Source: Verrucomicrobiota bacterium
GTDB taxonomy: Bacteria; Verrucomicrobiota; Verrucomicrobiia; Limisphaerales; UBA11320
NCBI GenBank assembly: GCA_016199985.1
Contig: JACQFQ010000030.1
Coordinates: 62,001-126,000 of the forward strand
Direction: 5' to 3'
DNA: 64,000 nucleotides
Shown here: positions 1 to 64,000 of the stretch, one piece after another
Numbering within the stretch: the stretch's first letter is position 1
Layout of the letters: each line of letters opens with the position of its first letter
Position numbers and translations under genes: made by a program
The notes under the pieces: model-generated
Seen by the model: only the letters and a program-made list of their open reading frames with translations
Told to the model about the DNA's origin: nothing
Databases searched by the model: none

Positions 1-804
1 GTCGCGTTCAAAGTCATCACCGTCTATGAGCGCGCGACCGGTTCCAACCGATTCGATCTGTTTGTTCCGTCCACCCGGGACGAGGCTTCACCCCAGCTCG
101 CGACGACGCGTCCCGTGTGCCGGGCCCTCTTGACCTCCGATTGGCCCGCGGGGCCTGTTCCTCTCTTCTGGGTGGAACTCGCGCGCGGCTTCGAGCTCCG
201 ACGTCGGCCTCTCAAAGGCCAGGAGAATTTCACCGCTCCCCTGTTCCACGCGATCGCTCCCGCCAACGACCTCCTCGCTCCGCAGATCGCGGGCCTTTGG
301 AGCGTCACCGCGACCAACGCGCAGCGCGTGCGTCACATGCCGCCTATGGAGCTGGGATGGGATGGGGAAAGGATCTTCGGCCGCTTCGATCAGAATACCG
401 ACTACCGCTTTGCCTACCTGACCGGAGGCGCGCTGCGCTCAAACGTCGTGCAGATCTCGGTGGAATACATCAATGACAAGTATTGGCTCGAAGGAACGTG
501 GCGCCCCGGGCGGATGGACGGCCGTTTTTCGCGGCTCGACGGAGACGATGCCGGCGTCTGGAACGCGACGCGTCGCCCCCGCGATTCGGCGCCGCACGTC
601 GCGGGCCGGCTTCGCCCGCTCTTCGTCTGGACCCGTGCTTCCGATGGCGCTCAGCGATACGCTCTGGAGGGATTTCAAGAGCCCGGATGGACAAGAGCCG
701 TCGCGCCGCTCTGCCAGGCTTGGGAAGTTGAACCGCAACGTACGCAACGTACGCGACGGGGGACTGGACAGGAGGAGCCTGCCTGGATCAAACCTTCCCA
801 ATGA
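1..804 (+). CDS. Uncharacterised protein, 5' end outside the window; its C-terminal tail is encoded by a dispersed repeat
   Basis: Frame 1 is open from base 1 (VAFKVITVYERATG...) to the stop at 804; the last ~30 aa (CQAWEVEPQRTQRTRRGTGQEEPAWIKPSQ) come from the repeat at 713-784. Confidence 0.5.
   Translation, partial: VAFKVITVYERATGSNRFDLFVPSTRDEASPQLATTRPVCRALLTSDWPAGPVPLFWVELARGFELRRRPLKGQENFTAPLFHAIAPANDLLAPQIAGLWSVTATNAQRVRHMPPMELGWDGERIFGRFDQNTDYRFAYLTGGALRSNVVQISVEYINDKYWLEGTWRPGRMDGRFSRLDGDDAGVWNATRRPRDSAPHVAGRLRPLFVWTRASDGAQRYALEGFQEPGWTRAVAPLCQAWEVEPQRTQRTRRGTGQEEPAWIKPSQ
713..784 (+). repeat. Intergenic-type dispersed repeat, copy 1
   Basis: gccaggcttgggaagttgaaccgcaacgtacgcaacgtacgcgacgggggactggacaggaggagcctgcct; near-identical to 927-989. 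Confidence 0.8.
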
Positions 805-926
805 TCAAAGGGGAGATATCGAGGATGTTGCCACGCATGTAACGCGAGCCCCATGGGCATGAGTGACGAAACCCCCTGTCTTCGTTGCGTCCGTTGCGGT
901 GTTATCTCCCCGTCCCCTTGTTACGT

Positions 927-989
927 GCCAGGCTTGGGAAGTTGAACCGCGACGGACGCAACGGGGGGCTGGACGGGAGGAGCCTGCCT
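927..989 (+). repeat. Intergenic-type dispersed repeat, copy 2
   Basis: gccaggcttgggaagttgaaccgcgacggacgcaacggggggctggacgggaggagcctgcct; same framework as 713-784. Confidence 0.8.
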
Positions 990-1055
990 CATCGCGTTGT
1001 GCTAGGAAGCCAAACTCCCGCCTAGAAATCACGAAATCGATTGTTGGGCGGATCT

Positions 1056-2186
1056 TCAATCCAACGTCTGCCGATATCGCTTCAGGGCGAGCGTCATGGC
1101 CAGCGTCATGAAGAGCAGGATCGGCCAGAGCTTCGGCGCGATTTCCGTCAGGCCGTTCCCTTTTAGCAGAATGCCGCGAACGATTCTGAGAAAATGCGTG
1201 AGCGGCAGACAGGATCCAACCCACTGCGCCCACTCGGGCATTCCGCGGAAGGGGAACATGAATCCCGAGAGCAGGATCGAGGGCAGGAAGAAGAAGAAGG
1301 CCATCTGCACCGCTTGCAGCTGATTCCTCGCGAGCGTGGAGAACGTGATTCCGACGGCGAGATTCGAGGCGATGAAGAGGAGCGCAACGGCGTACACCAG
1401 CGCGAGGCTTCCCACCATGGGCACATCGAAAATGAAGCGCGCGGCGAGAAGGATGAGGGTCAACTGGACATAGCCCACGAGAATGTAGGGAAGAATCTTG
1501 CCGGTCATCACCTCGAGCGGCCTCGCGGGCGTCGCCAGAAGGTTCTCCATCGTGCCGCGCTCCCGTTCCCGGGTGATCGCCAGCGCCGTGATGATGATCA
1601 TGGTCATCGTCAGCACGACGCCCATGAGCCCGGGAACGACGTTGTACTGGGTGATGTTCTCGGGATTGTATCGCGCGTGGACTTGCAGGCGGATCGGAGC
1701 GCGACCCGCGCGAAGCTTCTCGAGCGGGCCGGTGAGATCGCGATCAAGCGCGTTCTGCGCGATGTTCTGGAGCGCGGCGATGGCCGGCCCTGTCGCGGAG
1801 GGATCGGTCGCGTCCGCCTCGACCAGAATCGACGGCTGTTCGCCGCGCAGGAGCCGTCGCGAGAAATCTTCGGGAATGTTCACGACGAATTGCGCGTCGC
1901 CGAGCTCCAGCGCCCGAGCCGCCTCGGCCTGCGTGGGAAACTCGCGCGTGAAGGCGAAGTACTCGGTGTGGCGCATCGCGGCGATGAAGCTTCGCGTGAA
2001 CGGCCCCTGATCCCCCGCGACCACCGCGGTGGGCAGTCGCTTGGGATCCGCGTTGATCGCGAAACCGAACAGCGTCAGCTGCAGCAGGGGAATCCCCGCC
2101 ATCATCCCAAATGTCATCCGATCGCGCTTCATCTGGATGAACTCCTTCAGCACAACGGCCCAGAATCTATGGAAGGCGAATCGCAT
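1056..2186 (-). CDS. ABC-2 type transporter permease (YbhS/YbhR-like)
   Basis: MRFAFHRFWAVVLKEFIQMKRDRMTF...; multiple TM segments and ITRERERGTMENLLATPARPLEVMTGK motif; ATG at 2186 overlaps the ATPase stop. Confidence 0.88.
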   Translation of the reverse strand: MRFAFHRFWAVVLKEFIQMKRDRMTFGMMAGIPLLQLTLFGFAINADPKRLPTAVVAGDQGPFTRSFIAAMRHTEYFAFTREFPTQAEAARALELGDAQFVVNIPEDFSRRLLRGEQPSILVEADATDPSATGPAIAALQNIAQNALDRDLTGPLEKLRAGRAPIRLQVHARYNPENITQYNVVPGLMGVVLTMTMIIITALAITRERERGTMENLLATPARPLEVMTGKILPYILVGYVQLTLILLAARFIFDVPMVGSLALVYAVALLFIASNLAVGITFSTLARNQLQAVQMAFFFFLPSILLSGFMFPFRGMPEWAQWVGSCLPLTHFLRIVRGILLKGNGLTEIAPKLWPILLFMTLAMTLALKRYRQTLD

Positions 2187-3121
2187 CACTTGAAGTTGTC
2201 GCGGCCTTGCCCCATGAGGCTGATGAAGACGTCTTCGAGCCGGCTTGGAACGCGCGCCCACCTGTGCGCGACGCCTCCCCTCCACGGCACGATGGCGGAC
2301 TCGAGCTCCGCCTCGTTCCTGCCTGTAACGTGCATCGTGTTGCCGAAAGGGACGACCTGCTCCACGCCTTTCGCCTTTCGGATTTCCTCCGCCAGCGCGG
2401 GAAGTCCGGGGCCTGAAACCTCCCAGGTGGTCAGGCGCGCTCCCGCGACGACGTCCTCGACCGTGCCCTGAGCGAGCAAAGAGCCGTAGGCGATGTAAGC
2501 AATGCGATGGCATCGTTCCGCCTCGTCCATGTAGTGGGTGGTGATGAGCACCGTGAGGCCTTCGGCGGCGAGCTGGTGAATATGGTCCCAGAACTCCCGG
2601 CGCGCCTTCGGATCCACGCCCGCCGTGGGCTCATCGAGGAGCAGGAGCTGGGGCGAGTGGATCAGGCAGGCGGCCAGCGCGAGCCGCTGCTTCCACCCTC
2701 CCGAGAGCTGGCCGGCCAGCTGCTGGCTTCGTCCGGTGAATCCGAGCCGGTCGATGGTGGCGTCGACGGCGACACGGCGGTTGGGCACGGCGTACAGCCG
2801 CGCGATGAAGTCGAGATTCTCCCGGATGCTGAGATCCTCGTAGAAGCTGAACTTCTGGGTCATGTAGCCCACATGCTCCCGAATCTCGCGCTGTCGCCGC
2901 AGCACATCGTATCCCAGACACGAACCTGTGCCCGATTCCGGCGTCAGGAGTCCGCACAACATGCGGATGAAGGTCGTTTTCCCGCTCCCATTCGGGCCGA
3001 GAAATCCAAAGATCTCCCCTCGCTTCACGCGCAGATCAATGCCGTTCACCACCGTCCGATCGCCAAATCGCTTGGTGAGCCCGACGACGTCGATGACGTG
3101 ATCTGGATCCGCGGAGTCCAT
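2186..3121 (-). CDS. ABC transporter ATP-binding protein (YbhF-like, single ATPase domain)
   Basis: Walker A GPNGSGKTT, signature LSGGWKQRL, Walker B LLLLDEPTAGVD, H-loop ITTHYMDEA. Confidence 0.92.
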   Translation of the reverse strand: MDSADPDHVIDVVGLTKRFGDRTVVNGIDLRVKRGEIFGFLGPNGSGKTTFIRMLCGLLTPESGTGSCLGYDVLRRQREIREHVGYMTQKFSFYEDLSIRENLDFIARLYAVPNRRVAVDATIDRLGFTGRSQQLAGQLSGGWKQRLALAACLIHSPQLLLLDEPTAGVDPKARREFWDHIHQLAAEGLTVLITTHYMDEAERCHRIAYIAYGSLLAQGTVEDVVAGARLTTWEVSGPGLPALAEEIRKAKGVEQVVPFGNTMHVTGRNEAELESAIVPWRGGVAHRWARVPSRLEDVFISLMGQGRDNFK

Positions 3122-4083
3122 CAGCGGCTGACTTCCACGGGTTGGCCCGGATGAAACGTCGCGGCGGCGGCGGCTTCAAGAGGCGCCGCCTCAATCATGA
3201 AGACCAGCTTGGCTCGATTCTCCCGGTTGTACAGCACCGGCGGCGTGTACTCAGGTTTGAGGGAAAGGTAATTGACGCGCGCGGGCAGCGGAGCCGGGCG
3301 TCCTGTGACCTGGACTTGAACCGTGTCGCCCATCTTGAGCGACGCGTAATCGGCTTCGGAAACAAAGAAGCGAACCTTCAGGTTTTCCGGGGGAAGGAGG
3401 GAAACGATCGGCTGCGACGCGCTGACGAACTCTCCTTCCCGATAGAGCGTGTCATGGATCCATCCGCCGCGCTTCGCGTTGATCGACTTCTGATCCACGC
3501 TCCACACAGCCTTGTCGAGCGCGGCCTGGGCGGCGGCGACCTCGGCCTCGGCGGCCCGGATCGCGTCCTCGCGTCCGCCAAGCCGCGCTGTCGCGAGCTG
3601 CGACTCGAGGTCGCGCGTCGCCTGCTGATTGGAAAGATGGGTCAGGCGCGCGCGATCGCGCTCGTCCTCGGCGAGGGTTCCGGAGATCTGCACCTTCTCC
3701 ACCCGCTCCAGGCGCCGCGCCGACAGGTCCGTTGCCGTTCGCGCCTGCGACAGTCGCGCTTCCAACGCGGCGATTTCGGTGGGGCGAAGACCCTTCCTGG
3801 CGTCCTCGAGACGGGCCAGCGCCTGGCTATGGCGCGAGTCCGCCTCGCGCTGAGCGGCGAGCTCGGCCGCGCGTTCGAGGGAGAAGAGAGGAGCGCCCGC
3901 TTCAACGCTCTGTCCCCGCTGCACCGCGAGCTTCTCGAGCCGGCCGGGAAGCGCGGCGCTCACGTAGACGAATTCGCCTTCGAAATAGCCCTGCCACCGT
4001 CCTGCCGAGGGCCTTTCACAGCCCGATTGCGCGATCAAGGCAAGCCCCGTCAGCAGCCCGCGCGTCAAAGCATCCAATTTCAT
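3121..4083 (-). CDS. HlyD-family periplasmic adaptor (YbhG-like lipoprotein)
   Basis: MKLDALTRGLLTGLALIAQSGCERPSAG...; coiled-coil adaptor with barrel-sandwich segments; abuts the ABC genes. Confidence 0.85.
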   Translation of the reverse strand: MKLDALTRGLLTGLALIAQSGCERPSAGRWQGYFEGEFVYVSAALPGRLEKLAVQRGQSVEAGAPLFSLERAAELAAQREADSRHSQALARLEDARKGLRPTEIAALEARLSQARTATDLSARRLERVEKVQISGTLAEDERDRARLTHLSNQQATRDLESQLATARLGGREDAIRAAEAEVAAAQAALDKAVWSVDQKSINAKRGGWIHDTLYREGEFVSASQPIVSLLPPENLKVRFFVSEADYASLKMGDTVQVQVTGRPAPLPARVNYLSLKPEYTPPVLYNRENRAKLVFMIEAAPLEAAAAATFHPGQPVEVSR

Positions 4084-4169
4084 AGTCCGTGCCGTCCGAT
4101 AGGGGATCGCGGGACGCGAACCCGTCGCGAGGGGACCCGGAGTCCTGAGCCCCAAGGTCGCCCGCTGTG

Positions 4170-6971
4170 TCAGACGGCGACTCGATTCGACTCAATGCGC
4201 GAGAGAGATTCAAGGACCGTCTGGCAGGCCGCGGCGGGCTGTTCGATGAACGCCTGGAGCATGGGGAGCCGCTCTCCCCAAACATGGGCCCACACGGGGC
4301 TGAGCGCCTCGGGGAGTTTGGACGGGGCCTGGAAGCGGCGCTGGACAGCCTCTGCCCGCGCGAGGGCCATCAAGGATTCGGAGACCGCGGCGCATGCTTC
4401 CTCCTCCATGCCGCCGCTCATCAGGACGCGGCCCATCTTCAATCGGCGCGCGAACACCTCCTGATGCCCTCGCAGCTCCTGCGCCTCGCCGGGCGAGAGA
4501 ACGGGTTTCTGCTCTGACGAGGCAAGGGAGGGGAAGAGTTGTCGGTTGCCTCGTGTTTGAGGCGCGATAAGTCCCAGCGTCATCATGCGCTGAAGCGCTT
4601 CATCGGTCGTCCGGTCGACCACTTCGCAATGCACGGGCGAGAGCGGATCGCTGTTCTCGGAGCCGAAGTATCGGTCCTGCAGCCCTTGAAGCCGAACACG
4701 CGCCTCCTCCGCGTTGCGCTCCACGACAATGTAAACGACGGAGTGCGACGCGTGGGAAGGAAACCTCTCTTCGCAGCGGAGCACCTGGCCTCGGAGGGCC
4801 TGCGCGGCCTCCTCGGCGAATCCGAGCGAGCGATCCGTCGGGAGCGGCGCAGAGGATGGCCGGTGTTTCTCATCGGATGGCTTCTGGGCGTTGGGTGTGA
4901 GAATCTGTTCCAATCGGCTGAGGAAAGCTTGTCGTCCGGACTTGAACGCGATGTTGTCGAGGTCGCCTTGGCGATCCAGAACCCCATCCGCGAGCGCCTG
5001 TTTGTTCGCGAGGGTGTCGAGCATCCGGTGCTCGATGGTCTTTTCGGAAACGAGGTTGATGACGGTGACCGTCCGGGTCTGGTGCTTGCGCCAGGCTCGC
5101 GCTATGCGTTGCTCCAATTTCGCGGGATTCCACGGGAGATCGCAGTTTACAACCACGCTCGCGTTTTGAAGGTTCAGCCCGGTCGCGCCGGCGTCGGTGC
5201 TGAGGAAGACGCGGCACGCCGGATCGCTCTTGAACGCGTTAATCTCCGCGCGCCGTCGCTTCTGGGGCACGGAGCCGGTGTGCCAGGCGAACCCCAGGTT
5301 GAGCTCCTCGCAGAGCCCGCGGACGAGCTCCAGCATCCGTTCCCACTCGGAGAAGATGATGATCTTCACGCCTGGGTTGTCCCGGCATTCCTCGAGAACC
5401 TTTTCCAGCTCGGCCAGCTTGGGGCACTCGCGGTGGTTTTGATCCAGGATGTAGACGGTGTCGCATACCATGCGCATCATCGCGAGCTCGCGCAGAAGCT
5501 TCTCCTGCTCCTGCTGGGTGAGGGGACGTCGCTGCGCGATCAGGCTCAGCCGCGCGACAGCCGACTCATGATCCTGATACTCGGCCTGCTGCTCCGTGCT
5601 CATCGCCACGAAGTGGTTCCGGACGACGCGATCGGGGAGCTCGGTTTCCACCTCGCACTTGCGTCTGCGAAGCATGTAGGGACGGATCTTTTCGTTCAGC
5701 CGGGCCAGATTCTTGTATCCCTGGGGACGACCCCGCTCATCCAGGTCGTAGAACTCGCGGTTGAATCGGAAGAGAGGTCCCAGGACCGCCGGGTCGAGGA
5801 AGTCCATGAGCGAGTGAATCTCGTCGATCCGATTCTCGATGGGCGTGCCCGTGAGGACGAAGGCGTATCGACTCCTGAGGCGCTTCACCGCCTGGCTGGT
5901 TTTCGTGCTCCAATTCTTGATCCGTTGGGCTTCGTCCAACACCACGATGTCGGGTCGCGCCCGCTCGTTCACGTCGAGGGAATCCTGGAGCATTTGCTCG
6001 TAATTCACGACGGTGAAGAAGGGAGCGCCCTCGGCGTCGGCGCCGGCGTCATTGTAGGCCTTGAGGCGATCGTGTCGGGGGCCGAAGACGAGCTGATAGG
6101 GCAGCGATGTGAAGCGTTGAATCTGTTCCTCCCACTCGGTCTTGAGGGATGCGGGCGTGACGATCAACGCTCGGCGCGCCCTGCCCATGCGCCGGGCCAA
6201 CGCGCAGGCCGCGATGGCTTGGATGGTTTTTCCCAAGCCCATTTCGTCGGCGAGCAGGCCTCTTTCGGTGAAGGCGAGATGCAGCATGCCTTCACGCTGA
6301 TAAGGGAACAGCGGAACGAGTGTTTCGTGAGCGGGCCATTCCCCGCTCTGGACCTTGCTTTCGTATTCGCGCCGCAGCTGAACTCGTTCCTCCGCCCGCT
6401 CCCGCGCTTCCAGCCACGGGGAGACCTCCTGGGAAATCCGCAACAGCGGCAGGCGGGACTCGCGCATTTCATGAAGTTCCCGAAGGGCTTCCTCGGGGTT
6501 TTCCGAAATCAAGCGTCCGCTCCGATCGAACCACCGCTTGAGGACGGCGGGAACGCGTTCAGAGCCCGCGATCAAGCGCAAAGCCCCGCTCTCGGCGTCG
6601 GGAACGACATCCCATCGTCCGGACCCATCGTTGAGGGCGTTCTTGAAAACACCCCGGCCCTTGCGGCCCAGATGAAGCAGAGTCGCCTCGACATGCTTGC
6701 AGGTGCCGAGCCCATTGATCCGAAAGTCGACGCAGCTGCACGAGAACTGTCGCGACCGGAGATCGCGGATCTCGACGGCGTAGCGACCTCCTTTCGGGGA
6801 GCCCACCTCAAAGTTGGAAAACACGGGGAACGCCGCCTGCAGGTTCTTGATCCAAAAGCTCTCTTCCGCCGCGCGCTGGCGGCGGCGGGCGAGCTCTTGT
6901 TCGTCGGTCGTTCGCCAGTCGTGCATCGTGGGGATCGACTCCGAGGGTTTGCCGCGTTTGGGTCTTGCCAT
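4170..6971 (-). CDS. SNF2-family helicase with N-terminal SWIM-type zinc finger
   Basis: CSCVDFRINGLGTCKH (CxCx11CxH); LLADEMGLGKTIQAIA, VLDEAQRIKN, STDAGATGLNLQNASVVVNCDLPWNPAKLEQRIARAWR. Confidence 0.92.
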   Translation of the reverse strand: MARPKRGKPSESIPTMHDWRTTDEQELARRRQRAAEESFWIKNLQAAFPVFSNFEVGSPKGGRYAVEIRDLRSRQFSCSCVDFRINGLGTCKHVEATLLHLGRKGRGVFKNALNDGSGRWDVVPDAESGALRLIAGSERVPAVLKRWFDRSGRLISENPEEALRELHEMRESRLPLLRISQEVSPWLEARERAEERVQLRREYESKVQSGEWPAHETLVPLFPYQREGMLHLAFTERGLLADEMGLGKTIQAIAACALARRMGRARRALIVTPASLKTEWEEQIQRFTSLPYQLVFGPRHDRLKAYNDAGADAEGAPFFTVVNYEQMLQDSLDVNERARPDIVVLDEAQRIKNWSTKTSQAVKRLRSRYAFVLTGTPIENRIDEIHSLMDFLDPAVLGPLFRFNREFYDLDERGRPQGYKNLARLNEKIRPYMLRRRKCEVETELPDRVVRNHFVAMSTEQQAEYQDHESAVARLSLIAQRRPLTQQEQEKLLRELAMMRMVCDTVYILDQNHRECPKLAELEKVLEECRDNPGVKIIIFSEWERMLELVRGLCEELNLGFAWHTGSVPQKRRRAEINAFKSDPACRVFLSTDAGATGLNLQNASVVVNCDLPWNPAKLEQRIARAWRKHQTRTVTVINLVSEKTIEHRMLDTLANKQALADGVLDRQGDLDNIAFKSGRQAFLSRLEQILTPNAQKPSDEKHRPSSAPLPTDRSLGFAEEAAQALRGQVLRCEERFPSHASHSVVYIVVERNAEEARVRLQGLQDRYFGSENSDPLSPVHCEVVDRTTDEALQRMMTLGLIAPQTRGNRQLFPSLASSEQKPVLSPGEAQELRGHQEVFARRLKMGRVLMSGGMEEEACAAVSESLMALARAEAVQRRFQAPSKLPEALSPVWAHVWGERLPMLQAFIEQPAAACQTVLESLSRIESNRVAV

Positions 6972-7206
6972 TTGTCCATCCTGAACAGGCCGGCGAAGGC
7001 GTCAACTGGGCGTTGTTCTTGGTTTTTCACAGGATATGCGCGGGTTATTCACAGAGACCCCTCGCCTGAGTCGTGGCCGATTAGCGGGGATAAGTCGGCG
7101 GCAAGGTCGGCTTATACTTGGCCGGGTGGATTGACTGATTTCAGCGAGGCCGACTAGAAACGAGTGATCGAGCCTCCGAACTCAGGCTCGGACGGTTCAT
7201 TGATCC

Positions 7207-7923
7207 ATGAAAGTCATCACCCGACTGTGGCGCTCGTCCTTGGGAAAGAAATACCTGATGGCGCTCTCCGGAATCGCCCTCTGGGTGTTCGTCATCGGAC
7301 ATTTGCTGGGCAACCTCCAGGTCTTCCTCGGCCCGGAGAAAATCAACGGCTATGCCCACTTCCTCAAATCCCAGGCGGGTCTGCTTTGGGGCTCCCGTCT
7401 CGGTCTGCTCGCGATGGTGGTCCTGCATGTGGCGTCCGCGATTTCCTTGTCGCGTCAGAACCGGGCGGCCCGGCCGATCGATTATGGCGCCGGCGCGCCG
7501 CCTCTCGCCGCGAGCTACGCCTCTCGGACGATGCTGATGAGCGGGCTCATCGTCGCATTCTTCATCGTCTACCATCTTCTTCATTACACGCTGATCGTTC
7601 CCGCCGTGAATTTGCAGGGCGTGGACTTCGCGACGTATCAGCGGAAGCTCGCGGACAACTCCGAGACCCCGGATGTGTATCGAATGATGATCGTGGGCTT
7701 TCGTCATCCCGCCGTCGCGGCGTCCTATGTCATCGCCGTGGGGCTCCTCTGCCTGCACCTGAGCCATGGACTCTCCTCGATGTTCCAATCGCTGGGCATC
7801 ACGCGGTTTTCGCGGGAGGGGCGCGACTGCTTCGCGCGGGGCGTTGGGCTGTTGCTCTTTCTCGGATACTGCAGCATTCCGATTTCCATCCTGCTGGGTT
7901 TTGGAAAGGAGGTTGTGAAGTAA
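7207..7923 (+). CDS. sdhC: Succinate dehydrogenase cytochrome b subunit
   Basis: [42 protein letters not shown]...; membrane protein directly upstream of the sdhA-like gene. Confidence 0.92.
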
Positions 7924-7924
7924 C

Positions 7925-9841
7925 ATGGCGACATTGAATTCCAACATTCCCGCGGGACCCCTGGGCCAGAAGTGGCAGAAGCACAAGTTCAACTCAAAGC
8001 TGATCAATCCCGCCAACAAGCGAAAGCACAAGATCATCGTTGTGGGGGCGGGTCTCGCGGGGGGCTCGGCCTCGGCGACGCTCGCGGAGCTCGGATATCA
8101 AGTGGAGAACTTCGTGTTCCACGACAGCCCGCGACGCGCCCACTCGATCGCCGCGCAGGGCGGCATCAACGCCGCGAAGAACTACCAGAACGACGGCGAC
8201 AGCGTCTTCCGCCTCTTCTACGACACGATCAAGGGCGGCGATTTCCGCGCGCGCGAGGCGAATGTCCATCGGCTCGCCGAGGTGAGCGTCAACATCATCG
8301 ATCAGTGCGCGGCCCAGGGCGTGCCCTTCGCCCGTGAATACGGCGGGCTTCTCGACAATCGGTCTTTTGGCGGCGCGCAGGTCTCCCGCACTTTCTACGC
8401 GCGCGGACAGACCGGGCAGCAGCTGCTTCTCGGCGCCTACTCCGCTCTCTCGCGGCAGATTGGCCTGGGCGCGGTGACCTCCCGCACCCATTCCGAGATG
8501 CTGGATCTCGTGGTGGTCGACGGCCACGCGAAAGGGATTATCGTCCGGAACCTCAAGACGGGCGAGATCACCCGCCATGTCGGCGACGCCGTCGTGCTGG
8601 CCACGGGCGGATACGGGAATGTTTTCAATCTCTCCACCTACGCCCGCGGCTCGAACGTCACGGCGATCTGGCGCGCTTACAAGCGGGGCGCCTGCTTCGC
8701 CAATCCCTGCTACACGCAGATTCATCCGACCTGCATTCCGGTCAGCGGCGACTACCAGTCCAAGCTCACCCTGATGTCGGAGTCCCTGCGCAACGACGGA
8801 CGCATCTGGGTTCCAAAGAAACCGGGCGACCGCCGATCGCCCCAGGATATCCCGGAGCTGGAGCGCGACTATTACCTGGAGCGGAAGTATCCGAGCTTCG
8901 GCAACCTCGCTCCGCGCGACATCGCGTCGCGCGCGGCGAAGCAGGTCTGCGACGAGGGGCGTGGCGTGGGCGAGACCGGGCTGGGCGTCTATCTCGATTT
9001 CTCGGACGCGATCCAGCGTCTCGGCGAGGACAAGATCCGCGAGCGCTACGGCAATCTGTTCGACATCTACCACGAGATCACCAACGAGAGCGCCTACCGG
9101 ACTCCGATGCGGATCTATCCCGCGGTGCATTACACCATGGGCGGTCTGTGGGTGGACTACAACCTGATGAGCAATCTCCCCGGCCTGTTCGTGCTGGGCG
9201 AGGCCAACTTCTCCGATCACGGCGCGAACCGTCTGGGCGCTTCGGCCCTGATGCAGGGACTGGCGGACGGCTACTTTGTTCTTCCCGCGACGATCGGAAA
9301 TTATCTCGCGACGCAGAAGCCCGATCAGCGGCCGAAGACGGATCACGCCGCCTTCAAGGACGCGGAGCATTCGACCCAGTCGATGGTCGACCGCATGCTT
9401 TCCATGAACGGAAAGAGAACCGCCGCCTCGTTCCACAAGGAGCTGGGAAAGATTCTGTGGGACTACTGCGGCATGGCGCGGACGGCGACGGGGCTGAAGA
9501 AGGCGTTGGAGCTGCTGCCTGAACTGCGCGAGGAATTCTGGTCGAACCTGCGGACGCCGGGAAACGCGAGCGAGATGAACCAGTCGTTGGAGCAGGCGGG
9601 CCGCGTCGCCGATTTCATCGAGCTGGGCGAGCTGCTGTGTCTGGACGCACTGACGCGCGAGGAATCCTGCGGGGGTCACTTCCGCGAGGAGCATCAGGAG
9701 GACGGCGAGTGCAAGCGCGACGACGAACGGTTCGCGCATGCGGCGGCCTGGGAGTTCACAGGCGTCGGGAAGACGCCCGTCCGGAACGTGGAGCCCCTGG
9801 TGTACGACGAGATCAAGATGGCGACGCGCTCGTACAAATAG
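7925..9841 (+). CDS. sdhA: Succinate dehydrogenase/fumarate reductase flavoprotein subunit
   Basis: FAD motif [57 protein letters not shown]. Confidence 0.96.
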
Positions 9842-9887
9842 CGAACATGACCGCGACCCTGTTCCTGTCATTCAATTCACATAACGC

Positions 9888-10667
9888 ATGAAAGTTAGGC
9901 TGAAAGTATGGCGCCAGAAGAACGCCGAGTCCCCGGGCGGGTTCGAAACCTACGACACGCCCGATCTCAACTCGAACATGTCCTTCCTGGAGATGTTGGA
10001 TGTGGTGAACGAGGACCTCGCCGGAAGAGGGCAGGAGCCGATCGCGTTTGACCACGACTGCCGCGAGGGCATCTGCGGCACCTGCTCCCTGGTGATCAAT
10101 GGCAAGCCGCACGGGCCGCATCGAAAGGTAGCGACCTGCCAGACCTACATGCGGAGCTTCAAGGACGGCGAGACGATCGTTGTGGAGCCGTTCCGCGCGA
10201 AGCCCTTCCCGCTCATTCGAGACCTTGTGGTGGATCGGAAATCGTTTGATCGCATCATCCAATCGGGCGGATTCATCAGCGTTCGGACCGGCAGCGCCCC
10301 GGACGCGAACTCCACGCCCGTGCCGAAGATCCACTCCGATCTCGCGATGGACGCGGCGCAGTGCATTGGATGCGGCGCCTGCGTGGCGGCCTGCAAGAAC
10401 GCGAGCGCGATGCTGTTTGTCTCGGCGAAGGTGTCGCACCTGGGTTTGCTGCCGCAAGGACAGCCGGAGCGGGACCGTCGCGTGATGGCGATGGTGACCA
10501 CGATGGACGAGGAAGGCTTTGGGAGCTGCACGGTGACGGGCTCATGCGAGGCGGTGTGTCCGAAGGCGATCAGCCTGGACTTCATCGCGCGGATGAACCG
10601 CGACTATGGCGTCGCCCTCATCAAGGGCGAGCCTCGTCGGAACCAAGCCTCCGAAGGCGGAGCGTAG
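9888..10667 (+). CDS. sdhB: Succinate dehydrogenase/fumarate reductase iron-sulfur subunit
   Basis: [53 protein letters not shown]. Confidence 0.95.
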
Positions 10668-10802
10668 ACTTCGCGCGGATCGTGGCGAGCCTGCCGTGAG
10701 GATCGCGATCACAGGCTTCACCGGCTCGGCTTGGATTCGCCTCGCTCGGGCCAGCAAATCTGCGTTGTCTAGGAACAGCGCATCCGTCAGTGTGGCCCGA
10801 TC

Positions 10803-11771
10803 GTGCGCGCGCAATCTTCATCCTCTTCCGGTGCTCTTTCCCCTCTCTTCCTTCGCCTCCTCGCCGCCGTCGCGCTGATGACGGCGTCGGCCTGCGTCTT
10901 TCCAGGCGTCGCGGCTCTCGCGGAGGATGCCCCGCCCTATTCGCAAGCCCAGGACGTCGTCTACGGCGAGGTCCACGGGACGGGGTTGCTGATGGATGTC
11001 TTCACGCCCCGCGCCGCCACCAACGGACTGGCCATCATCGATGTCGCGAGCGGGGCGTGGCACTCGGATCGGAGCAAGATTCGAGACCACACGCTGGCGC
11101 AGATGTATCCGATTTACTGCGCGCGCGGCTACACGGTCTTCGCCGTTCGGCCGGGATCCAAGACGCGCTACACGATCGCCGACATGGACTCGAATCTCAA
11201 AACGGGGATCCGGTTTGTGAAGGAGCACGCGTCGCAATATCACATTGATCCCGAGCGCCTGGGCCTCACGGGCGCGTCGGCGGGTGGACATCTGGCGACG
11301 CTGGCCGCGCTGACCGCGACGCCCTCCAAGCCCGACGCGAAGAAGGCGAAGGATCGGATCGGGACATCGGTCAAGGCGGTGGCCGTCTTCTTTCCGCCCA
11401 CAGACCTCGCCGAATGGGAGACAGGCAAGCCCTCCGACGCGCAGCTTCTCCGCTCCCTCCTCTACCTGCCCGGGGCGGCTCCCGCGGACATGGAGGAAAT
11501 CATGAAGGCCGCGCGGGCCGCTTCGCCCTTGTATCACGTGGTGAAAACCGATGTCCCATTCTTCCTGATCCACGGCAACGCGGACTCGGTCGTCCCCCTG
11601 TCGCATTCTCAGCGCTTCGTCGACGCGATGAAGAAGGAAGGCAACAGCGCCGAGCTTCAAATCAAGGAAGCGGGCGGCCATGCGTGGCTGACGATTCCCG
11701 AGGAGGTGCGCGCGATGGCGAAGTGGTTCGATGAAAAGTTGGGCAACACGATGCCTCGCTCCGCGCCGTAG
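10803..11771 (+). CDS. Secreted alpha/beta hydrolase (esterase/lipase-like)
   Basis: Signal-like N-terminus; nucleophile elbow GLTGASAGGHLATL; DSVVPLSHSQRF and GGHAW near the C-terminus. Confidence 0.85.
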   Translation: MRAQSSSSSGALSPLFLRLLAAVALMTASACVFPGVAALAEDAPPYSQAQDVVYGEVHGTGLLMDVFTPRAATNGLAIIDVASGAWHSDRSKIRDHTLAQMYPIYCARGYTVFAVRPGSKTRYTIADMDSNLKTGIRFVKEHASQYHIDPERLGLTGASAGGHLATLAALTATPSKPDAKKAKDRIGTSVKAVAVFFPPTDLAEWETGKPSDAQLLRSLLYLPGAAPADMEEIMKAARAASPLYHVVKTDVPFFLIHGNADSVVPLSHSQRFVDAMKKEGNSAELQIKEAGGHAWLTIPEEVRAMAKWFDEKLGNTMPRSAP

Positions 11772-11854
11772 GACGCCTGCGGGGGATGTGTCACCTTCCT
11801 CTGTCGGGGAATCCGGAAGTTGTTTTCCGTTCCGCCCTGGGCTTCACTGGGCGC

Positions 11855-12772
11855 ATGACATCTCAGCGCGCTTTCGCGACTTGGCTTGCTTCGACATCGA
11901 TCCTGTTGTGTTCCCTGCTCCTCTTGGAGGCTGCGGAAACAACCCTTGATCTCTGGCCTCAGACGGCGCCGGGGGAGAAGGGCGATATGCCCGCCGAAGC
12001 CGACACCACCAAGTCCACGGATGGTCTTGTGGCTGGCAAGCGACTCATCCGCCTGGGGAATGTGAGCAAGCCGACGATGACGATCTATCGTCCGAAGCCG
12101 GACAAGGACACCGGCGCAGCCGTGGTGGTTTGCCCCGGCGGCGGCTACCATATCCTTGCCATCGATCTCGAGGGGACGGAGGTCTGCGAGTGGCTCAATT
12201 CGATCGGAGTGACAGCGGCCCTGCTCAAGTATCGCGTGCCGAGCCGCCCCGGCCTGGAGAAGCATGTTCCCCCTCTTCAGGACGCCCAGCGCGCGATCAG
12301 CCTGCTGCGTCAACGCGCGGGTGAATGGGGCGTCGACCCTGGCCGCATCGGCGTCCTGGGTTTCTCGGCCGGCGGGCATCTCGCGGCGGCCGTCAGCACC
12401 GCGCCCGATCGCGCGTACCCTCCGATGGACGACGCGGACAAAGCTTCGTCTCTCCCTGACTTCACGGTTCTGATCTATCCCGGGTACCTCACCGTGAAGG
12501 AAGAAGGCGACAAGGTGTCGCCCGAGCTGAAGATCACCGCGTCGACGCCTCCCACGTTCATCGTCATCACGCAGGACGATCCGGTTCGCGTCGAGAGCGC
12601 GCTCCATTACGCGCTCGCGCTGCAATCCGCGAAGGCGTCGTTGGAGCTGCACGTTTATCCGCGCGGCGGACACGGCTATGGCTTGCGACGGACGGCGGAA
12701 GCCGTGACGACCTGGCCCGACCGCGCCACGGACTGGCTTCGGGGGCGCGGGTTGCTGAAGGCGAAGCAGTGA
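11855..12772 (+). CDS. Secreted alpha/beta hydrolase (esterase-like)
   Basis: ATG at 11855 (MTSQRAFATWLAS); VVVCPGGGYH, GVLGFSAGGHLAAA, GGHGYGL. Confidence 0.87.
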   Translation: MTSQRAFATWLASTSILLCSLLLLEAAETTLDLWPQTAPGEKGDMPAEADTTKSTDGLVAGKRLIRLGNVSKPTMTIYRPKPDKDTGAAVVVCPGGGYHILAIDLEGTEVCEWLNSIGVTAALLKYRVPSRPGLEKHVPPLQDAQRAISLLRQRAGEWGVDPGRIGVLGFSAGGHLAAAVSTAPDRAYPPMDDADKASSLPDFTVLIYPGYLTVKEEGDKVSPELKITASTPPTFIVITQDDPVRVESALHYALALQSAKASLELHVYPRGGHGYGLRRTAEAVTTWPDRATDWLRGRGLLKAKQ

Positions 12773-12835
12773 TCTCGAGAGCTCGTTGAGGGATCCGCCC
12801 GCTTTCCCGTTCGCGCGCGTCCCATTGTGGGACAT

Positions 12836-12857
12836 GCGGCCGGCGTTAACCGGCCGC
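12836..12857. other. GC-rich inverted repeat (hairpin) downstream of the esterase gene
   Basis: GCGGCCGG-CGTTAA-CCGGCCGC, a perfect 8-bp stem. Confidence 0.5.
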
Positions 12858-13115
12858 GGCTGGAGGCGGCGGGGAACAAAGGGGTTAACCTCAGGCGAAG
12901 GGCGCCGATAGAAGCTTTGGAGGTTTCAACACGACCTCAGGCGCCTATGGAAATCACTTTCTGGATTCTCAACCACATCGACTGGTCGACGCTTCCATTC
13001 ACTCCATCGGCCGACCTGTCCATTCAGTGGGTCCATTCGTTCCGCGAGCCGCTGTCCCAGGCGTTCACGGGTCTCTTTCTCGGATCGTAGCTCAGCTCTC
13101 GTCTCCAGTTGTTTT

Positions 13116-13313
13116 ATGAAAGCGCTTTTTTGGGTTCTCACGCTCGTGGCATTCGGACTTCTGGGGTTGACGATTTCAGAAACCCAACAGCTTCGATCCG
13201 CCCAAGCCCAGCTCGACCGGAACGCCTTGGTGAACGCGCAGGTGCACGCGGCTTTGTTCAAGGCGCAGCGCGAGCAGACCGCCACGGCCCTGGCCGCGCC
13301 GCGTCATCCCTGA
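13116..13313 (+). CDS. Small protein with N-terminal membrane/signal segment
   Basis: MKALFWVLTLVAFGLLGLTISETQQLRSAQAQLDRNALVNAQ...; ATG start, plausible TM followed by a helix. Confidence 0.45.
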   Translation: MKALFWVLTLVAFGLLGLTISETQQLRSAQAQLDRNALVNAQVHAALFKAQREQTATALAAPRHP

Positions 13314-13391
13314 CGCCCGCGTCAGGACGCCCGTCCTTCGTTTCCGCTTCTTCCCTGTTGTTGAAGCCCTCCCGGCTTGGCACAGTCCGGC

Positions 13392-14657
13392 ATGGACTTC
13401 AACCAAGCGCGGAGCTTCGCGGCCAACGGGATTTCCTATCAGCCGACCGGCTGTCCTGTCGCGGTGATCTGCCTGGACGGATCGGCGGACGAATACCTGG
13501 ACGCGGCGATGTCGCGAGGCCGTATGCCGCGCCTGCAGGCGATTTCCAACGCCGGCTTTCGCGGCCTGGCGCGCGGGGCCATGCCCTCCTTCACGAACGT
13601 GAACAACGCCTCGATCGTCACGGGCGTTCCGCCCAGCGTTCATGGAATCGGCGGCAACTTCTTCTTCGACGCGTCCACAGGGCGGGAGGTCATGATGAAC
13701 TCCGCGCAGTTCTTGAAATGCGAGACCCTTTTCCCCGCGGCGGCTCGCGCTGGGTGGAAGGTGGGCGTCGTGACCGCCAAGGAGAAGCTGCGCGACATCT
13801 TCGCCTCGAAGCTGATCGAGGCGGGCGGAATCGCGTTCTCCTCCGAGAAGGCCATGGAAGCGCGCTTTGCCACGCACGGCGTGGAGGACATTGAAAGCCT
13901 GGTGGGCCCGACGCCCGCGATCTACAGCGGCGAGGCGAGCCTGTATGTCCTGAAGGCGGGCGTGTCCCTGCTCGAGGGCGATCTGGCGAATTTATTGTAT
14001 CTCTCGACAACCGACTTCATGCAGCACAAGCACGAGCCCGCGTCGACGGAGGCCTTGGATTTCTACGCGGCCTTGGACGTGGAGATCGGGCGACTGATCG
14101 AGACGGGCGCCGTGGTCGCCATCACGGCGGACCATGGGATGAACGCGAAGCAGAAGCCCGATGGCTCCCCGAACGCGCTCTATCTCGAGACCGAGCTGAA
14201 TCGACAATTCGGCACCGGATGGCGCGTGATTCTTCCGATCACGGATCCGTACGTGGCGCATCATGGCGCGCTGGGCTCCTTTGCGCAGATTCACCTGCCG
14301 GCGATGCACACGGGGCGGTTCACGCTGAACGGGGTGCTGGCGTGGCTGATGACCCAGCCTGGAATCACCGAGGCGCTGGATCGGAACACGGCGGCGCGCC
14401 TGATGGAGCTGCCGGCGGATCGGATGGGCGATATCGTGGTTTGCGCCGGACGCAACTGGGTCATCGGTCGCACCCCGGAGTATCACGACCTGAAAGCCGT
14501 CGAGGGCGGCTTGCGTTCCCATGGAGGCCGGCACGAGGAGATGGTGCCGTTCATCCTGAGCCGCCCGCTAAAGCCCGAATACGCCGCGCGGGCCCGAGGC
14601 GATCTTCGAAATTTTCACCTCTTCGACTTCGCCCTGAACGGAACGATCGCGCCTTGA
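13392..14657 (+). CDS. phnA: Phosphonoacetate hydrolase (alkaline phosphatase superfamily)
   Basis: VAVICLDGSADEYLDAAMSRGRMPRLQ, AMPSFTNVNNASIVTGVPPSVHGIGGNFFFD, TTDFMQHKH, ITADHGMNAK. Confidence 0.92.
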   Translation: MDFNQARSFAANGISYQPTGCPVAVICLDGSADEYLDAAMSRGRMPRLQAISNAGFRGLARGAMPSFTNVNNASIVTGVPPSVHGIGGNFFFDASTGREVMMNSAQFLKCETLFPAAARAGWKVGVVTAKEKLRDIFASKLIEAGGIAFSSEKAMEARFATHGVEDIESLVGPTPAIYSGEASLYVLKAGVSLLEGDLANLLYLSTTDFMQHKHEPASTEALDFYAALDVEIGRLIETGAVVAITADHGMNAKQKPDGSPNALYLETELNRQFGTGWRVILPITDPYVAHHGALGSFAQIHLPAMHTGRFTLNGVLAWLMTQPGITEALDRNTAARLMELPADRMGDIVVCAGRNWVIGRTPEYHDLKAVEGGLRSHGGRHEEMVPFILSRPLKPEYAARARGDLRNFHLFDFALNGTIAP

Positions 14658-14660
14658 CCG

Positions 14661-14690
14661 GGACGCGGCCGCGCGGCCGCGCGGCGGTCC
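14661..14690. terminator. Possible terminator: long GC palindrome after phnA
   Basis: ggacgcggccgcgcggccgcgcggcggtcc is nearly self-complementary and lies 4 bp past the phnA stop, followed by agttttca. Confidence 0.45.
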
Positions 14691-14733
14691 AGTTTTCAGT
14701 TCCCAATCCGCGCCGAGGGGCTATGTTCCCATC

Positions 14734-14934
14734 GTGGATGGCCAGGAAGAATCGGCTCTCGTTGTGGTCGCGATCACCGCGGCGTGGTTCCTCGTCGCCG
14801 CGTGGCGCCGTCGTCGCGTCCAGGGATTCAAGCGCGCGACGGGCTGCGGCTGCGGGGAGGCGTCCGGCTCGCGCGGCGCTTCGGTGTTGATCAGCGGACG
14901 CAAAGGCGAAAAACCGCGGATACTCGTCCGATAA
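14734..14934 (+). CDS. Small single-TM Cys-motif protein, FeoB-associated-like
   Basis: GTG start; SALVVVAITAAWFLVAAWRRRRVQGFKRATGCGCGEAS. Confidence 0.35.
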   Translation: MDGQEESALVVVAITAAWFLVAAWRRRRVQGFKRATGCGCGEASGSRGASVLISGRKGEKPRILVR

Positions 14935-14941
14935 CCTCGGT

Positions 14942-16357
14942 CTACCAGGGAAGGCTGAAAGTCTTCACGTAGCTGAAGCATTTGATCGCCTCGATCACGC
15001 CCTCCTTGATGCCCAGTCCGCTGTCTTTCACTCCCCCGAACGGGCTGTTCTCCACCCTGAAGCCGGGCACCTCGTTGATGTTCACCGTGCCGCACTTCAA
15101 GGATCGGACGATCTCAAGCGCCGCGTCCAGGGATCGAGTCACCACTCCCGAGCTCAGGCCGAACGTCGTGCCATTCGCGATCTCGATCGCTTCGGCCAGC
15201 TCCTTGAATCGCAGAATGGGAGCAAGGGGGCCGAAGCTCTCGCAGTCGACCATGCGACAGAAACGGGGCACGTTCGCAATGACCGTCGGGGGGAACAGCG
15301 CTCCCTTTCGCTCGCCTCCGGTCAGCACCTTTGCGCCGGCCGCGAGGGCTTCCTTGACGACCGTGTCGAGATATATGGCCGATTGCTCGTCGATGACAGT
15401 GCCTACGCGCGTGGCTTCATCCATCGGATCACCGCAGACATACTCGCGCGTCTTCTCCACGAGCCGGCGCGTGAACTCCTTCTCGATGCTCTCGTGAACG
15501 AGAATCCGCTTTACCGCGGTGCATCGCTGGCCCGAGTTCCGATAGCTGCCTTCGGCCGCGAGCGTGACGGCGAGGTCCATGTCGGCGTCCTCGAGAATGA
15601 TCAGCGGGTCGTTGCCTCCGAGCTCCAGCACAAGCTTCTTGTATCCGGCGTTCGCGGCGATGCGCTTGCCCACCTCGACGCTGCCGGTGAACGACACAAG
15701 CTCGACCTGCGAATCGGTGACCAGAGGCTCGGTGACCTCGGAGCGGTCGCCCAGCAGAACGCTCAGCATCGGGCCCGGGAGGCCGGCCTCGTAGAGCAAC
15801 TCGGCGAAGCGGAGCGCGGTCAGCGGCGTTTTCTCCGAGGGCTTGAGAATCACGGGAGTGCCCGCGGCGATCGCAGGGGCCAGCTTGTGGGCCACCTGGT
15901 TGAGCGGGTGGTTGAAGGGCGTGATGCAGACCGCGCAGGACAGGGGCTCGCGGAGCGTGAAGATCTTGCGGGCCTTCCCTTGCGCCGAAACGTCGCAGGA
16001 AAAAATCTGTCCGTCGTCCCGCAAGGCCTCCATGGACGCGAAGCGGAGGACATCAAGCGCGCGGCCCACCTCATAGCGTCCTTCGCGCACGCACAAGCCG
16101 GACTCGCTGGCGATCAGCCGGGCGAACTCGTCCCGGCGGGGCTCCAGGGCGAGCCGCGCGCGGTCCAGGATCTGCGAGCGGTCGTATCGGGTCAGCTTCT
16201 TCGAGAACGAAACGGCGGCGGCGATCGCGGCGTCGGTGTGGGAGCGCGTGGCCGCTCGAACAGTGCCGGCCACCTTGCCGTCATAGGGACTCGTGATCGT
16301 CAGGAACTTGGCCGACTCCACCGGCGTTCCCGCCACATAGCAACTGAGGGCATGCAT
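14942..16357 (-). CDS. phnY: Phosphonoacetaldehyde dehydrogenase-like aldehyde dehydrogenase
   Basis: ALDH motifs LVSFTGSVEVGKRI, LELGGNDPLIIL, NSGQRCTAVKRI; convergent with phnA. Confidence 0.85.
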   Translation of the reverse strand: MHALSCYVAGTPVESAKFLTITSPYDGKVAGTVRAATRSHTDAAIAAAVSFSKKLTRYDRSQILDRARLALEPRRDEFARLIASESGLCVREGRYEVGRALDVLRFASMEALRDDGQIFSCDVSAQGKARKIFTLREPLSCAVCITPFNHPLNQVAHKLAPAIAAGTPVILKPSEKTPLTALRFAELLYEAGLPGPMLSVLLGDRSEVTEPLVTDSQVELVSFTGSVEVGKRIAANAGYKKLVLELGGNDPLIILEDADMDLAVTLAAEGSYRNSGQRCTAVKRILVHESIEKEFTRRLVEKTREYVCGDPMDEATRVGTVIDEQSAIYLDTVVKEALAAGAKVLTGGERKGALFPPTVIANVPRFCRMVDCESFGPLAPILRFKELAEAIEIANGTTFGLSSGVVTRSLDAALEIVRSLKCGTVNINEVPGFRVENSPFGGVKDSGLGIKEGVIEAIKCFSYVKTFSLPW

Positions 16358-16431
16358 ATTCGTTTGTTTCTACCTTCACTGATCGACTGGGGCCAGGAAA
16401 CCTGAGGCTCCATCGCTGGGCGGTTGAGCGC

Positions 16432-16758
16432 TCACGCTTCCGCGCCCTTGAGCTCGGCCAGCATGGATTCCATCTCCGCCTGGGGCCCCTCGTGGCGCTG
16501 TTCGATCGCGAGGCGGAGGCCGGTCTCGAACGCCGCGCGGGCCGCGTCCCTGGCCCCGAGCTGGAGATGGCACTTGCCCAAGAGAATGTGGGCGAGCATC
16601 CAGTCGGGCTTCGTGTTCACGGCGGCTTGAAAATGCGCCGACGCCTCCGCGTGCCGGCCCGCGTCAAACAAAGCCTTCGCCAGGCTGAACCTCGCCAAGC
16701 CATTGCCCGGATTCTGGTCCAGCATGCGTTGGAACCTCGCGATGGAATCGTCGCTCAT
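16432..16758 (-). CDS. TPR-repeat protein
   Basis: MSDDSIARFQRMLDQNPGNGLARFSLAKALFDAGRHAEASAHFQAAVNTKPDWMLAHILLGKCHLQLG. Confidence 0.8.
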   Translation of the reverse strand: MSDDSIARFQRMLDQNPGNGLARFSLAKALFDAGRHAEASAHFQAAVNTKPDWMLAHILLGKCHLQLGARDAARAAFETGLRLAIEQRHEGPQAEMESMLAELKGAEA

Positions 16759-16880
16759 CCGCGACAGAGACAAGCACATCGTGCCAACCGGGAGGAAGGG
16801 GAATCGAGCATGCCGGACGAGGGAGGGGACTTTCTCAACTCCGAGGCGCTGAAGGTCAACCCCGGCTCGACGCCGCCAAC

Positions 16881-16920
16881 GCAAAACCTCTCCCAACGCG
16901 GGCGCGTCGGGAGAGGTTGC
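16881..16920 (-). terminator. Rho-independent-type terminator of the NtrC-like gene
   Basis: Minus strand AACCTCTCCC-(loop)-GGGAGAGGTTTTGC: 10-bp stem then TTTT, just past the stop at 16937. Confidence 0.7.
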
Positions 16921-16936
16921 AAAAGGGGGTCCGGGG

Positions 16937-18277
16937 TCAGGCCGCGATTTGGTACGCGCGGAGCTTGTTGTAGAGCGTCTGGCGTCCGATGCCGAGGAGC
17001 TTCGCGGTCTTGAACTTATTTCCGCCGGTCTGCTCGAGGACCTCGATAATCTTGGCGCGTTCCGTCTTCTCCATCAGCGTGAGTCCGGGGACGTCCGCCT
17101 CCACGCCCTGGCTGAACTGAGGCAGGTTGAGATGTTCGACATCGACAAGCGCGTCGTCGGCGATGAGCACCGCGCGATAGATCTCGTTCACGAGCTGCCG
17201 GATGTTGCCCGGCCAGTCGAAGGCCTGGAGGCGATCCTGGGCGGCGGGCGTGAAGCCTGTCGCCGGACGGTTCTCCTCCTTCGCGAAGCGGTGAAGGAAG
17301 GAATTGGCTAGCGGGAGGATGTCCTCGCGCCGTTCGCGCAGCGGAGGCAGGGCCACCGAGACCACGCCGATCCGGTAGTAAAGGTCTTCCCGCAGCTTTC
17401 CGGTTCGGATGGCCTCGTCGATCTTCCGATTCGTGCTGGCGACAATGCGGCAGTTGACGGGGAAGTCCACGGAGTCGCCCACCGGTCGGACCTTCTTGTC
17501 CTGAAGCACGCGCAGCAGCTTGCTCTGCGTTTCGATGGGCATTTCGGCCAACTCGTCGAGCAGCAGCGTGCCGCCGTTGGCTTCGCGGAAGAGGCCGGTC
17601 TTGTCCGTCTTCGCGTCGGTGAACGCGCCCTTCTTATGCCCGAACAGCTCGCTTTCGATCAGATCCTTCGGCAGCGCGGCGCAGTTGATCTTCACGCACT
17701 GGCCTTTGCGTCCGCTCAGCGCGTGGATGAGGTCGGCGATGATTTCCTTGCCGGACCCGCTTTCGCCGGTCACGAGAATCGCGGCGTCGCTCGGCGCGAC
17801 TCTTTCGAGCAGCGTCAGCACCTTCTTCATCGCGGGCGAGTTGAAGACGGGCACGGTGCCTCCGCTGAGCGCGGACACGGTGGCTCGCAACGCGTTGGCT
17901 TCCTCCTTGAGGCTTTTTCGCTCCAGCGCCTTGGAGAGGAGGTTGAGAAGGCCCTTGGGATCGATGGGTTTCTGCTGAAAGTGGAATGCCCCGCGCTTGA
18001 TGGCTTCGACGGCGGTTTCGAAGGACGCGTGCCCGGTGAGAACGATCACTTCGGATCCGGGCCATTGTCGCTTGATAAGCGGCAGGAGGTCGAGGCCGTC
18101 GGCGTCGGGGAGCTTCAGGTCGAGCAGGACGGCGTCTGGCGGAGGGCCCCCGAAGGCGACCTGCAGCGCGGCAGCGTCCGCCACCTCAACGGTTTCGTAA
18201 CCCCCGGACTCCAGCATCATCCTGATGACATCCCGGAGGGGTTCTTGGTCGTCCACTACCAATACTCTGTACTTCAT
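16937..18277 (-). CDS. Sigma-54-dependent response regulator (REC-AAA+-Fis, NtrC family)
   Basis: REC VLVVDDQEPLRD...DAVLLDLKLPDADG; GESGSGKEIIA; KKGAFTDAKTD; GGTLLLDELAEM; C-terminal Fis HTH. Confidence 0.94.
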   Translation of the reverse strand: MKYRVLVVDDQEPLRDVIRMMLESGGYETVEVADAAALQVAFGGPPPDAVLLDLKLPDADGLDLLPLIKRQWPGSEVIVLTGHASFETAVEAIKRGAFHFQQKPIDPKGLLNLLSKALERKSLKEEANALRATVSALSGGTVPVFNSPAMKKVLTLLERVAPSDAAILVTGESGSGKEIIADLIHALSGRKGQCVKINCAALPKDLIESELFGHKKGAFTDAKTDKTGLFREANGGTLLLDELAEMPIETQSKLLRVLQDKKVRPVGDSVDFPVNCRIVASTNRKIDEAIRTGKLREDLYYRIGVVSVALPPLRERREDILPLANSFLHRFAKEENRPATGFTPAAQDRLQAFDWPGNIRQLVNEIYRAVLIADDALVDVEHLNLPQFSQGVEADVPGLTLMEKTERAKIIEVLEQTGGNKFKTAKLLGIGRQTLYNKLRAYQIAA

Positions 18278-18282
18278 ACGTA

Positions 18283-19080
18283 CTATTGCCGATTCCTTCG
18301 GCAAACCTGGGTGAAGCTCTGAAACAGCGCCAGATGCTCCGGGTATCGCGGCCAGAGTCGTTCCGGATGGAATTGGACGCCTAATAGGTAAGGCAAAACA
18401 CCACGATGCCGGGGTGTGAGTTCCAATCCCTCCACGATACCATCTCTACTAACGGCAGTTGGTCGCAAAACTTTAGCCAAACGGTCAACCGCTTGGTGAT
18501 GTGTGCTGTTCACGCCAAGACAACGGGTTCGACAGACGGCCTCAAGCAACGAGCCTGGAAGCAGATCCGTCTCATGGACTTTGCTGCTCTTCGCGTCGTT
18601 CCTCCGATGGGGAATGGCTTTTGGCACTTGCGTTGGAATATCGACAATTAGTGTGCCCCCTAAAGCCACATTCAGGATTTGCATGCCTCGACAGATCGCG
18701 AACAACGGCTTGCGCTGGCGCATGACCTCATTAATGAGCATGAGCTCGAAGGCGTCCCGCTCTGGCCCGTCCATCTCAACGGTTTTGCTGAGCTCGGGAG
18801 AGATGGATGGGGCGTACAACCGGGGGTCGATGTCGTCGCCTCCGGTCAGCAGAACACCGTCAACGGACGCGACCGCGCCGCGGACGTAGGAGGCTTCCGG
18901 CAGGCAGCTCGCGATCAGGGGAATGGCGCCCGCGGCGACGAGGGCGCCGGCGTAGGCCTCCGAGAGCGAGCTGCGGAGCAGCGCTCCGGGCGCCGCATGC
19001 CGCTCGGTTTGCGGCGCGACGAGCACGCGCGGCGCGCGTTCAGGAGGCTCAGTCGAGCTCTGCTTCGGGGAACCTTTCAC
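18283..19080 (-). CDS. Class-I glutamine amidotransferase-like hydrolase (peptidase C26; PuuD-like)
   Basis: VLLTGGDDIDPRLY, PLFAICRGMQILNVALGGTLIVDIP, GVQFHPERL. Confidence 0.88.
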   Translation of the reverse strand: MKGSPKQSSTEPPERAPRVLVAPQTERHAAPGALLRSSLSEAYAGALVAAGAIPLIASCLPEASYVRGAVASVDGVLLTGGDDIDPRLYAPSISPELSKTVEMDGPERDAFELMLINEVMRQRKPLFAICRGMQILNVALGGTLIVDIPTQVPKAIPHRRNDAKSSKVHETDLLPGSLLEAVCRTRCLGVNSTHHQAVDRLAKVLRPTAVSRDGIVEGLELTPRHRGVLPYLLGVQFHPERLWPRYPEHLALFQSFTQVCRRNRQ

Positions 19081-19324
19081 GGATCATTTTTTTGACGTGG
19101 TCCACTTCCTCCGGACGCTGCAGCCGGCGCTGCGCCCGGCGCGTGACGCCGTCCAGCAGCTCGAGCCAGTCCTCGAGGGGCGGCTCGAGATGGGGCTGCC
19201 ACATGTCAAAGCGGCGCTGGCGGATGAAAAAGTCCCAGCGGTTGCCGACATGATGCGCGTAGACCTGGATCTTCTCGCCCGACTCGTCACGGCGGGCCCA
19301 ACTGATTTCAGCGCGAGCTCCCAT
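19049..19324 (-). CDS. Conserved hypothetical protein (91 aa)
   Basis: MGARAEISWARRDESGEKIQVYAHHVGNRWDFFIRQRRFDMWQPHLEPPLEDWLELLDGVTRRAQRR...; lies tightly between ispF and the amidotransferase. Confidence 0.65.
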   Translation of the reverse strand: MGARAEISWARRDESGEKIQVYAHHVGNRWDFFIRQRRFDMWQPHLEPPLEDWLELLDGVTRRAQRRLQRPEEVDHVKKMIRERFPEAELD

Positions 19325-19330
19325 GGGCGA

Positions 19331-19813
19331 TCAGGCTTCGGGAAGCTCCACGCTGGCGACCGCCATAGCCGCGATGCCTTCTTCGCGTCCGATGAAGCCG
19401 AGGGTTTCGTTCGTGGTGGCCTTGACCCCCACGCGCTTCGGGGGAATGCCAAGGGCGGTCGCGATGCGCTGCTTCATTTGCGGGATGTGCGGCGCGATCT
19501 TGGGCTGCTGCGCCAGAAGCGTGGCGTCGATATTGATGATCCGTCCGCCGCGGCGCGCGACCTGGGCCGCGGCCTCGCTCAGGAACACATGGCTTGCGGC
19601 GCCCTTCCAGCGAGGGTCGGTGTTGGGGAAGAAGTGTCCGATGTCGGATTCGCCGATGGCGCCGAGGACGGCGTCGGTGATCGCGTGCAGCAGCGCGTCC
19701 GCGTCGGAGTGTCCCTCAAGACCGCGCGTGTGGGGGATCTCCACGCCGCCGAGGACCAGCCTCCGGCCCTCGACGAGCTCATGAACATCGTACCCGATTC
19801 CTACGCATTGCAT
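19331..19813 (-). CDS. ispF: 2-C-methyl-D-erythritol 2,4-cyclodiphosphate synthase
   Basis: [48 protein letters not shown]...[16 protein letters not shown]. Confidence 0.97.
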
Positions 19814-19868
19814 AGGCGCAGTATAGGATCCACGCCGGCGACACCAAGGAATTTAGTCGGGAGGCGGC

Positions 19869-21206
<1,338 letters not shown>

Positions 21207-21212
21207 AGAGCT

Positions 21213-21839
21213 TCAGGAGTTCTTCAACAGGACGTGAGAGAGCACATCGCCCGCATCGCGGCATCGATCCACCACCTTCTCGTTGAGCGCGAAAAGGTCA
21301 TGGAGCATCACCGCCTTGAGAGCCGGAAAACCAGGTCGATAGAGCGCCTGCATCATGTCGAGCACGAGATCGTCCGCATGGGATTCGATCAGCTGCAGCT
21401 CGTTCTGCAATGCCTTGATGCCGCCCAGATCGCGCCCTTCCTTCAGCGCCAGAATCATCCTGTGAACCAGCTGGACAGCCTGCTCCACCAGGATGAGCTG
21501 ACGTGAAAAATCCACGTCCTTCAGCTGCTCCTCCACAATCAGGTAGCGCTCGGCGAATTTCTCCACGGTTTTCGGGATCTTGTACAGGGCGTCGGCGAGC
21601 GCCTCGATGTCCTCGCGCTCCATCGGCGTGACGAACGTGGTCACCAGCATCTCCTGCAGACGCGTCGTGATCTCCTTGTCTTTGCGCCGCACGGCGGCGA
21701 ACGTCTCGAGGCTCCGCATAGCCCCCGGTCTGAACAGCGCGCGCAACTCGGCCACGGCCCTGGATCCCTCCAGCGCGCTCGCCTCCAGCAGGGAGAAGAA
21801 CTCGTCCTCGCGGCCCAGTAGTCTTTGAAAGCTGATCAT
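21213..21839 (-). CDS. DUF47/PhoU-like Pit accessory protein, copy A
   Basis: ALYKIPKTVEKFAERYLI...VVDRCRDAGDVLSHVLLKN; ends 7 bp upstream of the pit start. Confidence 0.88.
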   Translation of the reverse strand: MISFQRLLGREDEFFSLLEASALEGSRAVAELRALFRPGAMRSLETFAAVRRKDKEITTRLQEMLVTTFVTPMEREDIEALADALYKIPKTVEKFAERYLIVEEQLKDVDFSRQLILVEQAVQLVHRMILALKEGRDLGGIKALQNELQLIESHADDLVLDMMQALYRPGFPALKAVMLHDLFALNEKVVDRCRDAGDVLSHVLLKNS

Positions 21840-21878
21840 ACGAATCGCAATGGAAAACAGCGCGTTCGGCCGCCCGGG

Positions 21879-22514
21879 TCAGGCGTTCTTCAGAACAATG
21901 TGGGTCACGACGTTCCCGGCGTCGCGGCATCGGTCGATGACCTTCTCCAGCAGCTCGAAAATGTCCTTCAGGGCGATGACCTTTGTGGCTTCGTGCCGAC
22001 CGCTGTAAAGGTCCTTCAGGATCTCCAGGATCAGCTTGTCGGCGTCGCCCTCGACCTGCTGCAGCTCGCTGTTGAGCCGCTTGGCCTCCTCCAGCTGGCC
22101 CGAGCCCAACCCGCGCAACAGCTTCACCAAGTGGACCACGCGCTGCGTCGCGGCGTCCATCAGTTCCGTGTGGCGCGAGAAATCGGTGCCTCGGATGATC
22201 GTGGCGCTGATGATGAAACGCTCCGCGATCTTCTCCACCGTCTTCGGAATCTTGTACAGCGCCGCGCTCAGCACCTCGATGTCCTCGCGCTCCAACTGCG
22301 ACACGAAGGTGTTCACGAGCGCCTCGTTGATCTGCGCCGTGATGCGCTTGTCCGCTTCCTTCAACTCGTGGAAGCCATCCAACGTGGGCGTCACGTTCGT
22401 GTTCTTCAGAGTCTGGTTCAGTTTCTGGACGCTTTGGCGCGCTTCCTCGGCGCTGGCCTCCAGCAGCTCAAAGAAACGGTCGTCCTTACCCAAGAGTTTC
22501 TGCAGGGAAAACAT
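21879..22514 (-). CDS. DUF47/PhoU-like Pit accessory protein, copy B
   Basis: ALYKIPKTVEKIAERFII...VIDRCRDAGNVVTHIVLKN; paralogue of 21213-21839. Confidence 0.88.
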   Translation of the reverse strand: MFSLQKLLGKDDRFFELLEASAEEARQSVQKLNQTLKNTNVTPTLDGFHELKEADKRITAQINEALVNTFVSQLEREDIEVLSAALYKIPKTVEKIAERFIISATIIRGTDFSRHTELMDAATQRVVHLVKLLRGLGSGQLEEAKRLNSELQQVEGDADKLILEILKDLYSGRHEATKVIALKDIFELLEKVIDRCRDAGNVVTHIVLKNA

Positions 22515-22545
22515 AGCGACCCGATGTCAGCCATCCGTCACCTGT

Positions 22546-22600
22546 TTGTCACGAATCATATTGTAACTCTAGTGTCACGTATATGTTACGGAATGGTGAC
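22546..22600 (+). promoter_or_regulatory. Pho-box-like tandem 11-bp repeats in the divergent DUF47/phoU promoter region
   Basis: TTGTCAC (22546), TTGTAAC (22561), GTGTCAC (22572), ATGTTAC (22583); the last three are spaced exactly 11 bp. Confidence 0.55.
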
Positions 22601-22833
22601 ATTCACGACATTGTCTAGGTGTTTCTCCTCATTTGACGCGAGGCGCCCCTCGTTGATGTCACTCATTAAAGGGACATCTCATTTCATAATCGGGACATCG
22701 TAGGGCTGACCAAGGAATCATCGGCCGCGCTCAGCGCTCCGACTTCGCAGGCGTTGTTACGTGAACGTCACTCCTGCGCCATGGCTGCGTAACAGCCGTC
22801 CGCTAATTGTGTTCCAGAATCAACTGAAGCGAT

Positions 22834-23931
22834 ATGGGAACGCATTACGAGCAGTCGATGCAGCGGGACGTTGACCGGATCCAGGGCAAGGTTTCCGAGA
22901 TGGCCGCGCTGGCGGAAGGGGCGTTGGAGGCGTGTCTGAAGGGGCTGCTGGATCGCAATCGCCAGATCGCGTACTCGATCATTCTGCGCGATCGGCGGAT
23001 CGACGAGCTGGAGAAGGAAATTGATCGGCTGTGCCTCGAGTTCATCGTCCGGCAGCAGCCGGTGGCCCGGCCGTTGCGCTTCGCCTATGTCACCATCAAG
23101 ATCAATCAAGAGATTGAGCGCATTGGCGACTACGCCGAGAGCATCGCGCGCCAGATTCTGAAGGTTTCCACCCTGCCGGCCCCCATTCCCCTTCAGCGAT
23201 ACCGCCAGATCGCGGCGCTCTCGATCCCGATGTTTCGCAACGCGGTCCGGGCCTACCTGCAAGGGGACGAGGCGTTGGCGCGATCCACGATGGCGACGGA
23301 GGAGGAAGTGGACGACTTGAAGAGCGCGATCAACGCGGAGCTCGTGCAACTGCGCCAGGAGGACAAGATTCCGCTGAAGGCTTTGACGCCCCTCATGACG
23401 ATCGCCCGCCGATTCGAGCGCGTTTCCGATCAAGCCAAGAACATCTGCGAGGAAACCCTCTACATGGTCACGGGGGAGTATCAGAAGCATTTGGGCGGGG
23501 ATGTCTGGCGGATGGTGTTCATCGACGCCCACAACTCCTGCGCCAGCCAGATGGCCGAGGCGATCGGCCACTCCCTGGGAAAGCCCCAGTTTGTTTTCTC
23601 CAGCGCCGGGGCCGAGCCGGGGCCGATCGATCCGGAACTCGTCGTCTTTCTCAAGGGCAAGGGGCTCGACATTTCGAACGCGGTCCCCAAGACGCCCGAG
23701 CAGGTGCCGAACTGGGAGTTCAGCCAGATCCGCGTTGCCCTGGATCCCGCCGCCAAGAGGTTCTTTCCGTCCGGGAACCGAACGGTGTGCCTGGATTGGG
23801 CCCTCCCCGACGCCGCGCGGGTTTCGGGCTCGCCTGAGCAAAGGGCGGCCGCCTACGAGGCTGCCTATCAATTCCTGCTCGAACACATCACAGCGCTGGT
23901 GAACGCGGTTCTGAGCGACAAGATTCCCTGA
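22834..23931 (+). CDS. phoU: PhoU domain protein with C-terminal arsenate-reductase/LMW-phosphatase-like domain lacking catalytic residues
   Basis: N-terminus YEQSMQRDVDRIQGKVSEMAALAEGALE...; C-terminus VFIDAHNSCASQMAEAIGHSLGKPQFVFSSAGAEPGPIDP. Confidence 0.87.
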   Translation: MGTHYEQSMQRDVDRIQGKVSEMAALAEGALEACLKGLLDRNRQIAYSIILRDRRIDELEKEIDRLCLEFIVRQQPVARPLRFAYVTIKINQEIERIGDYAESIARQILKVSTLPAPIPLQRYRQIAALSIPMFRNAVRAYLQGDEALARSTMATEEEVDDLKSAINAELVQLRQEDKIPLKALTPLMTIARRFERVSDQAKNICEETLYMVTGEYQKHLGGDVWRMVFIDAHNSCASQMAEAIGHSLGKPQFVFSSAGAEPGPIDPELVVFLKGKGLDISNAVPKTPEQVPNWEFSQIRVALDPAAKRFFPSGNRTVCLDWALPDAARVSGSPEQRAAAYEAAYQFLLEHITALVNAVLSDKIP

Positions 23932-23963
23932 CCTTCCACCTCAACAACCAAACCAAGCAAACC

Positions 23964-24908
23964 ATGATCCCAAGACTCAATCCCAAGACGCTTCTGGCGC
24001 CCACCGTGGCCTGCCTCGCCGCCGCCCTCATGGGCGTTGGATGCGGCGGGGACTCGCCCCCTCCCGCTCCGGCCAAGGGCGAGGCCGCCGCGCCCGCCGC
24101 GCCCGTGAAGAAGAAGACCATCGCCAACATTGGCTCCGACACGATGGTGAATCTCGCCGCCGCTTGGGCGGAGGCTTACGGCCAAGTGGACAAATCGGTC
24201 TCTGTCGAAGTCAACGGCGGCGGCTCCGGCACGGGGATGGCGGCCTTGATCAACGGCACCTGCGATCTTGCGAACAGCAGCCGCAAAATCGAGGAGAAGG
24301 AAGTCGCCGAGCTGAAGACCAAGATGAACAAGGAAGCCAAGGAGTTCATGGTCGGCTACGACGCGCTCTCGATCTTCGTCCACAAGGACAGTCCGCTGAC
24401 CGAAATCTCCATGGATCAGCTGGGCGAGATCTACAGGGATGGCGGCAAGATCACCAAGTGGTCGGACCTGGGCGTCACGGTGCCTGGCGCCAAGGGCGAT
24501 GAGATCATTCGCGTGAGCCGTCAGAACAACTCCGGAACCTACCACTACTTCAAGGAAGCGGTCGTCGGCAAGAAGAGCGAGTTCAAGCTCGGATCCCTCG
24601 ATATGAACGGCTCCAAGGATGTCGTCGACCTCATTTCCAAGACCCCCAACGCGATTGGCTACTCGGGGATGGGCTATGCCACCGCGGAGGTCAAGCAGCT
24701 GAAGGTCTCGAAGAAGAAGGGCGAGCCGGGCATCGCTCCGAGTATTGCCACCACCCTCGACAAGACTTATCCCATCGCGCGTCCGATGTTCGTCTACACC
24801 GCGGGCGAGCCGCCCGAACATGTGAAGAAATACATCGACTGGATCCTTTCGGACGCGGGACAGAAGATCATCGAAACCACGGGCTACGTTCCTTTGCCCA
24901 AGAAGTAA
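23964..24908 (+). CDS. pstS: Phosphate ABC transporter substrate-binding lipoprotein
   Basis: Lipobox-like LMGVGCGG; IGSDTMVNLAAAWAEAYGQ, GGGSGTGMAALINGTCDLANSSR, VSRQNNSGTYHYFKE. Confidence 0.95.
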   Translation: MIPRLNPKTLLAPTVACLAAALMGVGCGGDSPPPAPAKGEAAAPAAPVKKKTIANIGSDTMVNLAAAWAEAYGQVDKSVSVEVNGGGSGTGMAALINGTCDLANSSRKIEEKEVAELKTKMNKEAKEFMVGYDALSIFVHKDSPLTEISMDQLGEIYRDGGKITKWSDLGVTVPGAKGDEIIRVSRQNNSGTYHYFKEAVVGKKSEFKLGSLDMNGSKDVVDLISKTPNAIGYSGMGYATAEVKQLKVSKKKGEPGIAPSIATTLDKTYPIARPMFVYTAGEPPEHVKKYIDWILSDAGQKIIETTGYVPLPKK

Positions 24909-24950
24909 GGGTCCTGCCCCGGCTGGGCGGCCCGACCCTGGAAACAACGA

Positions 24951-25844
24951 ATGACCTCGAAGCGTGGAACGCTGGACCTGCTGTCGGAACGAGCCATCGA
25001 GGCTCTCATCCGATTGTGCGGCATCAGCGCGATCCTCTTTGTCTTCGGGATCTTCTTCTTCGTGTTTCGGGAAGGCGCGCCCTTCCTCCGGCATTTGGAT
25101 TTGGGGGAGTTCCTGTTCAGCAAGTCCTGGATCCCCACCTCCCAAACCGTTCCGAAGTACGGGGTGGGGGCCCTGATCGTCGGCAGCCTGAGCGTCACCG
25201 CGGTCGCGATGGCGATCGCGGTGCCCTTCGGGCTTGGCGCGGCGGTCTTCATCTCCGAGTTCTGCGGCAGGAAGACCAAGGAGACGCTCAAGATCGTGAT
25301 CGAGCTGCTCGCCGCGATTCCCAGCGTGGTCTGGGGTTTCGTGGGCCTCAGCGTGATGAGCCCGCTCCTGATCAACACATTCCACACCCCGATCGGCGTG
25401 AACATGCTGAACGGCGCGCTGCTCCTCGCGCTGATGAGCGTGCCGATCATGGTAAGCATTGGCGAAGACGCGTTGAAGGCCGTGCCCGACAGCTTCAGGG
25501 AGGCCGCGATCGCGCTGGGCGCGACGCGATGGCAGATGGTCTATCGGGTGCTGCTGCCCGCGTCCAAGAACGGGCTTCTGGCGGCGGTGCTCCTGGGCGT
25601 CGGCCGCGCGATCGGCGAGACCATGGCGGTGCTGATGGCGACGGGCCATTCGGTTCGAATCCCCACCAGCATCTTCGATCCCGTCCGCACGCTCACCGCC
25701 ACCATCGCCGCCGAGCTCGGGGAGACCTCTAAGGGCTCGGACCACTACCAGGTGCTGTTTCTGATCGGAGTCCTGCTGTTCACCATCACCTTCATCGTCA
25801 ACCTGACCGCGGACCTGGTGGTCAAGGGCATCCGAAAGCAATAG
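24951..25844 (+). CDS. pstC: Phosphate ABC transporter permease PstC
   Basis: EALKAVPDSFREAAIALGATRWQMVYRVLLPASKNGLLAAVLLGVGRAIGETMAVLMATG. Confidence 0.95.
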   Translation: MTSKRGTLDLLSERAIEALIRLCGISAILFVFGIFFFVFREGAPFLRHLDLGEFLFSKSWIPTSQTVPKYGVGALIVGSLSVTAVAMAIAVPFGLGAAVFISEFCGRKTKETLKIVIELLAAIPSVVWGFVGLSVMSPLLINTFHTPIGVNMLNGALLLALMSVPIMVSIGEDALKAVPDSFREAAIALGATRWQMVYRVLLPASKNGLLAAVLLGVGRAIGETMAVLMATGHSVRIPTSIFDPVRTLTATIAAELGETSKGSDHYQVLFLIGVLLFTITFIVNLTADLVVKGIRKQ

Positions 25845-25848
25845 CGCC

Positions 25849-26778
25849 ATGACTTCACGAGCCTCGCATCTTGCGGTCGCGACCTTCGCCGGGACGCCCT
25901 TCGTCCGACGGAAGGAGCGAAACGAAATGGTCGCGAAGTGCTTTTTCGGGATGATGGCGGCCGCGATGATTGTGCCGCTCATCCTCATCGTGGGCTACAT
26001 CGTCGTCCAGGGATGGCCCCTTCTTTCCTGGGAGTTTCTCACCACCAATCCGCGCGGCGGCGGCGTGCGCGGCGGTGTCTGGTCGGCTCTGATCGGCACC
26101 CTCTACCTCGTGGGCTTCTCGCTGCTCATCTCGGCGCCCATCGGAGTGCTCGCCGCGGTGTACTTGAACGAGTACGCGCGCGACAACTGGTTCACGCGCG
26201 TCGTGAATCTGGCCGTCGTGAACCTCGCGGGCGTTCCGAGCATTGTCCACGGGCTCTTCGGCCTCGGGGCCTTTGTTTACTTCGCGAACCTCAACGAGGG
26301 GAAGAAGTCGATCATCGCGGCCGCGCTCACCCTGGCCGTGATGACGCTGCCAGTGATCATCGCCTCGACCAAGGAGGCGCTGTCCAGCGTGCCTGTTTCC
26401 TTTCGCGAGGCCTGCTGGAACGTCGGCGCGACCCGCTGGCAGACCATCTGGCGGATCGTGCTGCCCAACTCCATCAGCGGCATCCTGACCGGAGTGATCC
26501 TCCAGGTCTCCCGAACCGCGGGCGAGACGGCCCCCGTGATGCTCACGGGAGTCACGACCTGGAAGATGATCGAAAGCACGGGCTGGCTGCTGTATCACCC
26601 GGTGAAGGACCAGTGCATGGCGTTGTCCATGCATCTCTACTACATCGCGACGCAGGCGAGCGGCGCTCCCAAGGCGCTTCCCTTCGCGATCGCGACCGTG
26701 CTGGTCGGCGCGGTCGTGCTCGTCAACGCCACCGCGATCATTTTCCGCATCTACCTCCGATCCCGAAAGAAATGGTAG
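25849..26778 (+). CDS. pstA: Phosphate ABC transporter permease PstA
   Basis: EALSSVPVSFREACWNVGATRWQTIWRIVLPNSISGILTGVILQVSRTAGETAPVMLTG. Confidence 0.95.
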   Translation: MTSRASHLAVATFAGTPFVRRKERNEMVAKCFFGMMAAAMIVPLILIVGYIVVQGWPLLSWEFLTTNPRGGGVRGGVWSALIGTLYLVGFSLLISAPIGVLAAVYLNEYARDNWFTRVVNLAVVNLAGVPSIVHGLFGLGAFVYFANLNEGKKSIIAAALTLAVMTLPVIIASTKEALSSVPVSFREACWNVGATRWQTIWRIVLPNSISGILTGVILQVSRTAGETAPVMLTGVTTWKMIESTGWLLYHPVKDQCMALSMHLYYIATQASGAPKALPFAIATVLVGAVVLVNATAIIFRIYLRSRKKW

Positions 26779-26783
26779 CGACC

Positions 26784-27590
26784 ATGCCCAACCCGAATGT
26801 TTCCACTTTCTCCGCGTCCGTCGGAGCCCCGCCCGTGTCGCCCAAGGTCGAGGTCCGGGACCTTCGACTGGCCTACGGGGCCAAGGAGGTGCTCCACGGC
26901 ATCTCGTTCCACATCGATCCGAACGAGATCCTGGGCGTGATCGGACCGGCCCAGTCCGGCAAGACCTCCCTGCTGCGCTGCGTCAATCGCACCATCGACT
27001 TCACGGCGAGCGCCAGGACCTCGGGGGTTGTGAAGGTCGACGGAGAGGATGTTCGAACGTTGCGCGATGTGTACGGGCTTCGGCGCAAGATCGGGATGGT
27101 GGCCCCGCTCCCCGTGGGCCTGCCGCTGAGCATCTACGACAACGTCGCGTTCGCGCCGCGCGCCGCTGGGCTGCGCGACAAGGGGCGGCTTAACGACCTG
27201 GTTGAACGCTGCCTGACCCAGGCCGCGCTCTGGGACGAGGTGAAGGATAGGCTCGATTCCCTCGGCACCAAGCTTTCCGGCGGACAGCAGCAGCGCCTCA
27301 CCATCGCGAGGGCGCTCTCCCATGAGCCCGAGATTCTGTGCCTCGACGAGTTCAGCATCGCCATCGATCCCGTCACCACCATGAGGATCGAGGATGTTCT
27401 CAAGGAGCTGCGCCGAAACATGACCATCATTCTCGTGACCAATTTGGTGCAGCAGGCGCGACGGCTCGCCAACCGGACCATGTTCCTCTGGAACGGCGAG
27501 ATCATCGAGATCGATCGGACGGAGGCGATGTTCAGCGACAGCCCCAAAGACAAACGCACCTACGACTATGTCAACGGCATCTTTGGCTAA
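26784..27590 (+). CDS. pstB: Phosphate ABC transporter ATP-binding protein, first paralogue (PstB1)
   Basis: Walker A GPAQSGKTS, signature LSGGQQQRL, Walker B ILCLDEFSIAID; Q-loop (GMVAPLPVG) and H-loop (LVTNLVQQA) altered. Confidence 0.92.
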   Translation: MPNPNVSTFSASVGAPPVSPKVEVRDLRLAYGAKEVLHGISFHIDPNEILGVIGPAQSGKTSLLRCVNRTIDFTASARTSGVVKVDGEDVRTLRDVYGLRRKIGMVAPLPVGLPLSIYDNVAFAPRAAGLRDKGRLNDLVERCLTQAALWDEVKDRLDSLGTKLSGGQQQRLTIARALSHEPEILCLDEFSIAIDPVTTMRIEDVLKELRRNMTIILVTNLVQQARRLANRTMFLWNGEIIEIDRTEAMFSDSPKDKRTYDYVNGIFG

Positions 27591-28389
27591 GCCCCAGCCG
27601 CAGGAGGGGTCCCCGACGATGGCCGGCCCCCCCCACGGCATCACCACCCGGGATCTCTGTCTTTGGTACGCGAAGTTTCAGGCGCTGAAGAACATCACCG
27701 TCCGGATACGACACGGAATCATCACCTCCCTGATCGGCCCCAGCGGCTGCGGCAAGACGACCTTCCTTCGTTGCCTCAACCGCGTGAACGAGCGCTACGG
27801 GTATGTCACCACTCAGGGAGAGATCCAGATTCATGGAAAGAACATCTATGACGCCGACGTCTCGCTGATCGAGCTGCGAAAGCAGGTGGGCATGGTCTTC
27901 CAGCGGCCCAATCCGCTTCCGATCTCCATCTACGAGAACGTGGTTTTTGGGTTGCGCATTCACAACGAGAAGAAAGCTTCCCGGAGCGAGTTGGACGCGG
28001 CGGTGGAGAAGTCGCTGACCGAGGTCGGCCTGTGGAACGATCTCAAGGACCGCCTGCAGGCGAGGGCCACCAGCCTTCAGCTGGAGCAGCAGCAAAAGCT
28101 GTGCATCGCCCGGCTGCTCCCCCTCAAGCCCGACCTCATCCTGATGGACGAGCCCTGCAGCTCCCTCGACGTCGAAGGCACCCGGGCGATCGAGGAGCTC
28201 ATGCGCGAGCTTCGCGGTCGCTACACGATCGTGATCGTGACCCACAACATGGCCCAGGCTCGGCGCGCCAGCGATGAATGCATCTTCATGCTTCTGGGCG
28301 AGCTGGTGGAGCACTCCCGAACCGAGGACCTGTTTCTCTCGCCCAAGGACTCCAAGACCGCCGATTACATCGAAGGCCGATACGGGTAG
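27568..28389 (+). CDS. pstB: Phosphate ABC transporter ATP-binding protein, second paralogue (PstB2)
   Basis: Walker A GPSGCGKTT, Q-loop GMVFQRPNP, Walker B LILMDEPCSSLD, H-loop IVTHNMAQA; signature degenerate (SLQLEQQQKL). Alternative ATG at 27619. Confidence 0.92.
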   Translation: MSTASLAKPQPQEGSPTMAGPPHGITTRDLCLWYAKFQALKNITVRIRHGIITSLIGPSGCGKTTFLRCLNRVNERYGYVTTQGEIQIHGKNIYDADVSLIELRKQVGMVFQRPNPLPISIYENVVFGLRIHNEKKASRSELDAAVEKSLTEVGLWNDLKDRLQARATSLQLEQQQKLCIARLLPLKPDLILMDEPCSSLDVEGTRAIEELMRELRGRYTIVIVTHNMAQARRASDECIFMLLGELVEHSRTEDLFLSPKDSKTADYIEGRYG

Positions 28390-28426
28390 CTCGGATGCCC
28401 CGCGCTCCATGAGATTGTTCGCGGGC

Positions 28427-30775
28427 TCAGCGGGCGGGCCAGCTCAGGTGGCGTTGCAGAAAGTCGAAGGTTCCCTTGCCGTTGATGGCGTGAGGTCCGT
28501 TGAAGAACTCGATCTCCGCGCGCTCCGGAATCCCCAGCTTCACGTAGAGCCGACGAACACGCGCGAACTCGTGCGCCACCCACTCGTCCGGCGCCACGCC
28601 GTCGTCGTGTCCCCTCTCCACCATGAACGGCCTGGGCGCGATGAGCGCCGCCATCTCCGCGTAGCTGAGGGTATGCCCCATATTCCATTCCGGCATCTCA
28701 TACTCGTTCGTGAAGAGATAGCTGTAGGCGGCGTCGGTCGTCGCGTTCTTGCGGATCCATTCGTTGAAGTCGGCGGAGCAGATGGAAAGACAGTAGCCGT
28801 CGAGGAGCGCGGGAACGCGCATCGCCGTCTTGCCTCCATAGCTGATTCCATAAAAGCCGATGCGGCCGGCGTCCACGAAAGGTTGAGCGCCCAACCATTC
28901 CAGGATTCGCGCGTGCTGCGCGACGATGACGGAGAACAGGGAGCGTTGAAGCGGATTCGCCTTGCGCTGCAACACCCGGAATTGATCGTGACCCCGATAA
29001 GGATTGTGCGGGGAGAAAACAACGAATCCCCTGCGCGCCAGCTGGGAGGCGAACGCTTTGTAGCCTCGGTATGGGTCCGACTTGGGATCTTCGATCACGG
29101 GATCCCAGGGGAGTCCCTCCAGCCCATGCTGACAGACCACCACCGGGCGATGCTCGCCCGGTTTCAGGTCCGTCGGGAGCAGCAGCGCTCCCCACGCGAA
29201 CACATCCGGCCAGACATCCAATGTCACGTCGTAGGCCGTCCAGTTCGCGTTGGACTCGATCAGGCGGCTGCGGGGACGCGCGGGCTGGGTTGCCGCCGGG
29301 AAGCGCCCGATCACCGTGTCCCAAAGCTCCTCGCGAAACGGGCGAGTCGTCTCTTTCCACGCGGTCGCGTCCCGCAGAGGAACGGCTTTCAAGAAATGGC
29401 GATCGCGCGCGGACTCCGATTCGCGCATCAACCGCTGCGTGTGCTGGACGAGCTCGTCGAGCTGCGCCCTCTGCCGCTGCCCGGAGTCGAATTCGCGTCG
29501 CGCGTCCACCGGAGCGGTCCCGGGTTCGGCCAGCGATCCGTCCAGCGCGCCCAGGGCCTCGAGAAACAGGGTCATTGTCTTGTCGGAGCCAAAGGCCACC
29601 GTTGAGCCCTCGCTCCCGTTGACCAGTTGAATCCACCGCCCGGCCCATGGCGCCGACATCAGCTTCCCGGCGCGACCGACCTCCGCTTCCATCGTGGCGA
29701 ACTGGGGCGTCTGCCCGGCGCCGGGCGCGGCGCCGGAGCGGCCGTCGTGAGGCGGCGGCGGACCCGGGATGCCGGGCGATTCGCTGTGCTCCACGATCAA
29801 TGCGCGAGGCGCCACAAGGCTTGCGATCTCGGCGTCGCCGAACTCGCGTAGAAGCCCGAACACATTGTGATAGATGGGCTCGGACCAAACCTTCTGTCGC
29901 GAGTCGAAGTAACCGCTCACAACCGTCGCGTGAATGCGATCATCCAATGCCGCCGCATGCAGCGCCAGCAGGCCCCCCTCCGCGTATCCGACAACGCCGA
30001 TCTTCACCGGCGGACCTTGCGCGTTCTGCTTCTCGAACCAGTCGACGCCGGCGAGGATTTTTTGCGCCTCGTAGCCGATGACGTGGCGTCCGAGCTCGAA
30101 CGCCTGGCGATACAGCCATTCCCGATGCGGCTGATTGGTGAAACGATTCAGGCGTGAGCTGCCCGAAAACGTGTCCGAGCGGCTGATCAGCACGGGGACC
30201 AGCACCTGGCAGCCGGACTCGGCAAGCCTGCGGGCGAACTGCGACCGGGGATCCACGCCCGCCGCAAGCCCGAAGAGCATCTCGGGAGTCTGATCGGCGT
30301 CGGACAGCGCCACCACCCGGGCGCGAATCGGCGTCTTGGGCTCCGCCACCAGTCCCTCCGCCCACACGTCTTCGAACACGGGCCATCTCACGGCCCAGAT
30401 GCGGATGCGGTCGGTCTCAGCCACCAAGGCGGGGTCGCGCGTGGAGCTGACGTAGGAGAGCGATCGGAAGGGAACCCTGGCGTCGACCGCCCCGATGGCG
30501 TTGCGGAGATGATCCCGCTGCGGCGCCACGGAGCGGAGGTAAGCGCCCGCCGATGTCATGTCCCGCCGCCACAGCGACGCGCGCCGCTCGATGGAGCGAT
30601 CGATCTCGCGCATCAGGAATCGGTCGATGCCCGCAACCATCGCGGCCGAACGATCCTCATCGGAGGCGAGAAGCTCAGTCCCCTCGAGCGTCGGAGCCGC
30701 GGCGGCGCGCAAGGAGGGGCCATGCGACAGAAGCAAGCAGGCAAGGCAGGACGAGATCCATTTCATGAGAGGCAT
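28427..30775 (-). CDS. Large secreted protein with two alpha/beta-hydrolase-like domains (acetyl-xylan-esterase-like)
   Basis: C-terminal half RIGFYGISYGGKTAMR with ...GHDDGVAPDEW...FFNGPHAINGKGTFDFLQRHL; N-terminal half VVGYAEGGLLALHAA. Confidence 0.8.
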   Translation of the reverse strand: MPLMKWISSCLACLLLSHGPSLRAAAAPTLEGTELLASDEDRSAAMVAGIDRFLMREIDRSIERRASLWRRDMTSAGAYLRSVAPQRDHLRNAIGAVDARVPFRSLSYVSSTRDPALVAETDRIRIWAVRWPVFEDVWAEGLVAEPKTPIRARVVALSDADQTPEMLFGLAAGVDPRSQFARRLAESGCQVLVPVLISRSDTFSGSSRLNRFTNQPHREWLYRQAFELGRHVIGYEAQKILAGVDWFEKQNAQGPPVKIGVVGYAEGGLLALHAAALDDRIHATVVSGYFDSRQKVWSEPIYHNVFGLLREFGDAEIASLVAPRALIVEHSESPGIPGPPPPHDGRSGAAPGAGQTPQFATMEAEVGRAGKLMSAPWAGRWIQLVNGSEGSTVAFGSDKTMTLFLEALGALDGSLAEPGTAPVDARREFDSGQRQRAQLDELVQHTQRLMRESESARDRHFLKAVPLRDATAWKETTRPFREELWDTVIGRFPAATQPARPRSRLIESNANWTAYDVTLDVWPDVFAWGALLLPTDLKPGEHRPVVVCQHGLEGLPWDPVIEDPKSDPYRGYKAFASQLARRGFVVFSPHNPYRGHDQFRVLQRKANPLQRSLFSVIVAQHARILEWLGAQPFVDAGRIGFYGISYGGKTAMRVPALLDGYCLSICSADFNEWIRKNATTDAAYSYLFTNEYEMPEWNMGHTLSYAEMAALIAPRPFMVERGHDDGVAPDEWVAHEFARVRRLYVKLGIPERAEIEFFNGPHAINGKGTFDFLQRHLSWPAR

Positions 30776-30825
30776 TGCGGTTGCTCGAATGCCTACGCCT
30801 GAGGCCCGCGCGGGTCGAGGCCAAA

Positions 30826-33219
30826 TCAGGGCATCTTCACGTTGAAGGAGAGGAACACGGCGTGCGCGACGTAGTTGTTGAACCCGCCCGTGTTTTTCTC
30901 GTCGTAGTGGTAGAAGCCGTACTGCAGCCGTGTGGTGACGTTCTTGCGGAAGCGCCAGGTGACGCCGCCCTGCGCTCCATGCAGCTCGTAATCGAGCCCC
31001 AGGGGCAGTCCCTCCGCGATATTCGCCTGGCCATAATCGGCGCGCGACCAGTTGTAGCTGCCCGTCAGGTCCGTGGTCGGGCTCAACGCGTAGGTCGCGC
31101 TCGAGACCACCGAATACATATTCCCGCGATAGGGGACGACCGACGCGATATCGCTCTGCTCGGTGGTGGTGCGCGTGTGGCGATATGTTGCGGTCTCCTG
31201 GAGGCTCAGGCGCGTCCAGGGGTGAATCGAAGCTCCGACGCTGTAGCTGTGCGCGTCCTGCTTCCCGCTAAACTGCCCGCCTCCGGGAACGCCGGTGACG
31301 GGCTCGGCATCCGTGCCCGTCCAGTAGTCGCTGTCCGTCCACTTATACGTGAATGTCGCGCGAATCCAGGAGGCGAGCTTAAAGGTCGCGTGCCCCTCGA
31401 CTTCGTCCGTGGCCGTCTCCCGCTCCCTGATGAACGCCGGATAGCCCGCCGAGCCGTAGAACGGCCCGTTGTCGAGGCGGGTGGTGTAATGATCCGCGTA
31501 GTCGCGATGTCGAAAGTGGCCGCCGAAGCTCACGCGCGGAACCGGACTCGCGCTGAAGCCGGCGCGCCAGTCCTTCAGGTCCGAATGAACGCCGCTGTCG
31601 CGGTCCGCCACAAAGTAATAGGACGCGCCCGCAAGGCTTTGAAAAAGATCCATCGTCTCCTGCCGCATCCGCGCCTCGGCGAAGAGCACTGTGGAGGGAA
31701 TACGCGTGAAGCGAAGGGCGACGCTCTCCTGAACGGAGGTCTTGTCGTAGTTCCCCGCGACGGCGTCGATCTCGCCGGTGGTGGCGAACGGCGCCACGTT
31801 CAGCAGCTGTTGTCCAAAGCCGCGTTGGCCCGTCCACTCGCTCTGCGCTCCCGCCACCAATGAAAGGCCTTCCCAGGGGCCGAGCAAGAAGTTGGCGTTG
31901 GCCATATGGGTTTCGCGATCGAGGACAATGTCGTAGCCCGAAATGTTTCCATTGAGCGGGAATCCACTGTCCGCGTAATAGTTTCCGACAAGGCCAACCG
32001 CGCTGTCGCCTCGCAGGCGGCTGTAGAGATAGCCCGCTGACGCGAACAGCCAGCTCTTCAGCTGCTTTTCCAATTGCAGGGCGTTCGCCCCATGGAAGTG
32101 GCTGGCCGTTTCCGTGAGGGTCGTGGCCTCGAACGCGCCGGAGCCTAGGTTGAAGAGCTGCGTCTGATGGTCGCTGTTGACGTGATAGAACTCTCCTCGA
32201 AACTGGTCCTGCAGCCGCCACCCTTCCCAGGTGTGATCGAGATCGAACCGAAGAATGTGCGTTTGCTCGCGCAGCGACTTATAGGCGGGGTAGACCGAGC
32301 GGCCGGTTGTGGTGGGATCCTCGGTGTTCCCCCAGTTGAGCATGCCCTTCTCGCCATCGCGGTATTGATACTCATAGCCGAGCGTCATCACCGGCCAATG
32401 GGGACGATTGAGCGTGAGGTCGAACCAGGCGCGCCCCGAATCCAGATACAGGGCCCTATCCAGGTTGGGAGACTGGGTCGCGAGGCCGGGATGGTATCCG
32501 CCCTGGTCTGAGAAGTATTTGCGGGCCTGCTCCCATCCAAACTTGACGGAGCCCAGCTTGGGCTTCGTCAACTCGAGGCTGATGTGGTAGTCGTCGCGAA
32601 GAATCCTCGCGTGCGCCTTAAACCGGCTCTCGTCCGGCAGGCGCTCCGTGAAATCCAGGCTCTGAATGCCCCCGTTGACGCCCTGAGGCATCCAAAAGTG
32701 CTCCCGGAACTTCGCCTCGTTCCCCTTCACTCCCACGCCGCCGAAGATCGTGGTGACATCGAGATCGTAGGGCGGGGCTTTCGCGGTCGCGCCCCAAACG
32801 ACGCCCTGATCGATCCATGCGCGCAGCAGCGACACTTGTTCGGTTGTCAACGGATCGCCCTTGCCCGCGGGCGGCATTTCCATGTCGGAAACCAAACGCG
32901 CGACGTAATGAATCAGGGCGCTTTGATCGCTCTTGCCGGGCACGATCGCGACTCCATTGTCGCCGCCCTTCAAGGCCGCTTCTCTTGAATCGAGACGAAA
33001 CCCGCTCTTGGGTTTCTCGGGGCCGTGGCACCGGAAGCAGGAACGCTCGAACAGCGGGCGGATATCGCGGTCAAAGTCGATCGGCTTCGCGGATGGAGGA
33101 GGCAGCTTCGACACGTCCACCGTGGCGGCCGTGGCGGCCGTGGCGGCAAGGGACGCGCCGCCGAGACCCGCCAACAGGCCCGCTCCGAAGCCGTGTCGCC
33201 TGAAGAACCTGGTTCGCAT
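30826..33219 (-). CDS. Fusion of N-terminal planctomycete-type cytochrome c domain (PSCyt1-like) and C-terminal outer-membrane beta-barrel (MtrB/PioB-like)
   Basis: IRPLFERSCFRCHGPEKPKSGFRLDSREAALKGGDNG...DMEMPPAGKGDPLT; then ~600 aa of alternating aromatic/polar strands (YGFYHYDEKNTGGFNNYVAHAVFLSFNVKMP). Confidence 0.8.
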   Translation of the reverse strand: MRTRFFRRHGFGAGLLAGLGGASLAATAATAATVDVSKLPPPSAKPIDFDRDIRPLFERSCFRCHGPEKPKSGFRLDSREAALKGGDNGVAIVPGKSDQSALIHYVARLVSDMEMPPAGKGDPLTTEQVSLLRAWIDQGVVWGATAKAPPYDLDVTTIFGGVGVKGNEAKFREHFWMPQGVNGGIQSLDFTERLPDESRFKAHARILRDDYHISLELTKPKLGSVKFGWEQARKYFSDQGGYHPGLATQSPNLDRALYLDSGRAWFDLTLNRPHWPVMTLGYEYQYRDGEKGMLNWGNTEDPTTTGRSVYPAYKSLREQTHILRFDLDHTWEGWRLQDQFRGEFYHVNSDHQTQLFNLGSGAFEATTLTETASHFHGANALQLEKQLKSWLFASAGYLYSRLRGDSAVGLVGNYYADSGFPLNGNISGYDIVLDRETHMANANFLLGPWEGLSLVAGAQSEWTGQRGFGQQLLNVAPFATTGEIDAVAGNYDKTSVQESVALRFTRIPSTVLFAEARMRQETMDLFQSLAGASYYFVADRDSGVHSDLKDWRAGFSASPVPRVSFGGHFRHRDYADHYTTRLDNGPFYGSAGYPAFIRERETATDEVEGHATFKLASWIRATFTYKWTDSDYWTGTDAEPVTGVPGGGQFSGKQDAHSYSVGASIHPWTRLSLQETATYRHTRTTTEQSDIASVVPYRGNMYSVVSSATYALSPTTDLTGSYNWSRADYGQANIAEGLPLGLDYELHGAQGGVTWRFRKNVTTRLQYGFYHYDEKNTGGFNNYVAHAVFLSFNVKMP
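33121..33150. repeat. Short in-frame tandem repeat (9-bp unit, about 3 copies)
   Basis: cgtggcggccgtggcggccgtggcggc, encoding the AATAATAAT stretch in the signal region of the barrel fusion. Confidence 0.75.
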
Positions 33220-33246
33220 TGAGGGATGGAGTGAAGGGTTGGCGGG

Positions 33247-34050
33247 CTAGTAGAGGAACCGGGGATGCACTTGCGATCCATGGACAGCCGCGTGGCAGCC
33301 AGCGCTCCAGCAGCCGCCCAGCCGCAGATTTGCCGTGTGATCCCACTTGCCGATGAAGATCTTGAGGCCCGCGGTTCCCGGCACGGGGATTTGGGCATGA
33401 CACTTGAGACACAGGTTGCTGTCGCGCTCAACAAGCATCTTGGCGTTGATGGAACCGTGAGGGCTGTGACAAACGGTGCACCCTTCGCGCATCGCCTCGT
33501 GCTCGAAGACGTGGGGGCGCGTCTGCTCGCGATGGCAAGTGGCGCAGGACTCGTTGACCCGCGCCATCGCAAGGCCCGAGGTCGCGGGCTTCATGATGTC
33601 GAGTCCGTGCGGGTCGTGGCACTGGACGCAATTCATTCTCCCTTCGGGCAGCGGATGGTGCTGGGGAAGGTTGAACTCGGTTCGGACCTGAAGGTGACAT
33701 TCGTAGCAGGCCTCGGGCTTGTTGCCCGGATTCACTATGAATTTTCCGCGACCTCCGCCTCCTGCGACATGGAGGCTGCCCGGGCCGTGGCAGGATTCGC
33801 AACCATGGAGGTCGCCTCCCTTCCCCGCGATCACCTGAATCTGCGCATGGCGGCTCATGGCGAACGAGCGCGAGATGTTTGTGTGGCATTCGAAACAGGT
33901 CTTGTTTCCGACGAAGGAGGCTCCCTCAATATGCGGCGGCGCGACGACGGTTCGTTCGATCGTGCCGCACGAGCTGAGCAAGAGGAGGCAACCGCAGAGA
34001 GCCAGGAGCATCGCGCCGGCCAGCGCGTGTGGAGCTCGGGGCGGCGTCAT
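33247..34050 (-). CDS. Multiheme c-type cytochrome lipoprotein (MtrA/DmsE-like)
   Basis: Lipobox LLSSCG; seven CXXCH (CFECH, CESCH, CYECH, CVQCH, CATCH, CTVCH, CLKCH) plus CWSAGCH. Confidence 0.88.
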   Translation of the reverse strand: MTPPRAPHALAGAMLLALCGCLLLLSSCGTIERTVVAPPHIEGASFVGNKTCFECHTNISRSFAMSRHAQIQVIAGKGGDLHGCESCHGPGSLHVAGGGGRGKFIVNPGNKPEACYECHLQVRTEFNLPQHHPLPEGRMNCVQCHDPHGLDIMKPATSGLAMARVNESCATCHREQTRPHVFEHEAMREGCTVCHSPHGSINAKMLVERDSNLCLKCHAQIPVPGTAGLKIFIGKWDHTANLRLGGCWSAGCHAAVHGSQVHPRFLY

Positions 34051-34173
34051 GCCATCCTCCGATCGAGAGGTTTCATCCGTGGTTGCGCGCAAGGCCTGTT
34101 CCGGTCAAGGAGGCGCGATGGGTGCATGCGGCGCAGAATGCGCAGGCTGATTTCGTCGGAGCAAGCGAGTTTT

Positions 34174-34193
34174 TCTGCGGGCTTTCCCGCAGA
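34174..34193. other. Perfect hairpin in the divergent intergenic region
   Basis: TCTGCGGG-CTTT-CCCGCAGA. Confidence 0.5.
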
Positions 34194-34463
34194 GGGCCGC
34201 TTGCGTCCTGGCGCGAAGTCCGACCGATCTGGACCGCGTCAGCCCTCGGGCGCATTGGCGTTCGACGCGCGATGGGATTCGGACAATGACTTTGGCGGGG
34301 CTCGCATTGCCCTCATCGCCCGTGGTGGAAGAGCGTTGGAGGGCGACTCCAGTCCATGACGCTTCGCGATTGGGAGGCGTGCGGCGCATGACAGCGGCCG
34401 CGCCGCGCCGTGTTGACACCTCCGTCCGCCCCCGGTACGGTCGCGGCGCTGTTTCGCCGATCT

Positions 34464-35342
34464 ATGCGCGCACTCGCTGATTCATTGCTCGAACTGATTC
34501 GCCGCACCTCCGCCGAGATTCCCGATGATGTGCGGCGGGCCATCCTCCGCTCCCTGGAGGACGAGAAAAAGGGCACGATCGCCGCGTCCGCGCTCAAGAT
34601 CATCGAGCGGAACATTCAGCTCGCTAAACAAAAGTCCCAGCCCATCTGCCAGGACACCGGCAGCATCCTCTTCTACGTCGACGCCCCGGTCGGATTCGAC
34701 CAGATCGCCTTCTCCGAGGTCGCGCGAAGCGCCGTGACGCTGGCGACGAAGAAGGGATTCCTCCGCCAGAATTCCGTGGACTCCCTCACCGGGAAAAACG
34801 ACGGAACGAATGTCGGACCGGGCGCGCCCGCCTTTCACTTTCATCAGCGTCGCTCCCCCGACATCCAGGTTCGCCTCGTGCTCAAGGGCGGCGGATGCGA
34901 GAACGTTGGCGCCCAGTATTCGCTGCCGTGCGAGTCGCTGCAGGCGAACCGCGACCTGGACGGATGCCGCAGGGCGATCCTCGACGCTGTGCTCCAGGCT
35001 CAAGGCAAGGGCTGCGGGCCGGGCATTCTGGGCGTGTGCATTGGCGGCGATCGCGCGACGGGATACGAGCTGTCGAAGACCCAATTCCTCAGAATGCTCG
35101 ACGATCGGAATCCGCACCCAGACCTGGATCGGCTGGAGCAAGATGTTCTCAAGACCGCGAACGAGCTGGGCATCGGCCCCATGGGCTTCGGTGGGAAGAC
35201 CACCCTGCTCGGGGTGAAGATCTGCGCCGCGAACCGGCTGCCCGCGTCGTTTTTTGTGAGCGTCAGCTACATGTGCTGGGCCTATCGTCGACAGGGATGC
35301 GACCTGGACGCCGAGGGCGCGATTTCACAATGGCTCTACTAA
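34464..35342 (+). CDS. Class I fumarate hydratase/tartrate dehydratase alpha subunit
   Basis: QPICQDTGSILFYVDAP, GKNDGTNVGPGAPAFHFHQ, GCGPGILGVCIGGDRATGYELSK. Confidence 0.92.
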   Translation: MRALADSLLELIRRTSAEIPDDVRRAILRSLEDEKKGTIAASALKIIERNIQLAKQKSQPICQDTGSILFYVDAPVGFDQIAFSEVARSAVTLATKKGFLRQNSVDSLTGKNDGTNVGPGAPAFHFHQRRSPDIQVRLVLKGGGCENVGAQYSLPCESLQANRDLDGCRRAILDAVLQAQGKGCGPGILGVCIGGDRATGYELSKTQFLRMLDDRNPHPDLDRLEQDVLKTANELGIGPMGFGGKTTLLGVKICAANRLPASFFVSVSYMCWAYRRQGCDLDAEGAISQWLY

Positions 35343-35376
35343 CCTCAACCCGAACCCATTTCTCGAGGACTTCGCC

Positions 35377-35952
35377 ATGATTCATCTCACGCCCCCCTTC
35401 ACGGAAGAGAAGATCCGGGCTCTCAAAGTCGGCGACGAGGTCGAGATCAGCGGCGTGCTCTACACCGGGCGCGACGCGGTTCACAAATACCTGTATGAAG
35501 GCGGCGCGCTGCCGCAAGAGGTCAACCTGCGCGACGGCATCCTGTACCATTGCGGGCCCGTGGTGATGCGCGACGAGCAGGGCGGATGGAAGGTGACCGC
35601 GGCGGGTCCCACGACATCGATCCGCGAGGAGCCCTACCAGTGGCGGATCATCCGCGATTTCGGCCTGCGCGGAGTCATCGGCAAGGGCGGCATGGAAGGC
35701 AAGACCCTGAAGGCGTGCCAGGAACATGGCTGCGTTTACTTTCACGCCGTCGGCGGCGCGGCGCAGGTTCTCGCGGAATGCGTCCGCAAAGTCCGGAACG
35801 TTCACCTGCTCGAAAAGTTCGGCGCGCCTGAAGCCATCTGGGAGTTCGAGACGGAGCGTTTTCCCGTGGTGGTGACGATGGACTCGCACGGAGTCTCCAT
35901 GCATGACACCATCTACCAATCCAGCCAGAAGGCTCTCGCCTCCCGACTTTAA
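35377..35952 (+). CDS. Class I fumarate hydratase/tartrate dehydratase beta subunit
   Basis: MIHLTPPFTEEKIRALKVGDEVEISGVLYTGRDAVHKYL...AAGPTTSIREEPY...GVIGKGGM. Confidence 0.93.
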   Translation: MIHLTPPFTEEKIRALKVGDEVEISGVLYTGRDAVHKYLYEGGALPQEVNLRDGILYHCGPVVMRDEQGGWKVTAAGPTTSIREEPYQWRIIRDFGLRGVIGKGGMEGKTLKACQEHGCVYFHAVGGAAQVLAECVRKVRNVHLLEKFGAPEAIWEFETERFPVVVTMDSHGVSMHDTIYQSSQKALASRL

Positions 35953-36026
35953 TGGGGCGCATCGCCTTCGACCGACCTCGCGGACCTCGCGGCGGGCCCG
36001 TCCTCTCCTTTGCTCCTTCCTGACTC

Positions 36027-36923
36027 GTGGCGAAAACCTGCGTCATTTTTAACCCCGCCGCTCGAGGAGAGAAGGCTCTCGCTTTTCAGGAGAAACTGCG
36101 CGCGCTGTCCGATCGATTCACGCTGCGTCCCACCGACGCCCCGGGCGCCGCGCGCCGGCTCGCGCGGGAGGCGGTTGCCGAGGGATTCGAGCGCGTCATC
36201 GCCGCCGGAGGCGATGGGACGGTGAACGAGGCGGCCAATGGCCTTCTCGACGGCGAGTCCGCGGGCGTCGACGTCGCCCTCGGAGTCATCCCGCTGGGAA
36301 CCGTCAATGTGTTCGCGAAGGAGATCGGCGTTCCCAGCCGCGTTCCCGAAGCGTTGCGAATCGTCGAAGCGGGTCGCTCGCGACTCATCGACGCGCCGCT
36401 TGCGACGTTCCGCTCGGACTCTCGTCAGGAGGAGGCGCGAGCGTTTTTGCAGCTGGCCGGGGCGGGGCTCGACGCGCGGGCCATCGCGCGAGTGCGATGG
36501 GATCTCAAGAAGAGGATGGGGCCGCTCGCCTATATTGTGGCGGGCTTTGAGGCTCTCCGTGAATCCGTCGCTCCGATTGAAGTGGAGTCGGCCGAGCGGA
36601 GCGCCGTCGGCCCCCTGGTATTGATCGGCAACGGGCGCTTTTACGGCGGTCGATTCCAGGTGTTCCCCGGGGCTGACCTGGGCGACGGCTGGCTGGACGT
36701 GGCGGTGTTCCCGGAAGCGGGCCTCGGGGCGTTGACACGGTTTGGGCTGGGCTGGCTGACCGGCAATGTGCATCGATGGACGGGAGCGATCGCCTGGAGA
36801 ACGAAACGGCTGGCCCTGAGGTGCGCCGATCCGATGCCCATGGAGCTGGAGGGCGACAACGTGGGATTCCTCCCCGCGGAGATCAGGATCACGGGGCGGC
36901 GGCTGCGCGTGCTGGTTCCCTAA
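36027..36923 (+). CDS. Diacylglycerol kinase family lipid kinase
   Basis: VIFNPAARGEKA, IAAGGDGTVNEAANGLL, GVIPLGTVNVFAKEIG; GTG start. Confidence 0.88.
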   Translation: MAKTCVIFNPAARGEKALAFQEKLRALSDRFTLRPTDAPGAARRLAREAVAEGFERVIAAGGDGTVNEAANGLLDGESAGVDVALGVIPLGTVNVFAKEIGVPSRVPEALRIVEAGRSRLIDAPLATFRSDSRQEEARAFLQLAGAGLDARAIARVRWDLKKRMGPLAYIVAGFEALRESVAPIEVESAERSAVGPLVLIGNGRFYGGRFQVFPGADLGDGWLDVAVFPEAGLGALTRFGLGWLTGNVHRWTGAIAWRTKRLALRCADPMPMELEGDNVGFLPAEIRITGRRLRVLVP

Positions 36924-36966
36924 TTCGAGTGGACCGGAGCGCGTGAACTTGACAGTGTTTTCCCTC

Positions 36967-38412
36967 ATGTCACAGAGCGCTTCGCATCTTCCCAACCAGC
37001 TGTTCATCGATGGGGCTTATCGCGCCTCGGCCTCGGGCCGCCGCTCAGCCCTCATCAACCCCGCGCTGGAGCAGCCGTTCTGCGAAGTGGCGGCGGCGGA
37101 CGCCTCGGACGTCGATGCCGCGGTTCAAACGGCCCATCGCGCGTGGGAGTCCGGATGGCGGGATCTTTCCCCGGGCAAGCGGACGGAGATTCTATTTCAG
37201 GTCGCCCGGACGTTGCGCGAAAACCAGGAGGCCATCGCGCGGCTCGAGATGCTCCAGATCGGCAAGCCCATCAGCGACGCGCTCGATGAAGCCGGCCTTG
37301 GCGCCCGCGTTTTCGAATACTACGCCGGGGCCGTGACGAAGTTTTGCGGGCAGACCATCCCGGTCTCGCGGGGCGGATTCGACTTCACGTTGCGCGAGTC
37401 CATGGGCGTCGTCGCGGCAATCGTTCCCTGGAACTTCCCGTTCCCGATCGCCTGCTGGAAGGCCGCGCCGGCGTTGGCCGCGGGCAATTGCGTCGTGCTC
37501 AAGCCCGCCTCGCTTTCGCCGTTGACCGCCCTGCTTCTCGGCGAACTCGCCCACAAGGCCGGCCTGCCGCCCGGAGTGCTTCAAGTGTTGCCGGGCGCCG
37601 GATCCGCCATCGGAGACGCCCTGGTCGCGCACCCGCTCATCCGCAAGATTTCGTTCACCGGCTCCACAGAGATCGGCCGGCGCATCATGGAGTGCGCCTC
37701 GAAGGACCTGAAGCGCGTGTCGCTGGAGCTGGGAGGGAAGTCGCCCAACATAGTGTTCGCCGACTCGGATTGGCGGAAGGCGGCCGATTCCTCGCCGATG
37801 AGCGTTTTCGCCAACACGGGCCAGGACTGCTGCGCCCGCAGCCGGGTGTTTGTCGAGCGACAGGTCTACCAGCCGTTTGTGGAGCGGTTCACCGCGGCGA
37901 CGCGGCAGCTGATTGTGGGGGACCCTACGGATCCGAAAACGCAACTCGGACCGATGGTCTCGGCGGGGCAGCGCGCGACGGTTGAGGAATTCCTCGCCGA
38001 CGCCCGTTCGCGAGGGACGCGTTTTGCGGTCGGCGGAGATCGGCCCGCAGGACGCGGCTACTTCCTCAATCCGGCCGTGCTGCTGGACGTGGGGGCGCAG
38101 GACCGATGCTGGCGCGAGGAGATCTTCGGACCCGTCGCGGCGATCGTTCCCTTCGACGACGAAAGCGAAATGATTCGCGAGGTCAACGCTTCGCCGTACG
38201 GATTGAGCGGATCGATTTGGACCAACGACCTGCGCCGGGCGATCCGCGTGTCGAAGGCGACGCAGAGCGGCGTGCTCAGCGTCAATTCCCACAGCAGCGT
38301 TCATGTGGAGGCGCCGTTCGGCGGGTTCAAGACGAGCGGGCTCGGGCGCGACCTCGGGATGTCGGCCATGGAGGGATATACGGAGCTGAAGAACGTTTAC
38401 ATCGCCGAGTAG
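36967..38412 (+). CDS. Aldehyde dehydrogenase (betaine/gamma-aminobutyraldehyde DH-like)
   Basis: IVPWNFPFPIACWKAAPALAAGNCVVLKPA, SFTGSTEIGRRI, LELGGKSPNIVFADSD, NTGQDCCARSRVFV. Confidence 0.9.
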   Translation: MSQSASHLPNQLFIDGAYRASASGRRSALINPALEQPFCEVAAADASDVDAAVQTAHRAWESGWRDLSPGKRTEILFQVARTLRENQEAIARLEMLQIGKPISDALDEAGLGARVFEYYAGAVTKFCGQTIPVSRGGFDFTLRESMGVVAAIVPWNFPFPIACWKAAPALAAGNCVVLKPASLSPLTALLLGELAHKAGLPPGVLQVLPGAGSAIGDALVAHPLIRKISFTGSTEIGRRIMECASKDLKRVSLELGGKSPNIVFADSDWRKAADSSPMSVFANTGQDCCARSRVFVERQVYQPFVERFTAATRQLIVGDPTDPKTQLGPMVSAGQRATVEEFLADARSRGTRFAVGGDRPAGRGYFLNPAVLLDVGAQDRCWREEIFGPVAAIVPFDDESEMIREVNASPYGLSGSIWTNDLRRAIRVSKATQSGVLSVNSHSSVHVEAPFGGFKTSGLGRDLGMSAMEGYTELKNVYIAE

Positions 38413-38432
38413 AGCCGTCGCGAAGCACATCC

Positions 38433-39803
38433 ATGGACATCAAAGAACTCTCCCAGTTGGCGCGCTCGGGCGCGATTGACACCGTGATCGTTGCGGCGCC
38501 CGATCCTTTCGGCCGGCAGGTCGGCAAGCGTTTCCACGTCGACTTTTTTCTCAAAGCCGTCGCCGCGAAGGGCACGCACGCCTGCAACTATCTGCTGACC
38601 GTGAATCTCGACATGGATCCGCTCGACGGATTCCGCCTGGCGAGCTGGGAAAAGGGGTTCGGCGACTTTGAGATGCGTCCGGACCTGAGCACGCTTCGCG
38701 CTCTTCCGTGGCAGCCGGAGACGGCTTGGGTCCTCTGCGACTTCCTGCGCCACGATCACAAGCGCGTCGCCGAAGCTCCCCGTTCGGTTCTCAAGACGCA
38801 GCTCGACGCCCTCGACGCTCAGGGGTTGACCTGCTACTGCGCGAGCGAGCTGGAGTTCTACCTGTTCAACCAGACCTACCACTCCGCGGCGGAGAGCGGC
38901 TACAGGGACCTCCAACCCTCCAGCGACTACCGCATCGACTATCACGTCATGCAGCCCACGCGCGACGAGCCCTTGATGCGCGCGATCCGCAACAACATGA
39001 CCGCCGCCGGCATCCCTGTGGAAAGCAGCAAGGGCGAGTGGAGCCGCGGTCAGCATGAGATCAATTTCGCCTACGACGAGCCGCTGCGGATGGCGGACCA
39101 GCATGTGTTGTTCAAGCAAGGGGTGAGGGAGATGGCCGAGCAGCAGGGCAAGGCTGTGACGTTCATGGCCAAATACGCCTCCAGCGAAGCGGGCAACTCC
39201 TGTCATATCCATATGAGCCTTTGGAAAAAGGGCCGCAACTTGTTCGCCAATCCCGCGAAAGGGCGAGGAAAGGGCGAGGAAGGATCTCAGGGCTCGCCGC
39301 TCTTCCGGCGGTTTTTGGGAGGGCTGATGCGATACAGCCCGGAACTTTGCCTGTTCTTCGCGCCGACGATCAACAGCTACAAACGCTATCAGGCGGGCAG
39401 CTGGGCGCCCACGCGCATGGCCTGGTCCACAGACAATCGGACCTGCGGTTTTCGCATCGTGGGCGAAGGGGGATCGTTTCGAATCGAGAATAGAATGCCG
39501 GGCGCCGACGCGAATCCGTATCTCGCGTTCTCCGCCATGCTGGCGGCGGGGATGGCCGGAGTGCGGGAGAATCTTGATTGCGGCCCGGCCTACTCCGGCA
39601 ATGCCTACGTGGACCCGAAGCTCGCGCGCCTGCCGTCGAGTCTGGGCGAGGCGGCCGGGCGATTGGCCGCGAGTCAGCTGGCCCGAACGGCTTTCGGCGA
39701 CGACGTCGTGGATTTCTACGCGCGGCACGCCCAGCTGGAATGCCAGGCCTTTGGCGACGCGGTGACCGATTGGGAGAAACGCAGATACTTCGAGCAGATC
39801 TAG
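38433..39803 (+). CDS. Glutamine synthetase-like ligase (gamma-glutamyl-amine synthetase type)
   Basis: ASELEFYLFNQ, GQHEINFAYDEPLRMAD, SSEAGNSCHIHMSLWKKG, NSYKRYQAGSWAPTRMAWSTDNRTCGFRIV, IENRMPGADANPYLAFS. Confidence 0.88.
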   Translation: MDIKELSQLARSGAIDTVIVAAPDPFGRQVGKRFHVDFFLKAVAAKGTHACNYLLTVNLDMDPLDGFRLASWEKGFGDFEMRPDLSTLRALPWQPETAWVLCDFLRHDHKRVAEAPRSVLKTQLDALDAQGLTCYCASELEFYLFNQTYHSAAESGYRDLQPSSDYRIDYHVMQPTRDEPLMRAIRNNMTAAGIPVESSKGEWSRGQHEINFAYDEPLRMADQHVLFKQGVREMAEQQGKAVTFMAKYASSEAGNSCHIHMSLWKKGRNLFANPAKGRGKGEEGSQGSPLFRRFLGGLMRYSPELCLFFAPTINSYKRYQAGSWAPTRMAWSTDNRTCGFRIVGEGGSFRIENRMPGADANPYLAFSAMLAAGMAGVRENLDCGPAYSGNAYVDPKLARLPSSLGEAAGRLAASQLARTAFGDDVVDFYARHAQLECQAFGDAVTDWEKRRYFEQI

Positions 39804-39822
39804 CCCGACGGAGCAATGCGGG

Positions 39823-40203
39823 CTACGGATTCACGAGCTTGAGCTCGTACTGGGGCGACAGCTTGCTGTCGCGTCCCGAGGGACCAAAGCGCGCGTAGTC
39901 GTAGTCGAACTTGAAATGGTAGTTGACCACGCTTTGATCCCGGGCGGCGGGGATTGTGCCTTCCCACCGATGATCCACCTTGAGCGTCCGCCGCATCGGA
40001 TAGGACTGGCTTCCCACGACGATGATCGGGGTGATCGTTTCATGCTTCAACGACTGTTGCGTCGTGACCAGCTCCACTTCCACGGGATAGATGCCAGTGG
40101 CGTTCCGGACCTGCTGGCTGGGCGTGAGGTTCGTGATCGTGGTATTGGCGCAGCCCGCCAGAAGCAAGGACAGAAGAGAGAGCGCAAGAGCGTTTCGGAT
40201 CAT
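39823..40203 (-). CDS. Hypothetical lipoprotein
   Basis: MIRNALALSLLSLLLAGCANTTITNLTPSQ. Confidence 0.7.
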   Translation of the reverse strand: MIRNALALSLLSLLLAGCANTTITNLTPSQQVRNATGIYPVEVELVTTQQSLKHETITPIIVVGSQSYPMRRTLKVDHRWEGTIPAARDQSVVNYHFKFDYDYARFGPSGRDSKLSPQYELKLVNP

Positions 40204-40436
40204 AATCAAGTTCGTCGCGGAGCGTGCCGAGCCGGGTTGCTGAAGGCAAGGGGGATTTGGTTCCCGGTGGAAGGCTTGATTCACCTTGCTTGCGGGGCGG
40301 TCTCTTGGGACGCTGCGCCCAGACTCACGCTTCCGATCCGCGCCAGGCCACGAGAGTCCGATAGGATCCGATTTAGACGGAACTTCGCGCTGCCCGGACC
40401 GGGACATCGGTGCAAAGCAATCAACATTCGCCGCCT

Positions 40437-41108
40437 ATGAACACGCCTCTGAACCTGGTCCCCCATGCCTCGCGTCGTCGCTTCATCCAGTCCGCCGGAT
40501 GGGCCGCGTCCTTTTTCCTGGTCCCTGGCGCCTTCGCGGAGCATCTGACGCGGACCCCCGCGCAGACCGAGGGGCCGTTCTACCCCGACCATCTCCCCCT
40601 CGACACCGACAATGATCTTCTGGTCGTGAACGCAGCCCTGACTCCCGCTGTGGGCGAGGTGACCTATGTCAGCGGACGCATTCTCGATCCGCGCGGCGAG
40701 CCGGTGCGGAACGCGGTGGTGGAGATCTGGCAGTGCGACGCGAATGGCGCCTACTTGCACAGCAAGACGGGCAACAAGGAGAAAGCGGACAAGGGCTTCC
40801 AAGGCTTCGGGCGATTCATCACCGGGTCGAGCGGCGAGTATCTCTTCCGCACCATCAAGCCCGTCCCGTACCCGGGCCGCGCTCCCCACATTCACTACAA
40901 GATCAAGGGCAAGGGCAAAGACCTCCTGACGACGCAGTGCTATATCAAGGGGCATGCCGGCAACGAGAAGGACGGCGTCTACGCGGGCATCAAGGATCTG
41001 AAAGCGCGCCGGGCGGTGACGATCGATTTCGCCCCCCTGAAAGGCGCTCGCGCCGGAGAGCTGGCCGCGCGTTTCGACATTGTTCTCGGAACCACCCCGG
41101 AGATTTAA
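40437..41108 (+). CDS. Secreted intradiol ring-cleavage dioxygenase-like protein
   Basis: RRRFIQSAGWAASFFLVPGAFA; TEGPFYPDHLP; GRILDPRGEPVRNAVVEIWQCDANGAYLH; YPGRAPHIHYKIK. Confidence 0.88.
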   Translation: MNTPLNLVPHASRRRFIQSAGWAASFFLVPGAFAEHLTRTPAQTEGPFYPDHLPLDTDNDLLVVNAALTPAVGEVTYVSGRILDPRGEPVRNAVVEIWQCDANGAYLHSKTGNKEKADKGFQGFGRFITGSSGEYLFRTIKPVPYPGRAPHIHYKIKGKGKDLLTTQCYIKGHAGNEKDGVYAGIKDLKARRAVTIDFAPLKGARAGELAARFDIVLGTTPEI

Positions 41109-41114
41109 CGGCGG

Positions 41115-43391
41115 TTGAAGTTGCGTTTCAAAGTCGAGGGGATGACTTGCGCGCACTGCGTGCGCCGTGTGCAGGAAGCGTCGCAAGCCGTGCTGGGCGC
41201 GGGCGATGTGGATGTCGACCTCGACAGCGGCGAGCTCACGGTTCGTTCGAAACCGGGCGCGATCCCGGATGCCGCGGCTGTGGTCCAGGCGCTGAGGGCG
41301 GTCGGATATCCGGCGCTGCTCATCGCTCCCGATCCAGGGACGCCGGAGCGAACCTCCTCTCCAAGCGCCGGGAACGCGTGGAGGCGCTCGACCGTGGTGG
41401 GTCTCGCATGCGCGGTCCCCCTCATGTTGGGCGAGTGGGTTTTCCGATGGCATCACACTCCCTGGTTCACGGCGCTGAGCGCGGGGCTGGCCACCGTCGC
41501 GATGGCGGTGAGCGGACAGCGATTCGCTCGCGGCGCATGGAATCAAGCGCGGGCGGGCGCGTTTGGCATGGATGCCCTGGTGACCCTGGGGTCCGGCGCG
41601 GCCTACTTGTTCAGCGGCGTGGGGTGGCTCACGGGTCTTCACGCGCATCTCTACTTCCTGGAAGCCACCGCGATCCTCGCCTTCATCAGCGGAGGACATT
41701 GGCTGGAGGCCCGCACCTCCGCTCACGCCGAAGGAGCGCTCCGATCGCTGCTGCAACTCGCGCCCGAAACCGCCTGCCTGCAGACCGCCTCCGGCGAGGA
41801 GCAGTCGACGCCGATTGCGGACTTGCGGATCGGCGATCGGGTCGTGGTCCGCTCCGGGGATCGAGTCCCGACGGACGCCGAGGTCGCGGAGGGAATGTCG
41901 ACGCTCGACGAATCCATGCTGACCGGCGAATCGATTCCCGTGGCCAAAGGCCCCGGCGACTCGCTTTACGCGGGCACGGTCAACAGGGAGGGCCGGATGA
42001 TCGCGCGCGTGACCGCTTCCGGGGAGAACACCGCGCTCGCCCAGGTGATCGCCGCGGTGCGACGCGCTCAGTCGAGCCGGGCCGGCATCCAGCGGCTTGC
42101 CGATCGGATCAGCCAGGTGTTTGTCCCCTGCGTGGTCCTGACCGCGGTCGGTTGCGTCGTCGCATGGGGCTTTTTTCCGCAGGCCATGCTGACGCTTCAT
42201 GACTCGCTCGCTGTCTGGTTGTGGAGCTCTCCGCTTCAAGCCGACCCGTGGGCCAACGCCGTCATTCAGGCCACCGCGGTGTTGGTCGTGGCTTGTCCGT
42301 GCGCCATGGGCCTGGCCACTCCCGCGGCCTTGATGGCCGCCGCCAACAGCGCGGCGCGGCGCGGGATTCTTATACGGGACGCCATCGCGCTGGAAAAAGC
42401 CGGCAAGCTGTCGACCATTGTTTTCGACAAGACTGGAACCCTGACGAGCGGCGCGCCCTCCCTGGTGAATCGGGCCTTCGCGCCCGAATGCGCCTCGATC
42501 GATGGGGCGCCCGAACTGGAAGCCCTCGCCGCGGGGCTCGCGTTCAATTCCAAACATCCCCTCAGCCAGGCGTTGGGCCGTCTTTCCGAGCGCCCGGCGG
42601 AGTGGGTGGACGTCCGTGAGTTCGCGGGCTGCGGGCTGGAGGGCCGGCTTGGTTCCAGCCGCGGAGGTTTTCCGGCTGGCGTCGTGGGACGCGTCGGATC
42701 CATCGAATGGTTGCGCGGTCTCGGCGTCTCGCTGGAGTCCTTGGAGCCCGCGCTGATTCAATGGAAACAGAGCGGAGTGTCTTGCGTGGGATTTGCGGTG
42801 GGGAGCCGGATCGTCGCATGCTTTGGTCTCAAGGACACCCTGAGGACCGAGGTTCGCGCGCTGATCACTGAGCTGAGGCGACAGGGCAAATCGGTGGCGC
42901 TGGTGTCCGGCGACCAAGCCGAGGTGGCCGAGTCTATCGGAGCGGAGGCAGGCCTGGGTCGGGACGAGGTGTTTGCCCCGGTGCGACCCGAGGCGAAGGC
43001 CGCGCTGATTGAGCGGTGGCAGTCCGAGGGACGTCGCGTCGCGTTCGTCGGCGATGGCATTAATGACGGTCCCGCCCTCGCTCAGGCCGATCTGGGCATC
43101 GCCGTTACCCGCGCCAGCGATATCGCGCGTCAGTCCGCCGGCCTCGTGTTGCTCAACGCTGATTTATCCGCGGTGTCAACAGCGCTGGACCTTGCCGCGC
43201 GCACTCTCCGCGTCATTCAGCAGAACCTCTTCTGGGCCTTTCTTTACAATGTCGGGGCCGTTCCGCTTGCGGCCTTGGGGTTTCTCAATCCCATGGTGTG
43301 CGCTGTGACGATGGGATTGTCGGATCTTCTGGTGGTCGGCAACTCGCTGCGTTTGTTGCGACGCGGTCCCGGAAGCCGATCTCAGCGGTGA
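41115..43391 (+). CDS. copA: Heavy-metal (Cu+)-translocating P-type ATPase
   Basis: HMA domain EGMTCAHC; ACPCAMGLATPAAL; DKTGTLTSG; GDGINDGPALAQADLGIA; TTG start. Confidence 0.92.
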   Translation: MKLRFKVEGMTCAHCVRRVQEASQAVLGAGDVDVDLDSGELTVRSKPGAIPDAAAVVQALRAVGYPALLIAPDPGTPERTSSPSAGNAWRRSTVVGLACAVPLMLGEWVFRWHHTPWFTALSAGLATVAMAVSGQRFARGAWNQARAGAFGMDALVTLGSGAAYLFSGVGWLTGLHAHLYFLEATAILAFISGGHWLEARTSAHAEGALRSLLQLAPETACLQTASGEEQSTPIADLRIGDRVVVRSGDRVPTDAEVAEGMSTLDESMLTGESIPVAKGPGDSLYAGTVNREGRMIARVTASGENTALAQVIAAVRRAQSSRAGIQRLADRISQVFVPCVVLTAVGCVVAWGFFPQAMLTLHDSLAVWLWSSPLQADPWANAVIQATAVLVVACPCAMGLATPAALMAAANSAARRGILIRDAIALEKAGKLSTIVFDKTGTLTSGAPSLVNRAFAPECASIDGAPELEALAAGLAFNSKHPLSQALGRLSERPAEWVDVREFAGCGLEGRLGSSRGGFPAGVVGRVGSIEWLRGLGVSLESLEPALIQWKQSGVSCVGFAVGSRIVACFGLKDTLRTEVRALITELRRQGKSVALVSGDQAEVAESIGAEAGLGRDEVFAPVRPEAKAALIERWQSEGRRVAFVGDGINDGPALAQADLGIAVTRASDIARQSAGLVLLNADLSAVSTALDLAARTLRVIQQNLFWAFLYNVGAVPLAALGFLNPMVCAVTMGLSDLLVVGNSLRLLRRGPGSRSQR

Positions 43392-44656
43392 ACCGCGTAG
43401 ACGGCCGACTCCGTGCGGAGATAAATGTGGCCGTCACTGATGGCGGGTGAACAGAGCGTGGGCTCGCTGAGCTTGTTTTCCGCGATGGTTTTGAAGGTGG
43501 GCGAAGCATCCAGGACATAACAGGTCCCTTCGCCGCTCAGGAAATAAACATGGCCGTCGGCGGCCACGGGCGAGACCTTGACGTTGGCCGAGAAGAGGCG
43601 CTCCTGCCAACGGGCCGCTCCGGTTTTCAGGTCCAGGCACGACGCCATGCCGTCATCGCGAATGAGGAAGACGTTTCCGCGGTACACAACGGGCGTGCTG
43701 CAATCGGGCGAGAACTTGGCGCATGTCCAGAGACGATCGGTCTCGGGTCTTTTCCCGGCGCCCGCGGTGGGAATGCCGAACGTATAGCCGCGGTTTTGAA
43801 ATCCCGAAGCCACGACGATCGCGACGCCCTCCCCCGCGGCCATGCCGGAAATGGTGCGTCCGTAAGGATGCGGAACCTTGATGCCTCCATGCGACCAGAT
43901 TTCGACGCCCGTCTTCGGTTCGTAGGAGCTTACGGCCTCGGAGCCCGCGAGAAGAATCTGTCGGCGGCCCGCTGTGTTGACGATGATGGGGCTTTCGTAG
44001 GAATCCTGGGCCTCGTCCTTGGGCTCCAGGTTGCGGTCTGTCTTCCACACCGTTTTCCCGGTGCGCCCGTTCACCGTCAGGAGATAGGAGGGTCCCTGAT
44101 GCATGCAGGCGACAAGCAGGTTTCCATCGAGCAGCATTGGCGATGTGCCCATTCCGTGGTTGGCGTTGAACGCTCCGAACTCCTGGGAAAGATTGCGTTC
44201 CCAGACAGGTTTTCCGTCGGTGTCGAGGCAGACGAGAAGGCCTGTGCCGAATCGCGCCCAGACATGGCGTCCGTCGCTCACGGCCGTGGGCGTGGCCATG
44301 TTATGCAACTGGTTCGCGCGCACTTTGCCCTTTCCGACTTCGCGATCCCAGAGGATCTCGCCACCGCGGGCGTTGAGAGCGACGACATGGAGGCCCGTGT
44401 CCGGGGTCTGAAGCGTCACGTAGATCCTGCCGTTCACGACGATCGGCGAAGAAGCGCCTTTGCCGGGCAGCGGGCGACGCCAAGCGATGCCCTGGTCGGA
44501 CGACCAGCGCGTCGGAAGATGGGACTCGGAGCTCACGCCGAGGCCGTCCGGTCCGTGGAAGCACGGCCAATCCCCTGCCGAGGCCAGCAGAGGGCACAGG
44601 ATGCAGAAGGAGGCCAGGAGGCTTTGCCGGAGGTGGGCGCGCATGCGATGAGTCAT
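43382..44656 (-). CDS. PQQ-like beta-propeller repeat protein, secreted
   Basis: DWPCFHGPDGLGVSSESHLPTRWSSDQGIAWRRPLPGKGASSPIVVNGRIYVT; repeated blade motifs. Confidence 0.88.
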   Translation of the reverse strand: MTHRMRAHLRQSLLASFCILCPLLASAGDWPCFHGPDGLGVSSESHLPTRWSSDQGIAWRRPLPGKGASSPIVVNGRIYVTLQTPDTGLHVVALNARGGEILWDREVGKGKVRANQLHNMATPTAVSDGRHVWARFGTGLLVCLDTDGKPVWERNLSQEFGAFNANHGMGTSPMLLDGNLLVACMHQGPSYLLTVNGRTGKTVWKTDRNLEPKDEAQDSYESPIIVNTAGRRQILLAGSEAVSSYEPKTGVEIWSHGGIKVPHPYGRTISGMAAGEGVAIVVASGFQNRGYTFGIPTAGAGKRPETDRLWTCAKFSPDCSTPVVYRGNVFLIRDDGMASCLDLKTGAARWQERLFSANVKVSPVAADGHVYFLSGEGTCYVLDASPTFKTIAENKLSEPTLCSPAISDGHIYLRTESAVYAVHR

Positions 44657-44726
44657 GATGGATATTGGGTGTAGCAAATCCCCAATCCGGGTCCAACAGG
44701 CAAATGCGGAGCGCGCGGCCCCCACT

Positions 44727-45056
44727 TTAGCCCTTGCGTCGGTAGTGGGTGGGGACGCAGCGGCTGTCGAGCTGGATCACGGAGTAGCCCCATGGCAGAT
44801 AGCGCAGAGGTCCGCGCCGATCGGGATGTTCGACGCGCCAGGCGACCACCTCCCAGCCGTCGTTCTGCCTGTTGACCTCCCATTCGGCCCGATGCGCCCA
44901 AGTCTCTTTTTGTCCGAGGAGCCGGCGGGCCGCTGAAATCTGGGCGCTGTACTCGCCGTCCGGATCGGCGGGATGCTCCATGCGTCGCGCCTGGTCGGCG
45001 CATCCGAGGAACGCGAGCGCGAGGACAAACCGGCCGATGAGATGCACAATTCTCAT
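44727..45056 (-). CDS. Hypothetical lipoprotein
   Basis: MRIVHLIGRFVLALAFLGCADQARRMEHPAD. Confidence 0.6.
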   Translation of the reverse strand: MRIVHLIGRFVLALAFLGCADQARRMEHPADPDGEYSAQISAARRLLGQKETWAHRAEWEVNRQNDGWEVVAWRVEHPDRRGPLRYLPWGYSVIQLDSRCVPTHYRRKG

Positions 45057-45237
45057 TCCTCTGACATCGGCACGCGCGCCCGCCACACAAGCCCCGCTCG
45101 TGAATTTCCGGGTGGCGGCGGGCTTCGTCTTTGCCGCGTCTTGAGGGCAAGACCGCGCGATCGCTGGAGTCAGTTTGCGAACTCCCCTTGGACTTGGTGA
45201 GGCTTCATGCTTACTATCGGGTCAATCGTTCCGAAGC

Positions 45238-45840
45238 ATGATCTCCTTTATTCGCGGCATCCTGATCGAAAGCCTGCCCGCGCAGGCCACGGTCGACGTT
45301 CATGGCGTGGGCTATGAGATCCAAATCCCGCTCTCCACCTACAATGCCCTTCCCGCCTCCGGCGGCGAGGTGAAGCTGCTTACCCAGCTGATCATTCGCG
45401 AGGACTCCCATGCGCTCTTCGGATTCTCCTCCCGGCCCGAGCGGGACATGTTCCGCCTCCTCGTTCACACCGTCAGCGGCATCGGTCCGAAGATCGCCCT
45501 CGGCATTCTGAGCGGGATGTCTGTCGCCGGGATCCGAAGCGCGGTGGCGCAGCGCGATCTCAAGGCGCTCTCGTCGATCTCCGGCGTGGGCAAGAAGACC
45601 GCCGAGCGGATTGTGGTGGAGCTGGCCGACAAGATGGGCGCCGCCACGGCGTTCGAATCGCCCGCTTCCGGATTGGCGCTCTCGCCCAATGACCAGAAGG
45701 CCAACGACGCCGTTCTCGCCCTGATGGCGCTCGGCTTCAAACAGCCCGACGCCCTCCAGTCGATTCGCGGCGCGCAGGCCATGCTGGGCCAAAGCGCGTC
45801 CATTGAGGATCTGGTGCGAGTGAGCCTGAAGCGTCCCTGA
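45238..45840 (+). CDS. ruvA: Holliday junction branch migration protein RuvA
   Basis: MISFIRGILIESLPAQATVDVHGVGYEIQIPLSTYNAL...VSGIGPKIALGILSG...ISGVGKKTAERIVVELADK. Confidence 0.96.
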   Translation: MISFIRGILIESLPAQATVDVHGVGYEIQIPLSTYNALPASGGEVKLLTQLIIREDSHALFGFSSRPERDMFRLLVHTVSGIGPKIALGILSGMSVAGIRSAVAQRDLKALSSISGVGKKTAERIVVELADKMGAATAFESPASGLALSPNDQKANDAVLALMALGFKQPDALQSIRGAQAMLGQSASIEDLVRVSLKRP

Positions 45841-45848
45841 TCGCGCCG

Positions 45849-46583
45849 ATGATGACCTTTGAGCCAAAGCCCCTCGCCACGAGCGGCCCCTCGCCCGCCG
45901 CGAAGCCCGCCGTGGTCCCCCAGCGGCTTCGTTGGCATGGCAGCCTGGCGGCCTGGACGGTCCATCGATTGGTCTGCGGCCTGACGTTCACGCTGCGGCT
46001 TCGCTACCACGCCCCGGAGGAGACCGACTCTCTCATCCTGCGGCAGCCAGCGATTTTCAGCATCTGGCACAACCGTCTCGCGCTGGCCCTCCCATCCTAC
46101 TGCAGGATGGTGCGGCGCCGACGTCCGGACCGCCGAATGGCGGCGATGGTCAGCGCGAGCAAGGATGGCGCCCTGGTCGCGCGCATTCTCGAGCATTTTT
46201 CAGCGGTGCCCATCCGAGGCTCGTCCAGCCGGCGAGGCTCGCAGGCGCTACGGGAGCTGATCACCCAGGCAAGTCTGGGGCGGGATCTGGCGATCACTCC
46301 CGACGGGCCGCGCGGACCGCGGCACCAGGTTCAGGACGGCGTCATCGGGCTCGCGCAGATGACCGGCCTCCCCATCATTCCCGCCAACTGCGCTCTGAGC
46401 GCGAAGATTCAGCTCAGGAGCTGGGACCGTTTCCAGATTCCTCTCCCTTTCGCCCGCTGGGATCTGAGGCTCGCCGCGCCTGTTTGGGTGCCGCGCGAGG
46501 CCGATGCCGCGGAGCGCGAGCGCCTTCGCCTTGAAGTTCAGGAGCGCATGCTGGATCTCGTTCCCGCGGATCGCGAGCCTTGA
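45849..46583 (+). CDS. DUF374-family lysophospholipid acyltransferase-like protein
   Basis: IFSIWHNRLALALPSYCR, MVSASKDGALVARILEHFSAVPIRGSSSRRGSQALRELI, ITPDGPRGPRHQVQDGVIGLAQMTGLPIIP. Confidence 0.88.
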   Translation: MMTFEPKPLATSGPSPAAKPAVVPQRLRWHGSLAAWTVHRLVCGLTFTLRLRYHAPEETDSLILRQPAIFSIWHNRLALALPSYCRMVRRRRPDRRMAAMVSASKDGALVARILEHFSAVPIRGSSSRRGSQALRELITQASLGRDLAITPDGPRGPRHQVQDGVIGLAQMTGLPIIPANCALSAKIQLRSWDRFQIPLPFARWDLRLAAPVWVPREADAAERERLRLEVQERMLDLVPADREP

Positions 46584-46622
46584 GCCGGGCGCCGGAGATC
46601 GCGCTATCGAGAGAAGCCCGGG

Positions 46623-47771
46623 TTAGGCTGGCGCGTTCGACCCGACAGCTTGTCTGATTGTGTCGAAACCCGCTTCGACGACCTTCTGTCGCAGCCCTTG
46701 CACGATCGATCGCGCGACGCCGGGACCTTCATACACCAGCCCGCTGTACACCTGAACCAGGCTCGCGCCCGCCGTGATCTTTTCCCAGGCGTCCTCCGCG
46801 CTGAAGATGCCGCCGACGCCCACGATCGGAACCCGACCCTTGGACGCGCTATAGAGATGGCGGATCACATCGGTGCTGCGATCTCGCAGCGGGCGTCCGC
46901 TGAGTCCCCCCGTCTCGGCGTAGATCTTGCGGAGCGCGGGATCGTCGCCATCGGGTCGAGCAAGCGTTGTGTTCGTGGCGACGATGCCCGCAAGGCCGCA
47001 AGGGGAGACGAGCTCGAGGATGTCGTCGAGCGCTTCGAAGCTGAGATCGGGAGCGACTTTCACCAGAATGGGCTTGAGGGGCGGGTTCTTCGTCCCAGCC
47101 GTCGACGCTCCAGTCGTCGCCCGGGCGCGTTCCTCGTTGTCCGATCGCAATGTCTCCAGGATCTCGCGAAGCGCGTCCTTGTCCTGCAGCTGGCGCAAGT
47201 TGGGAGTGTTGGGCGAGCTCACATTCACCACAAAAAAATCACCGAGGTTCCACAAGGAGCGGAAGGAGTAGCTGTAGTCGCTCGCCGCCTCTTCAATCGG
47301 AGTGATCTTGGATTTGCCGAGGTTGATCCCGACAGGGTGCGCGGGCCAGCGTCCCGCCTGCTTCCAGTGGGTGAGGGTGGCGGCCATGGCATCGGCGCCG
47401 GGATTGTTGAACCCAATCCGATTGACCAGCGCCTCGTCGGCGATCGCCCGGAACATCCGGGGCGCGGGGTTGCCGGGCTGCGGATGCCGGGTCACGCCCC
47501 CGAGCTCGCTGAAGCCAAATCCGAACGCGGGCCATAGGGGCGCGGCGGCCGCCTGCTTGTCCATGCCGGCGGCGAGGCCGACGGGGTTGGGAAAGCGGAG
47601 ATCCCAGAGGGTGAGCGGCAACTCGGGGGACGCGCAGAAGCTCGCGACAAGATCGCTCCACACCGGGGAGCGGCTCATCCACCCCAAGGCGGCGAGCGTT
47701 TGGTTGTGGATGACTTCGGACTCCTGCGAGAACAGCGCAGGACGGATGACATGTCGGTAGAGCCAGGACAC
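46623..47771 (-). CDS. pyrD: Dihydroorotate dehydrogenase (quinone)
   Basis: RFPNPVGLAAGMDKQAAA, ELGGVTRHPQPGNPAPRMFR, NRIGFNNPGADA, VNVSSPNTPNLRQLQ, GVGGIFSAEDAWEKITAGASLVQVYSGL. Confidence 0.96.
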   Translation of the reverse strand: MSWLYRHVIRPALFSQESEVIHNQTLAALGWMSRSPVWSDLVASFCASPELPLTLWDLRFPNPVGLAAGMDKQAAAAPLWPAFGFGFSELGGVTRHPQPGNPAPRMFRAIADEALVNRIGFNNPGADAMAATLTHWKQAGRWPAHPVGINLGKSKITPIEEAASDYSYSFRSLWNLGDFFVVNVSSPNTPNLRQLQDKDALREILETLRSDNEERARATTGASTAGTKNPPLKPILVKVAPDLSFEALDDILELVSPCGLAGIVATNTTLARPDGDDPALRKIYAETGGLSGRPLRDRSTDVIRHLYSASKGRVPIVGVGGIFSAEDAWEKITAGASLVQVYSGLVYEGPGVARSIVQGLRQKVVEAGFDTIRQAVGSNAPA

Positions 47772-47802
47772 GCCCCCAGCAAACCGGGAATCGAAGGGGA
47801 AT

Positions 47803-48528
47803 TCAACTCAGGGAACTTACCCGTCGGAGCAGCGCGTCGATCGACTGGGAGTTGTCGCCCAGGGTCAGCGCGCGATCGGCGAGGTCGTTCAGCGCTCGTC
47901 GCGCCTCCTCGAAGTGCCCGGCGAGGTTGTCGAAGATCTCCGACAGATGGTAGCGCTCGGCGAGCCGGTGGTGGCTGGCCTCGCGAAAGCTCGAGCGTCC
48001 CAGGGCGGCGTAGTACTGCAGGTCTGGAAAGCCCCGGCGCTCGCGACGATGCCGGATCCTTTCAGGAAAAACTCCGGTGAGAAAGAGCGACTGGTTGCCC
48101 ATGTGGGCGCGAATCCTGAAACGCGTGGCCTCGTCCGCGTTGTCCAGCGCCCCGATCATCTCGTAGAAATAGTCGATCGGCGCGGGCTGCGAGGGCACCT
48201 TGAGGCGCAGGTTGGCCTGCTGGGAGTACTCGGCCAGAACCTCCGCCACGTAATCCGCGACCTCCCTTTCCTGAATGCCCGCCTTCCGCAGGGCGTGACG
48301 GACGAGGACATAGAAGTAGAGGTGGATGGAAGTCCGCAGGCAGTTGCGCGATTCCATGAACGCCGCGAGCAACGCGTCTTGGTCGAGCAGAAGATCGCGC
48401 GACGTCTCGTCGGCAAGGAGTTCCGACAGGAAACCCTTTTGTCCGGCCTTTTTGCCTAGCACCTCCGTGATGAACTCGACGTCCTGCGCGGTGAACTGCA
48501 CCCGGCAGTTCGGCGTGATGACCTTCAT
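47803..48528 (-). CDS. Conserved hypothetical protein
   Basis: MKVITPNCRVQFTAQDVEFITEVLGKKAGQKGFLSELLADETSRDLLLDQDALLAAF...; uninterrupted 241-aa ORF, helical. Confidence 0.7.
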   Translation of the reverse strand: MKVITPNCRVQFTAQDVEFITEVLGKKAGQKGFLSELLADETSRDLLLDQDALLAAFMESRNCLRTSIHLYFYVLVRHALRKAGIQEREVADYVAEVLAEYSQQANLRLKVPSQPAPIDYFYEMIGALDNADEATRFRIRAHMGNQSLFLTGVFPERIRHRRERRGFPDLQYYAALGRSSFREASHHRLAERYHLSEIFDNLAGHFEEARRALNDLADRALTLGDNSQSIDALLRRVSSLS

Positions 48529-48859
48529 ATTCGCCTTGTTCTCATGACGAGCAGAACCTGATCCGTTTCCACGGCCCCGGCGCCCTCGATCCCAGCCGCC
48601 CCAGCAGCACTTCCGGTTCCAATACCCCGACGCGCGTGCTCCCTCAGCTGTTTCTTCGGACAGGCCGGCGACCGTGGCCCAAAGTAAGTCAACTGGGCGC
48701 GTTCTTCAACTTTGAGCGTCGAGAATGTGAGCATCGGAGGCGGGCGACCCATCGACGAAACTAAAGTGGCAAATCGGAGTCTCAGGTCCTACGTTCCGCC
48801 CCATCGAAACCGCATCCCAAAGCGCCCATCCTGAGCGGAACGAAGAATCGTCTCCACCG

Positions 48860-49744
48860 TTGGCCGTGGCCACCGGGGCGCATGGCCGCGTCATGGAGGC
48901 GGGCTTGGTGCTGGCCAGCCAGAACATTGAGGCGGCGGTGGTTCATACGACGGATCCTCAGCGGTGGCAGCTGGTCGTGAAGCCGAAGGATCTTCTCGTC
49001 GCCCGGGCGCAACTGCTGCAATACACCCGGGAGAACCGGCATCGACGATGGCGTCAGTCCTTCGCCGGGCGACGCTTTGAGTTCGATTGGCAAAGCCTCG
49101 TGTGGGTGTTCCTGATGGCGGGGTGCTATTTTTTCCAAGCCCATGGCTCGTTGGCGATCCAGTCCCTGGGAGACTTCTATTCACCGGCCGTGAGGTCGGG
49201 GGAATGGTGGCGCGCGGTCACCGCGGAGTTTCTCCACGTCGACCTGCGCCATCTCGCTTCGAACGCGACAACCGGCCTGCTTTTTTTTGGCGTGGCCATG
49301 GCGGAGTATGGGGCGGGAACCGCCCTCCTCGCCGCCACCCTGTGCGGCGCTCTGGCGAACTTCGCGGCGATGTGGTTTCGTTCAATGCCCTATCATGGCC
49401 TCGGGGCGTCGGGAATGGTGATGGCGGCGTTGGGTTTGCTCGCGGTGCGCAGCTTCCGCTTGCAAGACTGGCGCGCTCGTCCGGCGCTCACAATCAGCCG
49501 CGGCTTTTTAGCCGGCGTGTTTCTTTTTATCCTCCATGGATTCAATCCCAGCTCCGACGTCCTTGTGCATACGTTGGGATTTGGCCTGGGCGCGGCGGCC
49601 GGGGTCTTGCTCAGCCCGATCGCCGAGAATCCCGGGCGTCAGGCGCGCTGGGATGCCCTCGGCAAATGGCTGTTCGTCGGCGTGGTCGCCGTCGCTTGGG
49701 GCTGCGCTCTCTGGCCTGCGGCTCAGCGCGGCTTGGAGCGATAG
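48860..49744 (+). CDS. Rhomboid-family intramembrane serine protease
   Basis: [13 protein letters not shown] (GxSG serine), [16 protein letters not shown] (histidine helix), [14 protein letters not shown]; short soluble N-terminal domain. Start uncertain (TTG). Confidence 0.82.
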
Positions 49745-50766
49745 GTCCACTGGCGGCCTGTCGCGGGAATGGACATCGTGTACTCCGCGCCGCCGGGCTG
49801 AACCGAAAGCTTCAAGTAGTTCGCCGCGCACTTCTCCTCCAGATTCGCGATGCGCTCGTCCAATGTGTTGTTCTCGACGTCGTCGCGAAGATTCTTGTGC
49901 ACCTGGTAGATGGCTTGCACCGAGGGCGTCCCCTTCAGCGTCTTCAGCACCTCGCCAGCGGTGCCCTTTCGCGCGCCATTGTTCATGACCGCGATCGTGG
50001 GGGCGAGGCTGTGAATGAGCAGCGGGTTGTTGCTGACATCCAGCCCATGGTGATTGACCTGGTAGACGTCGATCACGCCGACGCGGTTGTTGGGGCAGAC
50101 CAGCTGCTCCTCGATGTTCCAGGTGAGATCGCCGCCGTCGAAGAATCGAAAGGGGCCGTATTCCAGCAGCCACACGCTGCTATTGGCGTTGTCCGAGCGA
50201 TCGGGGTCCTTTCGCTGGGCGTCCTGGCATTCCGCGACGCCCTTAAGGACCGCGGCGGGGACCACTTTTCGCTTTGCCGCCAGGCAACGCAGCGAAACCC
50301 CGCCGTTGGGGGCGAGCGGAACGAGCAATCCGGGATACACCCCCATCCGTTGCTCCACCTTCATCTCCCGGTAGGGCTTGATGATGAGAGGCCACCTTGT
50401 GTCCTCCTTGTTTCCGTCCGGGTCCTTGGAAGGGACTCCGTTGTCGTAGAGGGCGATGATCGGCATGAGCTGAGACAGTTCCGCCGCGCCGCCAAAGTGG
50501 TCGATGTGAAGATGCGTTGTGATGAGGTGGTCGATTCTCTTGAGGCCGGCGACGTCCTTCGCCACGTGGTGGATTCGTTGCGAATCACGGCCGCCCGGGT
50601 TGCCCGAGTCGATGAGGATCGACTCCCTCGAGGGCGTGACGATCAGCGTTGAGCCTCCGCCCTCGGAGTCGATCCAATAAATGTCCAGCGTCGCTGGAGC
50701 TGTTTCAGCCGTCAGCAGGCCAAGAGACGCCGCGAAGGCCGCGAGGGAGCCAGTGAGCATTTTCAT
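49723..50766 (-). CDS. Secreted metallo-beta-lactamase-fold hydrolase (ComEC-like)
   Basis: [55 protein letters not shown]. Confidence 0.88.
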
Positions 50767-50962
50767 AGGTTGATTTCGGGTCGAGCGTATGCGCGTCACA
50801 GCGGCCTGACCACGCATTTTCTTTGTGAACGCCCCCCGTCGGCCCGTCCGGAGACGTCCGCCGAAGAATTTCGAGGTGGATGTCCGAAATCCGCTCAAGA
50901 TTCTTTCAGCCTCGTTCGATGGAGGAAGAGGTGAGTGAGAAAAAACAGGCGATGATTCGCTC

Positions 50963-51020
50963 CGCGTCCCTTCCGGATCGCGCTCCGAGACGCGGATGGG
51001 TCGCGATACGGAAGGGCGCG
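50963..51020. other. Long imperfect hairpin in an intergenic region
   Basis: cgcgtcccttccggatcgcg (50963-50982) pairs with cgcgatacggaagggcgcg (51002-51020): about 18 bp with one bulge and one mismatch. Confidence 0.6.
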
Positions 51021-51231
51021 TCGGCCTTCCTCTGCCTGGCCCGCCTCCACGAGCTTCATGCCCGCCGTGTGGAGGGAAAGGTTAGGAGATTCCTGGGACT
51101 CGCCCCCTTGTCCCGCTCTGAGGCGCCTTTGCTCACGCGTCCCAAGTTCGGGATCCCTCCTCCTTAATGGCCTCGCGCGAAGAAGCGCCGAACTCCCGCA
51201 ACACCGCCTCCGCCCAAGGCACGGCCTTAGA

Positions 51232-52359
51232 ATGAAAAACCTCGAGCTGGAAATCGGTCGGATCCTGCGACGCGCGATGGGACTGAACCCTCAGGCGGTC
51301 CGACGCGAGGATCTTCGAGCCGCGGCCGCGACCCGGATGTCCGCCCAGGCCATCCGCAGCCCCTCCGCGTACCTGAGCCTGCTTCGCGCTTCCCGGCGCG
51401 AACGCCAGCTCTTGGTGGAGTCCGTGAGTCTGCCCCACACCGGCTTCTTTCCCCAATCGGCGCCCTTCGAAGCCCTGCAGCGCTGGGTGACGAACCATTG
51501 GCTCGCGCGACCGTCGAAGAAACCCTTGCGATTGCTGGGCGTTCCCTGCGCGACTGGCGAGGAGCCCTATTCGCTCGCCATCACGCTGCTGGAACTCGGG
51601 ATTCAGCCCCATCAGTTTCACGTGGACGCGGCCGACATCAATGACCGCGCCTTGCGCCACGCCGCCGCGGCGGTTTACCCCGACGCGTCGCTCGCGGCCA
51701 CCACCGAGGCGGTGAGGGAGCGCTACTTCCAGCGGGAGGCCCAGGGCCACCGCCTTTGTCCCAGCGTGCGCTCCCAGGTGAGCTTCCTCAAACTCGACTT
51801 GCTGGGCAGCACGCCTCTGGGGGAGAGCTACGACATCATCTATGGGCGCAGCCTCATGATCTACTTCGAGCCGAGCGCGCAGGAGCGGATCATTCAGCGC
51901 CTGGAGCGCTCGTTGAAACCCGCCGGGCTGTTGATCGTGGGCCCTCGCGAGAGGCAGAGGAAGAGAGCCAAACTCATCGTGCCCGGGTGGAGCGAGGAGA
52001 TCTATCAGGCGAATCTGCGCAAGGACAACGGGCGCGAGACGCTTCCAGTCCCGCGTCCGTCCGAGGCCGCCTCGCCCGGCTCGTCCAGGCTGAAGCAAGC
52101 GACAACCCTTCTCGAGGACCGCCAGCTCAACGAGGCCGCGGCGCTCTGCGTTCAAGTGCTTCATGAGCATCGGGCGTGCGCCCAGGCTGTGTGGCTCCTG
52201 GGCCGCATCGCGCAGCTTGAGGGTCGGTATGCCGAGGCGCGGGAGTTCTTCCGTCGCGCGCTCTACCTGCAACCTCGCCTGAAGCAGGCGCGGGAGGGCC
52301 TCCTGGAATCCGAAAAGCTTGCGAAGCCTCAGCCGGCGCGGAAACACAAGTCGGCCTGA
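51232..52359 (+). CDS. CheR-type methyltransferase domain with C-terminal TPRs
   Basis: VESVSLPHTGFFPQSAPFEALQRWV, LLGVPCATGEEPYSLAITLLE, DAADINDRALRHAAAAVYP, DIIYGRSLMIYFEPSAQERII; TPR tail. Confidence 0.88.
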   Translation: MKNLELEIGRILRRAMGLNPQAVRREDLRAAAATRMSAQAIRSPSAYLSLLRASRRERQLLVESVSLPHTGFFPQSAPFEALQRWVTNHWLARPSKKPLRLLGVPCATGEEPYSLAITLLELGIQPHQFHVDAADINDRALRHAAAAVYPDASLAATTEAVRERYFQREAQGHRLCPSVRSQVSFLKLDLLGSTPLGESYDIIYGRSLMIYFEPSAQERIIQRLERSLKPAGLLIVGPRERQRKRAKLIVPGWSEEIYQANLRKDNGRETLPVPRPSEAASPGSSRLKQATTLLEDRQLNEAAALCVQVLHEHRACAQAVWLLGRIAQLEGRYAEAREFFRRALYLQPRLKQAREGLLESEKLAKPQPARKHKSA

Positions 52360-52611
52360 GCTCCGCTTTCCGACCACGCGCCTCAAGGTTGCGGACGCTC
52401 TTATCCCGCCGCCCTGACCACCGCCTGCCGACCCGAGGCCTTGCGAAGGCGAGGAGCGAGGGTTGCCTGGCCTTCGTCTCGTTCGAGATTTCCCAACCGC
52501 GTTCGATCCGGACCCTGCCCGCGTTGATCCACACCCCAGCGATGCACCGCTGACCTGGGGCTCGTTCGTTCTTGCCTTGGCATTCGGCTTTTGAGGGCAT
52601 GGCGGCGGCTC

Positions 52612-53412
52612 ATGAGAAAGTACTGGCACGTCCTCCAGATCGGGATTCAGAACACCCTGTCCTACCGGGTGAATTTTCTCTTCCGAAGCCTGTTTGGGTT
52701 GATTCCCCTGACCGCGGTGTTGTCGGTGTGGAAGACCATCTACTCGCAGGGAGGGGGCGCCATCGCGGGCTACACCTTGTCGCAGATGATCTCCTATTAT
52801 CTTGTTGTAACGCTGGTGGACATGCTGACGGCGGTGGCGGAGGACGACTGGCAAATCGCGGCGGACATCAAGGATGGGCGCATCAGCCAGTTTCTTCTGA
52901 AGCCGATCGACTATCTCGGGTATCGCCTCACTCTCTTCGCGGCAGGGCGGGTGATGTACGCCGCCATGGCGGTGGCGCCGGTGTGCGTCTTCATCCTCCT
53001 CCAACGGGAGCACTTCGTGTTTCCGTCGGACGCCGCGACCTGGCTCGCCTTCGGTCTCTCCGTGGCGATGACCGCTTTGCTCCAGTTTTTTGTCTCCTAC
53101 ACCCTCGCGCTCCTGGCGTTCTGGTTGCAGGAGGTGAGCTCCTTCATCTTCATCGTTTACGCCTTCGAATACCTGGCGGGCGGACATCTGTTTCCCCTCG
53201 ACATCCTGCCGTCATGGTCCTCGAGGCTGCTGATGATGACCCCATTCCCCTATCAGTTGTATTTTCCGGTGAACGTCTTTCTGGGACGCGCGACCGGCGC
53301 GGAGCTCGCGACCGGGCTTGGGATTCAAGCGATGTGGGTTTTGTTGGCCTGGGGCATGGCGCGAGCGATGTGGCGTCGCGGGATTCGCCACTACGAAGCG
53401 GTGGGCGGATGA
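52612..53412 (+). CDS. ABC-2 family transporter permease (ABC2_membrane_6-like), first subunit
   Basis: MRKYWHVLQIGIQNTLSYRVNFLFRSLFGLIPL...DIKDGRISQFLLKPIDYLGYRL. ORF track start 52591 is TTG; ATG at 52612 preferred. Confidence 0.85.
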   Translation: MRKYWHVLQIGIQNTLSYRVNFLFRSLFGLIPLTAVLSVWKTIYSQGGGAIAGYTLSQMISYYLVVTLVDMLTAVAEDDWQIAADIKDGRISQFLLKPIDYLGYRLTLFAAGRVMYAAMAVAPVCVFILLQREHFVFPSDAATWLAFGLSVAMTALLQFFVSYTLALLAFWLQEVSSFIFIVYAFEYLAGGHLFPLDILPSWSSRLLMMTPFPYQLYFPVNVFLGRATGAELATGLGIQAMWVLLAWGMARAMWRRGIRHYEAVGG

Positions 53413-53419
53413 CATCCTG

Positions 53420-54280
53420 ATGAAGCCGCCCTCACAACCGGCCTCCGTCCCGACGGAATCCCCCCCGCCTCCAGCCCCGGCGCTCGGGTGGTCTCGATAT
53501 CCCCGCATCTACGGCGCGATGTGGCGGAACTCGCTGGTGCGCGAGATGGGCTTCAAGGCGAATTTCCTGCTTTGGATTCTGGTCGAGCTGCTCTGGTTCG
53601 CTCTGCAGCTCAGCTTTTTCTCGGTGCTGTACAGCCACACCGATCGTATCGGCGACTGGACGCGGTGGGAGGTCGTGCTTCTGGTGGGAGCGAGTCACTT
53701 CATCCAGCAGATGTTTCAAGCGTTCTTCTTGGTGAACTGCGCGGAGATCTCCGATCTGATCCACACGGGGAAACTGGACTTCATGCTTCTTCTTCCCGTG
53801 AACACGCGCTTCGTCCTCTCACTGCGGAAAGTGGATCTGGGCGCGTTTGTCAACGCGGCTTCGGCCGCGGGCGTGATGGCCTTCGCGCTGCGCGAATTGG
53901 GGCGGACGCCCAGCGCGGCGCAGGTCGGCGGGTTTGCGACGCTGGCGGCGGTCGGTATTTTGATCCATTACTCGCTGATGTTTCTTCTGGCCACCATCAG
54001 CTTTTGGACGGTGAAGGCTCAGGGGATTGTCTATGGCTACTACAATCTCTTCAACATCGCGCGCTATCCAGACGCGGCCTATCAGGGGGGCTTCCGCCGC
54101 TTCTTCACCTTCGTCATCCCGATGCTCCTTGTGTCGAACGTGCCCGTGAAGGTCCTCGCCCAGCGTTTGACGGAACCCCTGGACGCGCTGTGGCTCTTGA
54201 TCGCGGGAGTCGCCTGCGCCGTTGTGTCCGAGATCGGTTGGAGGGTGTCTGTGCGCCGATACACGAGCGCGAGCTCCTAG
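53420..54280 (+). CDS. ABC-2 family transporter permease (ABC2_membrane_6-like), second subunit
   Basis: YGAMWRNSLVREMGFKANFLLWILVELLWFALQLSFFSVLY...ISDLIHTGKLDFMLLLPVNTRF. Confidence 0.85.
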   Translation: MKPPSQPASVPTESPPPPAPALGWSRYPRIYGAMWRNSLVREMGFKANFLLWILVELLWFALQLSFFSVLYSHTDRIGDWTRWEVVLLVGASHFIQQMFQAFFLVNCAEISDLIHTGKLDFMLLLPVNTRFVLSLRKVDLGAFVNAASAAGVMAFALRELGRTPSAAQVGGFATLAAVGILIHYSLMFLLATISFWTVKAQGIVYGYYNLFNIARYPDAAYQGGFRRFFTFVIPMLLVSNVPVKVLAQRLTEPLDALWLLIAGVACAVVSEIGWRVSVRRYTSASS

Positions 54281-54376
54281 CGGACGAGCGCGTTCGGGCG
54301 GTCTCCGCGGGTTTTCCAAGGCGCTTCCGAACAATCCGGATTGGCCCGGAGGCGCGCCATCGGCTACCGTCCCCTC

Positions 54377-55249
54377 ATGGATAGCCTTGCCTCCGCTCTT
54401 CGACTCTCCGGGGTCGGCGTTGCGGTGAACATTCTTTTGGCGACCGCAAAAGTGGCCGCCGGCATCTTGGGCAATTCGTACGCGCTGATCGCCGACGGGA
54501 TCGAATCCACCACCGACATCGTCAGCTCCATCGTCGTGTGGAGCGGCTTGCGCATCTCGGCCATCCCCGCCGACGACGATCATCCCTTCGGACACAGCAA
54601 AGCCGAACCGATCGCCGGAGCTCTCGTGTCCCTCGCGCTGATTGCCGCCGCCGTCGCCCTGGCCTGGGCGAGCCTTCGCGAAATCCGGACGCCGCATCAC
54701 GCGCCGGCGCCGTTCACGCTCCTGGTTTTGGCCGTCGTGATCGCGATCAAGGAAAGCCTGTTCCGACGAGTGAGCCGCGTGGGTGAAAAGCTGCAAAGCA
54801 CGGCGCTGAGGAGCGACGCGTGGCATCATCGGTCGGACGCGATCACCTCGCTGGCGGCGTTTGTCGGCATCAGCGTCGCGCTATGGGGCGGGCCGGGATA
54901 TGAGAGCGCGGACGACTGGGCGGCCCTGCTCGCCTGTGGCGTCATCGCGTGGAACGGCGCCCGGCTGCTGCCGCCCGCGATCAACGAGATCATGGACGCG
55001 AGCATCCCTCCCGATCTGCTGACGCGCATCCGATCCGTCGCCGAGGCGGTCGAGGGAATCCATGGAGTGGGGCGCTGCCATGTTCGGAAGAGCGGCATGG
55101 ATCTGTTTGTGGACATCCATATCAAGGTGCCTGGGAGCCTGAGCGTTCGCGACGGCCACGCTCTGGCGCATCGTGTGCAAGAGACCTTGTGCTCGGCCTT
55201 CGCGGCCATTCGTTGGATTTCGATTCACGTCGAGCCCGATGATCCCTGA
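54377..55249 (+). CDS. Cation diffusion facilitator family transporter
   Basis: GNSYALIADGIESTTDIVSSIVVW, DDDHPFGHSKAEPIAG, SDAWHHRSDAITSLAA. Confidence 0.92.
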   Translation: MDSLASALRLSGVGVAVNILLATAKVAAGILGNSYALIADGIESTTDIVSSIVVWSGLRISAIPADDDHPFGHSKAEPIAGALVSLALIAAAVALAWASLREIRTPHHAPAPFTLLVLAVVIAIKESLFRRVSRVGEKLQSTALRSDAWHHRSDAITSLAAFVGISVALWGGPGYESADDWAALLACGVIAWNGARLLPPAINEIMDASIPPDLLTRIRSVAEAVEGIHGVGRCHVRKSGMDLFVDIHIKVPGSLSVRDGHALAHRVQETLCSAFAAIRWISIHVEPDDP

Positions 55250-55307
55250 CCGCCGGCGCCGTGTTGAGTTCCCTGTGGTCAACCCTCATCCCTCCTGCTA
55301 AACAGCG

Positions 55308-56513
55308 TTGATGAACCCATTGGTTGAGCTGGATGAGCTGGATGAGAGGACGTTTCAGCGAGCTCTTTCCAGTTCCATCGACCAGACGCAGCAGCAGATC
55401 GCCGCCGGGGATTCCACCGTCGAGCGATGGAATTCTTTCCTGGAGGCCGCCCTGCGGCTGACCTCAAGCGCCGGCGGTTTTGTCGCCATCCGACGGGACT
55501 TGGGGAACTCCCCTCTCGTGGCGACGCTCGAGGCGTCCGCCGGGTTTTCAATCTCCGACCCGTGGTGGACGGCTTTGGCGGAGCGGTGGGTTCGGGAGGC
55601 GTCCGCGAGCGGCAAGCCAGCGGTCTTCGACACGGAGAGCTTGAACACCGACGCGCCCATCCCGGGTTTCCAGAGCGCGGTCGCGCTTCCGCTGATCGTG
55701 GCTGGCCGCGGGATGGGTGTGCTGGCGCTTGTCGACCGGCCTGGCGGATACACCGACAGCTTGCTCGAGTCCCTTCAACCCTTGGTGAACGCGGGAGCCT
55801 GCCTGCTCAGCTTCCAGCTCTTGGAAAGAAGGCATCAGAAGACCGAACTCGAAATGGCGAGGGTTTCCGACCGGTTCAACAACGTGCTCCACTCAATCGA
55901 GGAACTGGTATGGGTCGGCCTGCCAGGCGAAATCGAGCCCATCTACCTGAATGCCGCGTTTGAACGCATCTGGGGATGTTCGTTTGACGAGTTCCGCGGC
56001 AATCCAGGGCGCCTTCTTGAGACGTTCCACCCGGAAGACCGCGAGTTGTTCCTCGAAACGCTGAGGCTCCAGGCGAAAGGACGCTCGACGAGCCTCCACT
56101 ACCGAATCATCCGTCCCGATGGCGCCATCCGATGGATTTGGGACCGCGCCTTTCCGGTTGTGGACGCCCAGGGCCTTGTGGTCTCGGTGAACGGCCTCGC
56201 CGCCGACGTGACCGAGCGCAAGGAATCCGAGCAGGCTCTCCAGCGAAGCGAGGAGAGACTACGGGCGATCTATGAGCAGATGCCGGACAGCGTGTTCCTG
56301 ATCGACGTGGATGTTCCACAGACTCCGGCCAAGATTATTTACGCGAACGCGGAAGCGGCCAGGAGCCACGGGGTGAGCGTGGAAGAGATGCTGGGGAGGT
56401 CGATCGTCGAATTTGAGAACGAGGAATCTGGCGCGCGGGTTCCTGAGCGCACGGAGCTGCTGCGCAGCGGCGAGACGGCGCGGTTTGAGGTGGAACATGT
56501 GCGGAGGGATTGA
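55308..56513 (+). CDS. N-terminal part (GAF-like, PAS, PAS) of an apparently split hybrid histidine kinase
   Basis: PAS segments ...EELVWVGLPGEIEPIYLNAAFERIWG..., RLRAIYEQMPDSVFLIDVD...; ends ...VEHVRRD-TGA. Confidence 0.75.
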   Translation: MMNPLVELDELDERTFQRALSSSIDQTQQQIAAGDSTVERWNSFLEAALRLTSSAGGFVAIRRDLGNSPLVATLEASAGFSISDPWWTALAERWVREASASGKPAVFDTESLNTDAPIPGFQSAVALPLIVAGRGMGVLALVDRPGGYTDSLLESLQPLVNAGACLLSFQLLERRHQKTELEMARVSDRFNNVLHSIEELVWVGLPGEIEPIYLNAAFERIWGCSFDEFRGNPGRLLETFHPEDRELFLETLRLQAKGRSTSLHYRIIRPDGAIRWIWDRAFPVVDAQGLVVSVNGLAADVTERKESEQALQRSEERLRAIYEQMPDSVFLIDVDVPQTPAKIIYANAEAARSHGVSVEEMLGRSIVEFENEESGARVPERTELLRSGETARFEVEHVRRD

Positions 56514-56525
56514 ACCCATTTTCCC

Positions 56526-57785
56526 GTGGAGGTTGTCGCTAGGTTGCTCCCGGCCCTCGGGAAGGGCGTGGTGCTCGCGATCGGCCGCGACATCTCCGCC
56601 CAGCGCGCCGCTGAAAGAGCCCGCGCCGAGCTCGAGGCGCGCCTGCGTCAGTCGCAGAAGATGGAGGCTGTGGGAACGCTCGCGGGCGGAGTGGCGCATG
56701 ATTTCAACAACATCCTCGGCGTCATTCTCGGCAATGTTGAGCTCGCGCGACAGGATCTGGATCCGAAGCATCCCGCGCTCGACTCGCTCGATGAGATCCT
56801 GAAAGCGAGCCGGCGCGGCAAAAGCCTGGTGCGGCAGATCCTTGCCTTCAGCCGGCGGCAGCCTCCCGATAAAAAGGCGCTCCAACTCATGCCCTTGATC
56901 GAAGATGCCGTTAAGATGTTGCGAGCCACCTTGTCCGCTGGAGTCGCCATCCGAACCCGACACGAGGATGAGAGCCTCACGGTCCTCGCCGACCCCATCC
57001 AGGTGCATCAGGTGCTCCTGAATCTCTGCACCAACGCCGCGCAGGCGATGGAGCATCTGGGCGAGATCGACGTGTGCGCGGAGCGGGTGCTGCTGAGGGA
57101 CGGCGCGGGGATGGACGCCCTGCAGCTCAGCGCCGGGGAATACGCGTCCATCCGGGTTTCAGACACGGGCCCCGGCGTCCTTCCGTCGCACCTGGAGCAT
57201 CTTTTCGAGCCTTTTTTCACCACAAAGCCCGACGGCCAGGGCACCGGGCTCGGCCTCTCCGTGGTTCATGGCATCATGCAAAGCCACAAGGGCGCGGTTC
57301 GCGTCATCGGCGAGCCCGGTCGCGGCGCCACATTCCAGCTTCTGTTTCCGACGACGCGGCCCAGCGAGAAGCCTCCGGGAACTTCACCAGCGCCCTGCGG
57401 ACGGGGCGCCGGGGAATCGATCCTCGTGCTGGATGATGAACCCTCCGTCCTGTCGGCGACGCGCAAAGTGCTGGAGCGCCATGGCTACCTGGTCCATGGA
57501 TTCACAAGGCCCCAGGACGCGCTCGACGCGATGAAGGACAGCGCGAACCCGGTCGCGCTCATCATCACGGATTACCGGATGCCCGGCATGGACGGAATGC
57601 GGTTCGTCGAAGAGGCCGCTCAGTTGCGGCCTGGCACTCCTGTCGTGCTGACATCCGGCTTCGTCTCCGACGAGCTGCGAACCGCCGCGTCGGCGTTGGG
57701 CGTGCGCTCGATTCTGCTCAAACCCTGCACCGGCGAAGAGATCTGCGGCGTCGTCCAGGAGTCCGTCTTGCGATCCTCCGCGTGA
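56526..57785 (+). CDS. C-terminal part (HisKA-HATPase-REC) of the split hybrid histidine kinase
   Basis: SQKMEAVGTLAGGVAHDFNNILGVI, DTGPGVLPSHLEHLFEPFFTTKPDGQGTGLGLSVVHGI, REC SILVLDDEPSVLS...LIITDYRMPGMDG; same frame as 55308-56513. Confidence 0.82.
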   Translation: MEVVARLLPALGKGVVLAIGRDISAQRAAERARAELEARLRQSQKMEAVGTLAGGVAHDFNNILGVILGNVELARQDLDPKHPALDSLDEILKASRRGKSLVRQILAFSRRQPPDKKALQLMPLIEDAVKMLRATLSAGVAIRTRHEDESLTVLADPIQVHQVLLNLCTNAAQAMEHLGEIDVCAERVLLRDGAGMDALQLSAGEYASIRVSDTGPGVLPSHLEHLFEPFFTTKPDGQGTGLGLSVVHGIMQSHKGAVRVIGEPGRGATFQLLFPTTRPSEKPPGTSPAPCGRGAGESILVLDDEPSVLSATRKVLERHGYLVHGFTRPQDALDAMKDSANPVALIITDYRMPGMDGMRFVEEAAQLRPGTPVVLTSGFVSDELRTAASALGVRSILLKPCTGEEICGVVQESVLRSSA

Positions 57786-57837
57786 GCCGCGATCGAAGCG
57801 CCTCGGATCTCCCTTCACAACGCCTCGATCATTCCCC

Positions 57838-58599
57838 ATGAGCCATACGATCGATCTCTCAGGAAAGATCGCCCTGATCACCGGGGCGAGCCAGGGCATC
57901 GGCGCGCGGATCGCCAGAACCTTTCACGCGGCCGGAGCGACAGTGATCCTCAATCACCCCGGCGCCCCAGGGACCATGGCCGACGCCTCAGCCCTCGCGG
58001 ACGAGGCGAACCGCGCGCGCCCGGGCGGCGCGCATGCGATGGCGGCGGATGTCTCGGACGCGGAGGCGGTGCGGCGAATGATGCAAACCGTGAAAGCCGA
58101 GTTCGGCGGGCTCGATTTCCTTCTCAACAACGCGGCGATTCTTCGCGATCGCACGATGGCGAAGATGTCGTTGGAGGAGTGGAGGGCGGTCATCGATGTC
58201 AATCTGTCGGGGGTGTTCCACTGCTCCAAGTTCGGCCTTGAGATCATGCGCGATGGAGGGGCGATCGTCAGCCTCGCGAGCATCGCGGGCATCCTGGGCT
58301 CCTATGGGCAGGCGAACTACGCGGCGGCCAAGTCCGGAGTGCAGGCGCTGATGCGCGTGGCGAGCCGTGAAGCCGCCCGACGCGGCATCCGGGCCAACGC
58401 CATCGCTCCCGGAGTGATCGACACCGCGATGACCGCCACCATCCCGGAGAACATCCGGGAGGAGATGATGCGCAATATTCCCATGGGACGTCTGGGAACC
58501 GCGAGCGAGGTCGCCGAGGTCGCTCTGTTCCTCTGCTCCCCCATGGCCAGCTACGTGACCGGCCAGACGATCGAGGTCAACGGCGGATGGCGCGGCTAG
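57838..58599 (+). CDS. SDR-family oxidoreductase (FabG-like 3-oxoacyl-ACP reductase)
   Basis: ALITGASQGIGARIARTF, NNAAILRDRTMAKM, YAAAKSGVQALMR, IAPGVIDTAMT, YVTGQTIEVNGGW. Confidence 0.93.
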   Translation: MSHTIDLSGKIALITGASQGIGARIARTFHAAGATVILNHPGAPGTMADASALADEANRARPGGAHAMAADVSDAEAVRRMMQTVKAEFGGLDFLLNNAAILRDRTMAKMSLEEWRAVIDVNLSGVFHCSKFGLEIMRDGGAIVSLASIAGILGSYGQANYAAAKSGVQALMRVASREAARRGIRANAIAPGVIDTAMTATIPENIREEMMRNIPMGRLGTASEVAEVALFLCSPMASYVTGQTIEVNGGWRG

Positions 58600-58633
58600 G
58601 AAAACCACCCCATCCCCCTGAACGGAGCCGCAA

Positions 58634-58657
58634 AGGTTGAACCGCGAAAGCGCAGGG
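58634..58657 (+). repeat. Short fragment related to the repeats at 713 and 927
   Basis: aggttgaaccgcgaaagcgcaggg, sharing the gttgaaccgcga core. Confidence 0.35.
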
Positions 58658-58682
58658 CGAATTTCAAAACCGATCGACGCGA

Positions 58683-58883
58683 TCAGCGCTTTTTCGTCCT
58701 CATGGAGAGGATGCTCGCGCCATGCGTCACGATCCCGCTGCCGCCGGTGATCACGCGACGAACAGGAAGGCCCGTCTCCGGATCCTTCTTCAACGCCGGG
58801 GAGCTCATGCTCTGCTCCACCTCAAACCGGCGGGGTTTCTGCTTTGGGTTCTTTGGAATCGTTTCGTAAGTATAGGTTGCCAT
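58683..58883 (-). CDS. FmdB-family-like small protein lacking zinc-ribbon cysteines
   Basis: MATYTYETIPKNPKQKPRRFEVEQSMSSPALKKDPETGLPVRRVITGGSGIVTHG. Confidence 0.7.
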   Translation of the reverse strand: MATYTYETIPKNPKQKPRRFEVEQSMSSPALKKDPETGLPVRRVITGGSGIVTHGASILSMRTKKR

Positions 58884-58932
58884 AAATTCAAACGGGCGAG
58901 CGGGACATCGCACGGGCCAGGAGCGCCTCGGA

Positions 58933-59766
58933 CTACCCCGAGCTGGCCTGTCGCTGATAGAACTTCTTCTCCCAGGTCCTCTGCTTGTTGCCAGCCTCCC
59001 GGAGGAAGGGGGCGAACGAAGCCATGCTCAGGAAGGTTTCGTTGATGCGGTGGTAAGGCTGCTTCAAAGGGCGCGTGAAGTCGACGAACAATACGACGCG
59101 ATAGCCGTTCGTGTCGTTCCACACCTCATGGTTGAAGGTGTCGTCGAAGATGAGCGCCTTGCCCTCGGTCCAGTGGTGGAAGTCGTTGCCAATCCGGATG
59201 CGAACCTTCTCGCGCGGGTTGGGAACGAGGAGCCCCAGATGGAATCGCAGAATCCCATTGAAGGCGCCGCGATGAGCCGGGATGTGTTTGCGGGGGGAGA
59301 GAATGGAGAAGAAGGCGGTCTTCATCCCTGGGATCTTCCGAAGCAAACGCGCGGTTTCCGGACAACGCTTCGCGTTCTCCTCGCAGTTCATGCCGATGCC
59401 CGCCAGGAAGTAGGTCTTCCAGGAGTCATCGGTGGTGATCGCCCCCACCTCCTTGAGGATCTCGTGGAAGCTGGGGATCTGGTCGCGGAACGTCATCACC
59501 TGGTCGAGCTCGAGGCGTATCATCCGCCACTCCGACTCGATCTCGGCGGCCCAAGGGAAGACCCGCGTGTCGTAGACCGGCGGGTCCCCATGAACGGAAA
59601 CATCCGCCACGCGGCGCTCCAGCCAGTCCTGCGCTTTGAGGGCCGCTTTCTGAAGCCAGGTTCGCGGCTTCTCGATGCGGATCGTGCGGTCGCAAAGATT
59701 CTGCGTCCGTGGTGAGAAACAATCTGGAGTGGGTTCCACCGTCCGAGTTGTGTCTATCGCTTGCAT
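58933..59766 (-). CDS. Aspartyl/asparaginyl beta-hydroxylase family protein
   Basis: FFSILSPRKHIPAHRGAFNGILRFHLGLLVPNPREKVRIRIGNDFHHWTEGKALIFDDTFNHEVWNDTNGYRVVLFVDF. Confidence 0.9.
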   Translation of the reverse strand: MQAIDTTRTVEPTPDCFSPRTQNLCDRTIRIEKPRTWLQKAALKAQDWLERRVADVSVHGDPPVYDTRVFPWAAEIESEWRMIRLELDQVMTFRDQIPSFHEILKEVGAITTDDSWKTYFLAGIGMNCEENAKRCPETARLLRKIPGMKTAFFSILSPRKHIPAHRGAFNGILRFHLGLLVPNPREKVRIRIGNDFHHWTEGKALIFDDTFNHEVWNDTNGYRVVLFVDFTRPLKQPYHRINETFLSMASFAPFLREAGNKQRTWEKKFYQRQASSG

Positions 59767-60203
59767 GTGTGGTTCGTTCAGGCGGCAACAATTACCGCAA
59801 AGCCTTCACGCTGGAAACCCCTTTCCGATCAAGGCTTCAACGAGCCTGCCGATTCACTCCACAGTTGGGCCGAGAGGACGCCGGCGCTCTTGGGGAATGC
59901 CTAGGTGGCCTTGGGCCAGTGGAATCCCCGGGCGTTTCCCTCTGATGGAGAACTCGAGGCCGTTACTCAGCCCAGCCCAGAGTCATGCGATTGAACATTC
60001 GTGGAACGACCGAAAGAACCGTTCGAGGCCGGGATCACATTCTATCCTTTCGCGATGGAGAAGAGTGTTGGCGTTCTTGCGACAGCCGCTGAATCCCTCC
60101 GCATGGAATCAACCCCGACCGTGACATAAGAACGAAAGCGCCAGCGCCCAATCATCGATTTCAGGCTTCCAGCCTTCAGGCGGCAAACGCGACGAGGCCG
60201 GGG

Positions 60204-60757
60204 ATGAGGCCCTTTGTCTGGCTTCTAGTACTTGTTGCGCCGGCCTTTCTTTGCGGAAGCGCATGGGGTCAGGCCAAGGACTCCTCCTTGGTGAAGGCCG
60301 CCTTCCTTTGCAACTTCACGAAGTTCGCCGAATGGCCCGCTCCCGCCTTCGACAACGCTCAGTCCCCTCTGATCGTTGGCGTGCTCGGAGAGGATCCTTT
60401 TGGGAGCAAGCTCGACAGCGCCGCCAAGGGCCTTCTCGTCCACGGCCGCCCTGTGGTCGTGAAGAGGTTTTCCGTGTCGCCCAAGGCCAGGGAGTGTCAT
60501 CTGCTTTTCATGGGCCGTGACAGCGGGGTCAAGATCTTCGACGTGGTGGAGTCCGTCTCCTCCCTGCCGGTGCTTGTGGTGAGCGACCTCAAGGGCTTCG
60601 CCGCCGGGGGCGGAGGCATCGGATTCGTGGAAAAGGACGGCGCGATCCATTTTGAGGTCAACCTGGCCGCGGTGGAGAACAATGGCGTCAAACTCAGCTC
60701 CGGTTTGCTCAAGCTGGCGGACCAGGTTCTCAAGACCGTGCCCCGGAGCAAGCAGCC

Positions 60758-60761
<4 letters not shown>
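60204..60761 (+). CDS. YfiR-family (DUF4154) periplasmic protein
   Basis: Signal peptide; VKAAFLCNFTKFAEWPAPAF...IVGVLGEDPFGSKLD...GGGGIGFVEKDGAIHFEVNLAAVENNGVKLSSGLLKLADQV. Confidence 0.87.
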
Positions 60762-63637
<2,876 letters not shown>

Positions 63638-63648
63638 ACGAAGCGTTG

Positions 63649-64000
63649 TCATCGGCGACGATGAAACGCGTCGAGGGCGTAGCGCGTTCGATGGATCTCC
63701 CCAACGGTGTTCTCCCACGCGTCGCTCGGCTGGAAGGCGGTCCACTGCACGCCCCATGCCTGGGTGGCGTCGGCCATCAAACCGGCTTCCCACGCGTGTC
63801 GGTCGATGCCCGGAGGCTGATCCTGGATGGACCCCTGGATGAGCAACCCATCCCGCGTGCGGCGCTGAGCGGCGCCGGCGATCTTTCGGAGCTTCCAAAC
63901 AAGATCATGCTTCTCCGGTCCCGCAAAACATTCTCCGGGTCGCTCCTTCGCGCAGCAAGGGGCCAGCTCGACATCCGCCGTCCAACGCGCGAACGCTCGC
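63649..64000 (-). CDS. Lipoate-protein ligase A-like protein, 5' end outside the window
   Basis: Minus frame open to the right edge: AFARWTADVELAPCCAKERPGECFAGPEKHDLVWKLRKIAGAAQRRTRDGLLIQGSIQ; KIAGAAQRR motif. Confidence 0.7.
   Translation of the reverse strand, partial: RAFARWTADVELAPCCAKERPGECFAGPEKHDLVWKLRKIAGAAQRRTRDGLLIQGSIQDQPPGIDRHAWEAGLMADATQAWGVQWTAFQPSDAWENTVGEIHRTRYALDAFHRRR

Follow-up and report, generated by a model that had tools for sequence, protein, structure and literature searches.

Work on degenerate ATP sites has mainly concerned exporters, where such sites are well known. Each ATP site of an ABC transporter is a composite: Walker A, Walker B, the Q-loop and the H-loop come from one subunit and the signature from the other (PMC7756269). 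In the asymmetric exporters (TM287/288, TAP, CFTR, Pdr5 and ABCG5/G8) one composite site is consensus and the other degenerate, in many cases with loss of the Walker B Glu; the degenerate signature of Pdr5 reads LNVEQ (PMC7756269). Among importers, one degenerate ATP site has been predicted in the fused-ATPase systems RbsA and NupO (PMC11466899), where two ATPase domains lie in one chain and the Walker A Lys of the second is lost.

Phosphate importers of the canonical PstSCAB type (as in E. coli; PstB structures PDB 9k3x, 9k3y and 9k3s) have PstS, PstC, PstA and PhoU in one operon with a single intact ATPase gene. E. coli PstB altered in both sites, by either Q160K (signature) or E179Q (Walker B), gives no transport, and by its open and closed states the protein is believed to pass a signal to PhoU and PhoR (PMC5775613). 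Paired pstB genes also occur elsewhere, as the first-pass annotation had pointed out: Enterococcus faecalis (PMC12096839) and Bacillus subtilis (PstBA/PstBB, PMC11466899) each have a pst operon with two pstB genes side by side, and these Firmicutes pairs are canonical. Paired canonical PstBs in Brevibacillus, Ammoniphilus and Paenibacillus (L095, L108, L126) show none of the losses described below. No description of a degenerate or asymmetric PstB pair was found in the open-licence literature searched. Degenerate sites in exporters, those of RbsA and NupO, and canonical PstB pairs are already known; what seems to be new is an asymmetric PstB pair in a Pst importer.

The pair lies in a stretch of 64,000 nucleotides, here called the window, from a Verrucomicrobiota genome. 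A plus-strand operon runs in the order phoU~arsC-like, pstS, pstC, pstA, pstB1, pstB2, the two ATPase genes being the last:

22834..23931, + strand: PhoU with an arsenate-reductase/low-molecular-weight-phosphatase-like domain (TIGR02135, 158.6 bits; above the cut-off of 130.25)
23964..24908, + strand: pstS, phosphate-binding protein (TIGR02136, 245.2 bits; above the cut-off of 206.6)
24951..25844, + strand: pstC, permease subunit (TIGR02138, 291.5 bits; above the cut-off of 196.45)
25849..26778, + strand: pstA, permease subunit (TIGR00974, 262.5 bits; above the cut-off of 193.45)
26784..27590, + strand: pstB1, ATPase subunit (TIGR00972, 274 bits; cut-off 343.2)
27568..28389, + strand: pstB2, ATPase subunit (TIGR00972, 329 bits; cut-off 343.2)

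With PstC and PstA over their curated cut-offs and encoded together with PhoU and a PstS-type binding protein, the locus is that of a Pst importer; families and operon together make phosphate the predicted substrate. The 3′ end of pstB1 overlaps the 5′ end of pstB2 by 23 bases, and the start of pstB2 (MSTASL) is conserved in a congener (L050). TIGR00972, the PstB equivalog, is the best-scoring family for both ATPases, yet both fall below its curated cut-off: judged by sequence, PstB1 and PstB2 are divergent PstB paralogues and not standard PstBs.

The two proteins have lost different motifs. PstB1 has an intact signature (LSGGQQQR); its Walker A reads GPAQSGKT, its Q-loop GMVAPLPVG (Gln to Pro), its Walker B ILCLDE and its switch VTNLVQQ (His to Asn). 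PstB2 is canonical in Walker A (GPSGCGKT), Q-loop (GMVFQRPNP), Walker B (LILMDE) and switch (VTHNM), and carries LQLEQQQK in place of LSGGQ(QQR). On rereading of the sequence, the first-pass annotation proved exact both for PstB1 (LSGGQQQR kept, Q-loop Gln and switch His lost) and for PstB2 (signature lost, the other four motifs kept). Two details had been overlooked: the middle Gly of the PstB1 Walker A is also gone (GPAQ/GPAN, with Gln in the window), a loss belonging to the same degenerate site, and the PstB1 D-loop reads FSIAID against PxSALD (S to I), a substitution reaching beyond that site. Kept in PstB1 are the Lys of Walker A, both acidic residues of Walker B (Asp and Glu) and the Tyr of the A-loop. 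The complete ATPase motif set is present in neither protein alone. Head-to-tail pairing of PstB1 with PstB2 would bring all the key losses into one composite site. The other site had been called fully canonical; this holds for all its key motifs and fails for the D-loop of PstB1.

The locus thus has the operon partners of canonical PstSCAB, but two ATPase genes with complementary losses, both under the PstB cut-off, where the canonical system has one. The two adjacent pstB genes in a single pst operon recall the Firmicutes pairs; in E. faecalis, however, both PstBs carry all motifs, whereas here neither does. Of the two composite sites predicted here one is consensus and the other degenerate, as in the asymmetric exporters, and the LQLEQ of PstB2 is close to the LNVEQ of Pdr5. 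The earlier comparison with these exporters stands, with a difference from many of them at the catalytic Glu: its replacement is frequent, though not universal, in degenerate exporter sites, but here it is kept, and the residues missing are Gln, His and the middle Gly of Walker A. Unlike RbsA and NupO, the present system has its ATPases on two separate genes, keeps the Walker A Lys and is a predicted phosphate importer.

We consider it very likely that PstB1 and PstB2 would form an obligate head-to-tail heterodimer under PstC and PstA, with one hydrolysing and one degenerate ATP site; the heterodimer, one-site hydrolysis and a hinge role for the degenerate site are all inferred. The consensus site would combine the Walker A/B, Gln and His of PstB2 with the LSGGQ of PstB1 and would hydrolyse ATP. 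The degenerate site would combine the PstB1 Walker A/B, Pro for Gln and Asn for His with the LQLEQ of PstB2; because Lys, Asp, Glu and the A-loop Tyr are kept, it would probably bind ATP, with little or no hydrolysis. On this scheme each transport cycle would cost about one hydrolysis, and the degenerate site, held by its ATP, would act as a hinge or in regulation. Either homodimer would have two defective sites, the PstB1–PstB2 pair one complete and one degenerate. It is possible that the retained Walker B Glu of PstB1 supports some hydrolysis at the degenerate site. The D-loop change in PstB1 tells against the heterodimer model, in that it touches more than the degenerate site; an AlphaFold model of PstB1 (built from 7 sequences) is of moderate confidence, with a mean pLDDT of 71 and a poorly modelled helical domain, and was set aside. 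One may speculate that an asymmetric pair could alter the PstB signal to PhoU and PhoR.

The loss patterns always occur together in relatives, so that the genome comparison named in the first-pass annotation comes out in its favour. Among 58 genomes of the host order (the window's own included) the tandem is present in 19, and all 18 pairs retrieved from relatives share this motif pattern. We then aligned PstB1-types (53 of subtype I and 14 of a second subtype), PstB2-types (50 and 14) and 94 canonical PstBs. LSGGQQQR is present, and the Q-loop Gln and switch His absent, in 67/67 PstB1-types, every one of which has the Walker B DE; in 64/64 PstB2-types SGG is absent while Walker A (GPSGCGK), Gln, Asp-Glu (DE) and His are present. 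The key losses thus fall in one composite site and leave the other intact across these 67 and 64 proteins, the lone change outside the degenerate site being the D-loop S to I of subtype I PstB1. All 94 canonical PstBs are intact, the loss pattern occurring in none (0/94), and none of the relatives compared has a homologous PstB1/PstB2 pair whose motifs are complete.

Constraint tracks the predicted sites: parts of the consensus site vary little, those of the degenerate site more. The PstB1 signature shows zero variation, while that of PstB2 occurs as QLE, SLE, LLE, PLD or SPE; mean entropy per column within subtype I is 0.00 bits for the PstB1 signature against 0.40 for that of PstB2, and conversely 0.11 (PstB2) against 0.31 bits (PstB1) for Walker A and 0.02 against 0.24 bits for the Q-loop. 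The second subtype, from the window's phylum (L145–L155, L159, L164, L165), follows the same logic with other residues: the Q-loop Gln is replaced by Ala and the His by Asn (TNNT), and the partner signature reads LPLD, LPMD or LSPE. Its PstB1 has largely lost the A-loop Tyr that subtype I keeps (Y 5, F 4, H 3, Q 2; n = 14), and its degenerate site may bind ATP more weakly.

In a scan of named genomes about 30 loci had PstB1, PstB2 or both, at 55–80% identity. They include MAGs (whose labels can be wrong) assigned to Prosthecobacter, Verrucomicrobiales, Acidobacteria, Poribacteria, Deltaproteobacteria, Planctomycetota, Bacteriovoracaceae, Nitrospirales, Rhodothermales, Accumulibacter, Chromatiaceae, Holophagales, Binatia and Magnetococcales. 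Bacteria of several phyla maintain the lopsided arrangement, with no exception found, a persistence that suggests a lasting design. Throughout subtype I, across MAGs of many phyla, the order PstS, PstC, PstA, PstB1, PstB2 is constant; PhoU lies before PstS, after it, or elsewhere. Four loci have a third PstB-like gene downstream of PstB2 (L043:7148, L064:8528, L066:7570, L081:7843), and in the first three of these most motifs are changed together (in L043, for example, LDKP for LDEP and ATND for VTHN).

The two genes are always encoded together. A profile search for both in 293 genomes of the host order (Limisphaerales) found PstB1 in 59, with 57 of the 60 PstB1 genes directly before a PstB2. 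The singletons (3 PstB1, 5 PstB2) all lie at contig ends, which explain every apparently unpaired gene (in G522, G549, G575, G656, G055 and G514), leaving no true singleton in the order. No PstB1–PstB2 gene fusion, sought as direct evidence of pairing, was present among the loci read; some loci do have long open frames, but not in the frames of the upstream genes. At least three genomes of 90–94% completeness (G005, G040, G057) have the pair and no other PstB over the family cut-off, as do 8 of 12 named genomes (completeness not given); in such genomes the pair alone would have to serve.

Descent was traced in a maximum-likelihood tree of 84 proteins, computed without any of the motif columns and with the root not inferred. 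Both PstB1 subtypes, with two of the third paralogues, form one group (support 99/98) and both PstB2 subtypes another (97/94), each apart from canonical PstBs. A convergent origin of the second subtype was considered, BLAST having placed both its members nearer canonical PstB, and was rejected because the motif-free tree groups the subtypes. For the same reason the simplest reading is one old duplication, with the pair probably asymmetric before the two subtypes split. Given a single ancient origin, the landing of the losses in one site is one event, to be expected by chance about once in two, so the argument rests on the long maintenance of the arrangement. Both genes are under purifying selection: dN/dS between the window and relatives is 0.10–0.18 for PstB1 and 0.08–0.17 for PstB2, rough values with dS near saturation.

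Several other explanations must be weighed against the one-site heterodimer. The heterodimer could be real and its asymmetry structural only, both sites hydrolysing ATP and the altered one doing so by means of its Asn and its remaining Walker B Glu. In keeping with this, PstB1 still has the Lys of Walker A, the Asp-Glu of Walker B and, in subtype I, the Tyr of the A-loop, but four elements (Walker A Gly, Gln, His and the partner signature) are altered together, at least as much as in most degenerate exporter sites described (PMC7756269), and we regard it as unlikely. That each protein instead dimerises alone under PstC and PstA, giving two transport modes, is very improbable. Paired pstB genes do have separate functions in E. 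faecalis, although both proteins there carry all motifs (PMC12096839); here a PstB2 dimer would lack the signature at both sites and should, given the E. coli signature mutant that does not transport, be dead, a PstB1 dimer would lack Gln and His at both, the losses are complementary and the genes are apart only at contig ends.

Less probable still is a division in which one subunit is a non-transport regulator, for instance PstB2 driving transport with PstB1 as a decoy for PhoU, or the reverse. In its favour, E. coli PstB is bound by PhoU (cited in PMC5775613), and the operon has a gene for a PhoU~ArsC-like protein; against this, neither protein has the signature and a full nucleotide pocket together, both genes are under equally strong constraint, and the invariant LSGGQQQR of PstB1 makes sense only as partner for the other subunit's ATP. 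Decay, assembly error or a quirk of the local lineage might be suspected in a draft assembly of 78 contigs, and deserves next to no credence: it is refuted by the same residues in MAGs of many phyla, the single-origin clades of the tree, dN/dS near 0.1 and the alignment counts. The residues, clades and dN/dS likewise exclude a pseudogene, and the altered codons, for which assembly error had been allowed in the first-pass annotation, are conserved in relatives.

The proposed one-site heterodimer would matter beyond this locus. In an importer with its two sites on separate small genes each site can be mutated independently, so that the purpose of a degenerate site becomes directly testable; the solved structure and known signalling mutants of a canonical relative, E. 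coli PstB, aid such tests. Both subunits fall short of the cut-off of the standard PstB model, so that annotation may undercount such importers. The pair is present in MAGs named Candidatus Accumulibacter (L076, L079, L084), the phosphorus-removing bacterium of wastewater plants, whose phosphate uptake may run partly on the asymmetric variant.

The first gene of the operon is itself unusual. The PhoU fusion protein also matches TIGR02691 (E 1.7e-10) and PDB 8p5n (E 7e-8). Its C-terminal, ArsC/low-molecular-weight-phosphatase-like domain has Asp where the nucleophile Cys would be (D231, the same in all six proteins aligned), and the window copy has also lost the P-loop Arg (NSCAS). The fusion holds the same place in relatives and is seen again at over 20 asymmetric pst loci, other phyla included; no paper on a PhoU–ArsC fusion was found in the open-licence literature searched. 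The domain may be a non-catalytic phosphate or arsenate sensor. A broader and distinctly tentative proposal is that these loci represent an ancient, widespread second kind of Pst, combining an asymmetric ATPase (one hydrolysis per cycle) with a PhoU bearing a catalytically altered ArsC-like domain: the degenerate site would serve signalling or phosphate-responsive gating, not power, and transport and sensing would be split between the sites.

The same genome has a second, canonical pst locus (phoB-phoU-pstB-pstA-pstC-pstS; contig C64, L168), whose PstB scores 401 bits against TIGR00972 and is about 51% identical to PstB2. Adjoining the pst operon of the window, at 19869-22514 on the minus strand, are a low-affinity phosphate transporter (PHO4/Pit) and two different DUF47/PhoU-like genes. 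At 30826-33219, also on the minus strand, lies the gene for a protein of 797 residues, close to whose start is a Planctomycete-type cytochrome c domain (PSCyt1).
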